Below, in pieces: positions 1-64,000 of a stretch of 64,000 nt of DNA. Position numbers and translations under genes: made by a program. The DNA is from Rhizomucor pusillus. Its lineage: Eukaryota > Mucoromycota > Mucoromycetes > Mucorales > Lichtheimiaceae. The stretch covers positions 1 to 64,000 of the forward strand of contig FWWN02000599.1 of assembly GCA_900175165.2 (NCBI GenBank), written 5' to 3'. The notes under the pieces were generated by a model. That model was not told the DNA's origin and did no database searches. It saw only the letters and a list, made by a program, of their open reading frames with translations. Every line of letters starts with the position of its first letter. Positions within the stretch are counted from its first letter, which is position 1.

Positions 1-22
1 AAAAAAAAAGAAGAATAAACGA

Positions 23-934
23 TTATTCATTCTCTGCGGATGCTTGCTCATTGTCATCCTTCTTCTCTTCAGTCGTCTTCTTCTTTCGGCCACGCTTCCT
101 GGTTGGCTTTTCAGGCTTCTCTTCTGTCTTTTCCTCCTCCTCTTCGACATTCTTTCTCTTTCTTCCACGCTTCTTGGGAGCCTCTTCTTTTTTCTCTGTT
201 TCAGTTTCGGCCTTCTTCTTTCGACCACCCTTCTTAGTTTCCTTTTTCTCCTTTTCTTCACTGTGATAAACTTGCAGTTAGAGACGAGGGTCCGTGGTTA
301 GATTGAGGAGTTCTTACGTTTCATTGGTTTCTTCCTTTTGAGGGCGATCTTCCTCTGGAACCTCGCCAGCTTCCCATGCACGACGAACTTTGTCAGCGTC
401 CCCGTCACGGAGATCTTCAAATCCTTCGATTTCCTCTGGGCCACTCAACGCATCTTTCATATTCTCAATGACCTTTGGCGTGACACACGTCCTGTGCAAA
501 TCAATCCGGTTCAGGATCATGTCATTGCATTAATATATATATATATATCCTCAACATACCAGTGCTTCCAAGTAGTACTCGAGAAAGAGCCGCTGTCAAT
601 ATCAACTCCAAATCGAAGTTCTCCTTGCTAAGGCGTCCACTCAGCATTGATCAAACCGGTTTTCAAACCCTGTCATGCTATCCTTTGCAATACCTGGATC
701 ACTCTATCCTCTCTGTGGCATAGCTTCTTTGGTCCCTTGCACTTTGCGCGACCACTCTGCAAAAAAGATCGAGTAAATCAACAGGCTCCGGTAGATCTGA
801 CGCGTCAAACGATCAATAGCGAGTCTTACTTTGGCGTACTAGAAACAAGCAAGTAAAGAGAGGTAAACGTGAGAACACTGGGAGGATACATACTTCAGCA
901 CCCGAGAATTGCTCACTTCAATGTGGTATGGCAT
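23..934 (-). CDS. PARP-type zinc finger protein with basic AT-hook-like tail
   Basis: A multi-exon gene whose exons together give one PARP-type zinc finger. The first exon starts MPYHIEVSNSR at 934. The middle exons give SGRAKCKGPKK and then ELRFGVDIDSGS with a following TTWKHW. The next exon (from about 520 down) gives TCVTPKVIENMK and GFEDL, the usual end of the domain, which binds DNA nicks and breaks through a CCHC zinc site in PARP1 and DNA ligase III. The rest is a Lys/Arg/Glu-rich tail with repeated KKRGRKR-type blocks resembling AT-hooks, ending ASAENE at the stop at 23-25. Small fungal proteins consisting of one such finger and a basic tail are known (for example in fission yeast), so a nuclear chromatin or DNA-damage role is likely. 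Exon junctions in 530-840 were placed by eye and are approximate. The domain call is firm; the exact role is inferred. Confidence 0.8.
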
Positions 935-1874
935 TGTGGCGTTCGAAAGTCTGTTCACGGATAAAGAAGAAAGTAGCAGCAGCTTATGCTCCTCATGCAC
1001 AATGGGCTGATGATTTTCACCCCCGCCACTATTTCGAACGTGATCGGTCGTTTCTTTCATCCTCTCTCTCTTTCAACTAATCCCCCACTCGATATTGTCT
1101 TTGGATTTATCATGGCTCCTCAAGGCAACGCTACCGCTGGTGCCACACTGTTGAGGCTATAATTGCATATTTCCTTCCGACGTTTCCGACTGCTGCGAAC
1201 TTTACAAACTGAGACTGATCAGGGCGGACGCCGACAAAGTAGGACCCAACCTCCATGAACTTTTCGGTCGCAAGTCCGCTCAAGTACCCTGATTCAGCTA
1301 CACGGACGCTAAGTAAGAACAAGGGTGTCATTTGGGACGAGCAGACGTTGTTCGATGTAAGGAAACTGGGATATGCCATATCAGCATGAAGTCAAGATGT
1401 TCAACAGGAAACAACTTTGGACGATGACGAACTGTTAGGAATGTTTAATTGCAGAAATAGCCGCATACAAAGAGCAAAATAATCGTAGAAAAATGTTGTC
1501 TGCTGCGTAGTTTGCCAATTACAGTTTCAGCCTTGTTGCTGCTTTGTTATACTGTCCACTGTTTTTTTCGAGGAAGAGGTGTATGATCTTTAAACGAATG
1601 TGAATCAATATAGGTTCAGTTGTATCTTGTAGGTAGCGTTGTATCCAACGCTGTATTTCACATGCAAATGACAGGATCTTCCAGATTTTACCTTCACCTT
1701 ATCTCCTCTAACAGCAATCTGGTAATACAGATAGCTTAATTGCCCGACATCTTCAAATATACACTTTTTCCCAAAAGTAATGTCGAGACTATGAAATTTT
1801 ATAATATATTTATACAGCAAAATTGCAAATTGCAGCGACATTAATTTTTGGAAAAGGTGTACACTTACCGGAAA

Positions 1875-2129
1875 GCATTTCGTCAAAAATCAAATTCGCG
1901 TTCCCCAAAAATAGATGTCGTGTGCTTACAACACTGAGGACTAAATAAATAGGTAAGCGTTTCGGCCTACGTCTTTCTTGTTTCTACCATTTCACACACT
2001 TAAAATACCACACCGAAGCACACATTTCAAAATGTATAACCAGTTTTTCTATGAAGATGGGCAAGGCAACGTCGTTGATGAATATGGCAGGCCTGAGCCC
2101 ATGGACTATCTCGTTGATGAGGAGCTTTA
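1875..2129 (+). repeat. Left arm of 255-bp inverted repeat
   Basis: By direct reading, this arm is the reverse complement of 2229-2483 with one mismatch that I can see (CATTTCGTC against CATTTTGTC). It carries the transposon 5' region and the first ~30 transposase codons in the plus orientation, where the frame ends at the TAG beside the loop. The 99-base spacer (2130-2228) is unique to one orientation and continues the transposase frame of the right arm. Confidence 0.95.
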
Positions 2130-2228
2130 GGATTTGAATCAGGATCTATCCGTAGATCTGACTCGCGATCGCCCTCGAAAGGCATGCTGGTCAACTGCCG
2201 TGTGCGGGAACTTATCGTTTCAAGAGCA

Positions 2229-2483
2229 TAAAGCTCCTCATCAACGAGATAGTCCATGGGCTCAGGCCTGCCATATTCATCAACGACGTTGCCTTGCCCA
2301 TCTTCATAGAAAAACTGGTTATACATTTTGAAATGTGTGCTTCGGTGTGGTATTTTAAGTGTGTGAAATGGTAGAAACAAGAAAGACGTAGGCCGAAACG
2401 CTTACCTATTTATTTAGTCCTCAGTGTTGTAAGCACACGACATCTATTTTTGGGGAACGCGAATTTGATTTTTGACAAAATGC
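2229..2483 (-). repeat. Right arm of 255-bp inverted repeat
   Basis: Reverse complement of 1875-2129. Read on the minus strand it holds an untranslated leader and ATG MYNQFFYEDGQG of the IS630-type transposase. The frame then runs through the loop before it meets the inverted left arm. The near identity of the arms implies recent formation or gene conversion between them. Confidence 0.95.
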
Positions 2484-2859
2484 GACACCAATTTTCACTG
2501 GAGGCGACATTACTTTCCGGGAAGAGTGCACCTTGACAACCATGACAGTGGAATCTCGCTGTGATAACAACTCGTATCTGGCAGATGCTTAACCATTACT
2601 GGTCCACGGCCTTTTAACAGTCAATTGAGATGACAGAGGATAATAACGCCAAAGATAAGGACATCTCTATAAATATAACTGAATGATGGACGAATAAAGA
2701 ACATCATCTTTTTGAGTCTCGTTGACTTATTCGTCCCATGTTTGATATTACAGGTGCAAATTTCCAAGTCCTCCATTTCGTCAATTCGCTTTCCAGGTCT
2801 TGCTACATTTTCATCGTATCAATTCAAGTGAAAGGAATATCACCTTGTTTCCCATCTAA

Positions 2860-2932
2860 ACTTGTTTTTCTTGCCAACTGGTCCATTTTCCGCGTAACCG
2901 GTCCATTAACTGGTCTACTAACTGGTACACTT
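2860..2932. repeat. Short imperfect tandem ACTGGTC-type repeat
   Basis: Four spaced near-copies of AACTGGTCCATT occur: AACTGGTCCATT, AACCGGTCCATT, AACTGGTCTACT and AACTGGTACACT. No coding or structural role is evident. It sits inside the expanded intron. Confidence 0.5.
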
Positions 2933-3429
2933 TTTATTGGTTGTTTTAATAAATTTTAATGAGGTCTAGTTATATCATACTGTTCTATTATGCTGCTTGG
3001 GTTTTTTAATCCGTTATCATACTGTAACATGGCAAGTCGTGACGACACGTAAAAAAAGAAGGTATGCCAAGTGAAGTCAATATACGCAACATCCACATTT
3101 ATTAAGATAAGCTCTTTCAAGGAGACCGTCATCCATTTCCTCGTTCACGCAATTTGGCTGGTCGTTCATGTTCAGATCAGTCATGCTGCAACCTCTTGCA
3201 CCCGATCTCCTCCACTCAGGTCCCACTCAGTGGAGGTTTTGTTGAAGGACTCGATAAAAAGTGTCTCAGTTCATACCCTTATTCCCAGACCGGTCTTTCC
3301 TTTCGTTTCCTTCCTTCTCTTTTTTCTTTCAATTAAATGTTTGCTTCTTATTCTTATTCGGATCTTCAGAGACGATGGATCTCTCAACTGCTTGCAATGT
3401 GTAAAGAAGCACAAATACCCTGGACTTCA

Positions 3430-4020
3430 AAACAACAAGGGATCAAGTTGAAAAAGAGAGCGAACTGATTTGGCGACTGATCGAAGCTCGAGAAAGATTT
3501 GCCGCTGCCGAAATGCATAATACCACTCGCGCCACTCAACCCACTATTTCAGCACTTGCTCAAAGCTTAGTAGCTTTAGATTGGGTTACTAGAAAGGACG
3601 ATTGTCGAGATAACTTTTCTTCTCCTTTAACCCTAAAATAGTTTGGCGTTAAGAGCTTTTATGAACTAACTATAGATGTCTCAGGAAAATCAATTCCGGA
3701 CAGACTTATACATGTACTAAGCGCAGCTTCCTTGATGAGAGGCGATAATTTGAGGAAAATCTGTTTGTCAGGTCTGCAGTGCTATAAGCAACCCAATGAT
3801 ATTGTTGGTCCCACACCTGCTATCATCCTGCTCAACATATCAGTACTAGAGATTAAGAAGGCCATATAATTGCAAGCTAGTCCAGAGGACACCAAACATG
3901 AAAAAGGCTGATGTTTGCAATCTGATGGACTCAGCGCAATTTTCTGGAGGCTTCCGATAGAAAATAATGAATGAGCTGAAAGACGTTGCTGGTAATACTC
4001 AAGGTAAGTAAATATTTCAG
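3430..4020 (+). mobile_element. Decayed Crypton/Ndc10-like recombinase fragment
   Basis: The open stretches on the plus strand read DQVEKESELIWRLIEARERF in a first block. After a TAG near 3640 comes a second block with FGVKSFYELTIDVSGKSIPD, then AASLMRGDNLRKICLSGLQ and GPTPAIILL. The pattern RGDN-R-x-L-x-L followed by GP-P-ILL recalls the Ndc10-like domain of fungal Crypton elements, which belong to the tyrosine-recombinase lineage. No catalytic Arg-His-Tyr set is preserved and several stops interrupt it. I infer an old insertion within the cytochrome c pseudogene intron. The family call rests on a short motif and could be wrong. Confidence 0.45.
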
Positions 4021-4650
4021 TATAGGTAAACTAATTGTACATATCAGTTTATGCTGAAAAACAGCCTTTTTATAGACCTGATTTCGTATCTGGCAATAAT
4101 CGAAAAAGTTTGTCTTGTTGTCCTTGATTTTGCTGGACTTACTACAAACTGCAAAGACCTGAAGCAGTTCATCCGGTAAAATAATAGTAATAACAGTACT
4201 TAATATGAGTGAATATTAATAATGGTGTAATGGTCATGAATAGTGATACTCCTAATCTGGAAAATATCATAGTTGAATCATGCCTAGTGAAAGATATCGC
4301 CCATCATCGGACTAGATTTCGAAAATGGTCAACTCGGGCGCTTTTCCTAGTATCTCGAAAACCCAAAAAAGTAAAACCAGGCCACCAAGATGGCTTTTGT
4401 TGGTTTCAAGAAAGAAAAGGACCGTGCGGACGTTGTTGCATACCGCAAGGTAAGGTCCAACTATGCAGATCTAAGTACCACTCTGATTGATGTATACAAC
4501 AGCCCATACTATCATTTTTGTGGCGACTATGTAGGAAGCCACTGCTTAGACTTAGTTACACCAAAGCGAACCATTATTACTATATGTGACTTCGTTGCCC
4601 GTCCACATCATTGTAAGGGTCATAGAGTTTTACACGAATGAATGAAAGAT

Positions 4651-5706
4651 TTATTGTATAAAGTTACTCTTCTCTGCAACCATGATCACGCCTGTAGCAT
4701 TGATCCAGTCTTTCTCGATAGCCACTTGCTCCTGTACCAGAAGTGTCCTCAATATCGATCTGTGCACTTCGGTATCTTGCAAATTTCTAGGAGAAATGGT
4801 TCCCAATTAGCATGACTCGTCAACCTCACTTAAAGTCCAATCAATCGTACTTACAAAACATAACTAGCAAACTGGAAAAGATTGACTGTTCTGGCATTGA
4901 TGTGGACATTTTTCTGTCCAAATACCTTTTTCGTGCCGTCGAGCATCTCTTTAAAGCCGAACATTGCATGTTCGTGACCGTGATTCATGGGATGATGTTT
5001 CATAGCCCGCTCGAAGAATGTGTTCCATCTCTTGAAGGAATCGACGGACATATCCTGTACCAGCAGCGACGCTATTTCGTGTTCTGGATGTCTATGCGAT
5101 ACCTTGGCAATGTGCAGCAGATCGATTCTATCCATAAACCAGCCGACGGTGCGTTCGTTCAGGGCTTCGAAATCGACATCTTCGATAACAAGGACTCCGT
5201 CTGTCTTCATCAGTTCGCGTGCTTTGCCCAGAGTCTGTCGTAATGAATATATATAATTAAAGCTTTCATCAAGGAGCAGTTTCATGGTTGTAATCTTTTT
5301 ATTACTTACTTCTTCCAAGGAAGCGACGTGATGGAGTGACTTTGTAAAGAGAATGGCATCGAAAAGTTGCTCTTCGGTGCTTATATCGGCTACCGTGGCC
5401 ACACGGTAGTCAACACCACCATCAGTTTTAGCCTTTGCTTGGTTGATTGCAGACTCGGAAGGATCAATAGCTGTAATCTGAATTCTGTCTTGGTATTCCT
5501 TCTTTAACAACTCTGCAAAATATCCAGGACTACATTCTGTTGTCGTTAGTTCTAAGATATCATGCATGAACGTCCTTGATTTCTTACCCGCAGCCAACTT
5601 CGAGCAGCTTGAAATTTCCAGGGAATTTGGAACCCAAAAGGTTTTTGAGGCGTCCCATGAAGGGAATGTGAGCTATAGCAGGGATGGTTTCGTAAGAGGC
5701 GGTCAT
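4651..5706 (-). CDS. Class I SAM-dependent methyltransferase, paralog A
   Basis: Four exons. Exon 1 (5706-5588) starts MTASYETIPAIAHIPF and ends in LLEVGCG, which joins PGYFAELLKKEY of exon 2 to make the SAM-binding motif I (LLEVGCGPG). Exon 2 also holds ITAIDPSESA (motif II acidic residue) and LFDAILFTKSLHHVASLEE (motif III/IV region). Exon 3 carries MKTDGVLVIEDVDFEAL and a His-rich stretch MKHHPMNHGHEHAMF. Exon 4, after a donor at FASYV and an acceptor CTCCTAG, gives NLQDTEVHRSIL and ends WINATGVIMVAEKS then NFIQ. Introns are short with GTAAG donors. The fold is a standard Rossmann methyltransferase; the substrate is unknown. Two paralogs lie at 44.7 and 46.0 kb on the other strand. About 250 residues, a normal family length. 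Confidence 0.85.
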
Positions 5707-6183
5707 CTTTGTTGTTAGGTTTGGAGAACGTACGTCTGTAGCAAGTATTTATAGGCGCGCACAGGCATAACTTGTGCGGTCGGCGCTGTTTCCGATAATC
5801 CGGCGCAGTGTCCGAGAATTTTTGGTCAGATGATATTGAATACCAGTCCTTTCTCAAGTCACTCTGACTGTTATTAATAATCATTTCTTTGTACTTTACG
5901 ATGAATTGAGTAACTCAAGCCGATAATAGAGCAGCAATCATCATATTTACATCCTTTTCCGATGGACTCAGTGGCTATGAGAGAATAAAAGGAGAAGGAG
6001 AAGCCCTCGTGGGAAGCATGATGAATGGAAAGAGTGCTACTATGCAATTCAAGCTTTAAATCTGCAATCTTCCTTCTATGCTTAAACTTGGGGTTCATGA
6101 AAGCTCAAAACAAAAATACTGTCAGTCTTATATTTACAAACTTGGTCATTCGCAGCAGCAAATACATATATGTAACTACTTGT
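5707..6183. other. Intergenic, no recognised feature
   Basis: Upstream region of methyltransferase A and 3' side of the R3HCC1L-like gene. Only short frames without family resemblance are present. Confidence 0.6.
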
Positions 6184-7434
6184 TCAGTCAAAAAATAGCG
6201 ATGCGTTCTTGCGCTCGCGGCGTGCCTGCATCTGTCGTCTGGCTTCCTTCTGATCTATTGTAAATTGTGTCAGTGGCTGTCAGTACAAACTCGCGAGAAG
6301 GAAGGCAATGTACCTCTTGCATTCTTCAGCATTTCCTCTTCTGCTTTTCTTTGCTCTGGAGTACGCACGGGGCTTCTGACCCCTAATGCATTGTGCACGA
6401 GTCGACGCGCAACAACGTTGGTAGTCATGGGTCGTCTTGGAGGAGGAGACTGCGTGCGCGCGTTGTTGTTATTAGCTTTACGTACAGAAAACATGTCAGT
6501 AAATCATGTAATGGAACAATTTCCCTGTGCATCTGGTATCTCACATTTAGCAGAATCGATTGGACCAGTGTATGCAGAAATTTTTGCTTGTGGATTAGAT
6601 AGTGTGCTAAGGTAAGCTTCTCTGGCTTCATTGCACCGGATTAGATATAGGTTGCATTCAACGCAGCTGTGCAAGGTGATAACCAACCAGTTGTTGGGTG
6701 CTCAAATATAATCAGAGCACGGGTATCATGTATCCATTTGATTTTGTATCCTCCTCGTGTATTTTCAAAATCTCGAAACATGCCATGCAAATGGACGGTT
6801 TGGAACGAAGCCGGAAAATCGTAGCAATCGATTACATTCGTGAGGATCTCCAGTTGCCGTGATTCTTCAGCTGTTGTTAAGCACGGAGCTCATAAGTCAA
6901 ATACAATGCATGTTGGAATAGAAGAATGTATTATGGATTACCACTAAGTTCTCGCCGTCGTTCCTTTTCAGCAGGTCGTTGTTTACTGGTCAGCTCCCAT
7001 TCGTCGTCTGACAAGTCTAGTAATTGCTCCCATTCTTCTTTTTCTGAAGCGCTGTCCTCCGGGCTATTCTGCTTGGGTTCTTGTCTTGATGTAGACAACG
7101 GTGCTATGTCCAGCTTCTCAAAGGTTGCACTTAATTCTTCGGTCACATCCAAGTCTTGTTTTTGCTCTTCCGCTTTATCTATTGCAGGCAGCTGACTCGA
7201 AGGTTTCGCATAGTTCTTTCGCTCATTCCTATCTTCGCGATCTTGAGGCTTTAAAGTCGAAGCTGCACTAGATGGAGCTCGGAATTGCCCACGTCCACGA
7301 CGAACGACATCTTCCTTTGAACTTTTCGGTTGTCTTGGTTTCTGCAGCTGTTCTGGACTGCTCTCCGGTGTGCCTCGTCGATGAACTGGTATGTACAATT
7401 GTTTCGATTTCGTTATTTCCGGAAGCTTGTTCAT
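6184..7434 (-). CDS. R3HCC1/R3HCC1L-like RNA-binding protein
   Basis: A multi-exon gene. Exon 1 is low complexity and charged (MNKLPEITKSKQLYIPVHRR, then Arg/Gly/Ser/Glu-rich to ELTSKQRPAEKERRREL). The next exon gives VIDCYDFPASFQTVHLHGMF, GGYKIKWIHDTRALIIFEHP, which matches the degenerate RRM of animal R3HCC1L proteins (ydFP-F-T-DL, KWVDDTHAL-IF). Later exons give AREAYLSTLSNPQAK and a basic tail with PEQRKAEEEMLKNAR and QMQARRERKNASLFFD plus stop at 6184. I chose the ATG at 7434 because the upstream in-frame extension begins only with TTG after a stop. The R3H domain itself is not visible. In metazoans relatives bind RNA or exon-junction proteins; the role here is inferred. Confidence 0.72.
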
Positions 7435-7750
7435 CGTCGCTGTTGCTGCTGAATTGTTGATTCTCTCCAGGTTAACGGACAAAATTTATGCTTTTGAGAA
7501 ATTTATACTTTTTGCAAAGTGCGTATCGAGTGGATGAAAAACTTCCAAACCCGGCAGATAGATCGAATCCCATTGATTGCTTGTTACAAATCTATCTTAC
7601 TTAGATCAGAAGCAGAGATGCATACTACTTTATCTCGAGCTGTTTGTTGGGTCTATCGTTTTCAGTGAAACAATTGGAGTTTCATTTATTCTTATTTGAC
7701 TTTAAGCTACTTAAACACATTGGTAGTTTTGCACAGAATAAGTATTACAG
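7435..7750. other. Intergenic, no recognised feature
   Basis: AT-rich spacer between two genes on the minus strand; it should hold the promoter of the R3HCC1L-like gene and the 3' end of the exchanger gene. No other structure seen. Confidence 0.6.
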
Positions 7751-9509
7751 TTAATACTTATCACTTGGCGTACCGGGATGGTAATAGAAGGCAACAGCAA
7801 TGATCACATACGCAGCCTAGCAACACAAAATGTTTAGTTAGATAGCGGTCTGACCTAGTCCACTCCCGATCTTACCAAAAGCAAAGCTCCTTCCAACCAG
7901 TTGGAACGGGCATCCTGAATCAAGTAGTTTACAATGAGTACGCTAGCGAACAGGATAACAGTTTCAAAATTCTCAAAGAAGAGGGTCATTGGCTCGCCAA
8001 TGATCCATCCGGCGATAACGAGGACGGGGGTGACGAGCAAGCCAATTTGCAGGGAAGAAGACAAGGCAATGCCGATAGAAAGGTTCATCTTGTTCTTCAT
8101 GGCAAAGGTGACAGAGCTAACGTGCTCGGCAGCGCTGCAAAAGATAACTAAGTACATGTGCAAGCGGGGCAATGTATGATCTCTACTTACTTGCCGACAA
8201 TAGGCAACAAAATGATACCAACGAAGGTTTCATTGATGCCCCAATCGGTAACAACGCCTTCAATGCTAATAATATATTCAGTGAAACGATGTGGATTTTG
8301 ACTATCGATCTGGCAAACTTACGCCCCGACAAGGAATTCAGCGTGGAAAGAGACAAGACCAGCAACAACGAGAAGTCTAGATATCAAAAAAGTATTTAGC
8401 TATTGCCGGTAATTGTTTAGGCTTTGTAATAGACTTACGAGACAAGAGAAAAGACAAGAGTGGTTTGGGGGACTTCTTCTTCCTCAGCTTCGTCTTCAAA
8501 CTGAACGCAGTGTCAGTAACAATCCATTACTCTTTTACTTTACGTAACCTACCATTTCAGTGTGGGTCTTCAACTAGGAATACCAACAAAATGATATGGT
8601 CAGTCGCGGGCATCGATATGCAAGCATGATATTTTCATCTTACCTGGAAGAACAAGAAGAGAATGTATACAATGAGAAGCACAATAGCAGTGCCGTGGCT
8701 CAGTGCCAGAACACCAGCCTCGGCATCGTCGGGATCACCAACAGAAGCACTGAATGCAGCGGGAACAAGAAGAGAAAGTACAGTCAATGCAAGCAAAGAG
8801 GAGGATGTTTGAGCAGCTACGTGAATGGTTAGTCTCTTTTGACCGTATTCATGTACTCAGGTCGCATTCAACATACCAATGCCGTTGAAGCTCTGCTCGA
8901 GACGAGTAGCACCTCCGCAGAGGAAGCAGAAGCCAAGGACCTATTGATTGGGCAGATTATGAGTTTCCTATTCAAGTAAGCAACGACGCGGTAATGCTGT
9001 CATACCAAAAGGATGTTCGACAGGATAGAACCAAGGATCGAGGCTAAATTATGCACTGTTGGTCGAAATACTTTGATTCTAGAGTTCAGATAACCACAAA
9101 CCTTGCACAACGCGAATAAGACCTTCCTTCAAGGCCACGATGCCCAAGATAAGTTCAACAGCATTTCCAAAGGTAGCGTTCAACAAGGAGCCGACGGTAG
9201 AGCCAGTGCGCAAGGCGAGTTCTTCAGTAGCTACAAGGACGTATTAGTCTAAGGAAAGTACGCGTGTCTGTAATACGACTTACCAAAGCCGAGGAGTTTG
9301 GCAAGAGGGACGATTGCAATAAAGTTGAGGGAGAAGACAAGGGTGTCAGAAGCACCAGCGAGAGAGAAGCCAATTGCGAGGGGTACAAAGACTAGCAAGA
9401 CGTTAAAGTAAGAGTTGGTCGCAGTGACCTTGAATGAAGACCAGAAAGTGGGAGCATTCTCGGAGGAATGGTGGCTGTTGCCTAGCAGAGGTTGGCTTTC
9501 CTGATTCAT
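7751..9509 (-). CDS. Vacuolar Ca2+/H+ exchanger (VCX1/CAX family)
   Basis: Many small exons assemble into a CAX-family antiporter of roughly 390-420 residues. Start [11 protein letters not shown] at 9509; then hydrophobic helices [16 protein letters not shown] and [17 protein letters not shown]. The first conserved exchanger repeat is [17 protein letters not shown] near 9190. [15 protein letters not shown] follows, then an acidic loop [11 protein letters not shown] after six helices, and the second repeat [19 protein letters not shown] near 8100. The last exon ends [11 protein letters not shown] with the stop at 7751. The two GNA-E motifs are the ion-binding c-1 and c-2 regions of CAX proteins, which export cytosolic Ca2+ into the vacuole using the proton gradient. 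Placement at the vacuole rests on the family. An upstream frame with MPIS begins at TTG, so ATG 9509 was preferred. Confidence 0.92.
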
Positions 9510-10411
9510 TGGGATAGAGATGGGCAAAGGAGCGTGTCTCGAGAAATGCTACTGCATGTAACGCAGCAGAAATGGGTGGGACAAGGACAGCAAGTTTTGC
9601 ATGCGTGTCACCTAACGCTCTGATGAAGGTTTCCTAATTTTATTGAATCGTTCCATCCTGGAATTCGAAAAGCACTAAGGCTGACATCTACGCGTCATGT
9701 GTGTAAACTTGTATACACGTATTTTCTATTACTACTGTTATTAATTAAATGACACTGAGCAATCTGACCCATCCAATTTTTGAACACCAACTTTAATTAC
9801 AAATGCCAAAGCTACTCATTTGCTCTCTGACGACTGTTTATACCCTTTGTCTGGTGTTATCTTCAGCGCATACATGAGTTTGCAGTGGAGTGGTACTGAG
9901 ATCTGCACCCATCAGTCCCAAATTGATGTGCAATGCCGAAGCAGTGTTTCAACCTTGCCAAGACCGACACACTCTTCCCGGAAGTCATTTATCCCTACTT
10001 CCCTCCCGGTCGAAATCGATGTTATAGTAGGGACAAATATGGCATAGCTCAAACCAGGAATGAGCCTTTGTTTATTCTAGTTGACTTTGTGGAAACCCGT
10101 TGTTTGTGACCACCGGGAAGCTTTGTTCGTTGCTCCGAATATCGCCTGGACTGGCTGGCTCCGTCGCAAAGCCCGATACTTCGCATCTGCATTGAGCAAC
10201 AACAACGACGGAACAGCTGTGGCTTGATAATCGAAACCTTCTGCAGGCCAATTGGGTGGTCATGTGTCGCCTTCCCAACTGTCAATCGGTTCGTCGTGAT
10301 GCATGCAGAATGTAACAACTATGTTTACGGATTTTCTGACGCCTTGAAGGCAAAGATGACATGCATATGATGCAGTTTGAGGCCAAGAAATTCGCCGATG
10401 GCTGCCATAAA
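9510..10411. other. Intergenic with an IS630-type terminus scrap
   Basis: No gene was recognised. Around 9968-9990 the sequence CACTCTTCCCGGAAGTCAT resembles the terminus of the IS630-type elements in this window, followed by GGTCGAAATCGATGT as in the copy at 10.4 kb. It looks like a solo or deleted transposon end. Confidence 0.5.
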
Positions 10412-11204
10412 TTCATTCTTTCCCGAATATAATGTCGTCCCCGGTGGAAATCGATGTCGCACTCTAAGTGTGAATGTCGCGTTGTCTAAAAATAAACGTC
10501 TCCCCTGACAAATTCAAATGTTGCATTTCCAGGAAGATTAGTCGTACAAGCCCTTGGCTTTCCTTTTTATCATAAACTATAAGAAGGTCGTTCTAGAGTG
10601 CATTGACGAGAATCCTTCGTCTGTCTTGTAACAGTTGATGGAGCGACTGCGTCAGACATTTAGGAAACTCAGGGTGTCCAACAATGCTGTTTATGACTTC
10701 GCGAGAACGCAATGCAGTCTGTCCCTCAAGAAAGCTCTGCTTCAGCCCGTCTACAGGAACAGCGAGAAGATCCAAGAACGCCTTGATTGGGTTCGTAAGT
10801 GGGAGGAAGCCGATATGGACTTTAGGACCAACTGTGTCTTTCTTGATAAATCTGCATTTCATGTCAACATGAAGCGCAGTATGGCCTGTTCAAAGAAAGG
10901 TTTGCCGGCAGTGGTCACAGTGCTCAAGACGCGAGTACGAACAGCCACGATCTTGGGCGCGATCTCTGCTTCAGGTCTGATTAAGTGTAGCCTGAGACTT
11001 CCACAGCTGCCAGCGAAGAAAAGAAAGCGAGGAGGTCAAGGTGTGCTTACGAGCACAGGAACGGTAACAGGACATTATATTAGCTTCCTGAAAGCCACAA
11101 TGGATGAGATAGACCAGTATCCACATATGAAAGGACACTACCTTGTAATCGATAATGCATCAATCCGTATGTCTGACAAATATCCAAGTACATTTTTTAG
11201 ATGA
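10412..11204 (+). mobile_element. Truncated IS630/Tc1-mariner element, transposase fragment
   Basis: The left terminus near 10412 reads ATTCTTTCCCGAATATAATG and continues with GTCGC-rich subterminal sequence like the other copies. The transposase 5' part is missing. From about 10575 the frame gives VVLECIDENPSSVL, a TAA, then MERLRQTFRKLRVSNNAVYD, TQCSLSLKKALLQP, NCVFLDKSAFHVNMKRSMA (first catalytic Asp), ILGAISASGLIKCSLRLPQ, and HYLVIDNASI at the second Asp. The frame then breaks and the third acidic residue (NPIEQFW block) is absent. Roughly the first two thirds of the DDE domain survive. The transposon would have inserted at TA by cut and paste; this copy is dead. Confidence 0.85.
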
Positions 11205-11611
11205 TGTAGCCAACAAGATTGCCAATTACCTGCCGAGATATCAGAACTACATAGAGAGCCTAAAGAATGAAGGATATACCATCATTGGATATGCACGAAA
11301 ATCGCCTTCAATTGACCATGAAGATAATGGGATCTGCCTCTTGCAAGCGATGTGTGACAGACTAAAAGAGAGGTCAATGGTGGATGCAGTGTTTGTTTCG
11401 GTCTGTTGTAAAGCAGTCGACCCAATAGCAGAAAGGGACCTGAACAAAGATGAAGAATCCTTGGCAAAACTTGACGTTGTCAGTGACATGCAAGGTGAGT
11501 GAATGCATTAATTATTTTTTTGTTAAAAACGTTAGTAAATGTTAATTTCTTTTAGATATGGGGCGCATCCATTCGGTTGCACTTAATCGTGTCACCGTAA
11601 GTGTTGCATAA
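11205..11611 (+). CDS. Short gene with serine-recombinase-like YARKS motif
   Basis: Exon 1 reads DDVANKIANYLPRYQNYIE, then EGYTIIGYARKSPSIDHE, then LLQAMCDRLKERSMVDAVFV and AVDPIAERDLNKDEES. A GTGAGT donor after MQ (about 11492) pairs with a TTTTAG acceptor at 11555, and exon 2 gives DMGRIHSVALNRV and the stop at 11609-11611. GYARKS has the Tyr-x-Arg-x-Ser spacing of the N-terminal catalytic strand of serine recombinases (resolvase/IS607 type), where Ser is the nucleophile; LLQ-M and RS-VD-VFVS follow where the next helix and strand would be. No start codon is clear: the coding region abuts the truncated IS630 copy, so the 5' end may be lost. I believe similar proteins recur in Mucorales genomes but cannot verify this here. 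Recombinase activity is speculative. Confidence 0.5.
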
Positions 11612-12590
11612 ACATATGCATCAACTCAGCTTTCAGCGGTTCCTCCGCCAGCAGTTGCATTTTGTCAGAAGCGCTCTCTCCAAGAAATCGTGCTTGAGGG
11701 CATGCCATAAATAGGTGGCTAAGCGACGATGTCTCAAAATTCATACATACCTTTTTAAATATTGATGGATTGTAAGACGATTGCAATTAAATGACTGCCT
11801 TGCTGCACAGTGTTATGATAGAGCATGTTCTTTGCTGATAAAGCCAAACAAGCTAAGACAATTCTGCAATTTTAATTTGAAACCGTAAGCTTTCGGCCTG
11901 TATGGCTTTTCACATCAATATGTATAATGTGGTCTCATGGGCTAAGCGCTCAATCAAATGCCAGCAATATCAAGAAGGCCGCCGATAGCAGCCACATAAA
12001 CCACGGCAAACAATATACACAAATTTTGTAAGATTTTCGCATGTTTCTTTCAGTGTAGATGTATACTTAAGCTAGATAATTGGATATATAGAAAGCATGG
12101 TTTCAAGAATACAGTGACTCGATAGGGGAGGGCGGAAGAAGGACCGACAACTTTGATGTCGGCTAAAGCGGGCGAAAACGGGCTGCTGCATGGTGCAGCT
12201 TTGTAAAATGCGACAAATTCGAACCCACCAGGGCAGCAGACCTCCTGTGTTTTTCATCTTTCTGAATCATTAGCAGGGCCTGCTTGCGATGATCGGCGTA
12301 ACGTTTCATCATCGTCTGCATATCAATTACTGCGCGTTTCCTACGCAGCGCACTATACTGCGAATACCTTCATTATGATCCATCTATTTCTATCGGACAA
12401 ACAACTATCACAACAGTACACCGCTGGCTAATGTATAAGCGGACGCTAAAAGATAAGCTGAGCTTATTGTACATACGCTGTATCGTCAGGCGGAGGCGCT
12501 GTGCAAAGTCCCTGAAGGTTCTCTGCCCCTGCGTGGCCTGGATGCCAGGGGTGGTAGTGCGAAAGGTGGCGATTTGGGTTGTACGTGCAC
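11612..12590. other. Intergenic, no recognised feature
   Basis: About 1 kb with only short frames. A frame around 12431-12625 is arginine-rich and lacks any family resemblance. No RNA gene was found. Confidence 0.5.
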
Positions 12591-12591
12591 A

Positions 12592-12599
12592 CTATAAAA
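12592..12599 (+). promoter_or_regulatory. TATA box of the barwin-like gene
   Basis: CTATAAAAG lies about 60 bases upstream of the ATG at 12657, a normal position for a strongly regulated fungal gene. Confidence 0.65.
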
Positions 12600-12656
12600 G
12601 AGCTTCGAAATCAGCGCGTGAATAACGAAAATACTTTATACTCGCAACACAAAACC

Positions 12657-13120
12657 ATGAAATCTTTGATTTTACTCGTTGCTGCTACAGTTCTCTTTGC
12701 ATTGCTGGCGCATGCAGCACCCGTACAAATACATAGACGAGGAAACGAATACCACGGTAAAGCTACCTGGTTTGTACCGGCCGATGAAGGTGGACCCATT
12801 GGCTCGTGTGGTCCTGAAGAAGACGAGAATTCAGCTATCGTTGCTCTCAATCATGGGCAGTACGGAAACATGGATGCCGTAAGCAAATGGTGCGGCAAGA
12901 AAATCAAAGTCAAGGGTCCGCATGGCTCTATGGTAGTCACTATCAACGATGCTTGTCCGGGTTGCGGCAAAGAGAGCTTGGTAAGTAGCGGAATGGGGAC
13001 TTGAGCAGCATGCAGTCTGCTAACGTGCTGGATTGATAGGATTTGACGCCACGGGTTTTCAAGCAAGTAGTCGGTGATCTCAAGATAGGTGTAGCCGACA
13101 TAACCTGGTACGAAGTATAG
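12657..13120 (+). CDS. Secreted barwin/RlpA-like (expansin-related) protein
   Basis: The protein starts with a signal peptide (MKSLILLVAATVLFALLAHA, cleavage likely near AHA-AP) and then a double-psi beta-barrel of about 100 residues: YHGKATWFVP, GSCGPEEDENSAIVALN, WCGKKIKVKG, VVTINDACPGCGKESL. An intron (12981-13039, GTAAGT...GATAG) separates the last strand, DLTPRVFKQVVGDL, GVADITWYEV. Cysteines in GSCG, WCG and CPGC match the disulfides of fungal small barwin-like proteins, which resemble the D1 domain of expansins and loosenins and lack catalytic hydrolase residues in most members. It is likely a secreted wall- or substrate-loosening protein. A TATA box lies 60 bp upstream. Length (about 135 residues) is normal for the family. 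Confidence 0.9.
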
Positions 13121-14351
13121 TGTACTACGTTTGCACTACACTACGCCCTAGCAATTGACATCTTTCACTCTTTCCCTTCTTCTGCTATCTTTGTAATCTA
13201 AACTTTGCCATCTTGTATAATTCATCATACTTACTAATAAGGATGATGGCGGATCATCCTTTTGTTTACCTGCATGCACAAACTTATGCAACCAGGTCTA
13301 CAACTTGTTGCTTCACTTATATACACCGAATATTATTGATCCTTTTGGCAGACATGCTCAGTAATATCTTCAGGTTTGCTGCTCTTAGCAGTTAGTCATA
13401 TCATAGATACTGATATACCGGCGGTTGTCCACCTATCCGACTCTTATTCAAGGCTATCAAAACCCAGGACGGATCACGGTGTATTATATCCGCATAAGCT
13501 GCAGACCGCACAGATGATTCCGAACCAGCGTGATTGTCGCCGCCATGGCTGGCGTGCATTTGTTGCTTTGCAGCGGCTCTGATTGACAGAGATTCTCCTG
13601 CCCTAAACTGCATGCAGACGGGTTACGTCAGCGTCGCAAGTTACTTTGCCTCGCTTCAACGATGTCGCTTGCGTACCTATCTTAGTTCGCCATATTCTTT
13701 GTTATTTTCAGCTTTATACTATTTCGAGTGGGAAATCGAGCTCAAGTCTATAATGTTTTATTTTCTGAATGATTGCGATAGCATATTAAAGCAATTTTTT
13801 CTCTGGAAACACTGATACATAGGATACGATGTATTCTCTAACAATTGGACTAAGTCTATGTATGTGCAAGGACTGATCAGAAAAGGACTCTTCTCCTACC
13901 TCCTAATACATTTAGCTGTTCTTCCGATCCAGCCAAATACGGTTACGCCTGAAAAGCATTAAGATGGTTCCATTAAGAGATGCATGAAAAGAACAACGCC
14001 ATATTATGTTAATGCTCTGTATCACAAATTGAAAAAGATTACGTTGGATTAGGCCATCTCCATCTGGCACTTTCAACTGCTCGCCTCATTTGCTACAACA
14101 TTTTCTTCATCTTTTTGCAATTCGTCGGTTTGAAACACAAAGGCATCCGGACGGTTGTCACGGGACCGTCGCGTAATGAAATTTTCCGATTTCGCAACAA
14201 CAAATTAAAGACCGTTTGCATCACACCACATAGTATTTTCACGCAAGCCAACAGGTATTGATATTCATATGTATAAATATTCAGTCGTGTCCTGGTAAAG
14301 GTACAACTAGAGCTGCTGTAATTGGGTATTAACAACGAGGAAACGAGTAAT
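13121..14351. other. Intergenic, no recognised feature
   Basis: About 1.2 kb between the barwin-like gene and the 3' end of the light-chain gene. Short frames show no family similarity, and no repeat or RNA gene was seen. Confidence 0.5.
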
Positions 14352-14819
14352 TTAGTTTGACAAGATAAGGGTCACAAAATCGACATAGTTGATACGGCCA
14401 TCCTGACCAATCTGGACTTCCTTGAGCAGCTCATCCACTTCCTCGTCTGTCAGCTTCTCTGCAAGGTTGGTGAGGACGTAGCGCAGCTCAGCAGCGGAAA
14501 TGTAACCATCGCCCTCCTTGTCGAACACCTGGAAACCTTGGATGAATTCTTGGGCGGAACCGGCAGGCTTGAAGCCATCGGGACGCGTCAGGATCGTCAA
14601 AAAGGTACCAAAGTCAATGTCTACTTCTTGTCTCTCTGAGCCGCCTACGGATTTAACAAGTTCGCGGACTTCGGCTTGGGTGGGATTCTGTCCCAATCCT
14701 CGCAACAAATCGCCAAGATTGGCGGACGAGACGGTGCTGTTTCCCTTCTTGTCATACAGCGAGAAAGCTTCCTTCCATTCGTCAAGCTGTTCTTGGGTGG
14801 GCTGGTTGGTAGGGCTCAT
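14352..14819 (-). CDS. Myosin essential light chain-like EF-hand protein
   Basis: A single-exon frame of 155 codons starting [19 protein letters not shown] at 14819. Four EF-hand units are visible. The first ([19 protein letters not shown]) and second ([12 protein letters not shown]) have lost loop residues. The third, [19 protein letters not shown], is canonical with acidic ligands at positions 1, 5 and 12. The fourth, [14 protein letters not shown], is partial. [16 protein letters not shown] and the pattern of degenerate loops fit essential light chains (yeast Mlc1, fission yeast Cdc4) better than true calmodulin, which keeps all four loops. It would bind IQ motifs of myosins for cytokinesis and vesicle transport. 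CSN5 starts 197 bp away on the other strand, so the two genes share a GC-rich promoter region. Confidence 0.85.
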
Positions 14820-15016
14820 GTTGTAATGTAAGTCTGAAGCGAAACAGATGGGAGTTCGGAACTGGCTGAGGCGGGGGCTCCGTTCCTGAGCTTGAGACGA
14901 CCCGTGACGTTTCTTTTGGCTGGGCTGGGCGGACAAGCTGGGCGGGGCCGGAATGACCACTGCATGAAGCATACCACCCTTTTTCCCGTGCAGACCCGGG
15001 ACGGCCACTCGACAAT

Positions 15017-16511
15017 ATGGATGCAGAGACAGCAAGGAAGAACTGGGAACTAGAGAACAACATTGTGTCGGTTGATCCATCCCAAGATCAAATATACCGC
15101 TACGATGCCGAGGAGCACAAGGCCGCAGTGGCGAAGCAGCCTTGGAAATCAGAGTACGTGTGTCGTGTTGTCATAAAGCCAAATTCAACGACGATCTAAG
15201 TAATCCTCTGTCTAGTCCCAACTACTACAAGCGCGTGAAAATATCAGCTATTGCGTTGATAAAAATGGTATTGAATTGTAGTTGCTCGTCTTTATTGTCC
15301 TTAATCAGGAAATTACGCTAGGTAATGCATGCTCGCTCCGGTGGCAACATTGAAGTTATGGGATTGATGCAAGGCAAAGTGCATGAAGACACAATGATTA
15401 TTATGGATGTATTTGCTTTACCAGTTGAGGGTACAGAGACGCGAGTGAATGCACAGGCTGAGGCATATGAATATATGGTCACCTACATGGAAAATGCCAG
15501 AGCGGTAAATGACAAAAAAGAAAGCAGACAAGGGATCAGTCCATTTACCGAGGGACTTACAGGTGGGTCGATTAGAGAATGCGATTGGCTGGTACCATTC
15601 ACATCCGGGTTACGGCTGCTGGCTCTCTGGCATTGATGTCAACACACAAATGCTCAACCAGCAATATCAAGAACCCTGGGTTGCAGTCGTGGTAAGTTAC
15701 AGAGCATCTTGGTAAGAATAATAAGGAAATTGAAAAGAGGAAAAACCAAAACAGGTCGACCCGAACAGAACCATGTCAGCCGGCAAAGTCGAAATAGGAG
15801 CGTTCCGTACATACCCCAAGGTTTGTAGGATGACAGAGGGAAATCGGAGCAGATATTTAGTTCGTGTTGTATTCAGGATTACAAAGCCGCGGATGATCGT
15901 CCTTCGCAATACCAGACGATTCCATTAAACAAGATTGAAGACTTTGGTGTCCACGCAAAATCGTAAGTCTCACAATGAAAGGAGCAACCTGTCGCCGATA
16001 CACTAACCTTTGATTGCTTATTCTTTTCTTTTATTTCTAAAGATACTATTCCCTCGAAGTATCCCACTTCAAGTCGACTTTGGATGCTCAGCTATTAGAT
16101 GTTCTATGGAATAAGTACTGGATCAATACTCTATCGCAGAGTCCATTGTTGACGGTAATTCAAAACGCCAAGATAAACTGTGGAACGGGGAGCAGGCAGC
16201 TAATGATTCTACAAAGAACCGAGAATATTCTGTGCAGCAAATGAGCGACTTGGCGCGAAAACTCGAGCAGACAAACGAGAACATGAGCGGCCGAATGGGT
16301 GGATACTACGGTGATCGCAAAAAGAACGATGAGAGCCAGTTGAGCAAAGCTACAAAGGATAGGTATGAAACAAACTTTATCAAAATGCTTACATTTCCAC
16401 GCGAGCTGACTGATGTATTCGTGCAGCACCAAGATCACAGGAGAGGCCATGAACGGCATGTTATCGCAAGTGCTAAAGGATCTCGTGTTCAATCAATCCA
16501 GCGTTGCATAA
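15017..16511 (+). CDS. CSN5: COP9 signalosome subunit 5 (JAMM deneddylase)
   Basis: Starts [20 protein letters not shown]. Exons then give [34 protein letters not shown], the JAMM site [16 protein letters not shown] then [59 protein letters not shown], and the C-terminal coiled region [20 protein letters not shown]. The stop follows VFNQSSVA at 16509-16511. The zinc ligands of the HxHxnD motif (HSH and the Asp of SGID) and the upstream catalytic Glu (IEVMGL) are all present, so the enzyme should be active in removing NEDD8 from cullins within the COP9 complex. Seven or more introns of 50-70 bp are inferred, such as GTATTG...GCTAG between KM and VMHA. Length is about 340 residues, normal for CSN5. 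Confidence 0.95.
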
Positions 16512-16771
16512 CCGGTTTGTGCCAAAGGCACGAATCCACAAGTAATAAAGAATAAAAATTTTGCGTTGCATTTTTATGATGAGCATACAAGGATTTTAAC
16601 CGTAATCATGACAAAAAGTGGTTGTGCATAGAACGGTGACATATAGAAGGTGATATGGTGTGTGACAGAACACGAACTTTTCGCTTCCTTTTTTTCCTTT
16701 CCAAAGGGAACACTTATATTTCAACAGCAGCGACATTACTTACAAGAAAGACATATTTACATGGTTCTCAT

Positions 16772-17976
16772 TTAGAACGGGTGGGTGCCATGAACGGATA
16801 ACGAAGTGAAGTCTTGCTGGTGGGCAGGAGCAGGCGGGCCGGGGAACCCCTGTTGACTTTGCCACGGTAACTGATAAGACGAAGCGTGATGCAAGTATGT
16901 AGGCTGGCTTGGGACAGTTGCCTGCGGAGGTGGAGGCGGGGGCACGTATCGCGCCATGTTATCTGAAGCAGCCTGCTGCTGTCGTTGTTGTTGTTGCAGT
17001 TGTTGCTGTGCTTGCTGTGCCGCCACTGCTGCCGTTGCCGCCGTCGATGGTTGTTGTTGTTGTTCTTCTTCTTGTTGTTGCTGTTGTCGTTGACGATTTG
17101 CTTCACGCTCGCGTTTTTGTTTTCTCCACTGTTTCCGAAGTTCTTTGAATTCAGAAGGCAATCGTTTCGGTCCCTGCAAGTCAGACGCTGAATACTTTGC
17201 GATTTCTAGAAAAGAAAACCTGGAGATCCAAGACTTACGTGATTTTGCATAGATACATGAGCATTCAGATGGTTCAGAGTGCCGTATGCCTTTGTACATC
17301 CTGGGTAATTGCAATGGTATAAACGCTCGACTTCGTGGTATTTGCGTCTTGGGCGTTTCTTGTGGTTGATCCCTGGGAGAGGGACGAATGAAAAAGTTTT
17401 CTGAGCTGCTTCTGAGGCTGAAGCCGAAGTGGATGCGGCAGCTGCAGCAGCAGCAACCGCAGTGGCAGTAGTCATGGCTGCAGCCGCAGAAGAAGACGAC
17501 GAAGTAGTAGCGGCGGAGGTAGAAGAAGGCTGGGATGTTGTCGCAGCACCAGCAGCACCAGCACCAGCAGAGTTTGCGTGAGCGACATTGTCAGCGCAAG
17601 ACTGAGGCGGCGAAGGCAAATGGTGGAGCGCGACAGGCAGTACGGTGGATGGGATTATCGGATTGGGCTGGGCCTGAACATTGTGGGTCTCCTGTCCCAG
17701 GGCATAGTGGTGAGAAATTGGGAAGGTAGTTGTTGATAAAGTGTGTGGATCAGGCTGCTGGTGAGTGAGAATGGTGGTAGAAGAGGACGGGAGCAGTTGA
17801 GAGAGCGGAGGGAGCGAAGGCGTCGGGAGACCAGCGGCAACAGCTGCAGCTTCGGCGGCAGCGGCGGATGAGAGCTGGGAAGTCTGCTGGTGGTGATGGT
17901 GGGGAAAGGACGATTGGTAGACAGACACGGCGGGCGGGTACGGTGGATGGAAATAGTGCTGGGATGAGGAGGACAT
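16772..17976 (-). CDS. Con7-like C2H2 zinc-finger transcription factor
   Basis: Two exons (17976-17239 and 17173-16772) around a 65-bp intron. The N-terminal half is Ser/Ala/Pro/His-rich with a run of nine alanines. The core reads FSFVPLPGINHKKRPRRKYH, EVERLYHCNYPGCTKAYGTL and NHLNAHVSMQNHGPKRLPSE, followed by FKELRKQWRKQKRERE. This single C2H2 finger with its flanking KRPRR and GPKR-P-EFKE-RK segments is the conserved core of the fungal Con7 family (named from the rice blast conidium/appressorium regulator). The tail is polyglutamine-rich, then YVPPPPPPQATVPSQ. It probably acts in the nucleus as a DNA-binding regulator of morphogenesis. The family call comes from motif memory; target genes are unknown. 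The homopolymeric runs may vary in length between strains. Confidence 0.78.
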
Positions 17977-19284
17977 GGTTTTCTGCAGAAAAAGAAAAAC
18001 GAAAGAAAAAGAAGGTAGAATGGTTGCGCTTTATTTTCTGCAAACAGGAGAGGGCATGAAACGGAGCCATACTTGTTTTGGCTTGGCCTCGCGGCCTATT
18101 AGCGTCTTGCAATTTCTCAGGTCCAATCGATTCTCGTTGCGACAGAGATCTCCCTGGAAACGTCCGTGTCGATCTCGGTGCACATCCCGTCTCTCAAGAC
18201 AATCCATGCGTGTATGCCTTTTCAAGCCTAGTCCTCGCCAGCCCATGTTATACCGTATATTAGATAACTTCCATCTGTGGCGTTCTGCGTGTAAGGTCCC
18301 TTCTTGGCATGGCTCTGCAGTGATATACACAGGCGGGTCGCCGCGAGCTTTCCCAGCCTCAAAAAGTTCCAAAAATAGTCAAACAAATTGATCGACGGTA
18401 TCCAAGGAAATACCGGCAATCATTTAGTCTTTTTTCCTACGTTTCCTGGTGCTTCAAGCCTTCATTCATTGCATGATAAAAAGGCAGCGTCGTGAAAATC
18501 ATGGTGGATCCTTCAATACTTTTTACACCTTCACAGGTCCCCACGAACTTACCCCGCTCAAACTGACGTTTACTCTTTTACGCTGACGATAACTTTAAAA
18601 AAATTTTTTTACAGCAGCTTCCTCAGAACGAGTGAGCTTCCCGATCAATGTTTCACCTTAATACACGATTTATAGTCATGATAGGGTGCAACAAATCTCG
18701 TTGGTGGTGTACATAAGCAGCTGAGATAAAGTGTGGGTGTTCATGTGTGGCACCCCTCGAGCGGGTCCCCTCGAGCAATCAAGAGAATCGGGTTTATGGC
18801 GAATCTTACAGGCTATATCTGAGACCGACATGTGAATGATCCGTCCGGTCGCCAAGCCTGTGATTTCGCTCTCTTGTACGTGATTGGATTGCTCCCCTGT
18901 CTCTCTCCATTCAAGATAATTACCTCCCCCATTCACCCTATCTCAACCAATCTCAATAATAAGTCGACCCTTTGCCAGAGTCTTAAGAAAAGCTCCCTTT
19001 CTGGTATCTTACTTTTTGCTCAGTTTATCTAGAACTTATTCTACAAGCAACACTGCGACCAATAAATAGACAACGTTGTGAAAACGATGCACGAGAAGGA
19101 CAAGAAAATGAGTCTGGGCGGTGCATTTCCGATGCGGAAAAATTTTAGAGATCAAATTTGAGATATGCAAGAGATTACAGGGCAAAAGAAGAGATAGAGA
19201 AAAAGGGGAGAAGAAAAAAGAAAAAAGACTATGAATATGCATGCGCAGGATATCTTGAAAATGCCAGGGTTGATTGAGTGATGA
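17977..19284. other. Intergenic, probable long upstream region of the Con7-like gene
   Basis: About 1.3 kb without a convincing gene. A 113-codon antisense frame at 18031-18372 has no family likeness and no codon-use support. Long leaders are common for morphogenetic regulators, which is a guess here. Confidence 0.45.
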
Positions 19285-19953
19285 TTACTGTTGTTGCTGT
19301 AAGTTCTCTCGTATGGTTGGGGTGTTGCTTTCCGCCGCAGGGTCGCGAGTAGTAGTACTACTACCAAGGTCCTTCTGGGTTGCAGCTTGGTCTTCAGGTG
19401 TTGTGGGAGGTGACACAAAAGTAGCATCGACAGCAGATGGCGATGATGGCGGATAAGCGGTAGAGGTAGTACTCAAACTCTGAGCCAGCAGAGCCTCGTT
19501 CACATGAAGCAGCGATTGTAGGTATTCGGGTGACGGACCAGTAGCCGGTTGCGTCAACAGGTCATCAAGTAACGGAGGATGACGCGCCTTGGTGGCAACA
19601 GGAGATGATACCATATTTGAGTCGGGAGACAAAGGTGTTGGGTATGGGTCGGCCAGACTCGGTTCGTGCTGCAGCTGAGAAGGGTCGTTGGGCGTCGCAA
19701 TCGTCGAAGGTGAGCTGTCAGAGCCAGTAGCTGCTCCGGCAAGATCGAGCGTGTTCATCCAGCCAATGCCTGCACCACTACAGTATTTCGGTCAGTTAAA
19801 TCCGCATGCGTACTCAACCGAAGTCGGAATCGTGAGATTATTGTACCTCTCTTCCCATTCTTGACCCATTTTCTTCATGACCAGCTCCAGCTGTTCACGC
19901 TGTTTTTCCAGTTCCACTAGGCTCTGGTCATAATCCGATATTGATTTTTCCAT
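19285..19953 (-). CDS. Uncharacterised coiled-coil protein with Ser/Thr/Pro-rich tail
   Basis: Exon 1 (19953-19847) encodes MEKSISDYDQSLVELEKQRE then QLELVMKKMGQEWEE, a clear heptad-type coiled coil. After an intron (GTACAATAAT...ACTGTAG), exon 2 starts ESGAGIGWMNTLDLAG and continues as a low-complexity Pro/Ser/Thr/Ala sequence ending ENLQQQQ. Total is about 199 residues. The junction motif EW-ESGAG-GW seems conserved-looking, but I do not recognise the family. No membrane segment or signal peptide is present. A regulatory or scaffold protein is plausible; no function is assigned. Confidence 0.65.
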
Positions 19954-21212
19954 TCAATGGCCTGGCGCAAAAGTGGAGTAACGAATAAAAAAAGAGAAAG
20001 GGCGCGGGGGCGGCTGGAACAGGTTGGTTTTAAAGTTTTGGCGGACGAATTTTTTTTTCTAATGAGAGCCAACAAGTTCAGGTCCCGGCAATTGGGCAAT
20101 GGGCCACCAATGCGCACAAAGAGAGTTTGCTACGATGTAACTGGTTCTTGTCCACTGCAGAAATTTTTCCTTACCGGAATTTGTCCCCTCCTCTGCGCTT
20201 TGCGCCCATGCCCATTCGCTTTTTTCGCATATTTCCCAAAACAAGTGCACAAGAAAGTTTCCATTTTCATCACGTTGCACAGCTTTCCAGTGGCGCCACT
20301 TCCGATTTCAGCCACACGCACACACACATACCGTTCGCGCACTAACTGAACTAGCTTAGACACGGGCGTCCCAACATCGTGGAACCCCGTCCTTTAAAGA
20401 GACTGGCCCCTTTCTTGACATGACTTTACACTAGAATGTGCTTCAAAGTAACAAGACTTCAGCGATAACTTCGTGCCGCTGTATTTGATGGAATTGTTCT
20501 CCTTCTGATAAAAAAAGCTTCCATGGCGGGCCTTGGTTGTTTTCAGAAGGAACATGTGAGAAATCAAAGATCACAACCACGAAATTGATTGATGGATATT
20601 CTACGACGTTCTTCTCTCCATAATTGGGAAGTCCCAGTTTCTTGGGAGAGATCTCTTTCCATTTTTACATAGTTCCCCTCTATCAACGCATTATTGTAGT
20701 GCAACCGCGTCGTTTTAGCAGACCAGGAACATTTCTGCCGTTTTGTAGAAAACGGTGGAAAAAAGGAACGTTATTATCTCTCTTACAATCAGCGATTCCT
20801 CAACTTCTTTACCCGTCGGTCAAGTATCACGGCACACTGTTGTTTCTCCATCCGATACAGGTTCAGTACAGCATAGATGGATTCCACTCGGGAGGAGTCC
20901 GCTATTCAGGATTTAGGATAGGTCAATTTAATACATGTCAAATACATTGACTTTGGAATCCGTTGAAAGTTTACAATTCAAAAATTGGTCTAAAAAGTGC
21001 ATAGAGGAAAAGAAATAATCCACTTGATGATGTTAGAAAAGAGGGTGTATGTAAAGCTGTAAGATGTATAGTTCTTTTCCTCGGGCCGATACTTGAAGAC
21101 GTCAGTCATTATGCACATCCACGGGCAGGTTTTGGTATCATTTCGTAATTATACCCGTTGTAGCTTCTTTTTTTTTTATCTTCCCTTCTTTGATAATTTA
21201 CTTGAATGTATA
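19954..21212. other. Intergenic, no recognised feature
   Basis: A divergent spacer of about 1.26 kb between the coiled-coil gene and the RING gene. It contains only short frames and homopolymer runs; no RNA gene or repeat was identified. Confidence 0.5.
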
Positions 21213-22636
21213 ATGGAGCATTTGCTGGAGATCATGTTGCTCCTATGCTTATTTCTGCGATCGGTTACATCGAGTAGCCCAGAGGAGCAGCTTGTCCTCA
21301 CGCAACACACGGTAGCAATGGATGCAGACTCTGATTTGATCTGGTTCGCAAACGACACTGCTCCGCAGCGAGAATGGCACGATTCTGTGATACCTCTCGT
21401 TCCCTTTTACGAAACCTGGAATGTACGAGTGATATATAATTTGCTTGGTTTGTTTGTGGATCAAAATTATGCGCAACCTCAACAGAAATACAAGAGAGGA
21501 GAAAAGGAGTATTAGCACTTGGCGACGAGCAGGATGGGAGTTGTGCGAGGGAGACAAGAAAAAAGAAAAGAGGATGGATCAAGCTTATACACTGTCTTGT
21601 CGACGGCTACTTATATACATGTATTTATGTACATTTCTCAGGGCTACCTTATATACTATGGCACAGCATGTCCACAAACTTTGAGCCCGTCGACCGTGGC
21701 AGAACTCAACAATCACACAAAATTTGAAATGGAACTGCCTAGAATTGGCCTGGTAGCACGCGGCGATGATTGCTCGTGGTCTACAAAGCTGACGCACACA
21801 AAGGCCACGGCCGATAAGCTGAACGAGACGATAAGCGGTGTCATCGTTTTTGACAATCAAACAGTTGCGTCCAGCACGCGATCAGAGAATGATATCACAG
21901 GGACTTTTGACTTTCCTGCTGTTTTTGTCAATCGTTCAATCGGCTTATCGCTGCTGGACTCGGTCATGGTAGCCAACACGGCATCCTCTCTAACCAATCT
22001 AACAGTTCTATCCCAAGTCACCGTCCACTATGAACTCGTCGTCGCCGACGACGACGATGGAAGTCTCCTGGAGAACGCAAGTCCATTCCGGGGCCAAGAG
22101 CCGACCAGTCGTTGGATCCTCGCAGGGCAGTGGATTATCAACTCGGTAGCTGTGGCGTTTATCATAGGATTGGTCGCATATGCATACCGTCGGCTCAAAG
22201 GTCGGAAAAGCGAATCATCGCAACGCCGGAATCTGCAGGAAGATTTAAGCACTGTTGGCAGTCAAGCAGCCAGCATTTTAGCACCAGGATCTGCAGACCA
22301 GACTAGTACGAGGGAGACCGAAGAGCAGGCTCTCGGTCGGGAGAAACTGGAACAGTATCCAAAAATTGAATATGATCCCCGTGTGATTCGAAACTCTATA
22401 TGCGCAATATGTCTCGAGCACTTTTGTCAAAAGAGTCCAAAGTTACTGCGCATGCTCAATTGTAATCATGGTTTCTGTGTACATTGCATAGGCAAGTCTG
22501 AGAACGGTCAAGAGACTTAATGATAATACATCGTTGTTCTGACCGCCTCGTTTTAGATCCTTGGCTCAGCTCAAAATCCCGGTCCTGCCCTTTATGCAAA
22601 CAGGACTGCACACCACCAGACCGAAATCTATCTTAA
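21213..22636 (+). CDS. PA-TM-RING ubiquitin ligase (RNF13/goliath-like)
   Basis: Exon 1 has a signal peptide (MEHLLEIMLLLCLFLRSVTS) and ends FYETWN at a GTACGA donor (21423). Exon 2 from 21642 encodes the protease-associated domain (GYLIYYGTACPQTLSPSTV, LVARGDDCSWSTKL, VIVFDNQT, FPAVFVNRSIGLSLLD) with several N-glycosylation sites. It continues with a transmembrane helix WIINSVAVAFIIGLVAYAY and a cytosolic RING: ICAICLEHF, LRMLNCNHGFCVHCIDPWL, SCPLCKQDC. The last intron has a GC donor (ATAG|GCAAGT) and TTTTAG acceptor, restoring CIDPWL. The stop follows DRNLS. Such proteins sort membrane cargo and ubiquitinate substrates on endosomes or vacuoles. In the second zinc site Cys replaces the His typical of RING-H2 (HGFC rather than HxFH). 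Confidence 0.88.
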
Positions 22637-22657
22637 CAACAACTTTCGTAATTTTCG

Positions 22658-24326
22658 TCATGTACTTGCAATTTTTAATACACGAACACATGCATCTATC
22701 GTATCACGGGATTCTCCTATTGAATGGCAGCATTCGTCAAATTTCGGATGCCATCCCTTCTCACGGATTGTGATATCTGCCAATGCTTTGAACAAAACAA
22801 GTGTCATCATGTATGCTTGCAACGAATCCAAAACCACTATCGATGCATCACTGAATCGGAATGTTTGGATCAGGTTTATCAAATCGTTCTCGAGTGCATG
22901 TTGCAGTCCAAGCTGTGCTCGCAGTAATGCGTATCTTTTGATAGATAAATATTAGTAAACAATCAATTATTAGCTATGCCATATCCTCTGTTTACTTACG
23001 CCTCTAATATACGTTCACTGAAAATTTGACTTCGCATATATGCCGTATCATCTTTAGCTTCTTCATCTTTCAGTAATTCCCGTAAAGAGACATGCTCCAT
23101 TTCCTCCAGCTGTTGAAAATATCGCCGGGTCGCACGTGTTGTTATGCGATCAGTGATCGTCCATATTTTGCCAAAGAGTGACATTTCCGGCTGTGCTTTC
23201 TTTTTCTTTTTCTTCTTCTCCGCGGCTATTCTGTTCTGATCAGGTATCACCATTGTTACATTTTTTGCTTCTACCTTCCGCTCGTGCGCAGGCGTCATCG
23301 ATTTTGGAGGTGCAGCGGCGTTGCGCTCTGTTGCTGCTGCTCCACGGGCAACGGAAGCAGTACTGTTTACTACAGTTGCGATCGGCCCTTTGGAAGGAGG
23401 CTGCACTGCTGGCTCAATATTTGCGGCTGCTGCTGTCGGCTTTGTATCGCCAATCTGCATATTCCGAAGTCTCATCATGGTTCCCATGGCATCTTCAAAC
23501 ACTGCCTCCTCGTCATTGATATCAAGAGTCTCCTCCTCCTCTTTCTGTGCTTCTTTGAGTTTCAATATCATAGTTGTTGGCTGGTTGCGATCCTTGCTTG
23601 CATGGATACGATAACCTTCAATTGAATCATGTACGCCTTGTATTGGCAGCACTGTAGGCTCTGTGTGACCTTCGCGTTCAATAATGCGAAGATCTTGGTC
23701 AGATTGATTGGCCATCGTTGGTACGTTTGCTAATAATTGCTGCACGTAATCTTGCCGTATTTGCTGTCCAGTTTTGCCTTTACTAGTTCGTTCTTTCTCT
23801 TTGCTCAACGCCTTTCTATAATTATTATTTTTTGATCAGATCGACAATGCCGCAACCACATCCAGTTATATATTACTTACTGCAGGTTTTGATTTGGCAG
23901 AACAATGTGGATATCTGGTGTTCGTTGTGGATCTCGAATCCATACAGGTTCTTCGGACAGTTGCATTCGAAAATACTTTGACTTTTGCAAGCAGTCTTCC
24001 GAGCAAAACGAGAACAATTCAGACTGATCATACACCTTTCTCTGTGAAAGTGAGATCTTGTACCGTGGCTGATCCTTCAATGGTCGTCGATCACAAAGTG
24101 GGTATCCGCACCAGTCTTGTACTGCACGTTCTTCAATGATCTCGTCATACGTTTTAGGTTGCAGCACAGCAGCTGCTTGCTGAAGTAAATGGAAAGATAC
24201 TTTGGGTTTGGAAAAAATCTTTTCTTGCCATGCGAATGCCAAGCGCTGAGCATTGCTTCGTTGTTCAGCATTCTCTTTAAGAATTTTCTGCTTTGCATTG
24301 AGCGTCTTTGGCGCAGTCGTTGCCAT
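22658..24326 (-). CDS. RPAP2: RNA polymerase II CTD phosphatase/assembly factor RPAP2 (Rtr1)
   Basis: Three exons. Exon 1 (start MATTAPKTLNAKQKILKENA at 24326) carries the Rtr1 zinc-binding domain: TYDEIIEERAVQDWCGYPLC, KISLSQRKVYD, LFSFCSEDCLQKSKYFRMQL, EEPVWIRD. Exon 2 is a long charged linker with lysine runs (EKKKKKKKAQPEMSLFGKIW) and ends HVSLRELLKDEEAKDDTAYM, SERILEA. A GTAAGT donor there and a CAAAAG acceptor join exon 3: YALLRAQLGLQHALENDL, TFRFSDASIVVLDSLQAYMM, a conserved C-terminal segment of RPAP2. The stop is TGA at 22658-22660. RPAP2/Rtr1 removes Ser5 phosphate from the polymerase II tail and helps nuclear import of the polymerase. Ignoring the last intron would give a premature end after ILEA. 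The gene converges on the RING gene with a gap of only 21 bp. Confidence 0.92.
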
Positions 24327-24631
24327 TATGCAGACTGATTCTGACAAGGAACGAAGAGGAGTCCGTGGTCAGAAGGCAGTTAATTCAAGTCCGCTGGAAA
24401 TAAACACCCAGGCATGATTTGATGCTTTTCAAAAATCACGGGGAAATATAAAGTTAAAATGTCTCTGTCAGCAGAACTAGGAAGCTTCTAGAGACTAATC
24501 CTCATACTTTGTTTCAACCTTCGTTGATCCTCAGAATTTGAGTGATGATGCATATCGAAATAAATATATTAAAAATAAGCATCCAATGCCGTATAATGCC
24601 GTATTTCAAACGACTCGCGGTCTCGTTCATA

Positions 24632-24808
24632 GTTCACTTTACCGATAAGTTCACTTACCGATACTGTACAACGATTCTCTCAAAAATGCGACGACCTTAT
24701 TACGGAAGAATATTGAATCCTAAAAAGCCTCGGTTTTATTGTGCAATATGACAAGCAAACGTATCGGTAAGTAAACTTATCGTTAAGTGGACTTATCGGT
24801 AGGTCCAC
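24632..24808. repeat. Inverted pair of TTACCGATAA-type units
   Basis: GTTCACTTTACCGATAAGTT at 24632 is matched by the reverse complement of GTATCGGTAAGTAAACTTAT at 24761, with about 30 bases of each side alignable and about 95 bases between. Both sides contain two or more copies of the unit. Confidence 0.7.
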
Positions 24809-24927
24809 TAATTTGAGGGTCATAACGAAGCCCATATTTGGAGCTAATGAGATACAGGAACGATTCGACTTTTTCTTAGATTTTACTGATGCGGCGATAT
24901 ATCGACCAGTAGGAAGGGTAAACTCTT

Positions 24928-26383
24928 TTAAGTGACCGTTTTTCGTCGCTTTTCATGGTAGTGGGCTTTCAGACTATTATGGTCCTCATAGTTTCTAAAC
25001 GCTCCTGTGGCACGACCTCGTTCAAAACATGTCTTCCAGTTCATTCTCTTTTTACCAAGGCTGGCCATAAAGGCTTCAATGAAAAGGAAATCCGGCGCGC
25101 TGTGTTTCCCCGCGTCAGGAAGGAGATCATCGTTTCTAGGTCCTTCCTGTCGTCTTTTGGTTTTCTCTGGCAAGTCCTTGGACTCGGGCATAGGTGACGT
25201 AGGCTCGGTGGAATCAATGCTCTGATACTTCCGTTTACATGTGCGGAGGTAACCCAAGGCATCCTCAGCATAACTGATTGAGCAACTGTTGCTCTGCTGA
25301 TGGGGGTCCCTTGCGCTTGCAATTATTTTTCCTATCTGCTTTTCCATTTGGTCGCATACATCAAAAAGGACATCCAGTTTGTCCTTTTCAACTGCACATT
25401 CGTCCTCAAATATTTCTTTGGCTAACCGATATAGTAGGCCAATCGTACGATCACGTCGCTGTTCGAGGCCCAGGATTGACTGCTTTTGTTTTGCGAAAAA
25501 AGGCCCAGAGCAACCATCGGTATCAAAGGGTAATCATTCAGAAAGTTGCTAATGGAATCTGGACTGAGGAGGTCATCCAAGCACACTATGATCTAGGGCG
25601 CCCTGTTGTCGGCTGGATGTCTCTATGCCTTTCCAACTTCTACGTGGATATCCATGTCTTGGACGTCGAAAAAAAATCCCGAGACGTCTCCCCCCGACGC
25701 TACACCTCCTAAACGTCATCCAATGGATTATAGACCAAACTCGTTTTAAAGGTTGGCCGTCCATCCGGCGTGGAAGTCATAGATCGACCATCCACGGACG
25801 AATCCTTGAATATGGACGACCTCCTGAGCATATAGCATTTTCCTGCCCAGAAATGACATGGTATTTGTTGTAGGAATGGAAACTTAGCGCATTCCTCGAA
25901 TACCGTTGAGACCTCGCTGTGGACGTTTTTGACGGCAAAGATAACAAGAACTGGAGCCAGCTTATAGGTGTCGTGGACAGAAATACAGTAGTTGACTGCA
26001 CGTCGCATAAATTTCATGTCCACCGTCTGTTGTACTTCAATCAACACCGGCGACAGAGATAACGACGAAGTGTACAGCATATCGGAGCGAGAGCCGTTTG
26101 CCCAATGACACGGAGCAGCTTGATAAGTCGCCGCAACCGTACCGGCACTATGTCAGTGCTAAGAGTTAATGTATACGTACATACACCTACCAATGATTGT
26201 TCTCGTGATGATATCCATGACCTGTGTTTTTCCTAAGAGTAGTCGGCTTAAAAGATCACTTCCTGGACGGTGTTGAGCTGGTAATGTGAAAGACAGAATC
26301 TCTTCGTCAAGATCTGGCTCTTCCGTAAGATCTGAGAAAAAAGTCGAATAAATAAAACTGATAAACGGCACGGCGATTTGCAA
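24928..26383 (-). pseudogene. PD-(D/E)XK nuclease-like protein of YhgA/Rpn type, broken
   Basis: Read on the minus strand, the first block (26383-26160) holds EEPDLDEEILSFTLPAQHRP, LLGKTQVMDIITRTII. The next block (from about 26140) gives HWANGSRSDMLYTSS, SPVLIEVQQTVDMKFMRRAV, NYCISVHDTYKLAPVLVIFA, FPFLQQIPCHFWAGKCYML. The pattern Asp-x(n)-VLIEVQ-xx-D-x-x-M-x-R-x-x-x-Y is that of the YhgA/Rpn PD-(D/E)XK group (Glu-x-Gln core, as in LIEHQS). Further down, 25347-24928 is a separate frame, HSAPDFLFIEAFMASLGKK, NYEDHNSLKAHYHEKRRK, perhaps its C-terminal part. Stops and frame changes between the blocks (for example near 26150 and 25700-25350) show decay. Function in related bacterial proteins is DNA cleavage promoting recombination; here it is inferred from the motif only. 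Confidence 0.55.
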
Positions 26384-26480
26384 GTTTGAATTGCCAACCT
26401 TGACTCATAGTCTTTTTGTCAGATTGAAAGAGAGACCAAGAAACAAATGAGATACAAGAACGTCAAGGGGCAAAAGTTAT

Positions 26481-26540
26481 CTACCGGTAAGTCCCACTTA
26501 CCGATAAAGTTCACTTACCGATTACCGTTAAGTCCACTTA
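26481..26540. repeat. Right-hand cluster of TTACCGATAA-type units
   Basis: Contains CTACCGGTAAGTCCCACTTA followed by CCGATAAAGTTCACTTACCG and ACCGTTAAGTCCACTTAAG, the same unit as at 24.6-24.8 kb. Confidence 0.65.
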
Positions 26541-26937
26541 AGCACGGGTACACTAATTACTACGGGCGACCTCGGGCGCCACATCCTTTGTAGACATGTT
26601 ATTAGTAACTTGATATTTGAACGTATGCATTTTGAAAACGAATGCAATACGAATATGTTGGTACAGAAAAGCTTTTTCCATCATTTGTCTCGGCTGGAAC
26701 TACTTTACACATATCTTCGCTCTAATCATGTTGGTAAGTAAGACTATATTATTTTAAGAAGTCTAACGAAATGATACGTAGAGAAGTATTTGTTTCAGTG
26801 AGTGTATTACTGAACATTTATGCATAATGTGACATTAAAGTGTGAAAATCACGATGATTTTTACAAAGGTGACAAAAGGCCTTTTCATATATTTTTTCAT
26901 TATACAAATAGCTAGAAACGCATTTGCATCGTTCGAT
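26541..26937. other. Intergenic, no recognised feature
   Basis: AT-rich spacer between the decayed element and the 3' end of the CsbD-like gene. Nothing further seen. Confidence 0.55.
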
Positions 26938-27183
26938 TTACTGGTTGTTTTGGCCGGATGACTTGCCCAAACCGCTAAAGACACCAGAGACCTTGTTCTT
27001 GGCTTCATCGAACATTTGAGTAGCCTTAGCGCCCATTTCTTCCATCTTGCCGCTGGCATGCTGGCTTTGTCCTTCACCTTGCATGCGTTCGCTGCCTATC
27101 CAGTCGCCGGCAGTCTTCTTGGCTTCGCCCATGCCTTGGTTCCAGGTGGCGTTGGTTTGAGAAGGTTGGTTAGAGTTATCCAT
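26938..27183 (-). CDS. CsbD-like stress-response protein
   Basis: An 81-codon single-exon gene: MDNSNQPSQTNATWNQGMGE, AKKTAGDWIGSERMQGEGQS, QHASGKMEEMGAKATQMFDE, AKNKVSGVFSGLGKSSGQNN then Q. Gly/Gln/Lys-rich, hydrophilic and lacking cysteine, it fits the CsbD family (bacterial general stress proteins; fungal relatives include an Ustilago DNA-binding protein). I chose the ATG at 27183 because the upstream in-frame residues lack a better ATG and a TATA box (GTATAAATAC, 27246-27255) lies about 65 bp upstream of it. Expression is probably stress induced. The biochemical role of the family is poorly known. Confidence 0.85.
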   Translation of the reverse strand: MDNSNQPSQTNATWNQGMGEAKKTAGDWIGSERMQGEGQSQHASGKMEEMGAKATQMFDEAKNKVSGVFSGLGKSSGQNNQ

Positions 27184-27245
27184 GATTTCTTGAATATTCA
27201 ATCAATCGAAAAAACAAGTGTATTGAGCAATATTGCGCAATTCCC

Positions 27246-27255
27246 GTATTTATAC
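27246..27255 (-). promoter_or_regulatory. TATA box of the CsbD-like gene
   Basis: On the minus strand this reads GTATAAATAC, about 65 bases before the ATG. Confidence 0.65.
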
Positions 27256-27665
27256 GTTCCAAATATGCAGAGTCAAGGGATTGACGTAGTGTTTAGTTCA
27301 GAACCCCTTTCAGCCTGCGTCGGTTGCTATAGGCTCTGTGTCATCTACTTTGAAGTCCAGATCAAGAAGTCTTTCCAAGACGTCATTGCGTGTGCACGCT
27401 TCTCGCTTTGTCATACACTGTATGTCACATTTCTTCGAAGTACTATCCAGATAAACCAGATACATGACAATCGTAAATAAACAATCTGAAGAGGATATAT
27501 TGTTCGTTCGCATCAGCGCAGGGTTCTTTGCAGCGGGACAAACCCTGCGGAATCATTCGAACCCTGGTAAACGACGGATTCAAATGTGAAACTAGCTAAC
27601 CAAAGTGTTTCTCGTTAGAAACATCAAGACCGTTTCCACGGGAACAACCGAGTCTGGCTCGTAGA

Positions 27666-28163
27666 TCACGATAAGATCGATTTAATGAATGCCTGTAGTT
27701 TCTTCTCTGCAAAAGCTAACAACATTTCATCCTGGTTACCCAAATCTAGCGATACGAAAAACTGTTGTCCATATTTGGCGGCTACATGAGTCGATTAGCA
27801 TGAAGTCGATACAAACACGCGAAAAAGTTCTGGCGCTTTTACCTAACCGTCTAGCCAAATTGCGGCTTGCTTCTGATACATCCTGACCCATGACTGCAGT
27901 CGCGGCCGGAGAGCTCTGTTATAATTTTCGTAATAGTCGTTTAGCACAGCTGCTTCCAGTTCCTGCCCCAGTCTCTTTACCGTATATGTTACCTGAGTAC
28001 CGAATGCCGGCACGGCGACAGAGAGATCATTTAGTTTTGCTTGTTGCTTTCCTACCCATACGAACAGTGATTTGTTCATTTGTATGGCCTGAAAGTAGAT
28101 TGTCTCGGAAACATAGACATGGCTCGTTTGGTGTATAAGGAACTGTGGTTCTGACGCTTCCAT
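27666..28163 (-). CDS. PSMG4: Proteasome assembly chaperone 4 (PSMG4/PAC4)
   Basis: Three exons. Exon 1 reads MEASEPQFLIHQTSHVYVSE, then MNKSLFVWVGKQQAKLNDLS, VAVPAFGTQ. A donor GTAACA after GTQ and an acceptor ATAACAG join SSPAATAVMGQDVSEASRNL, ARRL. A second intron (GTAAAAGC...ATGTAG) joins AAKYGQQFFVSLDLGNQDEM, LLAFAEKKLQAFIKSILS and TGA at 27666-27668. SLF-WVG, LSVAVP and the QFFVSLDL strand are the conserved features of PAC4, which pairs with PAC3 to build the alpha ring of the 20S proteasome. Unspliced reading gives a different 106-residue frame with no C-terminal domain. The length of about 120 residues is normal. The upstream AUH gene ends 31 bp before this start. Confidence 0.88.
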
Positions 28164-28194
28164 GGACGCGTTGAATGAAGGAATAGGTTTATTC

Positions 28195-29513
28195 TCAGCG
28201 ACCTTTGTACACGGGTTTTCTCTTTTCTTTAAATGCTCTCAATCCTTCTAATCTATCTTCTGTATGCAAAATTTGTGCATAGTATGCTTGCTCAATCTCA
28301 AGGCCAGTGTCACTAAATGGTAGAATTAGTTTGTTAGTATGGATGATTCTGTCTCAGTGCAAAATGGAAATATCAAAAATTAGTCGTTTAACGTACATAT
28401 CCAGATGACTGCCGTGATCAACAGCTAGCTTTGCCTTTTGTACTGCAAGAGGAGCTTGTGGTATGATTGATTGTGCAATCGCTATGGCTTTTTCATAGGC
28501 GCCTTCGTCTGCGGCGTAGTTTACAATACCTAGAGCATATACATAAGCTTATGTCTCTTATTCATTTGTGGCAGGCTGACTGTTACCATAGTTGTGAGCC
28601 TGTTTGTAATCAAGAGCAGCTGCTGTGAAGATAAGCTCTTTTGCTTTAGAGGCTCCAATCAATCGAGGCAATCTCTGGGTTCCTCCAGCTCTGTGAAAAC
28701 CCTCTTATTAGTCCATGACTCGTTCAAATATTGCATAGCTTTGCGCCACTTACCCAGGAATGATCGCCAACTTGGTTTCAGGAAGACCAATCTTTGCACC
28801 AGGCCCTACGATATGTCAGAGACCGATGTCGGGGGTTGCTAGTAAGAACGGCGTTTGTCGTTACCTGCTACACGCATATCACAGGCAAGTGCCATCTCCA
28901 AACCACCTCCTAGGGCTGCACCGTCAATAGCTGCAATTGTAGGAATAGGCAGCGTCTGATATGATATCCATATATGAGTATATTCTAACAATGGATATAC
29001 CTCATTGTGGCACTTCTTACCTCCAGTTCGCGGTATGCTTGGCGCAAAGAATACAAGAATTGAGTTACTTGCGATGGTGTCATGGTAGCTCTTTCCTGAA
29101 GTATCTGTTAGCATATCCACCAATCTTATTATGAACTTGTCGTTCTTTACCTTCAAGTCAGCTCCTGCGCAAAAGACGCCATTGACAAGACTTTGAATTA
29201 CCAATACTCGCGACTGCTCGCTATATTGTAATGCTTATCTTAAGCACACCATATATACATAACCCTATTCACTATCCTTTATCTACCTTGCAAAGCGAAT
29301 GTCGGCAAGTGCCTGTCGAAATTCGCCGAGGAGCTTGACGGAAAGAGCATTGCGGGCAGCAGGTCGATCGAGCTTCAGAACTGTAATACCTTCGTATTCG
29401 CCTGTCAAGTGTTCCAAATACGCCTCCTTTGCGGTACTTTGAGCATGGACCCGGCGCACCAAGACGGCATTGCGAGCGAAATGACGAAAGCTTCCTGCCC
29501 TTGACAGCAACAT
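28195..29513 (-). CDS. AUH-type enoyl-CoA hydratase (methylglutaconyl-CoA hydratase), mitochondrial
   Basis: Starts with a likely mitochondrial presequence ([20 protein letters not shown]). Exons give [35 protein letters not shown] (first oxyanion-hole segment), [20 protein letters not shown] (second oxyanion-hole glycines and catalytic loop), [36 protein letters not shown], and the tail ending [12 protein letters not shown]. The order and the sequence [18 protein letters not shown] place it in the crotonase family near AUH, which hydrates 3-methylglutaconyl-CoA in leucine breakdown. About seven short introns. ATG 29513 was chosen because the longer upstream frame starts at GTG. The stop TGA is at 28195-28197, close to the PSMG4 start. 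Confidence 0.9.
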
Positions 29514-30922
29514 ATTTGCAATATGCAGAGAGAACCAGCGTGGGAAAACTGGCGATTCAATTTTAAGCACTTGGCTGGTGCTACCTAATCAACATAATTC
29601 ATATTTTGTTGCTTCTCATTTTTCTAATCTTTTTCTTACATTAACTGTGTTTATCTTTTGTTCAACACCTTTTTAAAAACCAAGTAGTATGTAAACCTAT
29701 TCTGCCAATACATATAATTTTTCGTTTAACATGTTCCTTTCGATAAATAGCTCAAATTATCCCTTGGGGAACGTAACCCAAACCAGAGCGCGCGTGGACA
29801 CTGCGACGCGCATGGATGCGACGCAACATTCCAAGGAATAGACTAGCGTTACCCAGTCTGGATTGTTTAAGAAGAGGAAGGACATAAAGGTGGGCCAGGG
29901 ACAGTTGAATGCTCAAAATTGAGTCACCGAGTTTATGCAGAGTACTACACCGCTTCTCGGAGTCGTACTAGGGTCCTCTTTCGAGGAATCCGCCGAGATA
30001 CGTCATTCTGCCCTTTACACTATCAGTGCGCATCCTAAGGCTATCCAGGTCTTTTGGAAGTAGCGATAACTTTCCCTCGTTGTCGCGCAAAGCTTCAGAG
30101 AATTGCTTCGGCTTGGTACCGGCCTTAAACCATTTTCAATCTTGTAGCGAGATCCTCTTCGTTTTGATGGAAGACAAAAGCATCTTCCATCATTGCATAG
30201 TTATGTTGAACGTTAATCTCTTGACCTCCCAGCGACGTCTCCAACTGAAAATGCCTTGACGGTGAAAAGACAATTCTGTCGTAAGGAATCGCCCTTGATC
30301 TTTGACGGTGGCAGCGGTCAGATTATGGTTGTTACGGGAAGTTCCTCCACAATGACACTGAAGTGACAAGTGACGAACGCTGCTGGACTTCGTCCTAACA
30401 GCATAGCCATCCCAACGCGAAATAACGTGAGTAGCTTGCTTCAGCTTTTCATGGTTTTCAAGTCAATAATTAAGCGAATCAGACATTGCTTTGTTCGAGA
30501 CAAATTCGGACGGCTAGGCTGTTGTGTCAGAAGGAAATCCTTTAAAGTGTTATCAAGTAGAATGTCTATAGGTTCCTTTCTATTATCAACACTCATATGT
30601 CAGCATACAGGTCGAAGGTGTAAACTGGCTCCTTGATCGACAGCGGAACAGTACTGGAGCAATATTAGCGAATGAAATGGGATTAGGGAAGCCAATACAG
30701 ACAATTGCATTCGTGAATCGCCTGTGAAAGAAGACGCTGATCGTTGGTCCGTTATCCTAAGTTGTTATATCTATAAAAATACCATATATTCACTCGGTTC
30801 TAGCCTTGTGCGTCAGTGGTTAAACGAACTGGATCTTTGGGCGTCGGACATTCCGAAGATCTTCCTTTGGGAGAACAAAAATCTTTTCAATATTTATTGA
30901 CCTAAAAGCCCATTGACGAAAG
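29514..30922. other. Spacer with possible FAR1-like remnant
   Basis: No intact gene was recognised. On the minus strand around 30430-30200 one frame reads ISRWDGYAVRTKSSSVRHLS, LQCHCGG, which faintly resembles FAR1/FLYWCH-type DNA-binding segments of Mutator-like elements; it ends without further domains. Treat it as a possible transposon scrap. Confidence 0.3.
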
Positions 30923-31152
30923 CTATACCTCTACCTTTTTCTTGCGAAGGTCGACCTCCACGGGAATAACTGGGCGGTCTACCTCCCAGCGGGCAAGCTT
31001 GCCACTGGCCTTGTCCAGTTCTTTGAGGAATCTGTTGACCTAGACGTAATGCATTTAATATCATTGTCTCTTTATATTATAAAGACCAAAGTACTACTAA
31101 AGTACTCGCCAAGTGGAGCGAAGAATCTTGTGTTTTCGTCATCATCAGACAT
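30923..31152 (-). CDS. Small uncharacterised protein, 51 residues
   Basis: Exon 1 reads MSDDDENTRFFAPLGE (start at 31152). Using the GTACTT donor and the AACAG acceptor, exon 2 continues in frame as FLKELDKASGKLARWEVDRP, VIPVEVDLRKKKVEV and TAG at 30923-30925. The sequence is charged, has no membrane helix, and shows no obvious low-complexity bias, so it looks like a real compact protein. I do not recognise the family. The gene could be missed by automated annotation because each exon is short. Confidence 0.55.
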
Positions 31153-31639
31153 GAGGCCGTTATAACGGACAGGAAGAAGTTATGTTATAAAATCAATAGG
31201 TAGAGCATAGCCGTGTCCAGCAAAATGTAGAAGCACTTAGCAGGTGTAATTTTCCAAGGATATTTTCACAAATGGATTTATTATGGCTGAAAAGGTGGCA
31301 CCGCTATCGATAATCCCAGAAGCCTCTTATCCTGTAGAACGATAGGAATGAAGAGTGAGCTACTGGATTGTGAGGTGGTAATGGTTCTCGACATCTTCGT
31401 TGGCCTGCTTGGACTTGATATCCATATCAGTCATTATGGCAGTCAGAAGGTCGTCCTCGTTGACCGGATGGTTCGCGTGTTCCGTCTGCAATAGACGAGG
31501 AATCTCATTAGGTGTGGACTGAGACCAACGGGTGCCAGATAGTCTATTGGCAAATGCATTGCTGCGTCTGGAAGCCAACTACATCTCAAAAAGCGAGATT
31601 AGTATCGAGGAATGTAAAATTCATGAAGAGTACATTGTA
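31153..31639. other. Spacer with an uncertain 72-codon frame
   Basis: A minus-strand frame at 31360-31578 begins MASRRSNAFANRLSGTRWSQ and runs to HYHLTIQ. It has ordinary composition but no recognised domain, so it is left as uncertain. Confidence 0.3.
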
Positions 31640-31877
31640 GACAGGAACAGCGGGTCAAAATTCAAGAGCGTCTTGACTGGGTTCGCAAATGGGAGGGAAC
31701 CGATATGGACTTCAGGACTAATTGTGTCTTCCTAGATGAGTCTGCCTTCCATGTCAACATGAAGCGCAGTATGGCCTGGTCAAAGAAAGGTTCGCCTGCA
31801 ATAGTCACTGTGCCCAAAACACGAGTGCAGACAACCGCCATTTCGGGCACGATCTCTGCCTCAGGTCTAATTAACAA
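31640..31877 (+). mobile_element. IS630/Tc1-mariner transposase scrap
   Basis: VDRNSG then, one frame over, KIQERLDWVRKWEGTDMDF, NCVFLDESAFHVNMKRSMAW, SKKGSPAIVTVPKTRVQTTA, SGTISASGLIN. This is the segment around the first catalytic Asp, close to the copies at 10.8 and 40.7 kb. A frameshift lies just after NSG. Both ends are lost. Confidence 0.85.
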
Positions 31878-31879
31878 CC

Positions 31880-32941
31880 CTGTTCCTTCTGCGGCAAGTC
31901 GTTTGCTTTAGTCGAATACCATCCAATATGTGGAAGATGAACTGCAGGCCGCCAAGGATGAGGCTCTGCTTCCGACGACCACTCACACCGTTGCGACTCT
32001 GGAACACGTCGTCCATCGATATGCTGCGCGTTATTTGGAGGCAGTTGTGCTGCTTGGAGATCACTGGTTTTTCATCACCAACGTGGATGTTTTTGTTGCA
32101 TAATAGGCGGACGCTCGATGATTGCGCGCACAACAACATCGTGCAATCCCGGCAGACTGCTGAGGCGCATATTCGCCCCAAAACCGCTTACGGTTCAGAC
32201 AACTACGAGCTATCCCTCTACATTGGGCACCTGGAGCTTTCTGTGATCGGCGGTTTCATTGGAGATATCGTATCTGATCGTTGCTCAGCTTTTTTGGGAT
32301 CTTCAATTCGGGGTCTTCCAAACACATTGCAGCAATCGCACACAACGTCTAAGATTCTTGTGCGCGCCGACGACCCTGTGGAGTATACAGCATCGAACCG
32401 TTTGCTACGACAGTATGCCAAATATTGCAGCCGCTTTCTGTGGTCTTTTCATAGCAGACGTTTTGTTTTGAAAGGCTTTCATCCTGCCAATCCATTGGAC
32501 TTCTCGAGCCATCCTTCTGTCACCAGCATGAAAAGATACCAAACACATAGCATAGTATCAAGTATTCTTGGATGCATTGCACGCTCAAGTGTGACAACGG
32601 ACGATTTGCTAACAACTTGTAATTATGTGCAAGACGAATGCTAGTTTCTCGAAAGCGTCATCCACTACTGCCACAACTTTTCGGCGGTGAAAGCATCCCT
32701 TCCCAAAGCGGCTGGCAAAACGACGTATATCACTTGTATTATCGCCATTCTAGAGTCCTTTGAACAAGCAGTGGAAACAAATGACGAAGCCAACAATCTC
32801 TTGTCAGAACTGCCAGCCCTAAAGCAAATGACAATAGCATTGATGAATGATGGATATGCCATTGCTCTCAAAAGTGCCAACGAAAAGATCATTGCCGAGT
32901 TTATCAGGGCGCATCCCATTTACAAATTGACTCCCATGTAA
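31880..32941 (+). pseudogene. Broken ORF of unknown family, C2HC-finger-like start
   Basis: Near 31880 one frame reads CSFCGKSFALVEYHPICGR, a Cys-x2-Cys-x11-His-x3-Cys zinc-knuckle shape. From 31928 another frame runs to 32941 interrupted by a single TAG at 32642-32644: first RQTAEAHIRPKTAYGSDNYE, GHLELSVIGGFIGDIVSD, then after the stop FLESVIHYCHNFSAVKASLP and ELPALKQMTIALMNDGYAIA. The length (about 338 codons) with only one stop suggests a recently broken gene. It directly abuts the IS630 scrap. I recognise no catalytic motif and assign no function. Confidence 0.4.
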
Positions 32942-33581
32942 CTTACCTACTTCCACCAATCCATATCCGTGATAATTCCCTTCAATACCTTGTACTCATG
33001 AATCCAATACTCATGATGCCATAACCCTATCGATCCCTTTCATAACTTGACTCATGAATCCAACGTGTACACTTATAACCTATGTAGAGCATCCTGGAGA
33101 AACATTCCCCAATTTGTTTCTGTTTCTATTGATGCCTAGATCCTCATGGTAGTTACAAAAAGTTGGACAAAGGACTGAAGAGCATTGAACAATTCCCTTC
33201 ATATTCATTCCTTTCTCATCTGAAGTCATTTTTCATGTTAAGGTATCTAGCTCGTACGATTGGATCTGACAGCCACGAAGACTCGATCCAAGAATTCTGA
33301 CGAGCAATACCAGCCAGCCCATGTCTGTTCCATACGTATACAAACATGGAGTACAATCCCATGCCCCAAAACGACGAGTTATAGCACCCTATGTATACTG
33401 CCAAACTCGCACTAAGGAGCCAAAGGAAAGCGGCGACTGTACACAGCCTGACACTGTAACCTGAGTCTATTGGTATTATATATAAACTACGCTGAGGTTC
33501 CTGAAAGGTTAATAAATTACTGCTTGTTAGAGCTCTTTTTTCTTCTTTAAGTGATTATCACAAACTATTCTCGATTTCAAA
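32942..33581. other. Spacer, probable 5' region of the Mutator-like element
   Basis: AT-rich, with a TATATATAAA-like stretch near 33480 about 100 bases before the transposase ATG. The terminal inverted repeat could not be identified. Confidence 0.4.
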
Positions 33582-36500
33582 ATGAGCTTTGCTAACCAAC
33601 AAACTACCGTCGATTTAACCGAGACTTTGACATCTCATGCCACTACTTTCATGGATCTTATTCAAGTGACTGAAAATGGAATAATCAGAGAAAGAATGTA
33701 TTTGTCGAAGGAGGACGTTCGTTCCGCTGTCAACGCGTATGGAGCTAAAAACAACATCGTATTCAGCACTAAAGGCTCTGGAGAGTATGCTATCACGCTT
33801 GTTTGTAAGCACTCGGGTGCTTATCGGGTTCCAAACTCGGTTACTTATGAGACTGAGACAGCCAAGCGAGTTAAGAGAAGCCAAAAGGTTGGTTGTGGCT
33901 GTTTTATCAAGGCCAAGCCAAGCAAAATGGGAGGCTGGTATATTCACCAATAGGAAAGCAACCACAACCATCCCAGTCCCAAAAGAAGAGACATGTATGC
34001 TAAGTACAGAGTCCAACTTGAAGAAGTAGAAGTGAAGATTAAAGGACTCCTTCAAGGCGGCTTGAACCCCAACGCCGTACTCACGGTCTTGAAGTCGGAA
34101 GGGGTTTATAACACTACTACGAAAGATCTCGAGAACCGTCAGTATAATTTGTTCAAGTCCGAGTACGGCAAGAAAACGTTCGATTACATCGTTAATTTGC
34201 AAGACGAGGAATATATTGTGAATTACACAACGAAAGAAACCAACGAGATTGACGTGGTATTTTTTTGCCATGAGCAGGCCGTACTCAAAGTGTGATGTAT
34301 GCCTGAAAGTTTGATCATTGACGCTACATATAAGCTCAATGCCCATAAGCTTGTCTTCGTTGACATTGTTGGAACCAGTAATGTTATGTCTAAGAAGCAC
34401 GGAACATTAGCCACGTTTGAAATAGCTGGTGCTTGGATCCGTGAAGAGCACACCTACTGCTACGAGTGGGTACTTACCTGCTTGAAGGATACGATATGGC
34501 CTACATCGCTTGAAGCTAAGATTCGTCTTCCTTCAGTTATTGTTACCGAAAATGAGAAGGCTCTTAGATCAGCGATCACAACAGTTTTTCCAACTTCACG
34601 CAACTTACTCTGCTGCATTCATTTGGAAAGAAATTTTGTGATCAATTTGATGAATGAAGTTGCAGAAACAGACAAAGATAAGAAGGAGCTTATAAAGTTG
34701 GATATATTAGCCATGTTTAAGAATATAGCCTTTAGCGCAAATAATAAGAAAAAGGCACATAATGAAGATGAAGATGCTGTATGTTAGCTAGGAGTAATCC
34801 ATATGAACATCAATGGTATTAATTCCAGATATAGGCCTTGAATAGTCATAAAGTGATCGAATCTATGGAGGATGAAGTAGTTGATTTGACTGAAAAATGT
34901 CAAAAAATAAAAAAATTGAACCAAGAATGAACAAAGCAACCGACTACATTGATCGGCACGTAAGCAGTGCTGCTATTATACTTTGTAGCTTATTCACCGA
35001 AATTAACTAATCTTGCTGTTCATTACGTCTTCTAGTATGATGAAAGAAGCAGAGCATTGGACTCAATATCATACATACAACTGTATGCATTTTAATAACA
35101 GATCTACGAATAGGTTGAGAGCTCCCATTCTTCACTCAAGCACTCGCTCCAGTCATCATCCAGTACGATTAAAGTCGCAACAGATAAGATAGACCAATGG
35201 ATGAAAAGAAGAGTAAGTATCTGATCCAGAGAAAAGAATATTATACATGAAAGTTGAGTTTTATATAACTATTGTATTAAATTATATAGGAAGATGAACG
35301 TCAGCATAAATCAACCATTGAAAGTCTTTCTTACAGAACAGACTATTTCAAACAATCCGATGTTTTTAAGAAGTTACCTGGATTGATACAATAAGTTCAT
35401 GCATTTGCCTTTGATACCATCTTCAAGGAATTAGTGAAAATTAAGACGGCCGAAGTGCCCATTACATTTCAGGAAAATTGTTCGTGCGCCGTAAGGCTTC
35501 ATTTTAAGTTACCCTGCAAGCATGCTTTGTCCTTAATACCTGGTGATATCCCTTTGTCGATCGTGGCTAGAAGATGGCCTATCAACTTTTATGAAGGAGA
35601 TAGTGGTAAGTGTCTTGCACTATATTCTCGGATCGTAATTAACTGTAATAACCGGTCTTGTAATATAATAGAAAAAGTGCCATATTCAGCAGAAAAATAC
35701 TTAACAAGCAATAGATATGATGTAGCTAATTATGAAGAAGGTAGCGTCAATTAAGGCTTTCACGTTTGCTTTATTACTAACATCCTTAATAAATAGCTCC
35801 AAACCATTTACAAGACGCAAATTCGAATAGCGTAGAAGTACAAAGTCAAACAACCATCAAAAAAGATGTAATAGTAGTCGATGAAGTATTTGAGAACGAA
35901 GAAATAGCATGTTGTAGTAGCCAAGCAGAAAATATTGTAGAAAGCTTTGTAGAAGAAGTAAAAGAAGTAAAAGAAGAAATAATAGAAGAAGTAAAAGAAG
36001 ATCTTGGTAAGTTTTAATAGACTCAATACAGAGTATTTGCATAAAGCCACAATAGATCATAGCAACTAAGTTTCTCTTATAGAACCGTACACAAAAGTAT
36101 CAGATGAGCTATTTGCTCCATCCTTTTTACCTGCATTGACGTTTGCAGAAGTTTTTGACTCGCTAGTCTCTGTCCAAGATAAATTGGACATGATCAAAGA
36201 GATAACGCAGATAGCCGCTGCAAAAAAAGGCAGAAAAGCTGAAGCATGTCCTTCCGCCTCCTATTAATGAAAATAACAAAGGGCGCCCTAAAGGCACGAA
36301 AAGAAGAGAAATACATCTAGAGATAATAGAGAAGAAAGAAGCGAAGAAATTGAAGTTGCAGGAAAAAGAAAAGTAATGTCAAGCGGCATATACATGAGAT
36401 TTCTGCTATTAACTTTTCTGTTAATAGCATACAGGGAGCTAGCAGCAATGAAAATTGTAATTAAGCCCATTATACAAGATTCACAGAAGAGAAAAATGGA

Positions 36501-36610
36501 GCTTGTGCTGGATCCAGAAGAGACGGAAATTGCGGCTTCCGCTGTATTGCGCACGCAATCTATGGGGGATCAAAACCTTAGAATGCGTGTAAAGGAAGAA
36601 ACAAAGTAAT
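33582..36610 (+). pseudogene. Mutator-like (MULE) transposase with FAR1-type N-terminus, SWIM finger and OTU-like tail, broken
   Basis: Starts MSFANQQTTVDLTETLTSHA. A FAR1-like segment follows (RERMYLSKEDVRSAVNAYGA, CKHSGAYRVPNS, GCGCFIKAKPSK) up to a TAG at about 33951. The MULE domain has SLIIDATYKLNAHKLVFVDI (first Asp), TFEIAGAWIREEHTYCYEWV, PSVIVTENEKALRSAI, LLCCIHLERNF. A TGA at about 34293 and an intron-rich or decayed stretch to 35430 follow, with VESSHSSLKHSLQS near 35120. The SWIM finger is CSCAVRLHFKLPCKHALSL (Cys-x-Cys...Cys-x-His). Then comes an acidic region, NNKGRPKGTKRRE near 36270, and in a shifted frame near 36520 DGNCGFRCIAHAIYGGSKP, like an OTU cysteine-protease active site. 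At least three lesions make it non-functional. Confidence 0.75.
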
Positions 36611-39600
36611 ATAGTAATTTTTTTGACGCTATCTTCACAAAAGCTAAGATAAAGGACACTTAAGTAACCCAATATATTGATTTCAAAGAAATACTGTTGT
36701 CGTGGTGGCCTTGATTGATAAAGCAAACCAATATCCTTGATCTCTGAATATGCTCAACGTGCAGTGTGTAGTGTGCAGTCTGCTGTGCATTGCAGTGCAA
36801 ATGTGCTGTGCAAATAGCAATTCTCGTATTTTCTGGTGCGCGAAGTGTTTCCCAAACAAAAAGCTCGCACTTGCCTCTTTACGCAGTACCAGACTGTGCG
36901 TGTACAGAATTGGTTTGCTCCACACTTCCATGCTCGTACGCACAAGACAGGTGGTGCACTCGTCCGCCCACACATAGTGGCCTGATTGATGTCCTCCCCT
37001 TATTGCTCGTTTCATCTGCGTTCTACAATGGGATTTTTTCATAAGCTGGTCAGGCAAAGCGATGTGTGCTCTAAATAGAATTTATTTGCTGATCATGCTC
37101 ACTTTATAAACGGCTGACGTTCCCTCTATTCCTGGATCCATATATCGTATAGCTACTGGTGCTCTCCCATTTCCATTGCGGGACGATCATTGCCCAGTAT
37201 GACGCACTGACGCTGCCAATTGACCAAATTCAGGACGATGACTTCTCGGCAATCCAAAAGTCTGCTGTCTACGGCATATAATGAATTGTCCAGTTTCCTA
37301 GCAACAAGGTTTGAATACTACCGTTTACGACGCTGGTCGCTGTTGTGCTCTGGAACACAACTGTAGCTTTGCCTCAATGCTTAGGATAACTACATAGCAA
37401 TCATTTGATAACCTTAATTACTATGAAATCCATCCGCACGTTTAATAGGATCATCAACATATTTACCTGACATATCCTTTTGATCTAACCCAAAGCAAGC
37501 TATTATGAGAAACCTGAGGTGATGGTGTTTATCAATGGTTCCGGTAGTAGCAAGCATTCATGGGGTAATTTAGTCGTACGTTGGGGCTACATGGAGTTCC
37601 TGGCCTTAGGGGGCTATTGTGGCCAATGGGGTTCGCAATCAAGGATGGCATTCTGTGGTTCTGCCCTTCCAAAAGTTATCATCGACGTATTGCAGCCTGA
37701 TACCCAATTTGATGTCAACGTTCCCGAGGAGCCTGTTCCCCGCGTTAAGAGCCCAAGTTTTTTGCGGGATTACACAAAGACTCCAGCTGCGTACAAATGG
37801 TCGCTCGAGAGCGAGCGTTTTGCCAAAGTCCAAACCCTCCGCGCCGCTCACCCACTCAGTCTATCAATACACTATGCAAATAATCGGTACACCAACTACC
37901 AGACTGTAGCCAGTTATGTGTTGTCAATTATTATCAGCAAGGCCTTTAACAACATCAACGTAATATGGTGTTATACTTATGCAAATATAACTTGACACAA
38001 TACAATGAAAAAGAGACAAATAAATCAATTAGAACCTGAATAGGCCAAAAGACAACTACTTTATTTACGGCTTCAATCGTGTCTTCTATTTATACTGTTG
38101 AATTGGTAATTAATTATCCTTTGATTTAAACTGAGAACAATGTCAATAACTAATCAGGTGCCTACGATCAAGGTGTACATGGCCTTTAGCACTGACCATG
38201 GCTTGCCATTGGTCTTGTAATTAATACTGATCATATATGGTGATGATTATGTGACGATCTGATCTTTTATCTTATTTAAACTAAGCTTGAGAACAACAAG
38301 ATCGAAGCTGTCAATCAAACTGTACTTCAATAAGCTTGTGATACATTTAGTTATGATCTGTCAGTCAGATCATAGTGGTAAAGGAGAGGATCTAGGCTTT
38401 GTATACAACATATGGCTCTGTCTCTCGTATACAAGCTCAAAGATATCCAGGCCGTAGCTGGTGGCGACAAGACAAAAAAACGAACTACAGCAAGACGCTC
38501 AAACGCACTTCCTTTTTCCCGATTACGCCAGCTTGCTACGACTAAAGGACCTAGCCTGGTGAAAATCTTGGATATTTTATGTGACATTGAATCATTTGTC
38601 GATATGAACCTAAGAATGACCAGCCTGGCACCATTGTTGGTGGATAATGGGTTTAGGAAAAAGGCAGTTAATATGTACAATAGTGTAGTTGCTCCTGCAG
38701 TTGGGACATTGAACCAAATCACCGTTGCGAATCTTAAAATAATATCGTTCTGAATGCATAAAAGGTGACTTTCTATGTTTTGGGCATTAGTGCAGTAGCC
38801 CCTTAAGTGCAGCTCCGAGAACACCATCAGCGAGGTTATATTCAGAAGTAGCAAGTAAATGGGTCAGCATTTACTGTTTACAAGCAAGACAACGGGAGAA
38901 AGATCAGGCAAGGCTTCCAGTAAGTGGTGGTGGTGGGTTTTTTTTTTTTGACGGAGCCGAGCACACTACTGACAAGGACCTATTTAGGAGCGACGAGTTG
39001 ATGCAAGAACGGTCCAAGTTCAGGGCAGGTGGCTCACATTCACTCGACTGGCTTAATTTGGGCCTCGTGGCTCATTTTTGATGGAATGACTCAATTTCAG
39101 ACTGCTGGCCCATTTTCTCTGGTTCTGGTCAAATTCAACTTCCAACACTGTAAGCGAGTCTGGGCTATGTACTTGTCCTAAAAATGACCTCCGTGTCAGA
39201 GTCTCAGGCTACATTCTTCTTCATAGTTGTTTGACGTGATATTGTGCGGCCCTTATGATAAGCAAGACTGCTGACATCTGACAATATGCAGAACAAGAAC
39301 GATCGTAAGGATACAGCTTTCTATCTTGTTATACCATCTTTGTTCGTTCTTGTATATTGTTACTGTTTCTATGTCTACTTCGCTTAATAGACTATTAGGG
39401 TATGGATCCATTAGCGTTTTTGTATAATCCTTGTCAATTACATGGCGTAAAGGCTCTTCTGCCGTCAGTAATGACTCGGTGCAACAAGGGAATGGTCCGC
39501 ACGATAACCAAGCAACCATCCGACTCACAGAGATCAGCAACATCAACTCAAGCAAGTGGAGATTTATTGAACTGCGACATGCTATAATTCCTATGGCCTG

Positions 39601-40036
39601 GGCAAAGCGCAACAGTAGAGATTTGATCGAAACTCTCCACGTGAGTAGGGTTTTTGGTTGTTTTTCATAAAGCAGCTGCTAACAAGCTTTTTTTTTATTT
39701 TGGTTGTATCAGCAAGGGCCATCCGCTAAGGATTCATGCGCTTTACAAATACATTAGTTCTAGCGTATTGTCAAGGATATATAAAGCGCTTAATATAGCG
39801 CTTCAAAGCCTGCTGATTACTTTGTTTCAAATAAATTGTCAATGGTCCTTCAATATGAACTTAACCTGCAAAGTGCATTTGGAGTCCGAGGCTCTTCAGT
39901 GATATGTTGATTCTCGATCCTCCCAAAACTTAACATTTTTTAAATGCAAAAACGTTGTGTTTTAAGTGAATACGACTTACATAGCGTGGCAAGCGCGACC
40001 ATCTGAGGGTAGCGACTTGATTTGAATGCGACTTAT
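36611..40036. other. Gene-poor 3.4-kb stretch with weak ORFs
   Basis: Apart from the ORF listed separately at 37519-37995, the stretch holds a 113-codon frame at 38412-38753 (MALSLVYKLKDIQAVAGGDK...) and a frame at 39431-39670 (NSSKWRFIELRHAIIPMAW...), neither with a recognised family. The region near 36750-36800 is rich in TGTGCAGT-like runs. I read it as accumulated transposon debris. Confidence 0.4.
37519..37995 (+). CDS. Uncharacterised ORF in transposon-rich DNA
   Basis: 158 codons: MMVFINGSGSSKHSWGNLVV, then QPDTQFDVNVPEEPVPRVKS, PSFLRDYTKTPAAYKWSLES, ERFAKVQTLRAAHPLSLSIH. The central part has balanced composition and could be a genuine protein segment, but there is no recognised domain, no clear splice partner and no conserved neighbour. 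It may be part of an old element. Low confidence that it is expressed. Confidence 0.25.
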   Translation: MMVFINGSGSSKHSWGNLVVRWGYMEFLALGGYCGQWGSQSRMAFCGSALPKVIIDVLQPDTQFDVNVPEEPVPRVKSPSFLRDYTKTPAAYKWSLESERFAKVQTLRAAHPLSLSIHYANNRYTNYQTVASYVLSIIISKAFNNINVIWCYTYANIT

Positions 40037-41665
40037 GCACTCTTTTCCCAGAAATCTTTGCGCGCGATACACAGAAAAAGTTGTCGCACAGAAGCGAAAT
40101 CTATTTGCATGGCGAGCAGATCACTTTTTTTGATATTCTCATATGGATATAGTTATGGTGAATTGGTAGAGAATAACGGAGAGGAACGTCACAGTTTCTC
40201 TCCGTTGCGACAGTTATCTAAGCATCTGTAGGAATGAGACACAAAGCTTTCGAAATCGTTCAGCTTTAGACTATAGGATGCTTCGCTGATTCGAGTCATC
40301 AACGTTTCATTTTCCAAGAACCTGTTGCGCTTAACTTTGCTCTTAACAACCGACCAGAACTGCTCAATGGGATTGAGCTCAGGCGAATATGATGGAAGAT
40401 GAGCACATCTATACCCTCGAGTCTCGATATACTTAGAAATATCATCAGCCTTATGAATAGGAGCATCATCCATTACCAAGTGATGGCCCTTCATGTGCTC
40501 ATGTTTATCCATCTCATCCATGGTAGCTTTAAGGAAGCTTAGATAATGTCCAGTTACAGTTCCTTTGCTTATAACTTCAGAATGACCAGCCCTCCTTCTT
40601 TTCTTGGCCGGTGCCTGTGGGAGTCTCAAGCTGCACTTAATCAGACCAGATGCAGAGACTGCACCCAAGATAGTGGTCGTTTTTGCTCTTGTTTTTGGCA
40701 CTGTAACCACTGCAGAAGACCCTTTTTTTGACCATGCCATGCTGCGCTTCATGTTAATATGGAAGGCAGGCTCATCAAGAAAGACACAGTTGTTTTTAAA
40801 GTCAATGTCGGTCATGTCCCATCTGCGCACCCAGTCAAGGCGCTCTTGAATCTTAGCCTCGCTATTTCTGTCTACAGGTTGAAACCGAGCTTTTTTAATG
40901 ACAAGTTGCATTCCTTCCTCACAAATCGATATACAGTCGTTCTGGACACCTTCACTCCCTCAAATCGTTGAAGCAGTCGCTCCATCAACTGTTCTAGGAC
41001 AATCGACGGATTCTCGTCAACGCATTCTAAAATAACTTTATTATGCTCTTCATTAAGGATACACGGACGACCAGCGCTTTTACGCTTTTTAAAAATGCTG
41101 TCAAGGTCCTTTTCATACTGTAACGCCCATCTTTGTGCTGAACGAACATGTATTCCTAGCTGCTTTGCAGCAGCTGTCGCACTCAAAACCTTCTCAAACA
41201 TCAGTTTGAAAAATCTCGCCTTATCTTGGTTCGTGTAAGTTGTGTAGGCTCGCTTGGGAGTCCGTTCTCTCATGCGAATGTCTTTGTTCTTTGGCTCGTC
41301 GACATGCGTAGCAACAGACTCATGGTTGCGGTCGCAAGATATACCACGCAAATATTCCGTGTGAGAACTAACGGTTTGAAGAGCGTACACTTCCTCTTCA
41401 ACGACATAGTCCATGGGCTCAAGACAGCCATACTCATCAACAACATTGGCCCTGCCCATCTTCATAGCGAAATTGGTTGCTCATTTCGATTTTAGAAAAT
41501 GTATAGATGAATAAAGATGAAGAAAAACCACAGCGCCTGAGAAGCTGACGTGTTTATACAGGGATGGATTTGCCAAACCTTCTTGTGCGACATCTTTTCC
41601 TGTGTAGGCGACATTTGATTTATCATCGTGCGCAAAGATTTCTGGGCAAATACAACTTCTATTTT
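40037..41665. mobile_element. Nearly complete IS630/Tc1-mariner element
   Basis: Near-terminal inverted repeats CCCAGAAATCTTTGCGCGCG at 40047 and its partner at 41625-41646 match over 22 bases with one difference. GTCGC/GCGAC motifs recur next to both ends. The interior is one transposase gene on the minus strand. The outermost bases are uncertain: on the right, further terminus-like sequence (CTCTTTTCC read inward) lies at about 41708-41720. This is the best-preserved copy of the family whose scraps lie at 1.9-2.5, 10.4 and 31.6 kb. Confidence 0.85.
40189..41484 (-). pseudogene. IS630-type DDE transposase with two frameshifts
   Basis: ATG at 41484 (MSNQFRYEDGQG), then a one-base insertion before NVVDEYGCLEPMDYVVEEEV. 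Two helix-turn-helix units follow: SATAAAKQLGIHVRSAQRWA and ENPSIVLEQLMERLLQRFEG, VKVSRTTVYRFVRKECNLSL. A second frame change occurs in the A6 run at about 40890, where one more A would join SLKK to ARFQPVDRNSEAKIQERLDW. The DDE domain is then complete: NNCVFLDEPAFHINMKRSMA (Asp 1), HHLVMDDAPIHKADDI (Asp 2), LPSYSPELNPIEQFWSVVK (Glu, about 34 residues later). The stop follows RNGEKL at 40189. All three catalytic acids are present, so only the two indels disable it. Protein length would be about 430 residues. Confidence 0.9.
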
Positions 41666-42013
41666 TGTTAACCTGCGACTTCAGAATTGGCGGGGTGCGA
41701 CTTTGATTTTGGAAAAGAGCGTATGATTTCTCCCTTCTTCGAAATGGACTCTTCGGGAGAAAAGACTACGAGCTTAATTTCCTTTTTGTTATACGTATTT
41801 GGGAAGATTATGCTTTGTATTCAGATTACTATATCCTTGTATAACCAAAATAAAATTAAGTTCGTAGTCTTCGTTCTAACCATACATCAAATAAGGCATG
41901 AGATCCCCGAAAGAGTCCAGTTACGAAGAAGGGACATCTCGAAACTTATTTTGACTGAGTTGGTATCCGTTCCTTTCTATTCTATAGCATCGCTCATTCT
42001 TTTACTTGAATAT

Positions 42014-42844
42014 GGAGGTTATCGATGACTACATTGCAAAACTCACAAACGATGGAGTTATTAATCCACACATGACGGACGACGTGAGTCTAGACAGCGT
42101 GCTTGCTACAGAAAGATCAAGGAAATCTACAAGCATACGATAATGCGAAGGTTTTATACCTATTCGTCAAAATTCATCGCTATCAATGTCTTTGGTTTTA
42201 TCCCGGCGGTCATATCATACAATACCGAAAGCCATGAACTTGCCATATTTTGGATCTTGCTTATCATGCTAATCGTAACAGTGATTCACTTGTTTGTGTA
42301 TGCTGTTGCATGCATGGTCACTGAGAATAGCATGGAGCGGATCGACTCGGTCTATAGGGACAAGAAAAACATCACCACTCCACTCCAAGCCTTAAAGAGT
42401 CATATTGGAAGCACGTACCAAATCTCCCGAAAAGGTGGAAGATCCAAACATAAAATCGTTACTGCAAGCAAGAATCAGGAGCCAGGAATCTCTTCTCCAA
42501 AGAAGCGGAGAAATTGAATGCAAAGTACAACGATCTCAAGAAAGTATATTGCCGACAAGTATTTCGTTTTATATGTGTCCTGCACTGGATGCTTGCGGAT
42601 AAAATAATCCAATTGTGCCTGGGAGCCCTATCATTCAGCATTACAGTATTACTGCTGCATCCATCTCCAGATTTAAAACATGGAGTTGATGGATATTGCA
42701 CAAATCGTGTTTACTAATTTACTGTTCTACTTAAACATTGCGCTCTTGGTTCTCCGGGCAAAAGACGAAGAAGAAACAATACAGGCTGAAGATCCGCAAG
42801 ACACCGCGAATGCGCAGTTAATTGCTAAATTGTTCAAACAATGA
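42014..42844 (+). pseudogene. Fragmented membrane protein with coiled coil
   Basis: Separate frames suggest one multi-exon or decayed gene: MEVIDDYIAKLTNDGVINPH, MTDDVSLDSVLATERSRK (42014 on); then FIAINVFGFIPAVISYN and IFWILLIMLIVTVIHLFVYA (two hydrophobic helices, 42143 on); then ARNLFSKEAEKLNAKYNDLK (coiled coil), IIQLCLGALSFSITVLLLHP (helix); and finally MELMDIAQIVFTNLLFYLNI, ALLVLRAKDEEETIQAED with TGA at 42842-42844. Junctions could not be resolved to clean GT-AG introns throughout, so either a pseudogene or an unusual gene is possible. It lies between an IS630 element and a Mutator remnant. Family not recognised. Confidence 0.4.
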
Positions 42845-43109
42845 GGAAATAGAGAGGATGGGTATGCTGTCCAAATGGCATAGCTTTCTTCCAAAGATCA
42901 CATACTCCAGTTTTCTCTTGTTATTCATTTTATGCATGCTTGTTGCTCTAGACCTGTATCGTAGAATGGCACAATAATAAGATCCAGGGCCAGATAAAAC
43001 TTCAAACTCATACTTTTCAGCTATGGTCCATTTTGATACTAGCCCTATGAGCTTGTTGTATCGCGGTTCCCTTTTAATGAACGGACCTGCTGTTTTGTCT
43101 TTTTGAGTT

Positions 43110-44350
43110 GCGCTGAGAAGTTTCAGTCTTTATAGTCGCATACTGTGAAGACAGTTGTAGATTGGTTGCAGTCCCAATCACGCTTAAATGAACTGTGGGA
43201 TGCTTCGACTCGTCCTGTAGTTGATATGCCTATATGGCAATATCTATCTACGAAGGCTGATATCCATTGTTCGGATAGCTTCATTAGACCATCGACGTAC
43301 TTCATCACCATTTTCGGCGCATGCGCAGCTTTGGCTGCCTCGGGAACTTTTTCCAGCTGCTTTGATATACCATCAATCTGCTTCGTACCTTTCAACTGGG
43401 TGACGGCTTCCTTGCATGCTTTGTATTGCATGCTCAGCGCAGACATCTTACTGGCAGCTTGCTTTTAGATTTTGCTCTTAAGATATGCCATGTGCAAAGC
43501 ATCCTCTTGCAGGTGAAAAAACATCCTCGGCAGCTGTCATCAGCGCAAAGCAACGGCCCTGACATGAAAACGTCGAGAACTACACCATGAGGTTCGTAGA
43601 TTTTTTTAGTGTAAGGAAAAACCAACGGTATGATTCGTAAGTTTCATCCTACATTCATACCATAGCAATCTGGAAGGATGCCGGACGATTTTATTCGTTA
43701 TCCAGGTTGCTGACACGACAGCGCTTAGATTGGAAACTTAGAAATATTGGTGTTGTAGGCGGCATCAACCATCAAAACTTCGGGACATCTAGCTGTCATA
43801 CCTATTGCATCTGAATGGGCGAAAAATAGATGAATGAATGGTTTTATGGAATGATGAGAAGAACAGCGAAATAATCTCTCTCCTGCAAGAGTCTAATAGC
43901 TGCTGGATCGTGTCTGCATTGCTCTCTTTGTTTACAGCGCCTCTGATTCGTGCACTAGCATTGAAAAAGGCCTTGACAAGGATCAGATTTTGCTGCTTTT
44001 CATGCATACTATTTAACAAGGTAGCAATTGTTCCAGTTGCAGCATTGACTTGGTGTAAGTGAGTTAGCTACTCTGCTGCGCCGTGGGCAACTTGCAGTGT
44101 TGTGAGAAAACTCTAAACTCATTGCCTTCCATTGATGGATGGTTGTGAGTGTTGTTAACCTTCGTGATGATCCACTTGGAGCAAAATTCGGGAAGCTACG
44201 ATGCAAAAACTTCGATTTTACTGTATCTCAGGATAAGCGTCCATTGCTGGGCAAAAAGGTTTTACTTAAGTACACATCGTCAAGGGGTCTTCAGCCATGT
44301 ACTCGCCGGGCGCCTGAGCCTACAAAGCGATCGATTACTGCGTTTCACTA
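43110..44350 (-). pseudogene. Second Mutator-like transposase remnant
   Basis: On the minus strand: RCPEVLMVDAAYNTNISKFP near 43780 (the MULE D-A/T-Y-x-T-N motif), then KRMLCTWHILRAKSKSKLP near 43480 (the C-x-WH motif), and WISAFVDRYCHIGISTTGRV, EASHSSFKRDWD near 43190 (the T-x-R-x-E-x-SHS-K segment). Upstream frames at 44206-43789 hold parts of the N-terminal region (LLDSCRREIISLFF). Several stops and frame changes separate the blocks. The DAAYNTN sequence differs from the DATYKLN of the 33.6-kb element, so this is a different MULE lineage. Confidence 0.7.
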
Positions 44351-44731
44351 GCATCTAATCAAATAATTTTGTATGCTTACATCTATGATTTTGGACAAAT
44401 ACCATCTTTCTCCTTTGGATAGTTCAAGTAAACATCGATTCGTGGCACTAGGCTAGATTCCAGAGGCAAATAGCATCTGCTCAAATTGTTCGCTGTTCCC
44501 TGATATGATGATCGATGATCCATCGACGAAGAGTTGCTCTTAAGAAACCATGCCCAGCATTACTAATCCAGCGTTTCCATCTAAAGTCGGTGGACCATCA
44601 AAAAGTCATGAGCCTTCTTGGAGTTGTGTGACTTCCAAATCAAAATTCGGAATCTGCGCCGGCTGCATAAATTGTAAATATAACGGTGGCTCGCTTGTAC
44701 CAGCATATGTAATCGCAACATAATATCAGCC
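44351..44731. other. Intergenic, no recognised feature
   Basis: Upstream region of methyltransferase copy B. Nothing else seen. Confidence 0.5.
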
Positions 44732-45734
44732 ATGACTGCCTCATATAAAACCATCTACGCTATGTGCCATGTTCCTTTCTTGAATCTTCTCAAGAAACTT
44801 CAAGCTTCTCGAAGCTGGCTGCGGGTAAAGGAATCAAGGATGGTCATACATTGTATTTCAGACTAACAGCTACAATATGTAGCTCTGGATACTTTGCAGA
44901 ATTGATCAAGGAGGAGTATCAAGACAGGATCCAGGTCACAGCAATTGACCCTTCCGAGGACGCAATCAGCAAACCAAAAGCCAAAACGGCTGGCAACGTC
45001 GACTATCGTCAGGCCACGTTAGCCGACCTAAACAGCGAGGACCAGCTTTACGATGTCATCCTGTTTACGAAATCACTCCATCACGTTGCGTCTTTGGAAG
45101 AGGTAAGAAATCTAGAATACGCACGTCTGAAAACGATCAGTGAATCTATTCCACACGGCAGACTCTAGAAAAGGCGCACGAGTTGCTGCAGACAAATGGC
45201 ATCTGCGTTGTCGAAGAAGTCGATTTTGATGCCATAGATGAACGTAGCGCCCGCTGGTTTATGGATAGAATCGATTTGCTGAATGTTGCCAAGGTATTGC
45301 AAGGACATCCGGAAGACGAAACGATGGCGCTGCTATTGGATACTTCCATTGATAGCTTCAAACGATGGAACACGTTTTTCGAGCGAGCTATGAAGCATCA
45401 TCACATGAATCACGGTCACAATCATGCCATGTTCTACTTTAAGGAGATGCTCGACTGCATGGAAAAGGTATTTGGAGAGGAACGCACCAAGATCCATGCC
45501 AGAGTACCATTCTTCTACCAATTTAGCATCTACATCGCGTAAGTACCGGTGTTGATTGGGTTGAACCAGGAAGAGCAAATCATGCTAATAGAGCCAATCG
45601 TTTCTTCAAGAAACTTGGATGACAGCGATGTGCACAAATCGATATTCAAGATGCTCCAGGCGCAAGAGGATATTGCTATTGAGAAAGGCTGGATCAACGC
45701 GACAGGCGTCATTGCAGTTGCTGAAAAGATATAA
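44732..45734 (+). pseudogene. SAM methyltransferase, paralog B, frameshifted in exon 1
   Basis: Exon 1 (44732-44824, MTASYKTIYAMCHVPFLN...) is 93 bases against 119 in copy A, a net loss of 26 bases between the start and the FKLLE segment. The splice sites are conserved (GCGG|GTAAAG), so the downstream frame is shifted and motif I is lost in the natural reading. The rest is well kept: SGYFAELIKEEYQDRIQVTA, IDPSEDAIS, LYDVILFTKSLHHVASLEE, GICVVEEVDFDAIDERSARW, MKHHHMNHGHNHAMFYFKEM. The last exon gives NLDDSDVHKSIFKML, WINATGVIAVAEKI and a TAA at 45732. It resembles copy A more than copy C by eye. Either it is recently dead or it uses an unrecognised alternative start. Confidence 0.75.
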
Positions 45735-46018
45735 GCGGATCTTTCGTAGCAGAATTGTATGTACTTTAAAGAATTATACAACTTGGAAGTAAAAGGTCTT
45801 CAATACCTAAAGCATGTGGTGATAATATCTAATCTCATGCTGCTACAAATTCTATCCAATACAACAATGCTGAGTGTTTGGTTGATTTGTTGTTTTCGGC
45901 ATTTGGAGCCGAGATTCCGAGTCTTACGTGTGCGTACGTTAGTCCACGTCAGCGACTCGGAGGATAAATTGACTGAAGTTGAGCATATTTTGCTCTTCCA
46001 GTCGTTCCATCCATCAAA

Positions 46019-47132
46019 ATGCCAGACATGCATGAGAGTGTAAATACCCTTGAACATGCCCCTTTCATGGCATACTTTAAGGTAGTGTTCCGCTAAACGA
46101 GCTTTGTAGCATGTCAGTTAATATCTCTCGACTAACTCGTGGCATTGATGCAGAGCGTTCTGGACGCAAAGAAGTTCACCGAAACCATCAAATGTCTCGA
46201 AGTCGGCTGCGGGTACACAAAGTGGCAGCAAAGTACACATCGCGTTTTCATTACAGCTAATTTGATGCATAGACCCGGATACTTTGCAGAGCTTTTAAAA
46301 GAAGAATATCAAGACAAAATCAAGATCACAGCAATTGATCCTTCAGAATGCGCCATTTCCGCCGCCAAAAGCAAGGCTTCTGGCAACGTCGATTTCCGTC
46401 AGGCCACCATCACCGACCTTGGAGCTGAGCAACTTTACGACGTTATTCTCTTTTCCAAATCTCTGCATCACGTCGCTTCATTGGAAGAGGTACAATGACA
46501 GGCATCATTCACCTTGCATTGTTTTCTTGATGACAAACAATAATATATGTAATTAGACTCTAGGTAAAGCCTATGGACTATTGAAGCCTAACGGAACACT
46601 GATCGCTGAGGAATTCGACCGTGATGCTGTTGATGAGCACACTGCCCGCTGGTTCCTGGACAGAGTCGATCTATTAAATAGCGCTCAAAGGTTGACAGAT
46701 GCATCATCCGCTAATGATCACCAGCGTCACAGACGCGCACGGATGCTGGATGCATCCGTTGACGCATTCCAAAGATGGCAGGGCTTCTTCAGCCATCACA
46801 ATTCGCAACACCATGAATTCAACCATGGACATCATCACGACATGTTCTCATTCCAAGATGTCCGCTGTGGTATTGAGAAAATCTTCCAAAAAGACAATAC
46901 AAAGATGGGCCCCAAGCTCCCCTTCTTGCACCATCTCCTTGTTCATTTCGGGTAATCTACATCGCTTGGCAGAGGAGTAGAATATATGTGAATACTGATG
47001 TATTCTCCCAGATTGGAAGATACCGATGCCGGCAAATCGACGCTAGCAACCTTCATATCGCAAGAGGAAGCTGCTATCAAGGATGGTTTGATTGGGGCTA
47101 CTGGAGTCACTGTCATTGCCGAAAAGAAATAA
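46019..47132 (+). CDS. SAM-dependent methyltransferase, paralog C
   Basis: Five exons on my reading. Exon 1 MPDMHESVNTLEHAPFMAYF K ends at GTAGTG. Exon 2 (acceptor GATGCAG) gives SVLDAKKFTETIKCLEVGCG and joins PGYFAELLKEEYQDKIKITA (motif I plus the acidic ribose-binding region IDPSECA). Exon 3 ends LYDVILFSKSLHHVASLEE. Exon 4 has KPNGTLIAEEFDRDAVDEHT, a 12-residue insertion with SSANDHQRHRR relative to A and B, and the His-rich EFNHGHHHDMFSF. The last exon gives LEDTDAGKSTLATFIAQEEA, IGATGVTVIAEKK and TAA at 47130. No lesion was seen, so it is probably active. Substrate unknown. It converges on KMO with a 46-bp gap. Confidence 0.85.
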
Positions 47133-47178
47133 AAACTATTTCCCTTCTTCCTATGTTTAATCCATCAATACAGATATG

Positions 47179-48996
<1,818 letters not shown>

Positions 48997-49216
48997 GTAC
49001 GAAACAAGGTTTGGTTGGGAAACAAAAATTGTTCGAGGTAACAATGGTCAGGGCGCCTTATTGATGCAGCCTGGCCGGCCCCGAGCGGAGATTGTCGCTC
49101 CTCCAAGCTGTTGCCTCCCAGAATGGAAGTAGCAGGCCAAGAGTGGCACTTTACTCTCTCTGCTGCTTTAAACACGTAAAGAGTCGACTGCTAGTCCTCT
49201 GCCTGCAACTACAACA

Positions 49217-50578
49217 ATGTCCAACCCCGTCACCTACCAGCTCGCCAGCACCCCGATTACCGCTCACGCCTTCAACCAGAGCAGTAAGTGAACACAGTTT
49301 AAGCATCAGCCTGCACAGCCTTCTCATCTCGAGCAGAATTGGTCGTGTGCCCCAACAACAATGAAGCTCAAATTTACGAGCACGACCATTCCAACTGGAA
49401 TCTCGAAGCAACACTCCAAGGCGTAAGCTTTCGTAAAGAAATATAAGAGGTCCCTTTCGTCATTGTTGACGCGCATACGTCTTTGTTATATAGCACGACA
49501 AGGTCATCACCAGCATTGATATCGCACCCAACAGCAACCGTATCGTCACCTGCTCGCAGGATCGAAACGCATACGTGTGGACGTTGGAACAGGGTGTTTG
49601 GAAGCCGGGACTTGTGCTTTTGCGTATCAACCGTGCTGCTACCTTTGTACGCTGGTCCCCAAATGAAGACAAGTTCGCTGTCGCTAGCGGCGCCCGCTGC
49701 ATTGCAGTGTGTTACTATGAAGAAGAAAGCGATTGGTGGGCTAGCAAGCACCTCAAGAAGCCTATTCGCAGCACTGTGCTCTCGATCGATTGGCATCCAA
49801 ACAACGTTTTGCTCGCCGCCGGCTCTGCTGACATGAAGGCACGCGTTTTTTCTGCGTACTTGAAAGGCATTGACAAGAAGTAAGTGAATACATATGAAAT
49901 AGGAAGAGGATATTCTAACCTTACTTTTAATGCAGACCGGCACCTACTGTGTGGGGTGACAAGCTTCCTTTCAACACGGTATGCGGGGAATTCACTGGCG
50001 GTCGTGGAGGATGGGTCCACACTGTCGCATTCTCTCCCTCGGGCGACGCCATTGCCTTTGCAGGCCATGACTCGGCCATCAACGTTGCGTATCCAAGCGC
50101 TGACGGCAACCACACAGTTTTGAATATCCCCACCAACACTCTGCCCTTCCGCTCTCTATTGTGGGCAAACGAGCGGCAGATCATTGCTGCTGGCTTTGGC
50201 TGTGCTCCCATGCTTTTCGAGACCTCGAACGGCAGCGACTGGCGCCTGTCAGGCTCATTGGATCTTGGAAAGAAGAAGGTGTCCACCACTGCTTCCGTTT
50301 TGAGCCGTTTCAAGTCCATGGACTCTCGCGGCCAAGCCGAACAGGATACCGATCTTGCCACCACGCATCAAAATACCATCATGTGAGTGTGTCACTTGGT
50401 TGTTGTGGAACAGTTCATTGTTGACATAAATGGTAATTTCTGCAGCGAAATTCGCCGCTATGCAGGAACGCGCGAGAACCTTACCCAGTTTTCTACCTGC
50501 GGTCTCGATGGCAAGGTTGCTATCTGGGAATTCGATCCTAGCCATCTCTCGACCGACATTGCTGGTCTCAAGATTTAA
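49217..50578 (+). CDS. ARPC1: Arp2/3 complex subunit 1 (WD40, ARPC1/p41)
   Basis: Starts [20 protein letters not shown] and, after introns, reads [152 protein letters not shown], and last [17 protein letters not shown] ending GLKI. This is a seven-bladed WD40 propeller with the ARPC1-typical RINRAAT-V-WSP-E-KFA segment. It serves in the complex that nucleates branched actin at endocytic patches. Four short introns. The stop TAA is at 50576-50578. Length is about 370 residues, normal. Confidence 0.95.
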
Positions 50579-50833
50579 AACACCATCCATCACTCAGCGT
50601 CTCCGATAAATAATAAACAGATACAAAAGGACATGTATAGATGTACACTTTACGATTTGTGCTGTAAGATCTTACACAACAACAAACAAACGGGCTGTAT
50701 GCATACATGGAAATTAGAAAAAATGATCTAAGGCGTTACGTATGTAAGAATGGGAAAGGAAGGATGGCATGTGGGAGAGAAAAACCAAATAATAAGAAGG
50801 AAAGCATTCTATAAAAGGGAGGATATAATGCTT

Positions 50834-52442
50834 TTACCGAGCATTCATAATATTCTTGCACCATTCATAAGTGACAAAGCTTACGCCCATCGCAGGCGCA
50901 ACTTTGAGATAGTTGGGAATCATACCCTTGTAAAGTCCCTTGACGCCTTCGTTGCGGACCATTGTCTTGACCGCATCCCAGGTACCTTTATACTTGTAAT
51001 CGATGGTCGCCATTCCGGTGACTTGCATGCGGCGCCGCAAGACATCTATGCACAGGTTTTATCATCATCAATAAGGGAGAAAACAATGGATATGCTCTCG
51101 AGCGCAAACTTACCAAGAGGATAAGTGATTGTCTGTGCAATGGAACCAGCCAGCGCACCGCAAACCAGTTTCCTGGTGTTAGATGGCTTGTCGCTTCCAG
51201 GAGGAATGAATAAGAACTTGAGGCCTTCATAGCACTGGAAGTTGAGGGCGACGTAAGGTGCAACACCGAGCGTCGTAGGCCACAGTCCTCTGTACAATCC
51301 ACGCAGACCGCCTTCAGTCTTGTAAATGGTGAGCATAGTAGGAATGATTCCCGGTAATTTGCGTTGCGGTACGCCTGCAGAGTTGCGCAAGTTGCTCTCC
51401 AAAGTTGCAGATTGTACCGAGAGCCGTGTCCGTACGATATCGAGCGGATACGTGCATGCGACGGAAACAATACCGGCGATCGCTCCTGCTGTCAGACGTC
51501 GGGGCGTATCCAACTCTGTTTTGCCTGGTTCCATCAACAATCGTTTGCAATATTCATAGGCTGCAAATTGACTGGCACTGTATGGCACAATGCGCACGAC
51601 GTTGGTGCCGTTGCCACGCATGAATCCCATGAATCCTTCCTCGCGCCACATCTTGACGAGTGTTGGTATAACGCCCTGGTACGCTGCAGGTTCAGGTCCT
51701 TGCACCTATTGTTATCGTAGTCAATATTACACCGAACAGTTCCGAAATGACATGTGAAGGGGTATGCAGATGATTACCTGAAATAGAATCTTCATACGCT
51801 CCACGGGGGAAACGACCGTGCGTGAGACCGCACCTGCCATACCTATATCCAGTCATTTCACATTGAATTTTCTTTCTTTGTCAGCTCCAGGAAAAAGATG
51901 ATCAGCAACTTACCGCCGGCAATCAAATGTTTCATCGTATCGCTGTAGAGCCAGTCTGTAAGGGCATCGCGATCGAAAATGCTTGATGTCGAGGAGGAGA
52001 GCGCTGTTGCGGCAGCCGCAGCAGCGGCAGATGAGGAAGCAGCTGCCGTCGTCGTTGTCGTTGTCGTTGTCGTCATACTGGTCGAAAGCAACGAAAGAAT
52101 GTTCTTTATATGCTCGGTTGTGATTCCTCGGGCTGGGATCGCATGGACTTGTAAGAGTTTGACGAATTCAGAGTAAGAAACTCGATTGTCGTCTCCGTTC
52201 CTGAGCAGTCTCAAAGTGTCCTTTTATATACGTTTCTCGTGAGCTCTTTTTTCTGTGATACTTGACGTCACCGTGCTTTTCTAAAGAACGTGAAGGCGCT
52301 CCCGTACCTCGTCAAAATACGGACTGGAACCGGAAGCGCTGATGGCGAGCAGATCGTGCGAATCAATGTGCCCGTCATTGTTGCGATCCAAGTACTGAAA
52401 AAGTTGCTGTGTGCTCCACGGCTCCGGTTTGTCGAGGAACAT
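50834..52442 (-). CDS. EF-hand mitochondrial carrier (SCaMC/SAL1-like ATP-Mg/Pi carrier)
   Basis: The N-terminal exon (MFLDKPEPWSTQQLFQYLDR, NNDGHIDSHDLLAI) holds a canonical EF-hand. The next exon has a degenerate second hand (LLRNGDDNRVSYSEFVKLL), then a long Thr- and Ala-homopolymer linker. Three mitochondrial carrier repeats follow: AGAVSRTVVSPVERMKI, GFMRGNGTNVVRIVPYSASQ, AGIVSVACTYPLDIVRTRL, LYRGLWPTTLGVAPYVALNF, AGSIAQTITYPLGDVLRRRM, GLYKGMIPNYLKVAPAMGVS. The Px(D/E)xx(K/R) signatures (SPVERMK, YPLDIVR, YPLGDVLRR) are present. Calcium binding by the N-domain regulates ATP-Mg/phosphate exchange across the inner membrane in this group. I took ATG 52442 because the upstream frame begins only with TTG after a poly-T run; an extra upstream exon cannot be excluded. 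Confidence 0.9.
52016..52078. repeat. Trinucleotide microsatellites encoding Ala and Thr runs
   Basis: GCAGCC/GCAGCAGC-type repeats followed by GTCGTTGTCGTTGTCGTTGT on the plus strand encode poly-Ala and about nine threonines in the linker of the mitochondrial carrier. Confidence 0.8.
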
Positions 52443-52922
52443 TGCAGAATGCTGAGCAACGAGACCGAGGAGAGCAGCAGTAAAAAAAAAAAGGTACAAG
52501 GTTTCCCCTGGTTCCGCAAAACTGAATGTTGCACCAGAAAATCACGGGCTGCACGGAAACTTTACTCGCCCAAAGTTAACCCTTCCCCCTTCCAGCTAGC
52601 CCAGGATCCAATCAACAATGCGCACTCGTCTTTAAAGAAATCGATATGTTCACTAGAAAAAATCGATAGTCATTTGTGTGTATGCACCCCCTCCGGAATT
52701 CAACAGATCGCTGATATCGTTATCAACAAATAAGGTTAAGCGATCACTCATTTTCCATCAGTTTCTTCCCCAACCATGATCATCTCACTTGGGACCTCCC
52801 AAACTTTAGGAGATTTATGCTCTTTTTACGTGCTTGCTGCCGTATATTGTAACGAGTATAGATAGTTTCAAAAAAATAAAAGCGAGGGTATTAACCATTA
52901 CATTACGGTGTTTCTGTATAAA
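52443..52922. other. Intergenic, no recognised feature
   Basis: Upstream region of the carrier gene and 3' side of UBR1. It includes an A11 run near 52481. No gene seen. Confidence 0.55.
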
Positions 52923-55900
52923 CTACAACGTTGTCCAGCCTCCAATATCGTAATTTGCTTCGATTTGGCGCGCAACGTAGTTGGGAATACCATGCTGCAG
53001 CCAAAGTTTCTGGATATCGGTGTATCGCTTCAAATTGAGGTATTGAGGTTTGCCGCGTCTGCAAAATTATTGTTAGCTTTTAAGTTTTAAACTCTATAAA
53101 ATATACATGCCTCAATCCTTGGTCAACTTCGCCATGGGTATCAAGGTATGGAGCATTAACAAACCAGCCATTGTTGTTATGCAAGAGTATCAAAACGCAT
53201 CGTTTCAGCCACAAGAATACCCCAACTTCACCCCCACAACTTAAAGTCAAAAGTCTCGTGAGTAACTTTTTCGCTTACTTCTTTAAACTTGACCGATTGA
53301 CTTACTTGAAGCGATGTAGGTTACACTCGCCTTGTTCGTCATCCGCGCAACAAAAGCTTTGTGCACAGACAAATGTACCACATAGGAGGCACAAGGCTGG
53401 ATCGCTTGGCACGTTGCCACACTTATCGCACACAGTCTTCATGCTTTCATCGATCAATGTGTCCAGCTGACGAGGAAGAGGTACGAGGCGAAGAGGTGTA
53501 GGCAGATCAAGTGGGATGTCTTGTAAGTGGATGCAAGAAGATAAGACGTCGTGGGTTTCTTGGAGCTGCATGGCATGATGTGATTCTTTCAAGTGGTGCC
53601 GACACCAGCCCTGGATCAGATGCTCGTTTTCAGGTTCCAAATGCACGATTTCGCTCAGGCTGGGAAGCCAAAGCAAGTCTAGCAATCGATCAAACTCGTT
53701 GTCTTGAACATACGTATCCATCGTGACTTGATCATCCTCACATTGTCCTTGGTGTCCTTTTCTGCGGGGTATATAGCCATATCGCACAATCATGAGTATC
53801 AATGCACGCCTTAGATACGGTAATGCAAAAGACCGTAGTAGACTCTGGAATTTCTCCTGACCAACTGCATCAAAGATAGTAAGGGCTTCGTGGTCAACTA
53901 TCTGCAGAGAATCCATGACGAAAAAGACGAAGCGTCTAACTGCTGCTAGTTCATCATCCTCCACCGCGTCGCATTCATCAAGCTCCACCTGGCGGATAGG
54001 CAATTCGCCAATTCGTACACGTTTCAGCTGTTCTTGGACAATCGCCACGACTGTCTTCGTCAATTCGGCCAGCAATAGTACACGTAGCACCGCATGAATG
54101 TTCAGCTTTGCGTAGGGAATACCATGCAAACTCAACTCTGCAAGCACCATGAAAGGATCATCTTGAAGGAGCGGAGGGTTTTCATGGACTACGATCCGAT
54201 CGTATCCTAAACCTTGCACGTTTGCAAAATCGCCCGGTTGACTGTCTACAAAGATTTGTCGAAGTCGTCCAATTGTTAGTATATGCACCCGCGACGCAAG
54301 CTGTCCTCCACCTGACAGATTCGCCGATGAATTCTGGTCTTGCTGCGTCGTTACAAAAGTGTAGGCGAGGATTGTGTCTGACAGAATCTTTAGCAAGGTT
54401 TGCGTCTGCTGAGGGATTTGATCGAACAGAGACCCTGTATGTTCAATATTTTCGGGTAATTCGGTGGGCAGCTTGTTGCCACGGATGGATATCTCTGTAG
54501 CAACAATTGTGTAACCCAGCATACCCCACATTAGGTCGATATTCTTGACTCCAGTAGACATGTCCCTGGTGGGCTCGTGGCTGCAAATCTCTTCGTGGAT
54601 GGCAGCGAGCACTTCGTATAATTGCACGTAAACTTTAGATATCAGTGCAAGGTTTTCCACTGCATTCGGATAAAGAATATCGGTATCGAATGGTCCAAAA
54701 CGCGATTCCAATTGAGCGCCACTGTTCAATCTATTGCTTCCAATTCGAAGTGGCGGTAACACTTGACGTTCCGAAGGAGAGTAATGTTCTGCTTGCATCG
54801 CAGCCGCTGTCGAATGAAGGTGACTGGTACTGGTCCCATTGTCCGGCGATGCGGCAGTGTTATCAGTCGACGACGAGCTTGAACCGAACGATACAGTGGA
54901 TGATGCAGTTTGACGAAGAGGTGGCATCCAAATGGCGAAAGCTTCTTTTAGTTTATTCGCCCCTCCGCTCCATCGCCGGTGTGCAGCGCTGGTGCGATAA
55001 TGAACTACGGCGTTTACCAGCCGATCAATTCCAGGTTGAACACCTTTTTGTAAGAACCTATAATAACTCGGTGTATCATGCAAATCGGTGATGCCGGGGA
55101 ATGTTTCTTTTCTTCCTTTCCAGAATATCGGCAAGAGAATGTTACCGATTGATTTGCAAAGTGGACACATGAACTCCTTGCGAGATCTATCTTCTGGGTG
55201 ATTGCGTGTCAGCTGGGAGGAATGCCTGGAATCAATAGAAGCGCAGTAATTGTTGAAGCATTTGATATGCATCAGATGTCCACAGGTCGAGGAGTAGAAG
55301 CCAACCTTGTGCAGATCAGTCTGGAAGACTGGCACAGTGGTTACTCCATCAGGCAGCACTAAGTTATCGGGCCATTCAGTATCTAGACCTTGACGATAAA
55401 TATTGCGTATTTCTTCCAGAGTCGATTCATCGCCGAGATCAGCTGTCTCCCGCAAAATATTGGAGGTTTGGACAAAACCAAGCAAACCATATGGCTCTGA
55501 TTTTTGATTGGCATCTTCTTGGCAGACGATACATGTACCGGTCGGATAGCAGCTCATGCGGCTGATTTCATAGTTTGATCCCTCTGCGACAACTGGAGAT
55601 GAGAGGTTTTCAGAGACTTTTGATTGTATATCGTCTAAATCCTCGTCATCGTAGAGATCTTCATTTTGCTCCATGAATTGTGATTGGGCCTGTGCAAACT
55701 GAGCCATGATCTTCTTTTGTCGTTCGATGGCTGCCCGTTTCTTAGCTTCCTGATCCGGAATGGCAGATTCGCCTGATGTTTGCTGCAATTTGATTTCTCG
55801 CTTTTGTCTCCATTCATGCATCTTTTGCTTCGTGTTGACATTGTCGTACTCTCCGAGTTTGTTAAATATCCAGTCCAATTGCGCGTGAATTTCATTATTC

Positions 55901-58900
55901 GCATCGTCGTCTCGCAGCATAGTCAATAGATCGAGCATTGATGTATCGGCTTGCATATCTGGAAAACGGCAGGTTTCGAAGCAAGCATAGTAGGCAAATC
56001 CTTCATCAATATCGTCACGCCTATAGTTCTCATCCAGTAATCCAATCATAACTAGCTGCAAAGCTTGGTCCAAAATAGTATCACTCTTGAAGCTGTCGGG
56101 ACATTGTGCAGACCAGAATACTTGATTCAGCAATCTTGTCAAGACAGGAGACTGCAAGAATCTACCAACGAACTTGAATGGACCACTTTCTATCTTGCTT
56201 GTCCTGGGTAGAATAAAAAAGTCGTTTTCAGATTTGCCGGGGTTCTCCTTCTTCCACCTTGCTTTCAGGGTTGCCAAAGCTTCCTCGCGGTTATTTCGAC
56301 TGTAATGCCAAAAGTAAGGATCCACCTCGCTGTAGAGGTGCTGCTTCAAAGTATATGTTCCAAAATCGTTCACTCCCGTTGGTGCTCTAAAGTCACCAAC
56401 TGCTGCAAGGATGGAGTCGAAATCCACATGCTCGTGGATTCTTTCAGGGACACGCTTGAGCAACTCAGAGTATGTTAACGGGCCCAAGCATAGATTGTGG
56501 ATGATTTCTTTCCGTATTCTGTCTTGGATTGACAGACCTGTGCAATTTGCTCTATCGCAAGAGCAAATAATCAACAGGTTGAGTAATTCTTCAATCATGT
56601 ATATAGCTTGGGATGCATCGTACTGTGGATGCTCTTTGATCTCACCAGAGAACCACCTCAGCAAATTGAAGCGATCCAGAAGTGTGAGTAAGAGCTTATC
56701 CTCGTTCGCTAATGCGAAGCCTGCTTGAACCAAAAAGATATCTGCATCAAAACTGTTTTCTCGCAGAGAAATATCACGGTAGTGATGAGCCTAATTCGAC
56801 CGTTAGCAATCTTAATTCAACTTTAAAGGGTTATTTCATTTACTTACCTGGTTGCGAATACCGTATCCATTCCTGACCCATACGCCCGCACGTACTTGTG
56901 CCGAAAAAGCAATAGTACGTATTGAAAAATCAATGATGGAAAGGAGGATATCTGACGGCGAGATATCAGGTGTGTTAGGGCGGATTATAGTCTGTAATAA
57001 GCTGTCTGTGCAGTCCAACTCTGACAATACTGTGTCGTCTAGCAGCGCGGCTTGTTCCAGCAAACCAGCTAGAAGCCAATGCAAGGGATGATGGAATGAA
57101 ACAGGTTCTGAAGTGATGTCGTATTTTACAATGCTGAGGGGTTGGCGAGTGTCTGAAAATTGCACGGTATGATACACTTGCAAAGAAGGTCCAGGAACAC
57201 CTGGCTGCTGCGTATTGGTGCGCTGCTGTCGAGAATCCTCCTTAATCTCCCTCATCGTGCAGGCTGACGGATCCCACTGATAGATCTTTAAAAGAGTACG
57301 AGATATTGCCGCAAGCAGAGTGCGCGCGGATGATACTCGGTCCTCCATATTGCCGGTAAACAGCCTTGAAAAGCAGTCTGCAAATTGGCGGCAGCATTTT
57401 GCAATTTGCAAAGTGACGTTGAATGCGTTCACCCACATTTCTGATTCGTATTCAACGTGAGTATCCTTTTGACACGTCTGTGCGTTCATGCATTGAAAAA
57501 GTGCAAGCATGTCCAGGAATTGCCGGAGGTATAAAGGATCCTGCGCGAGTACGGGCTTGATCATGTCGACGTTCATTATGTATCGCAGATCGTGGAAAGC
57601 ATTGAAATAGCGGCGAACACGGAAGGATCGCGATTCGCAATTTACTCTGACGTTCAGTTGTTCCTTGGCGGAAGGTGGTATTAGGTACAGATGATCGGTT
57701 AAAAAGAATGCTGATAGTGCTGAGCATATGATGGCAAAAAAGTCGTATTCATTCACGAGAACGTCGGCGACAGAAGGCACAGTAAGTAGTTGCACAGAGA
57801 AAAGTATGATGGAGGTCTCTGCTTCTCTATCCTTCAAAAGGAAGAACTCTGCTAGTCTTGTGTAATTTCTTGCTAATCTTTCCCCTGGAGACACAGCTTA
57901 GAAATCCGCAAAACACCAGTCTGTAATTACCATGTTACCTAGAAAGCGTTTACGATCCTTGTTGCATGCTAGAGTCGATATGTACAGTTCTCGCATCAAA
58001 ATCCGAATCTCTTTCCAAAACTTGAAGTCATACAGCATAAGATAGTCCAATCGAACTTTTTCGTGAAACTTGGATTGTATTTCTTCGGTAGATATTCTTG
58101 TGCTTTTCCAATTGGATAAACCGTCTTCATATGATTCACTGTCCATTCCGAGAAGCTTGTTCGCAAGATCCATTTCTTCCAGGCGGATAGCATGATATTG
58201 TCTCAATACAGCGGCTGGATTCCAATCGATGTCGCCTACATCTCGTAGAATTGGCGAACTAGATTTGCTCCGCTGGCTACTGCTAGCTGTCGTCATTGTT
58301 ATATCCATTACATCGGTCTCCATTGTGCTAGCTGCAACGCCAGCAATAAACGACGGCGGTGTCATTTCACTGTCCATGGAATCGAACGAAGTTGCGCTGG
58401 AACCGTTTCTGTGTTCATTTTCGATCCCTGCATGGATCAAACGTGCACTCCACTTTGCACATATCTCCTGGGCAATAACCTGTCGAAAGATGTCGTCGCC
58501 ATCCTCAAAATCGACAAAAAACCGTGTTTGCCCGTGTGATAATTCATTGAGCCACTCGAGCAGCTTGACGCATACATTCTCGCGGTAAATATCTCGAGCC
58601 GGTCGAATTGTTACACCAAGATTGACGGCTGCCAAAGGCGTCGCTATCTTTCGCAGATGCTCGATATTTTTTGACTTTGCTATTACAGCGCGGCCCTGCA
58701 ATCGAATGTGAGCTCGTATTTAGCGTTCATGCTGCAACGGATTTCTTACATGTGCATGAATAGAGTCAACAATTTCCTTTGCTTGTTCGTAATTACATCC
58801 AGTAGCCGAAGTGATGCATTCCAAAACATGCGAGAAGGCATGACTCTCGTCGTTCCAGACTATGCACACATAATCCTCATTCGCTCCGTGGATTGTATCT

Positions 58901-59814
58901 AGCAACAGTGCGTCCTGAGCTGGATGCTCCATATCCACATTGTTTTCGTTTTCCATAGTAGGGTTTTCTTGTATTCCCGTGCTGTTAATGAACGATCGCA
59001 TTCGCTGGACTGATTTTAGCAGGTCGTCGTTTGAAGCGGGTAACGATACATCCTCGGGTGCCAATGTAAAGATATCCAGTATATAATCCAAAACCGTCTG
59101 GATGGTCAATCTAATGTTATGTATGATATCTTGCGGAAGACGTGGTAGCGGTCTTGAGTTGTCGCTGCAGTGATCTGTGTGTATTTCGCATTGCAGTGCA
59201 TTTCTCCAAGCTTCTGGATCGCCACAGTCGCAGCAACCTCCGGAGCCAGGGCTCATAGAAAACGTGACATCGTGGCCATCGTGGTTTGTTGCATGGAAGC
59301 AATCAGAGCATAAGACACATGTATCATCCACGCCGCAGTGTCTAAATTTCAAGGGTATAATAAGTGTGTCGCTTTATCATTTTCCACGACGATGGTGTAT
59401 GTACCTGCATCGATAAACAGGCTCGCCTTTTCGAAATAGGCGACCGCACAACCTTCCCTTTTGACTCGCAATGTTTTTTGTAGCTATATGGTCATTTCCA
59501 TGGAAGCTAGTCCTCGAAGTTTTGGAGACGGTGTGCTTATTTTGATGTACAGCTTGCTCGACTGCTTTGTCCAAGTCCTGTGGCGTCGGGAAAAAATACT
59601 GCTGCATAACGGACGGATCGTGCTGCCAAAGTGAATGGTAGCATTGCTCGAGGATCGCCTTGTGCACTGCGATGTCAGACCGGTAGTTGTATAAGAAGGG
59701 AGTCTGCCACAGGTATTCTGCTAGAGGGGTCTGGCGGTGCAGGCGCCTTGCTGCTGCGGGTTCCTTTCCCTTGGACTCTCCGGCCGATCCAAAGGACGAG
59801 ACATCAGAGCTCAT
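52923..59814 (-). CDS. UBR1: E3 ubiquitin ligase N-recognin UBR1
   Basis: The largest gene here, about 2,100 residues in at least seven exons. Exon 1 (59814-59405) ends KGRLCGRLFRKGEPVYRC and joins the UBR box in exon 2: HCGVDDTCVLCSDCFHATNH, DGHDVTFSMSPGSGGCCDCG, DPEAWRN. An N-domain-like region follows (DYVCIVWNDESHAFSHVLEC, IHAHVRNP). The long central exons include RNGYGIRNQ|AHHYRDISLRENSFDA. A RING-type domain reads CIVCQEDANQKSEPYGLLGF, YSSTCGHLMHIKCFNNYC, EFMCPLCKSIGNILLPIFW. The conserved C-terminal cap has SFCCADDEQGECNLHRF, CGGEVGVFLWLKRCVLILLH, APYLDTHGEVDQGL|RRGKPQ and TDIQKLWLQHGIPNYVARQI. The stop is at 52923-52925. It reads type 1 and 2 N-degrons and ubiquitinates their carriers with an E2 such as Rad6. 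The last two exons are easily missed, since the big exon ends in a plausible stop after LHRFK. Confidence 0.95.
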
Positions 59815-60228
59815 GTTTTAGAGACCTTACGTTAAACAAAATTCTGTTCTCGAAAGAGACGCAAAACCTTGATCGAGATGTCGCCAGCTTTTCCAGCAAA
59901 ACCGTGCTGGCGTGTTCCTGTCTGGTTCTTTCCCTCTTCAAGCAATTTCGTTTTCCGCGTATATGCCAACAATGCTCAGCACTTGAGTCTTTGTGTGTGT
60001 ATGTGTGTATGAATGTCTCTCACTCATACGATGGGTTGTATACTAACACTCTATTGCCTTTTTCTCAGTAACAATGAACAAAATCTGCAAAGAATTACAT
60101 TTTTTTCTCGGTGTCTATTTCATGCTCACATGAGCACGGTCAGTTACCGTTCGTTACTAGTACGATACATGCATGCATTTATATATTATTGCGACTATGT
60201 AGAACATATAGTAATGGCATCATCTTTT
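59815..60228. other. Intergenic, no recognised feature
   Basis: Promoter region of UBR1 and 3' side of the kelch gene; contains TGTGTATGTGTGTATG repeats around 59995-60010. Nothing else seen. Confidence 0.55.
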
Positions 60229-63200
60229 TTACTTAGAGCGCGAGGGCCCTGCGTCAATTGTAGTGTCATTTCGGGTATCTGGTTTCACGCGTGCCAAGGT
60301 GCAGCCCAAGGCAACGGTTGGTAGATAGGTTTGGGTATTTTCTTCTGAAGGCGCTGTCGAGTTAATAGATGTGATATCGCATTCTTGCTGCGATGCTGAA
60401 GATCGGCTAGACGATGGAGGAGGAGGAGGAGTTGGTAAGACTAGTACATAGTGAACTGCAAAGGCCGGCTCTTCTTCCGATGGTGTGTCATCGCTACTTT
60501 GAGAAGCTTCATTCACAGTTGATTCACGTTCGTTTCTCCATTTTTGGACAGATAGCGGCTGATATAAAATTAATATCTCGTTCATGATTCAAAAAAAGAC
60601 TTTTACCTGTAGATGCCTATTCCAAGTGAAGGCTGCCATATGTTCAGGTTGTATGTCCTCTCGCTTGGGCTGCAAAGGGAGAGTTTTAACTTTAACTCTG
60701 TAGACGCCTGCTGCATTTGAGACTGTCAAATCAGGCAAGGATCCAAAATCCTGCATATCGTACACAGCTGCTTCGGCTGATCTAGCATTGGAGTATCGTT
60801 GCATCCTTCGCAGCATGTAGAGTGTAATGGCGCCAAACATAACCAGGGAGACAGTTAGCAGCACGACAGCTGCTATCTTGAGCGAATCGCCGGATGGGCT
60901 TCCGTCGGATGTACTATCACCACTCAAAACGTCTTTGACAATGGTGTCAACGCTTAGTTTGAATAGTATCTCAGAGCTGTTCTTAATTGCATAGTTGATC
61001 GTGTTTTGAAACATGCTTGTTTCGGGTAGCTTTGGATCAGGCGATATTCTGTATACGTAGTAACCACTAAAGCGGCGCCAGTCATCCGCGCGCAAAATAA
61101 CAGTAGGGTTTGTGCCTGTCAAAGGATTAGCATCGCTGTATAGCTTGGATGCATTGATCGGCTGATACTGCACGCCAGCAGAGCTATAGATTTCCCGCTG
61201 TAAATTTCCTGCTTCGTCGAAAATGATTGGGTTGATCTGCTGATTGATGTTGCCTTGCCAGACATTTAATGTTTGGAAATAAATATGGACAGACTCGTTT
61301 GCTGGAGAGATCGAGAATATAATATCGGAATTCGGAGCATCCACGAATGTTTTGAACGTCAAGATATCGTCAAACCGGACAGAGCTTTCAAATGTATCGT
61401 TGAGGTTCAATGTCTGACCTATATGCGTCTCAGTGATCCAGCACGTTGTGGGTCCGAATAACTTTACATACGGGAAGGACAGGAAATTGACGAAATTTCG
61501 GCCGCTTGCAAACTTTGGCAGGTGCCTTCTAGGGACTCTGCTGTGCCTGCTTTCGAAGTATCATAGAGACACATGTTGTTGCAATAAGAGCATTGGGATC
61601 TTTGGAGACAATCTAGAGGAAGAGTGATATGTATCGATGCGTTGCCTTTCAAATTTCAGAAACAAGGGGTATCGTTACCTTGACAGTCGTTGTAATTGCT
61701 GCACCAGCGCAAAGCTGAAATGCGATAGTGAGCAAGTCCACTCGAGGTATATACGGTACCGTCTTTTCAAATTCTTGCCTTTGCACTGAGCGATTTGTTT
61801 GCTACTTAAGCTTCCTTTGGGTACGGAGAAACTGACTAGATCAGCAAGATCAAACCCATTGTGCCCACCGAGTATCCATGCAACATCGTTGCGAATAACC
61901 ATGCTGTGTCCTTTTCGAGGTACGATGTTTTGCCCTGGGCTGCCAGATAGCGAAACATTCTGTTGAACAGTCATGGTTCCACAAGCTACATATGCACGAG
62001 GAGATCACTTGTTACAAAAACCATGTTCGATAAGAGGAGGAGAATGGTTATACACTTACCGGTATCGTAAAGAAGTATATCTCCAAAGTAGCATTCATTC
62101 ATTTGGAACCCGCTGTAGTTCTGGTATGGCATTTCTCCACCCAGGAATAAATACTCACTGCCATTCCACACGCTCGCGTAGGTACCTTGCACCCGTCCCT
62201 GGTACGTAGGCTGCTGCTCGCCGATAAACCACAAACCGCTCGGCAGGTGATACTCATAGACATTCGTGCTGCCATCCGATCGCACACCTCCGAAATAGAA
62301 CAAGGAATCCCTTTCAGCATTGTAGATTCCGGCTGCGCTAACAATGCCTACGCTGTTTTGCCTATATCCTGCGTACCAAACATTCGCATCTAGCGATATG
62401 TTTTCCGTTAGCTTTGCTGCAATGTCGGCATGATTCGTATTTGCTTACCGATATCATATGCATACAAGTCGCGTGATTTAGCGCCAGCTATAGATGCTTG
62501 AACGCTGTAGCCGCCAAATAGGAAGATACGCGTTGACTCATTTTTCAGAGTCGCTACTGTGACGCTAGGACTGATCAGTATAGGCGGTGGTCTGTTTGCA
62601 TATTGTATCTGTGTCCAATTCCAGCCATCTATGTATCAAACGAGAGCCGGTGAACCAAAAATTTAGCAATTATTGGCTTCTTTGCATTTACTATTAGCAT
62701 TTACCAGGATCTAGTTTCCAGAGGTCGTTCATTACGACACCTATCGAGTTGCTTCCTCCAAAGCAGTAGATAGAATTGTTATATACAAATAGGGTGTGTC
62801 CGTAACGCGGTATTGGTTTTGTGGGTGACGTTACGTGCATTTCAGTCCAGCTCATGTTTGCTATACATGTATGTATGTATGTATGTGTCAATTGCCACGT
62901 GAGTGACAAGATTTGTTGCAATGCATTGTCAATACTTACAAAAATGAAACTCGAGTAGCTCTGGAGTCGGCATGCCGTTCATTGTAGTTCCTCCATAAAC
63001 AACCATACTGTCTCTCGGAGGGTAATACACTGCAGCGTGAAAATATCGCGGGGTAAACAGGGTATCGTTCTGCCCAACTTTCTCGCAAGCAACGCCCATG
63101 TATCCCGAATAACACTCGCACAAAGTACCGCCTGCGTTGCATGTGCCGTGGCCAATCGTGGCGCACGCATGGCATCGATCTAAATGCAATACAGTGTCAA

Positions 63201-63843
63201 GCCATATATGCTATCAGGATATCACAATTGCGTGGTTACCGATAGATTGATATGTTCCCAAGAATCCACTGCGAACGGTTGTTGCGTCTGTCCGTATGGT
63301 AACTGTCATCGAAGACGAGTCAGAAAAGATAGTATCATTCATCAAAGTTCGATTGCCGCATAGTTTTGCCAGGATACTGCCGCTGGTAGCAGAGTTGCCG
63401 TCGTATACGGAAACATAGTCGTATCTAAAAATAACTGCAATGTAGATATGATGCTATCGAGTAGAAGCGTAGTTGCAGCTCATCGTTACCCGCACTCCAG
63501 ATCAAAGTGGGAAAAGCTGAGCTGGATGATTTGCGAAGAATTCGCTGCACTTATTGACCACTGGCATTCGATGCTATTTCTACAAAAAACGAGATTATTT
63601 CCCAGAAAGAGCATGATCATAAAGTCAAAAAAAAAAAACATACGCGTATGTGTGCGAAGGAGTAGAAAAATCCGGGTTATCAGTTATATACAATGGTTGT
63701 TCGGTGGCTATCAGGCTGTAATTTCCGGGGCAGCCGTTGGCATCATCGTCGAGTCCATCATTGGGTAGAGTAGCTGCAGAGTAACACAGCAAGAGCAGCA
63801 ACCGCAGTAATAAGATGGACATGTCGACGCTAGATCTCCTCAT
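60229..63843 (-). CDS. Attractin-like membrane protein: CUB, EGF, kelch, PSI, TM
   Basis: Starts MRRSSVDMSILLLRLLLLLC (signal peptide). A CUB domain follows: IKCQWSISAANSSQIIQLSF, HFDLECG|YDYVSVYDGNSA, ILAKLCGN, SDSSSMTVTIRTD, SGFLGTYQSI. An EGF-like module is next: CHACATIGHGTCNAGGTLCE, CYSGYMGVACEK. Kelch blades include PRYFHAAVYYPPRDSMVVYG, PRYGHTLFVYNNSIYCFGG, DLWKLD, FLFGGYSVQA, SVWNGSEYLFLGGE, GHSMVIRNDVAWILGGHNGF. A PSI-like cysteine segment is DCLQRSQCSYCNNMCLYD. After a stalk with N-glycosylation sites comes a helix KIAAVVLLTVSLVMFGAITL, then about 170 cytosolic residues ending TIDAGPSRSK at 60229. The layout matches animal attractin more than typical fungal kelch proteins. It likely acts at the cell surface; ligand unknown. 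Many short introns. Confidence 0.82.
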
Positions 63844-64000
63844 GCTTGGCTGATTCAATACACAGGTGTCGTTTCCAAGTTACTTTTGTGGGTGAACCTG
63901 GAGACGATAGGTGAAGAACATAAAGAAGAAACAAAGAAAAAGAATAAACGACAAGATACGACGGCTACGAAGAGCGGATCGCATGCAATTTCACACAGGC
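63844..64000. other. Upstream region of the attractin-like gene
   Basis: Holds its promoter and 5' leader; no clear TATA box identified. Confidence 0.5.

Follow-up and report, generated by a model that had tools for sequence, protein, structure and literature searches.

It has long been asked how a genome comes to recognise a transposon that is new to it. The locus described here carries a near-perfect palindrome built of 5′-terminal sequence of an IS630-type transposon, which, a first-pass annotation had suggested, could be a natural hairpin-RNA locus or equally an inert fold-back insertion, and the question is whether such a structure feeds silencing or is a fold-back remnant. The window analysed in this work is the first 64 kb of contig C52 (124,663 bases), part of a genome of 24.45 Mb in 353 contigs. 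The host had been taken for a member of the Mucoromycota, and a UBR1-like protein encoded in the window agrees with this, since its closest named relative among the best 120 of 224 matches comes from Zychaea mexicana (Mucorales, Lichtheimiaceae), at 49% identity. Judged from its sequence, the C52 locus is a genuine fold-back remnant, unusually clean, whose anatomy is that of a known silencing trigger.

The two arms of the palindrome, 1875-2129 and 2229-2483, pair at 254 of 255 positions around a 99-nt loop, exactly the arms, single mismatch and loop that had been reported from the sequence; the sole mismatch opposes C1881, the seventh base of the left arm, to T2477. The arms form the core of a longer element, the parts of which are the following:

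1862..2528, no strand assigned: whole fold-back element, 667 bp; the 5′ termini of 20 rows of other copies align at the same point
1862..1874, plus strand: left terminus, 13 nt, CACTTACCGGAAA, diverged from the right terminus
1875..2129, plus strand: left arm, an inverted copy of the transposon 5′ end
2130..2228, minus strand: loop, the transposase frame running on from the right arm to the junction at 2129/2130
2229..2483, minus strand: right arm, the native 5′ end of the transposon remnant
2484..2528, minus strand: native outer 5′ terminus, 45 nt, ending in GGGAAGAGTG at 2528
2027..2380, minus strand: chimeric frame of 117 aa, spanning the central junction

The element ends in CACTTACCGGAAA on the left and CTTTCCGGGAAGAGTG on the right, flanked by TA (1860-1861) and CA (2529-2530), respectively, the latter being perhaps a decayed TA. 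In the left arm a leader, a TATA-like box (1942-1949), an ATG at 2032, 32 codons and a TAG completed at the junction follow one another; the right arm holds the corresponding TATA-like box (2409-2416) and an ATG at 2326 on the minus strand. Leader and first transposase codons had been claimed for each arm, and they were found there, with the first 32 codons in both arms and about 65 in the right arm plus loop, up to 2130. Both halves of the element therefore represent the transposase-side (5′) end, in facing orientation. Compared with the right end, the left end lacks one block of 30 nt plus 2 nt near the tip, and its terminus is either an old 3′ terminal inverted repeat (TIR) or a damaged 5′ TIR; the 3′ termini of most relatives were not recognisable when looked for. 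The long RNA duplex that had been anticipated is borne out as a predicted fold, positions 1850-2540 giving one long hairpin of -534.9 kcal/mol against -176.1 (sd 5.65) for 20 shuffles.

Immediately to the left of the element lies another, smaller one:

1762..1859, no strand assigned: separate MITE, 98 bp, bordered by TA left and right; flanks compared in 10 other copies

The right TA of this MITE (1860-1861) doubles as the left TA of the fold-back element. The possibility that 1762-1859 is the palindrome's own end was rejected, as its copies in the genome identify it as a separate MITE: with 40 of 118 candidates scored, all 40 match, its own copy included, and the 39 others have 86-91% identity. 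The ends of the MITE resemble the ends of the IS630-like family. Upstream of it, a decayed cytochrome c gene with stops (1227-1436; best PDB match E 8e-9) confirms the former cytochrome c gene noticed at first reading; a Pfam cytochrome c search of the genome gave no match, perhaps owing to introns.

The nature of the transposon can be read from its relatives in the same genome. In 20 sampled rows of other copies (the near-duplicates L017 and L018 both counted), TA precedes CAC at the 5′ terminus in every row, with TA followed by CACTC in 18/20 and by CACTCTTTCC in 15/20. Further copies of the family had been noted within the window, and related sequences are present at 40.0-41.7, 10.6-11.2 and 31.6-31.9 kb, including the following:

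40038..41720, minus strand: longer copy, the 40-kb relative, with the transposase split between overlapping frames 40189-40911 and 40872-41465

The 40-kb relative contains the domains DDE_3 (PF13358, E 2.7e-26) and HTH_32 (PF13565, E 1e-9), and its positions 41317-41448 align at 71% with 2160-2291 (132 nt, including part of the loop). A genome search with the transposase protein yielded 156 matches from the 150 of 372 candidates that were scored, and a search with the right arm and terminus yielded 48 from 40 of 132; several relatives have long uninterrupted frames, among them one of 478 aa at C118 and one of 430 aa at C75. By these similarities the element is classed as an IS630/Tc1-mariner derivative, a DDE_3-type transposase occurring in its longer relatives, and the IS630-type 5′ end named in the first-pass annotation holds, given the TA in 20/20 rows and the two domains of the 40-kb relative.

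Single-ended relatives are common in its own genome, but the palindrome itself was seen once among the scored matches (40 of 253 candidates in one search, 40 of 132 in another), and the loop, searched alone in the genome, had no other DNA match. In the list of right-arm matches, near-perfect palindromic pairing occurs at C52 only, among the scored matches, and the idea of a family of such palindromes was dropped, none being found among them. A palindrome scan covered 71 fetched loci and the window, 290,174 bases with overlaps included (C36 was fetched twice, as L069 and L071), at a threshold of at least 90% over 40 nt and less than 5 kb between copies; a short loop was seen at the C52 locus only, the pairs in L047, L063 and C36 lying 1.6-2.5 kb apart. 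Within the window, 10 inverted pairs of at least 40 nt were listed; in the nine besides this palindrome, complementarity is 71-86% and the copies are separated by 8.7 kb or more. One inverted pair in the window joins 4890-5550 to 44862-45503 at 73-80%, its first member lying in a frame with a methyltransferase domain.

Comparison with the relatives indicates which half of the element was copied. Right arm and loop follow the order seen in ordinary copies, and it is the left arm that is inverted, so that the element consists of two facing transposase-side ends. At the mismatch, the right-arm form CATTTTGT occurs in 6/20 other rows and the left-arm form CATTTCGT in 0/20, which places the change in the left arm. 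The copying is young relative to its surroundings, because the arms differ at 1/255 sites, whereas pairwise distance puts the nearest fetched relative, C316, at 11.4%, and the MITE alongside departs from the majority of ten other copies at 9/103 positions, a drift of about 9%. FastTree, applied to 21 aligned 5′ ends, groups the two arms as sisters that join C220 and C17. The left terminus is diverged and lacks the 30 + 2 nt despite the near identity of the arms, as expected if this terminus pre-existed. The right arm itself is not especially decayed, since its departure from the 80% majority at 11/228 columns is low within the 3-21% range of other copies; both arms lack a leader block, but so do L006, L007 and L012, and the gap is hence no mark of decay. 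At the leader site that we take to be a TATA-like box, both arms read TAAATAAA, and TATATAAA is found in 10/19 other copies, the remaining nine varying too.

The explanation that we favour, and consider probable, is a fold-back derivative of an IS630/Tc1-mariner element that lost its body and had the gap filled by an inverted copy of its own 5′ end. A starting copy with its 5′ end at 2528, pointing left, would have lost its body; the resulting gap would have been closed from the other end by copying that 5′ end in inverted orientation, through break repair or template switching that, we infer, confused the two inverted ends of the element; and the new joint would have formed inside the transposase gene at 2129/2130. 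The palindrome would have formed in place and would now be mostly inert, and the RNA of any transcript across it would be expected to form a 255-bp duplex, a Dicer substrate. A recent rewriting of the left part from the element's own right end fits the observations. At the central junction C24 alone of 20 relatives aligns through the last base, with about 2 nt of shared sequence, so the microhomology is that of one distant copy; a median of 2 bp is reported for animal Pack-TIR filler junctions (PMC8277862). The apparent recent rewriting of the left part and the junction homology of about 2 nt together favour break repair or template switching. The right-hand TA of the element is not intact, which counts against this origin, and a source element for the inverted copy was not found; the young arms could be explained equally well by transposition of a ready-made fold-back or by arm-arm gene conversion.

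Facing or inverted 5′ ends are met elsewhere in the family. At C14 (L022:2-1794) a sequence runs from TTA-CACTC to GAGTG-TAG, each terminus being a 5′-type end bordered by TA; the facing ends lie about 1.8 kb apart, outer edge to outer edge, with an end match of 37 nt at 95%, and the arms are weaker and more diverged than those of C52. Over about 1.2 kb the C14 interior does not match the transposase of the 40-kb copy. Parts of this interior are found again at C36 (84-92%), next to a single recognisable 5′ end, and another part at about a dozen further places. At C91 (L021:70-1700) two facing 5′ halves of the transposase gene, about 72% identical, may be an old fold-back or two insertions, the left terminus lying outside the fetched stretch. 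Facing 5′-type ends were also observed at C18:105526-108885, about 3.4 kb apart, and at C133:125435-130455, about 5.0 kb apart. A permissive scan of 41 loci (including L043 and L049, which overlap others) revealed inverted repeats 1.0-2.6 kb apart in nine, the longest of good identity being those of C66 (141 nt at 94%; L063:551-691 and 2256-2396) and C90 (170 nt at 91%; L047:1015-1184 and 2861-3025). These end-to-end inverted repeats, perhaps the outcome of end-to-end conversion, imply that the two ends of such elements can pair. The C66 and C90 repeats are longer than those of the 40-kb copy. C36 also contains an inverted repeat, 99% identical over 188 nt or more (L069:430-617 and 3078-3265), which flanks 2.46 kb and reaches the end of the fetched stretch; it has no match to the IS630-like 5′ end and perhaps represents the TIRs of another transposon.

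A natural hairpin-RNA locus, whose transcripts would fold and be cut by Dicer into small RNAs that would silence sibling copies in trans, is an unlikely reading that draws on analogy with Mu killer. Mu killer is a maize MuDR in inverted and internally deleted form, for which a hairpin RNA product has been proposed (PMC3440606), and the architecture of C52 resembles it, with both halves transposase-side and an inverted partial transposase gene. The Dicer-based silencing assumed in the first-pass annotation has its counterparts in this genome: a Dicer match at C30 with two RNase III stretches and a Dicer_dimer domain on one contig, two Argonaute genes with Piwi domains, at C250 and C229, and two places with RdRP matches, C2 and C169, at each of which a single stop, possibly due to an intron, interrupts one stretch. 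Hairpin transgenes trigger silencing efficiently in Mucor (PMC4395119).

Potential targets for such small RNAs exist, the arm sharing at least one perfect 21-mer with 20/56 fetched loci, densest over the first codons, and matching 33/56 when up to one mismatch is allowed; C316, C133, C125 and C18 are among the copies with shared perfect 21-mers. These 56 loci are the 40-kb copy and the 55 left after 12/67 had been dropped as the locus itself or as overlapping another (two other locus comparisons lost 7/26 and 10/67 likewise); they include nine MITE-only loci and the near-duplicates L009/L011, L017/L018 and L050/L051, and had been chosen for similarity to the fold-back. However, 18 control probes, the 5′ ends of other copies, match 5-21 of the loci each, and since such probes reach 20-21 in loci picked for fold-back similarity, the arm is not set apart. 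An unusually broad trigger was accordingly rejected, three of the 18 controls reaching 20 or 21 loci and 15 fewer, and the family-wide trigger envisaged at first is not supported, the arm standing in the upper range of ordinary copies and not outside it. The 40-kb copy, which had been named as the target on which to check for matching small RNAs, has no perfect 21-mer in common with the arm; the longest run of identity is 16 nt, four 21-mers match when one mismatch is allowed, and the copy is not supported as a likely small-RNA target.

Further points against a silencing locus are that it is a single palindrome in one assembly and that both arms carry a variant of the TATA-like box, albeit one of several, as 9/19 other copies also lack the commonest form. 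In individuals where Mu killer silences, antisense transcripts start from a promoter inside the locus, and read-through transcripts from the flanking gene did not go with silencing (PMC3440606), so the variant box and a read-through origin weaken an easy analogy for C52. A bacterial-type promoter and terminator scan, not meaningful in a fungus, was set aside. The palindrome may possibly silence, but an inert fold-back remnant is more likely than a silencing locus. A wider proposal is unlikely as a whole: a Tc1-mariner family of a Mucorales fungus would repeatedly make double-5′ derivatives through confusion of its ends, and one recent product would feed the canonical Dicer pathway and hold its siblings in check, as a fungal counterpart of Mu killer of independent origin in a different transposon superfamily. 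The top-ranked results of a literature search included no hairpin silencing locus derived from a transposon in a fungus, though this is no proof that none exists, and the excerpt of PMC11943222, on transposon RNAs in Mucor, does not mention Tc1 or mariner.

It is improbable that the element is a MITE-like mobile fold-back that transposed as a unit beside the MITE by means of two 5′-type ends. Such a history would account for the TIR-like termini at both ends, with TA on the left and CA on the right, and C14, with its TA-flanked double 5′ ends and an interior partly recurring at C36, hints that such elements can spread; C36, however, has one recognisable 5′ end only. A mobile family should be represented by several copies with target duplications, and none were found among the scored matches, where neither the palindrome nor its loop has a second copy in its own genome; moreover, the terminal region is short of the 30 + 2 nt on the left, and on the right an intact TA is lacking.

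Still less credible is a fold-back chimera produced by amplification or assembly, even though the palindrome lies 1.9 kb from the end of contig C52 and the chimeric part of the 117-aa frame occurs in none of the 21 homologues returned. Five of the 21, including the four of highest coverage, were aligned, and none of these bears the chimeric part, with P0140, P0130 and P0128 passing the junction without close similarity. The frame consequently offers no independent confirmation of the locus, since none of the homologues returned carries its chimeric part; this absence is of little weight, because gene prediction may pass over a frame of this kind. A simple fold-back chimera should continue into one flank, but different flanks bound the two sides of the palindrome, the arms differ by one base and in their outer 13 versus 45 nt, and the scan of 290,174 bases showed no second near-perfect palindrome with a short loop. 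The palindrome is probably not an artefact. Chance is ruled out by the match of the arms, the shuffled folds and the scan of fetched loci.

The preferred fold-back derivative remains of interest for the initiation of silencing, as a rearranged transposon copy has been proposed to supply the silencing trigger in the case of Mu killer (PMC3440606). The relatives suggest that double-5′ derivatives recur in the transposon family of C52, at up to three loci. If they do, accidental self-made triggers could be a possible general by-product of cut-and-paste transposition, and C52 would make them testable in an early-diverging fungus with RNAi genes. If the locus is silent, C52 would be an ordinary fold-back remnant, though an unusually clean one.

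Fold-back elements and long-TIR MITEs are known derivatives of DNA transposons. C52 resembles them as a non-autonomous remnant composed mostly of inverted terminal sequence around a short unpaired centre, and differs from them in that it was found once, has one damaged terminus and carries coding sequence in its arms. With Pack-TIR or gap-filled TIR elements, as characterised in PMC8277862, it shares an interior replaced by copied DNA and short junction homology, but the filler at C52 is the element's own inverted 5′ end and not host DNA. A close parallel in anatomy is found in Mu killer, both ends of which derive from the transposase-side terminus and in which two partial transposase copies end in an inverted duplication (PMC3440606): in C52, too, both halves are transposase-side, and part of the transposase gene (32 codons per arm) lies in an inverted duplication. 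Unlike Mu killer, C52 belongs to IS630/Tc1-mariner and not to Mutator; its arms comprise 255 nt with 32 codons as opposed to about 1.3 kb of mudrA; its right terminus is transposase-side, whereas the damaged left-hand 13 nt may represent a 3′ TIR; its possible targets are many and diverged; and it would work as Mu killer does only if it were transcribed.
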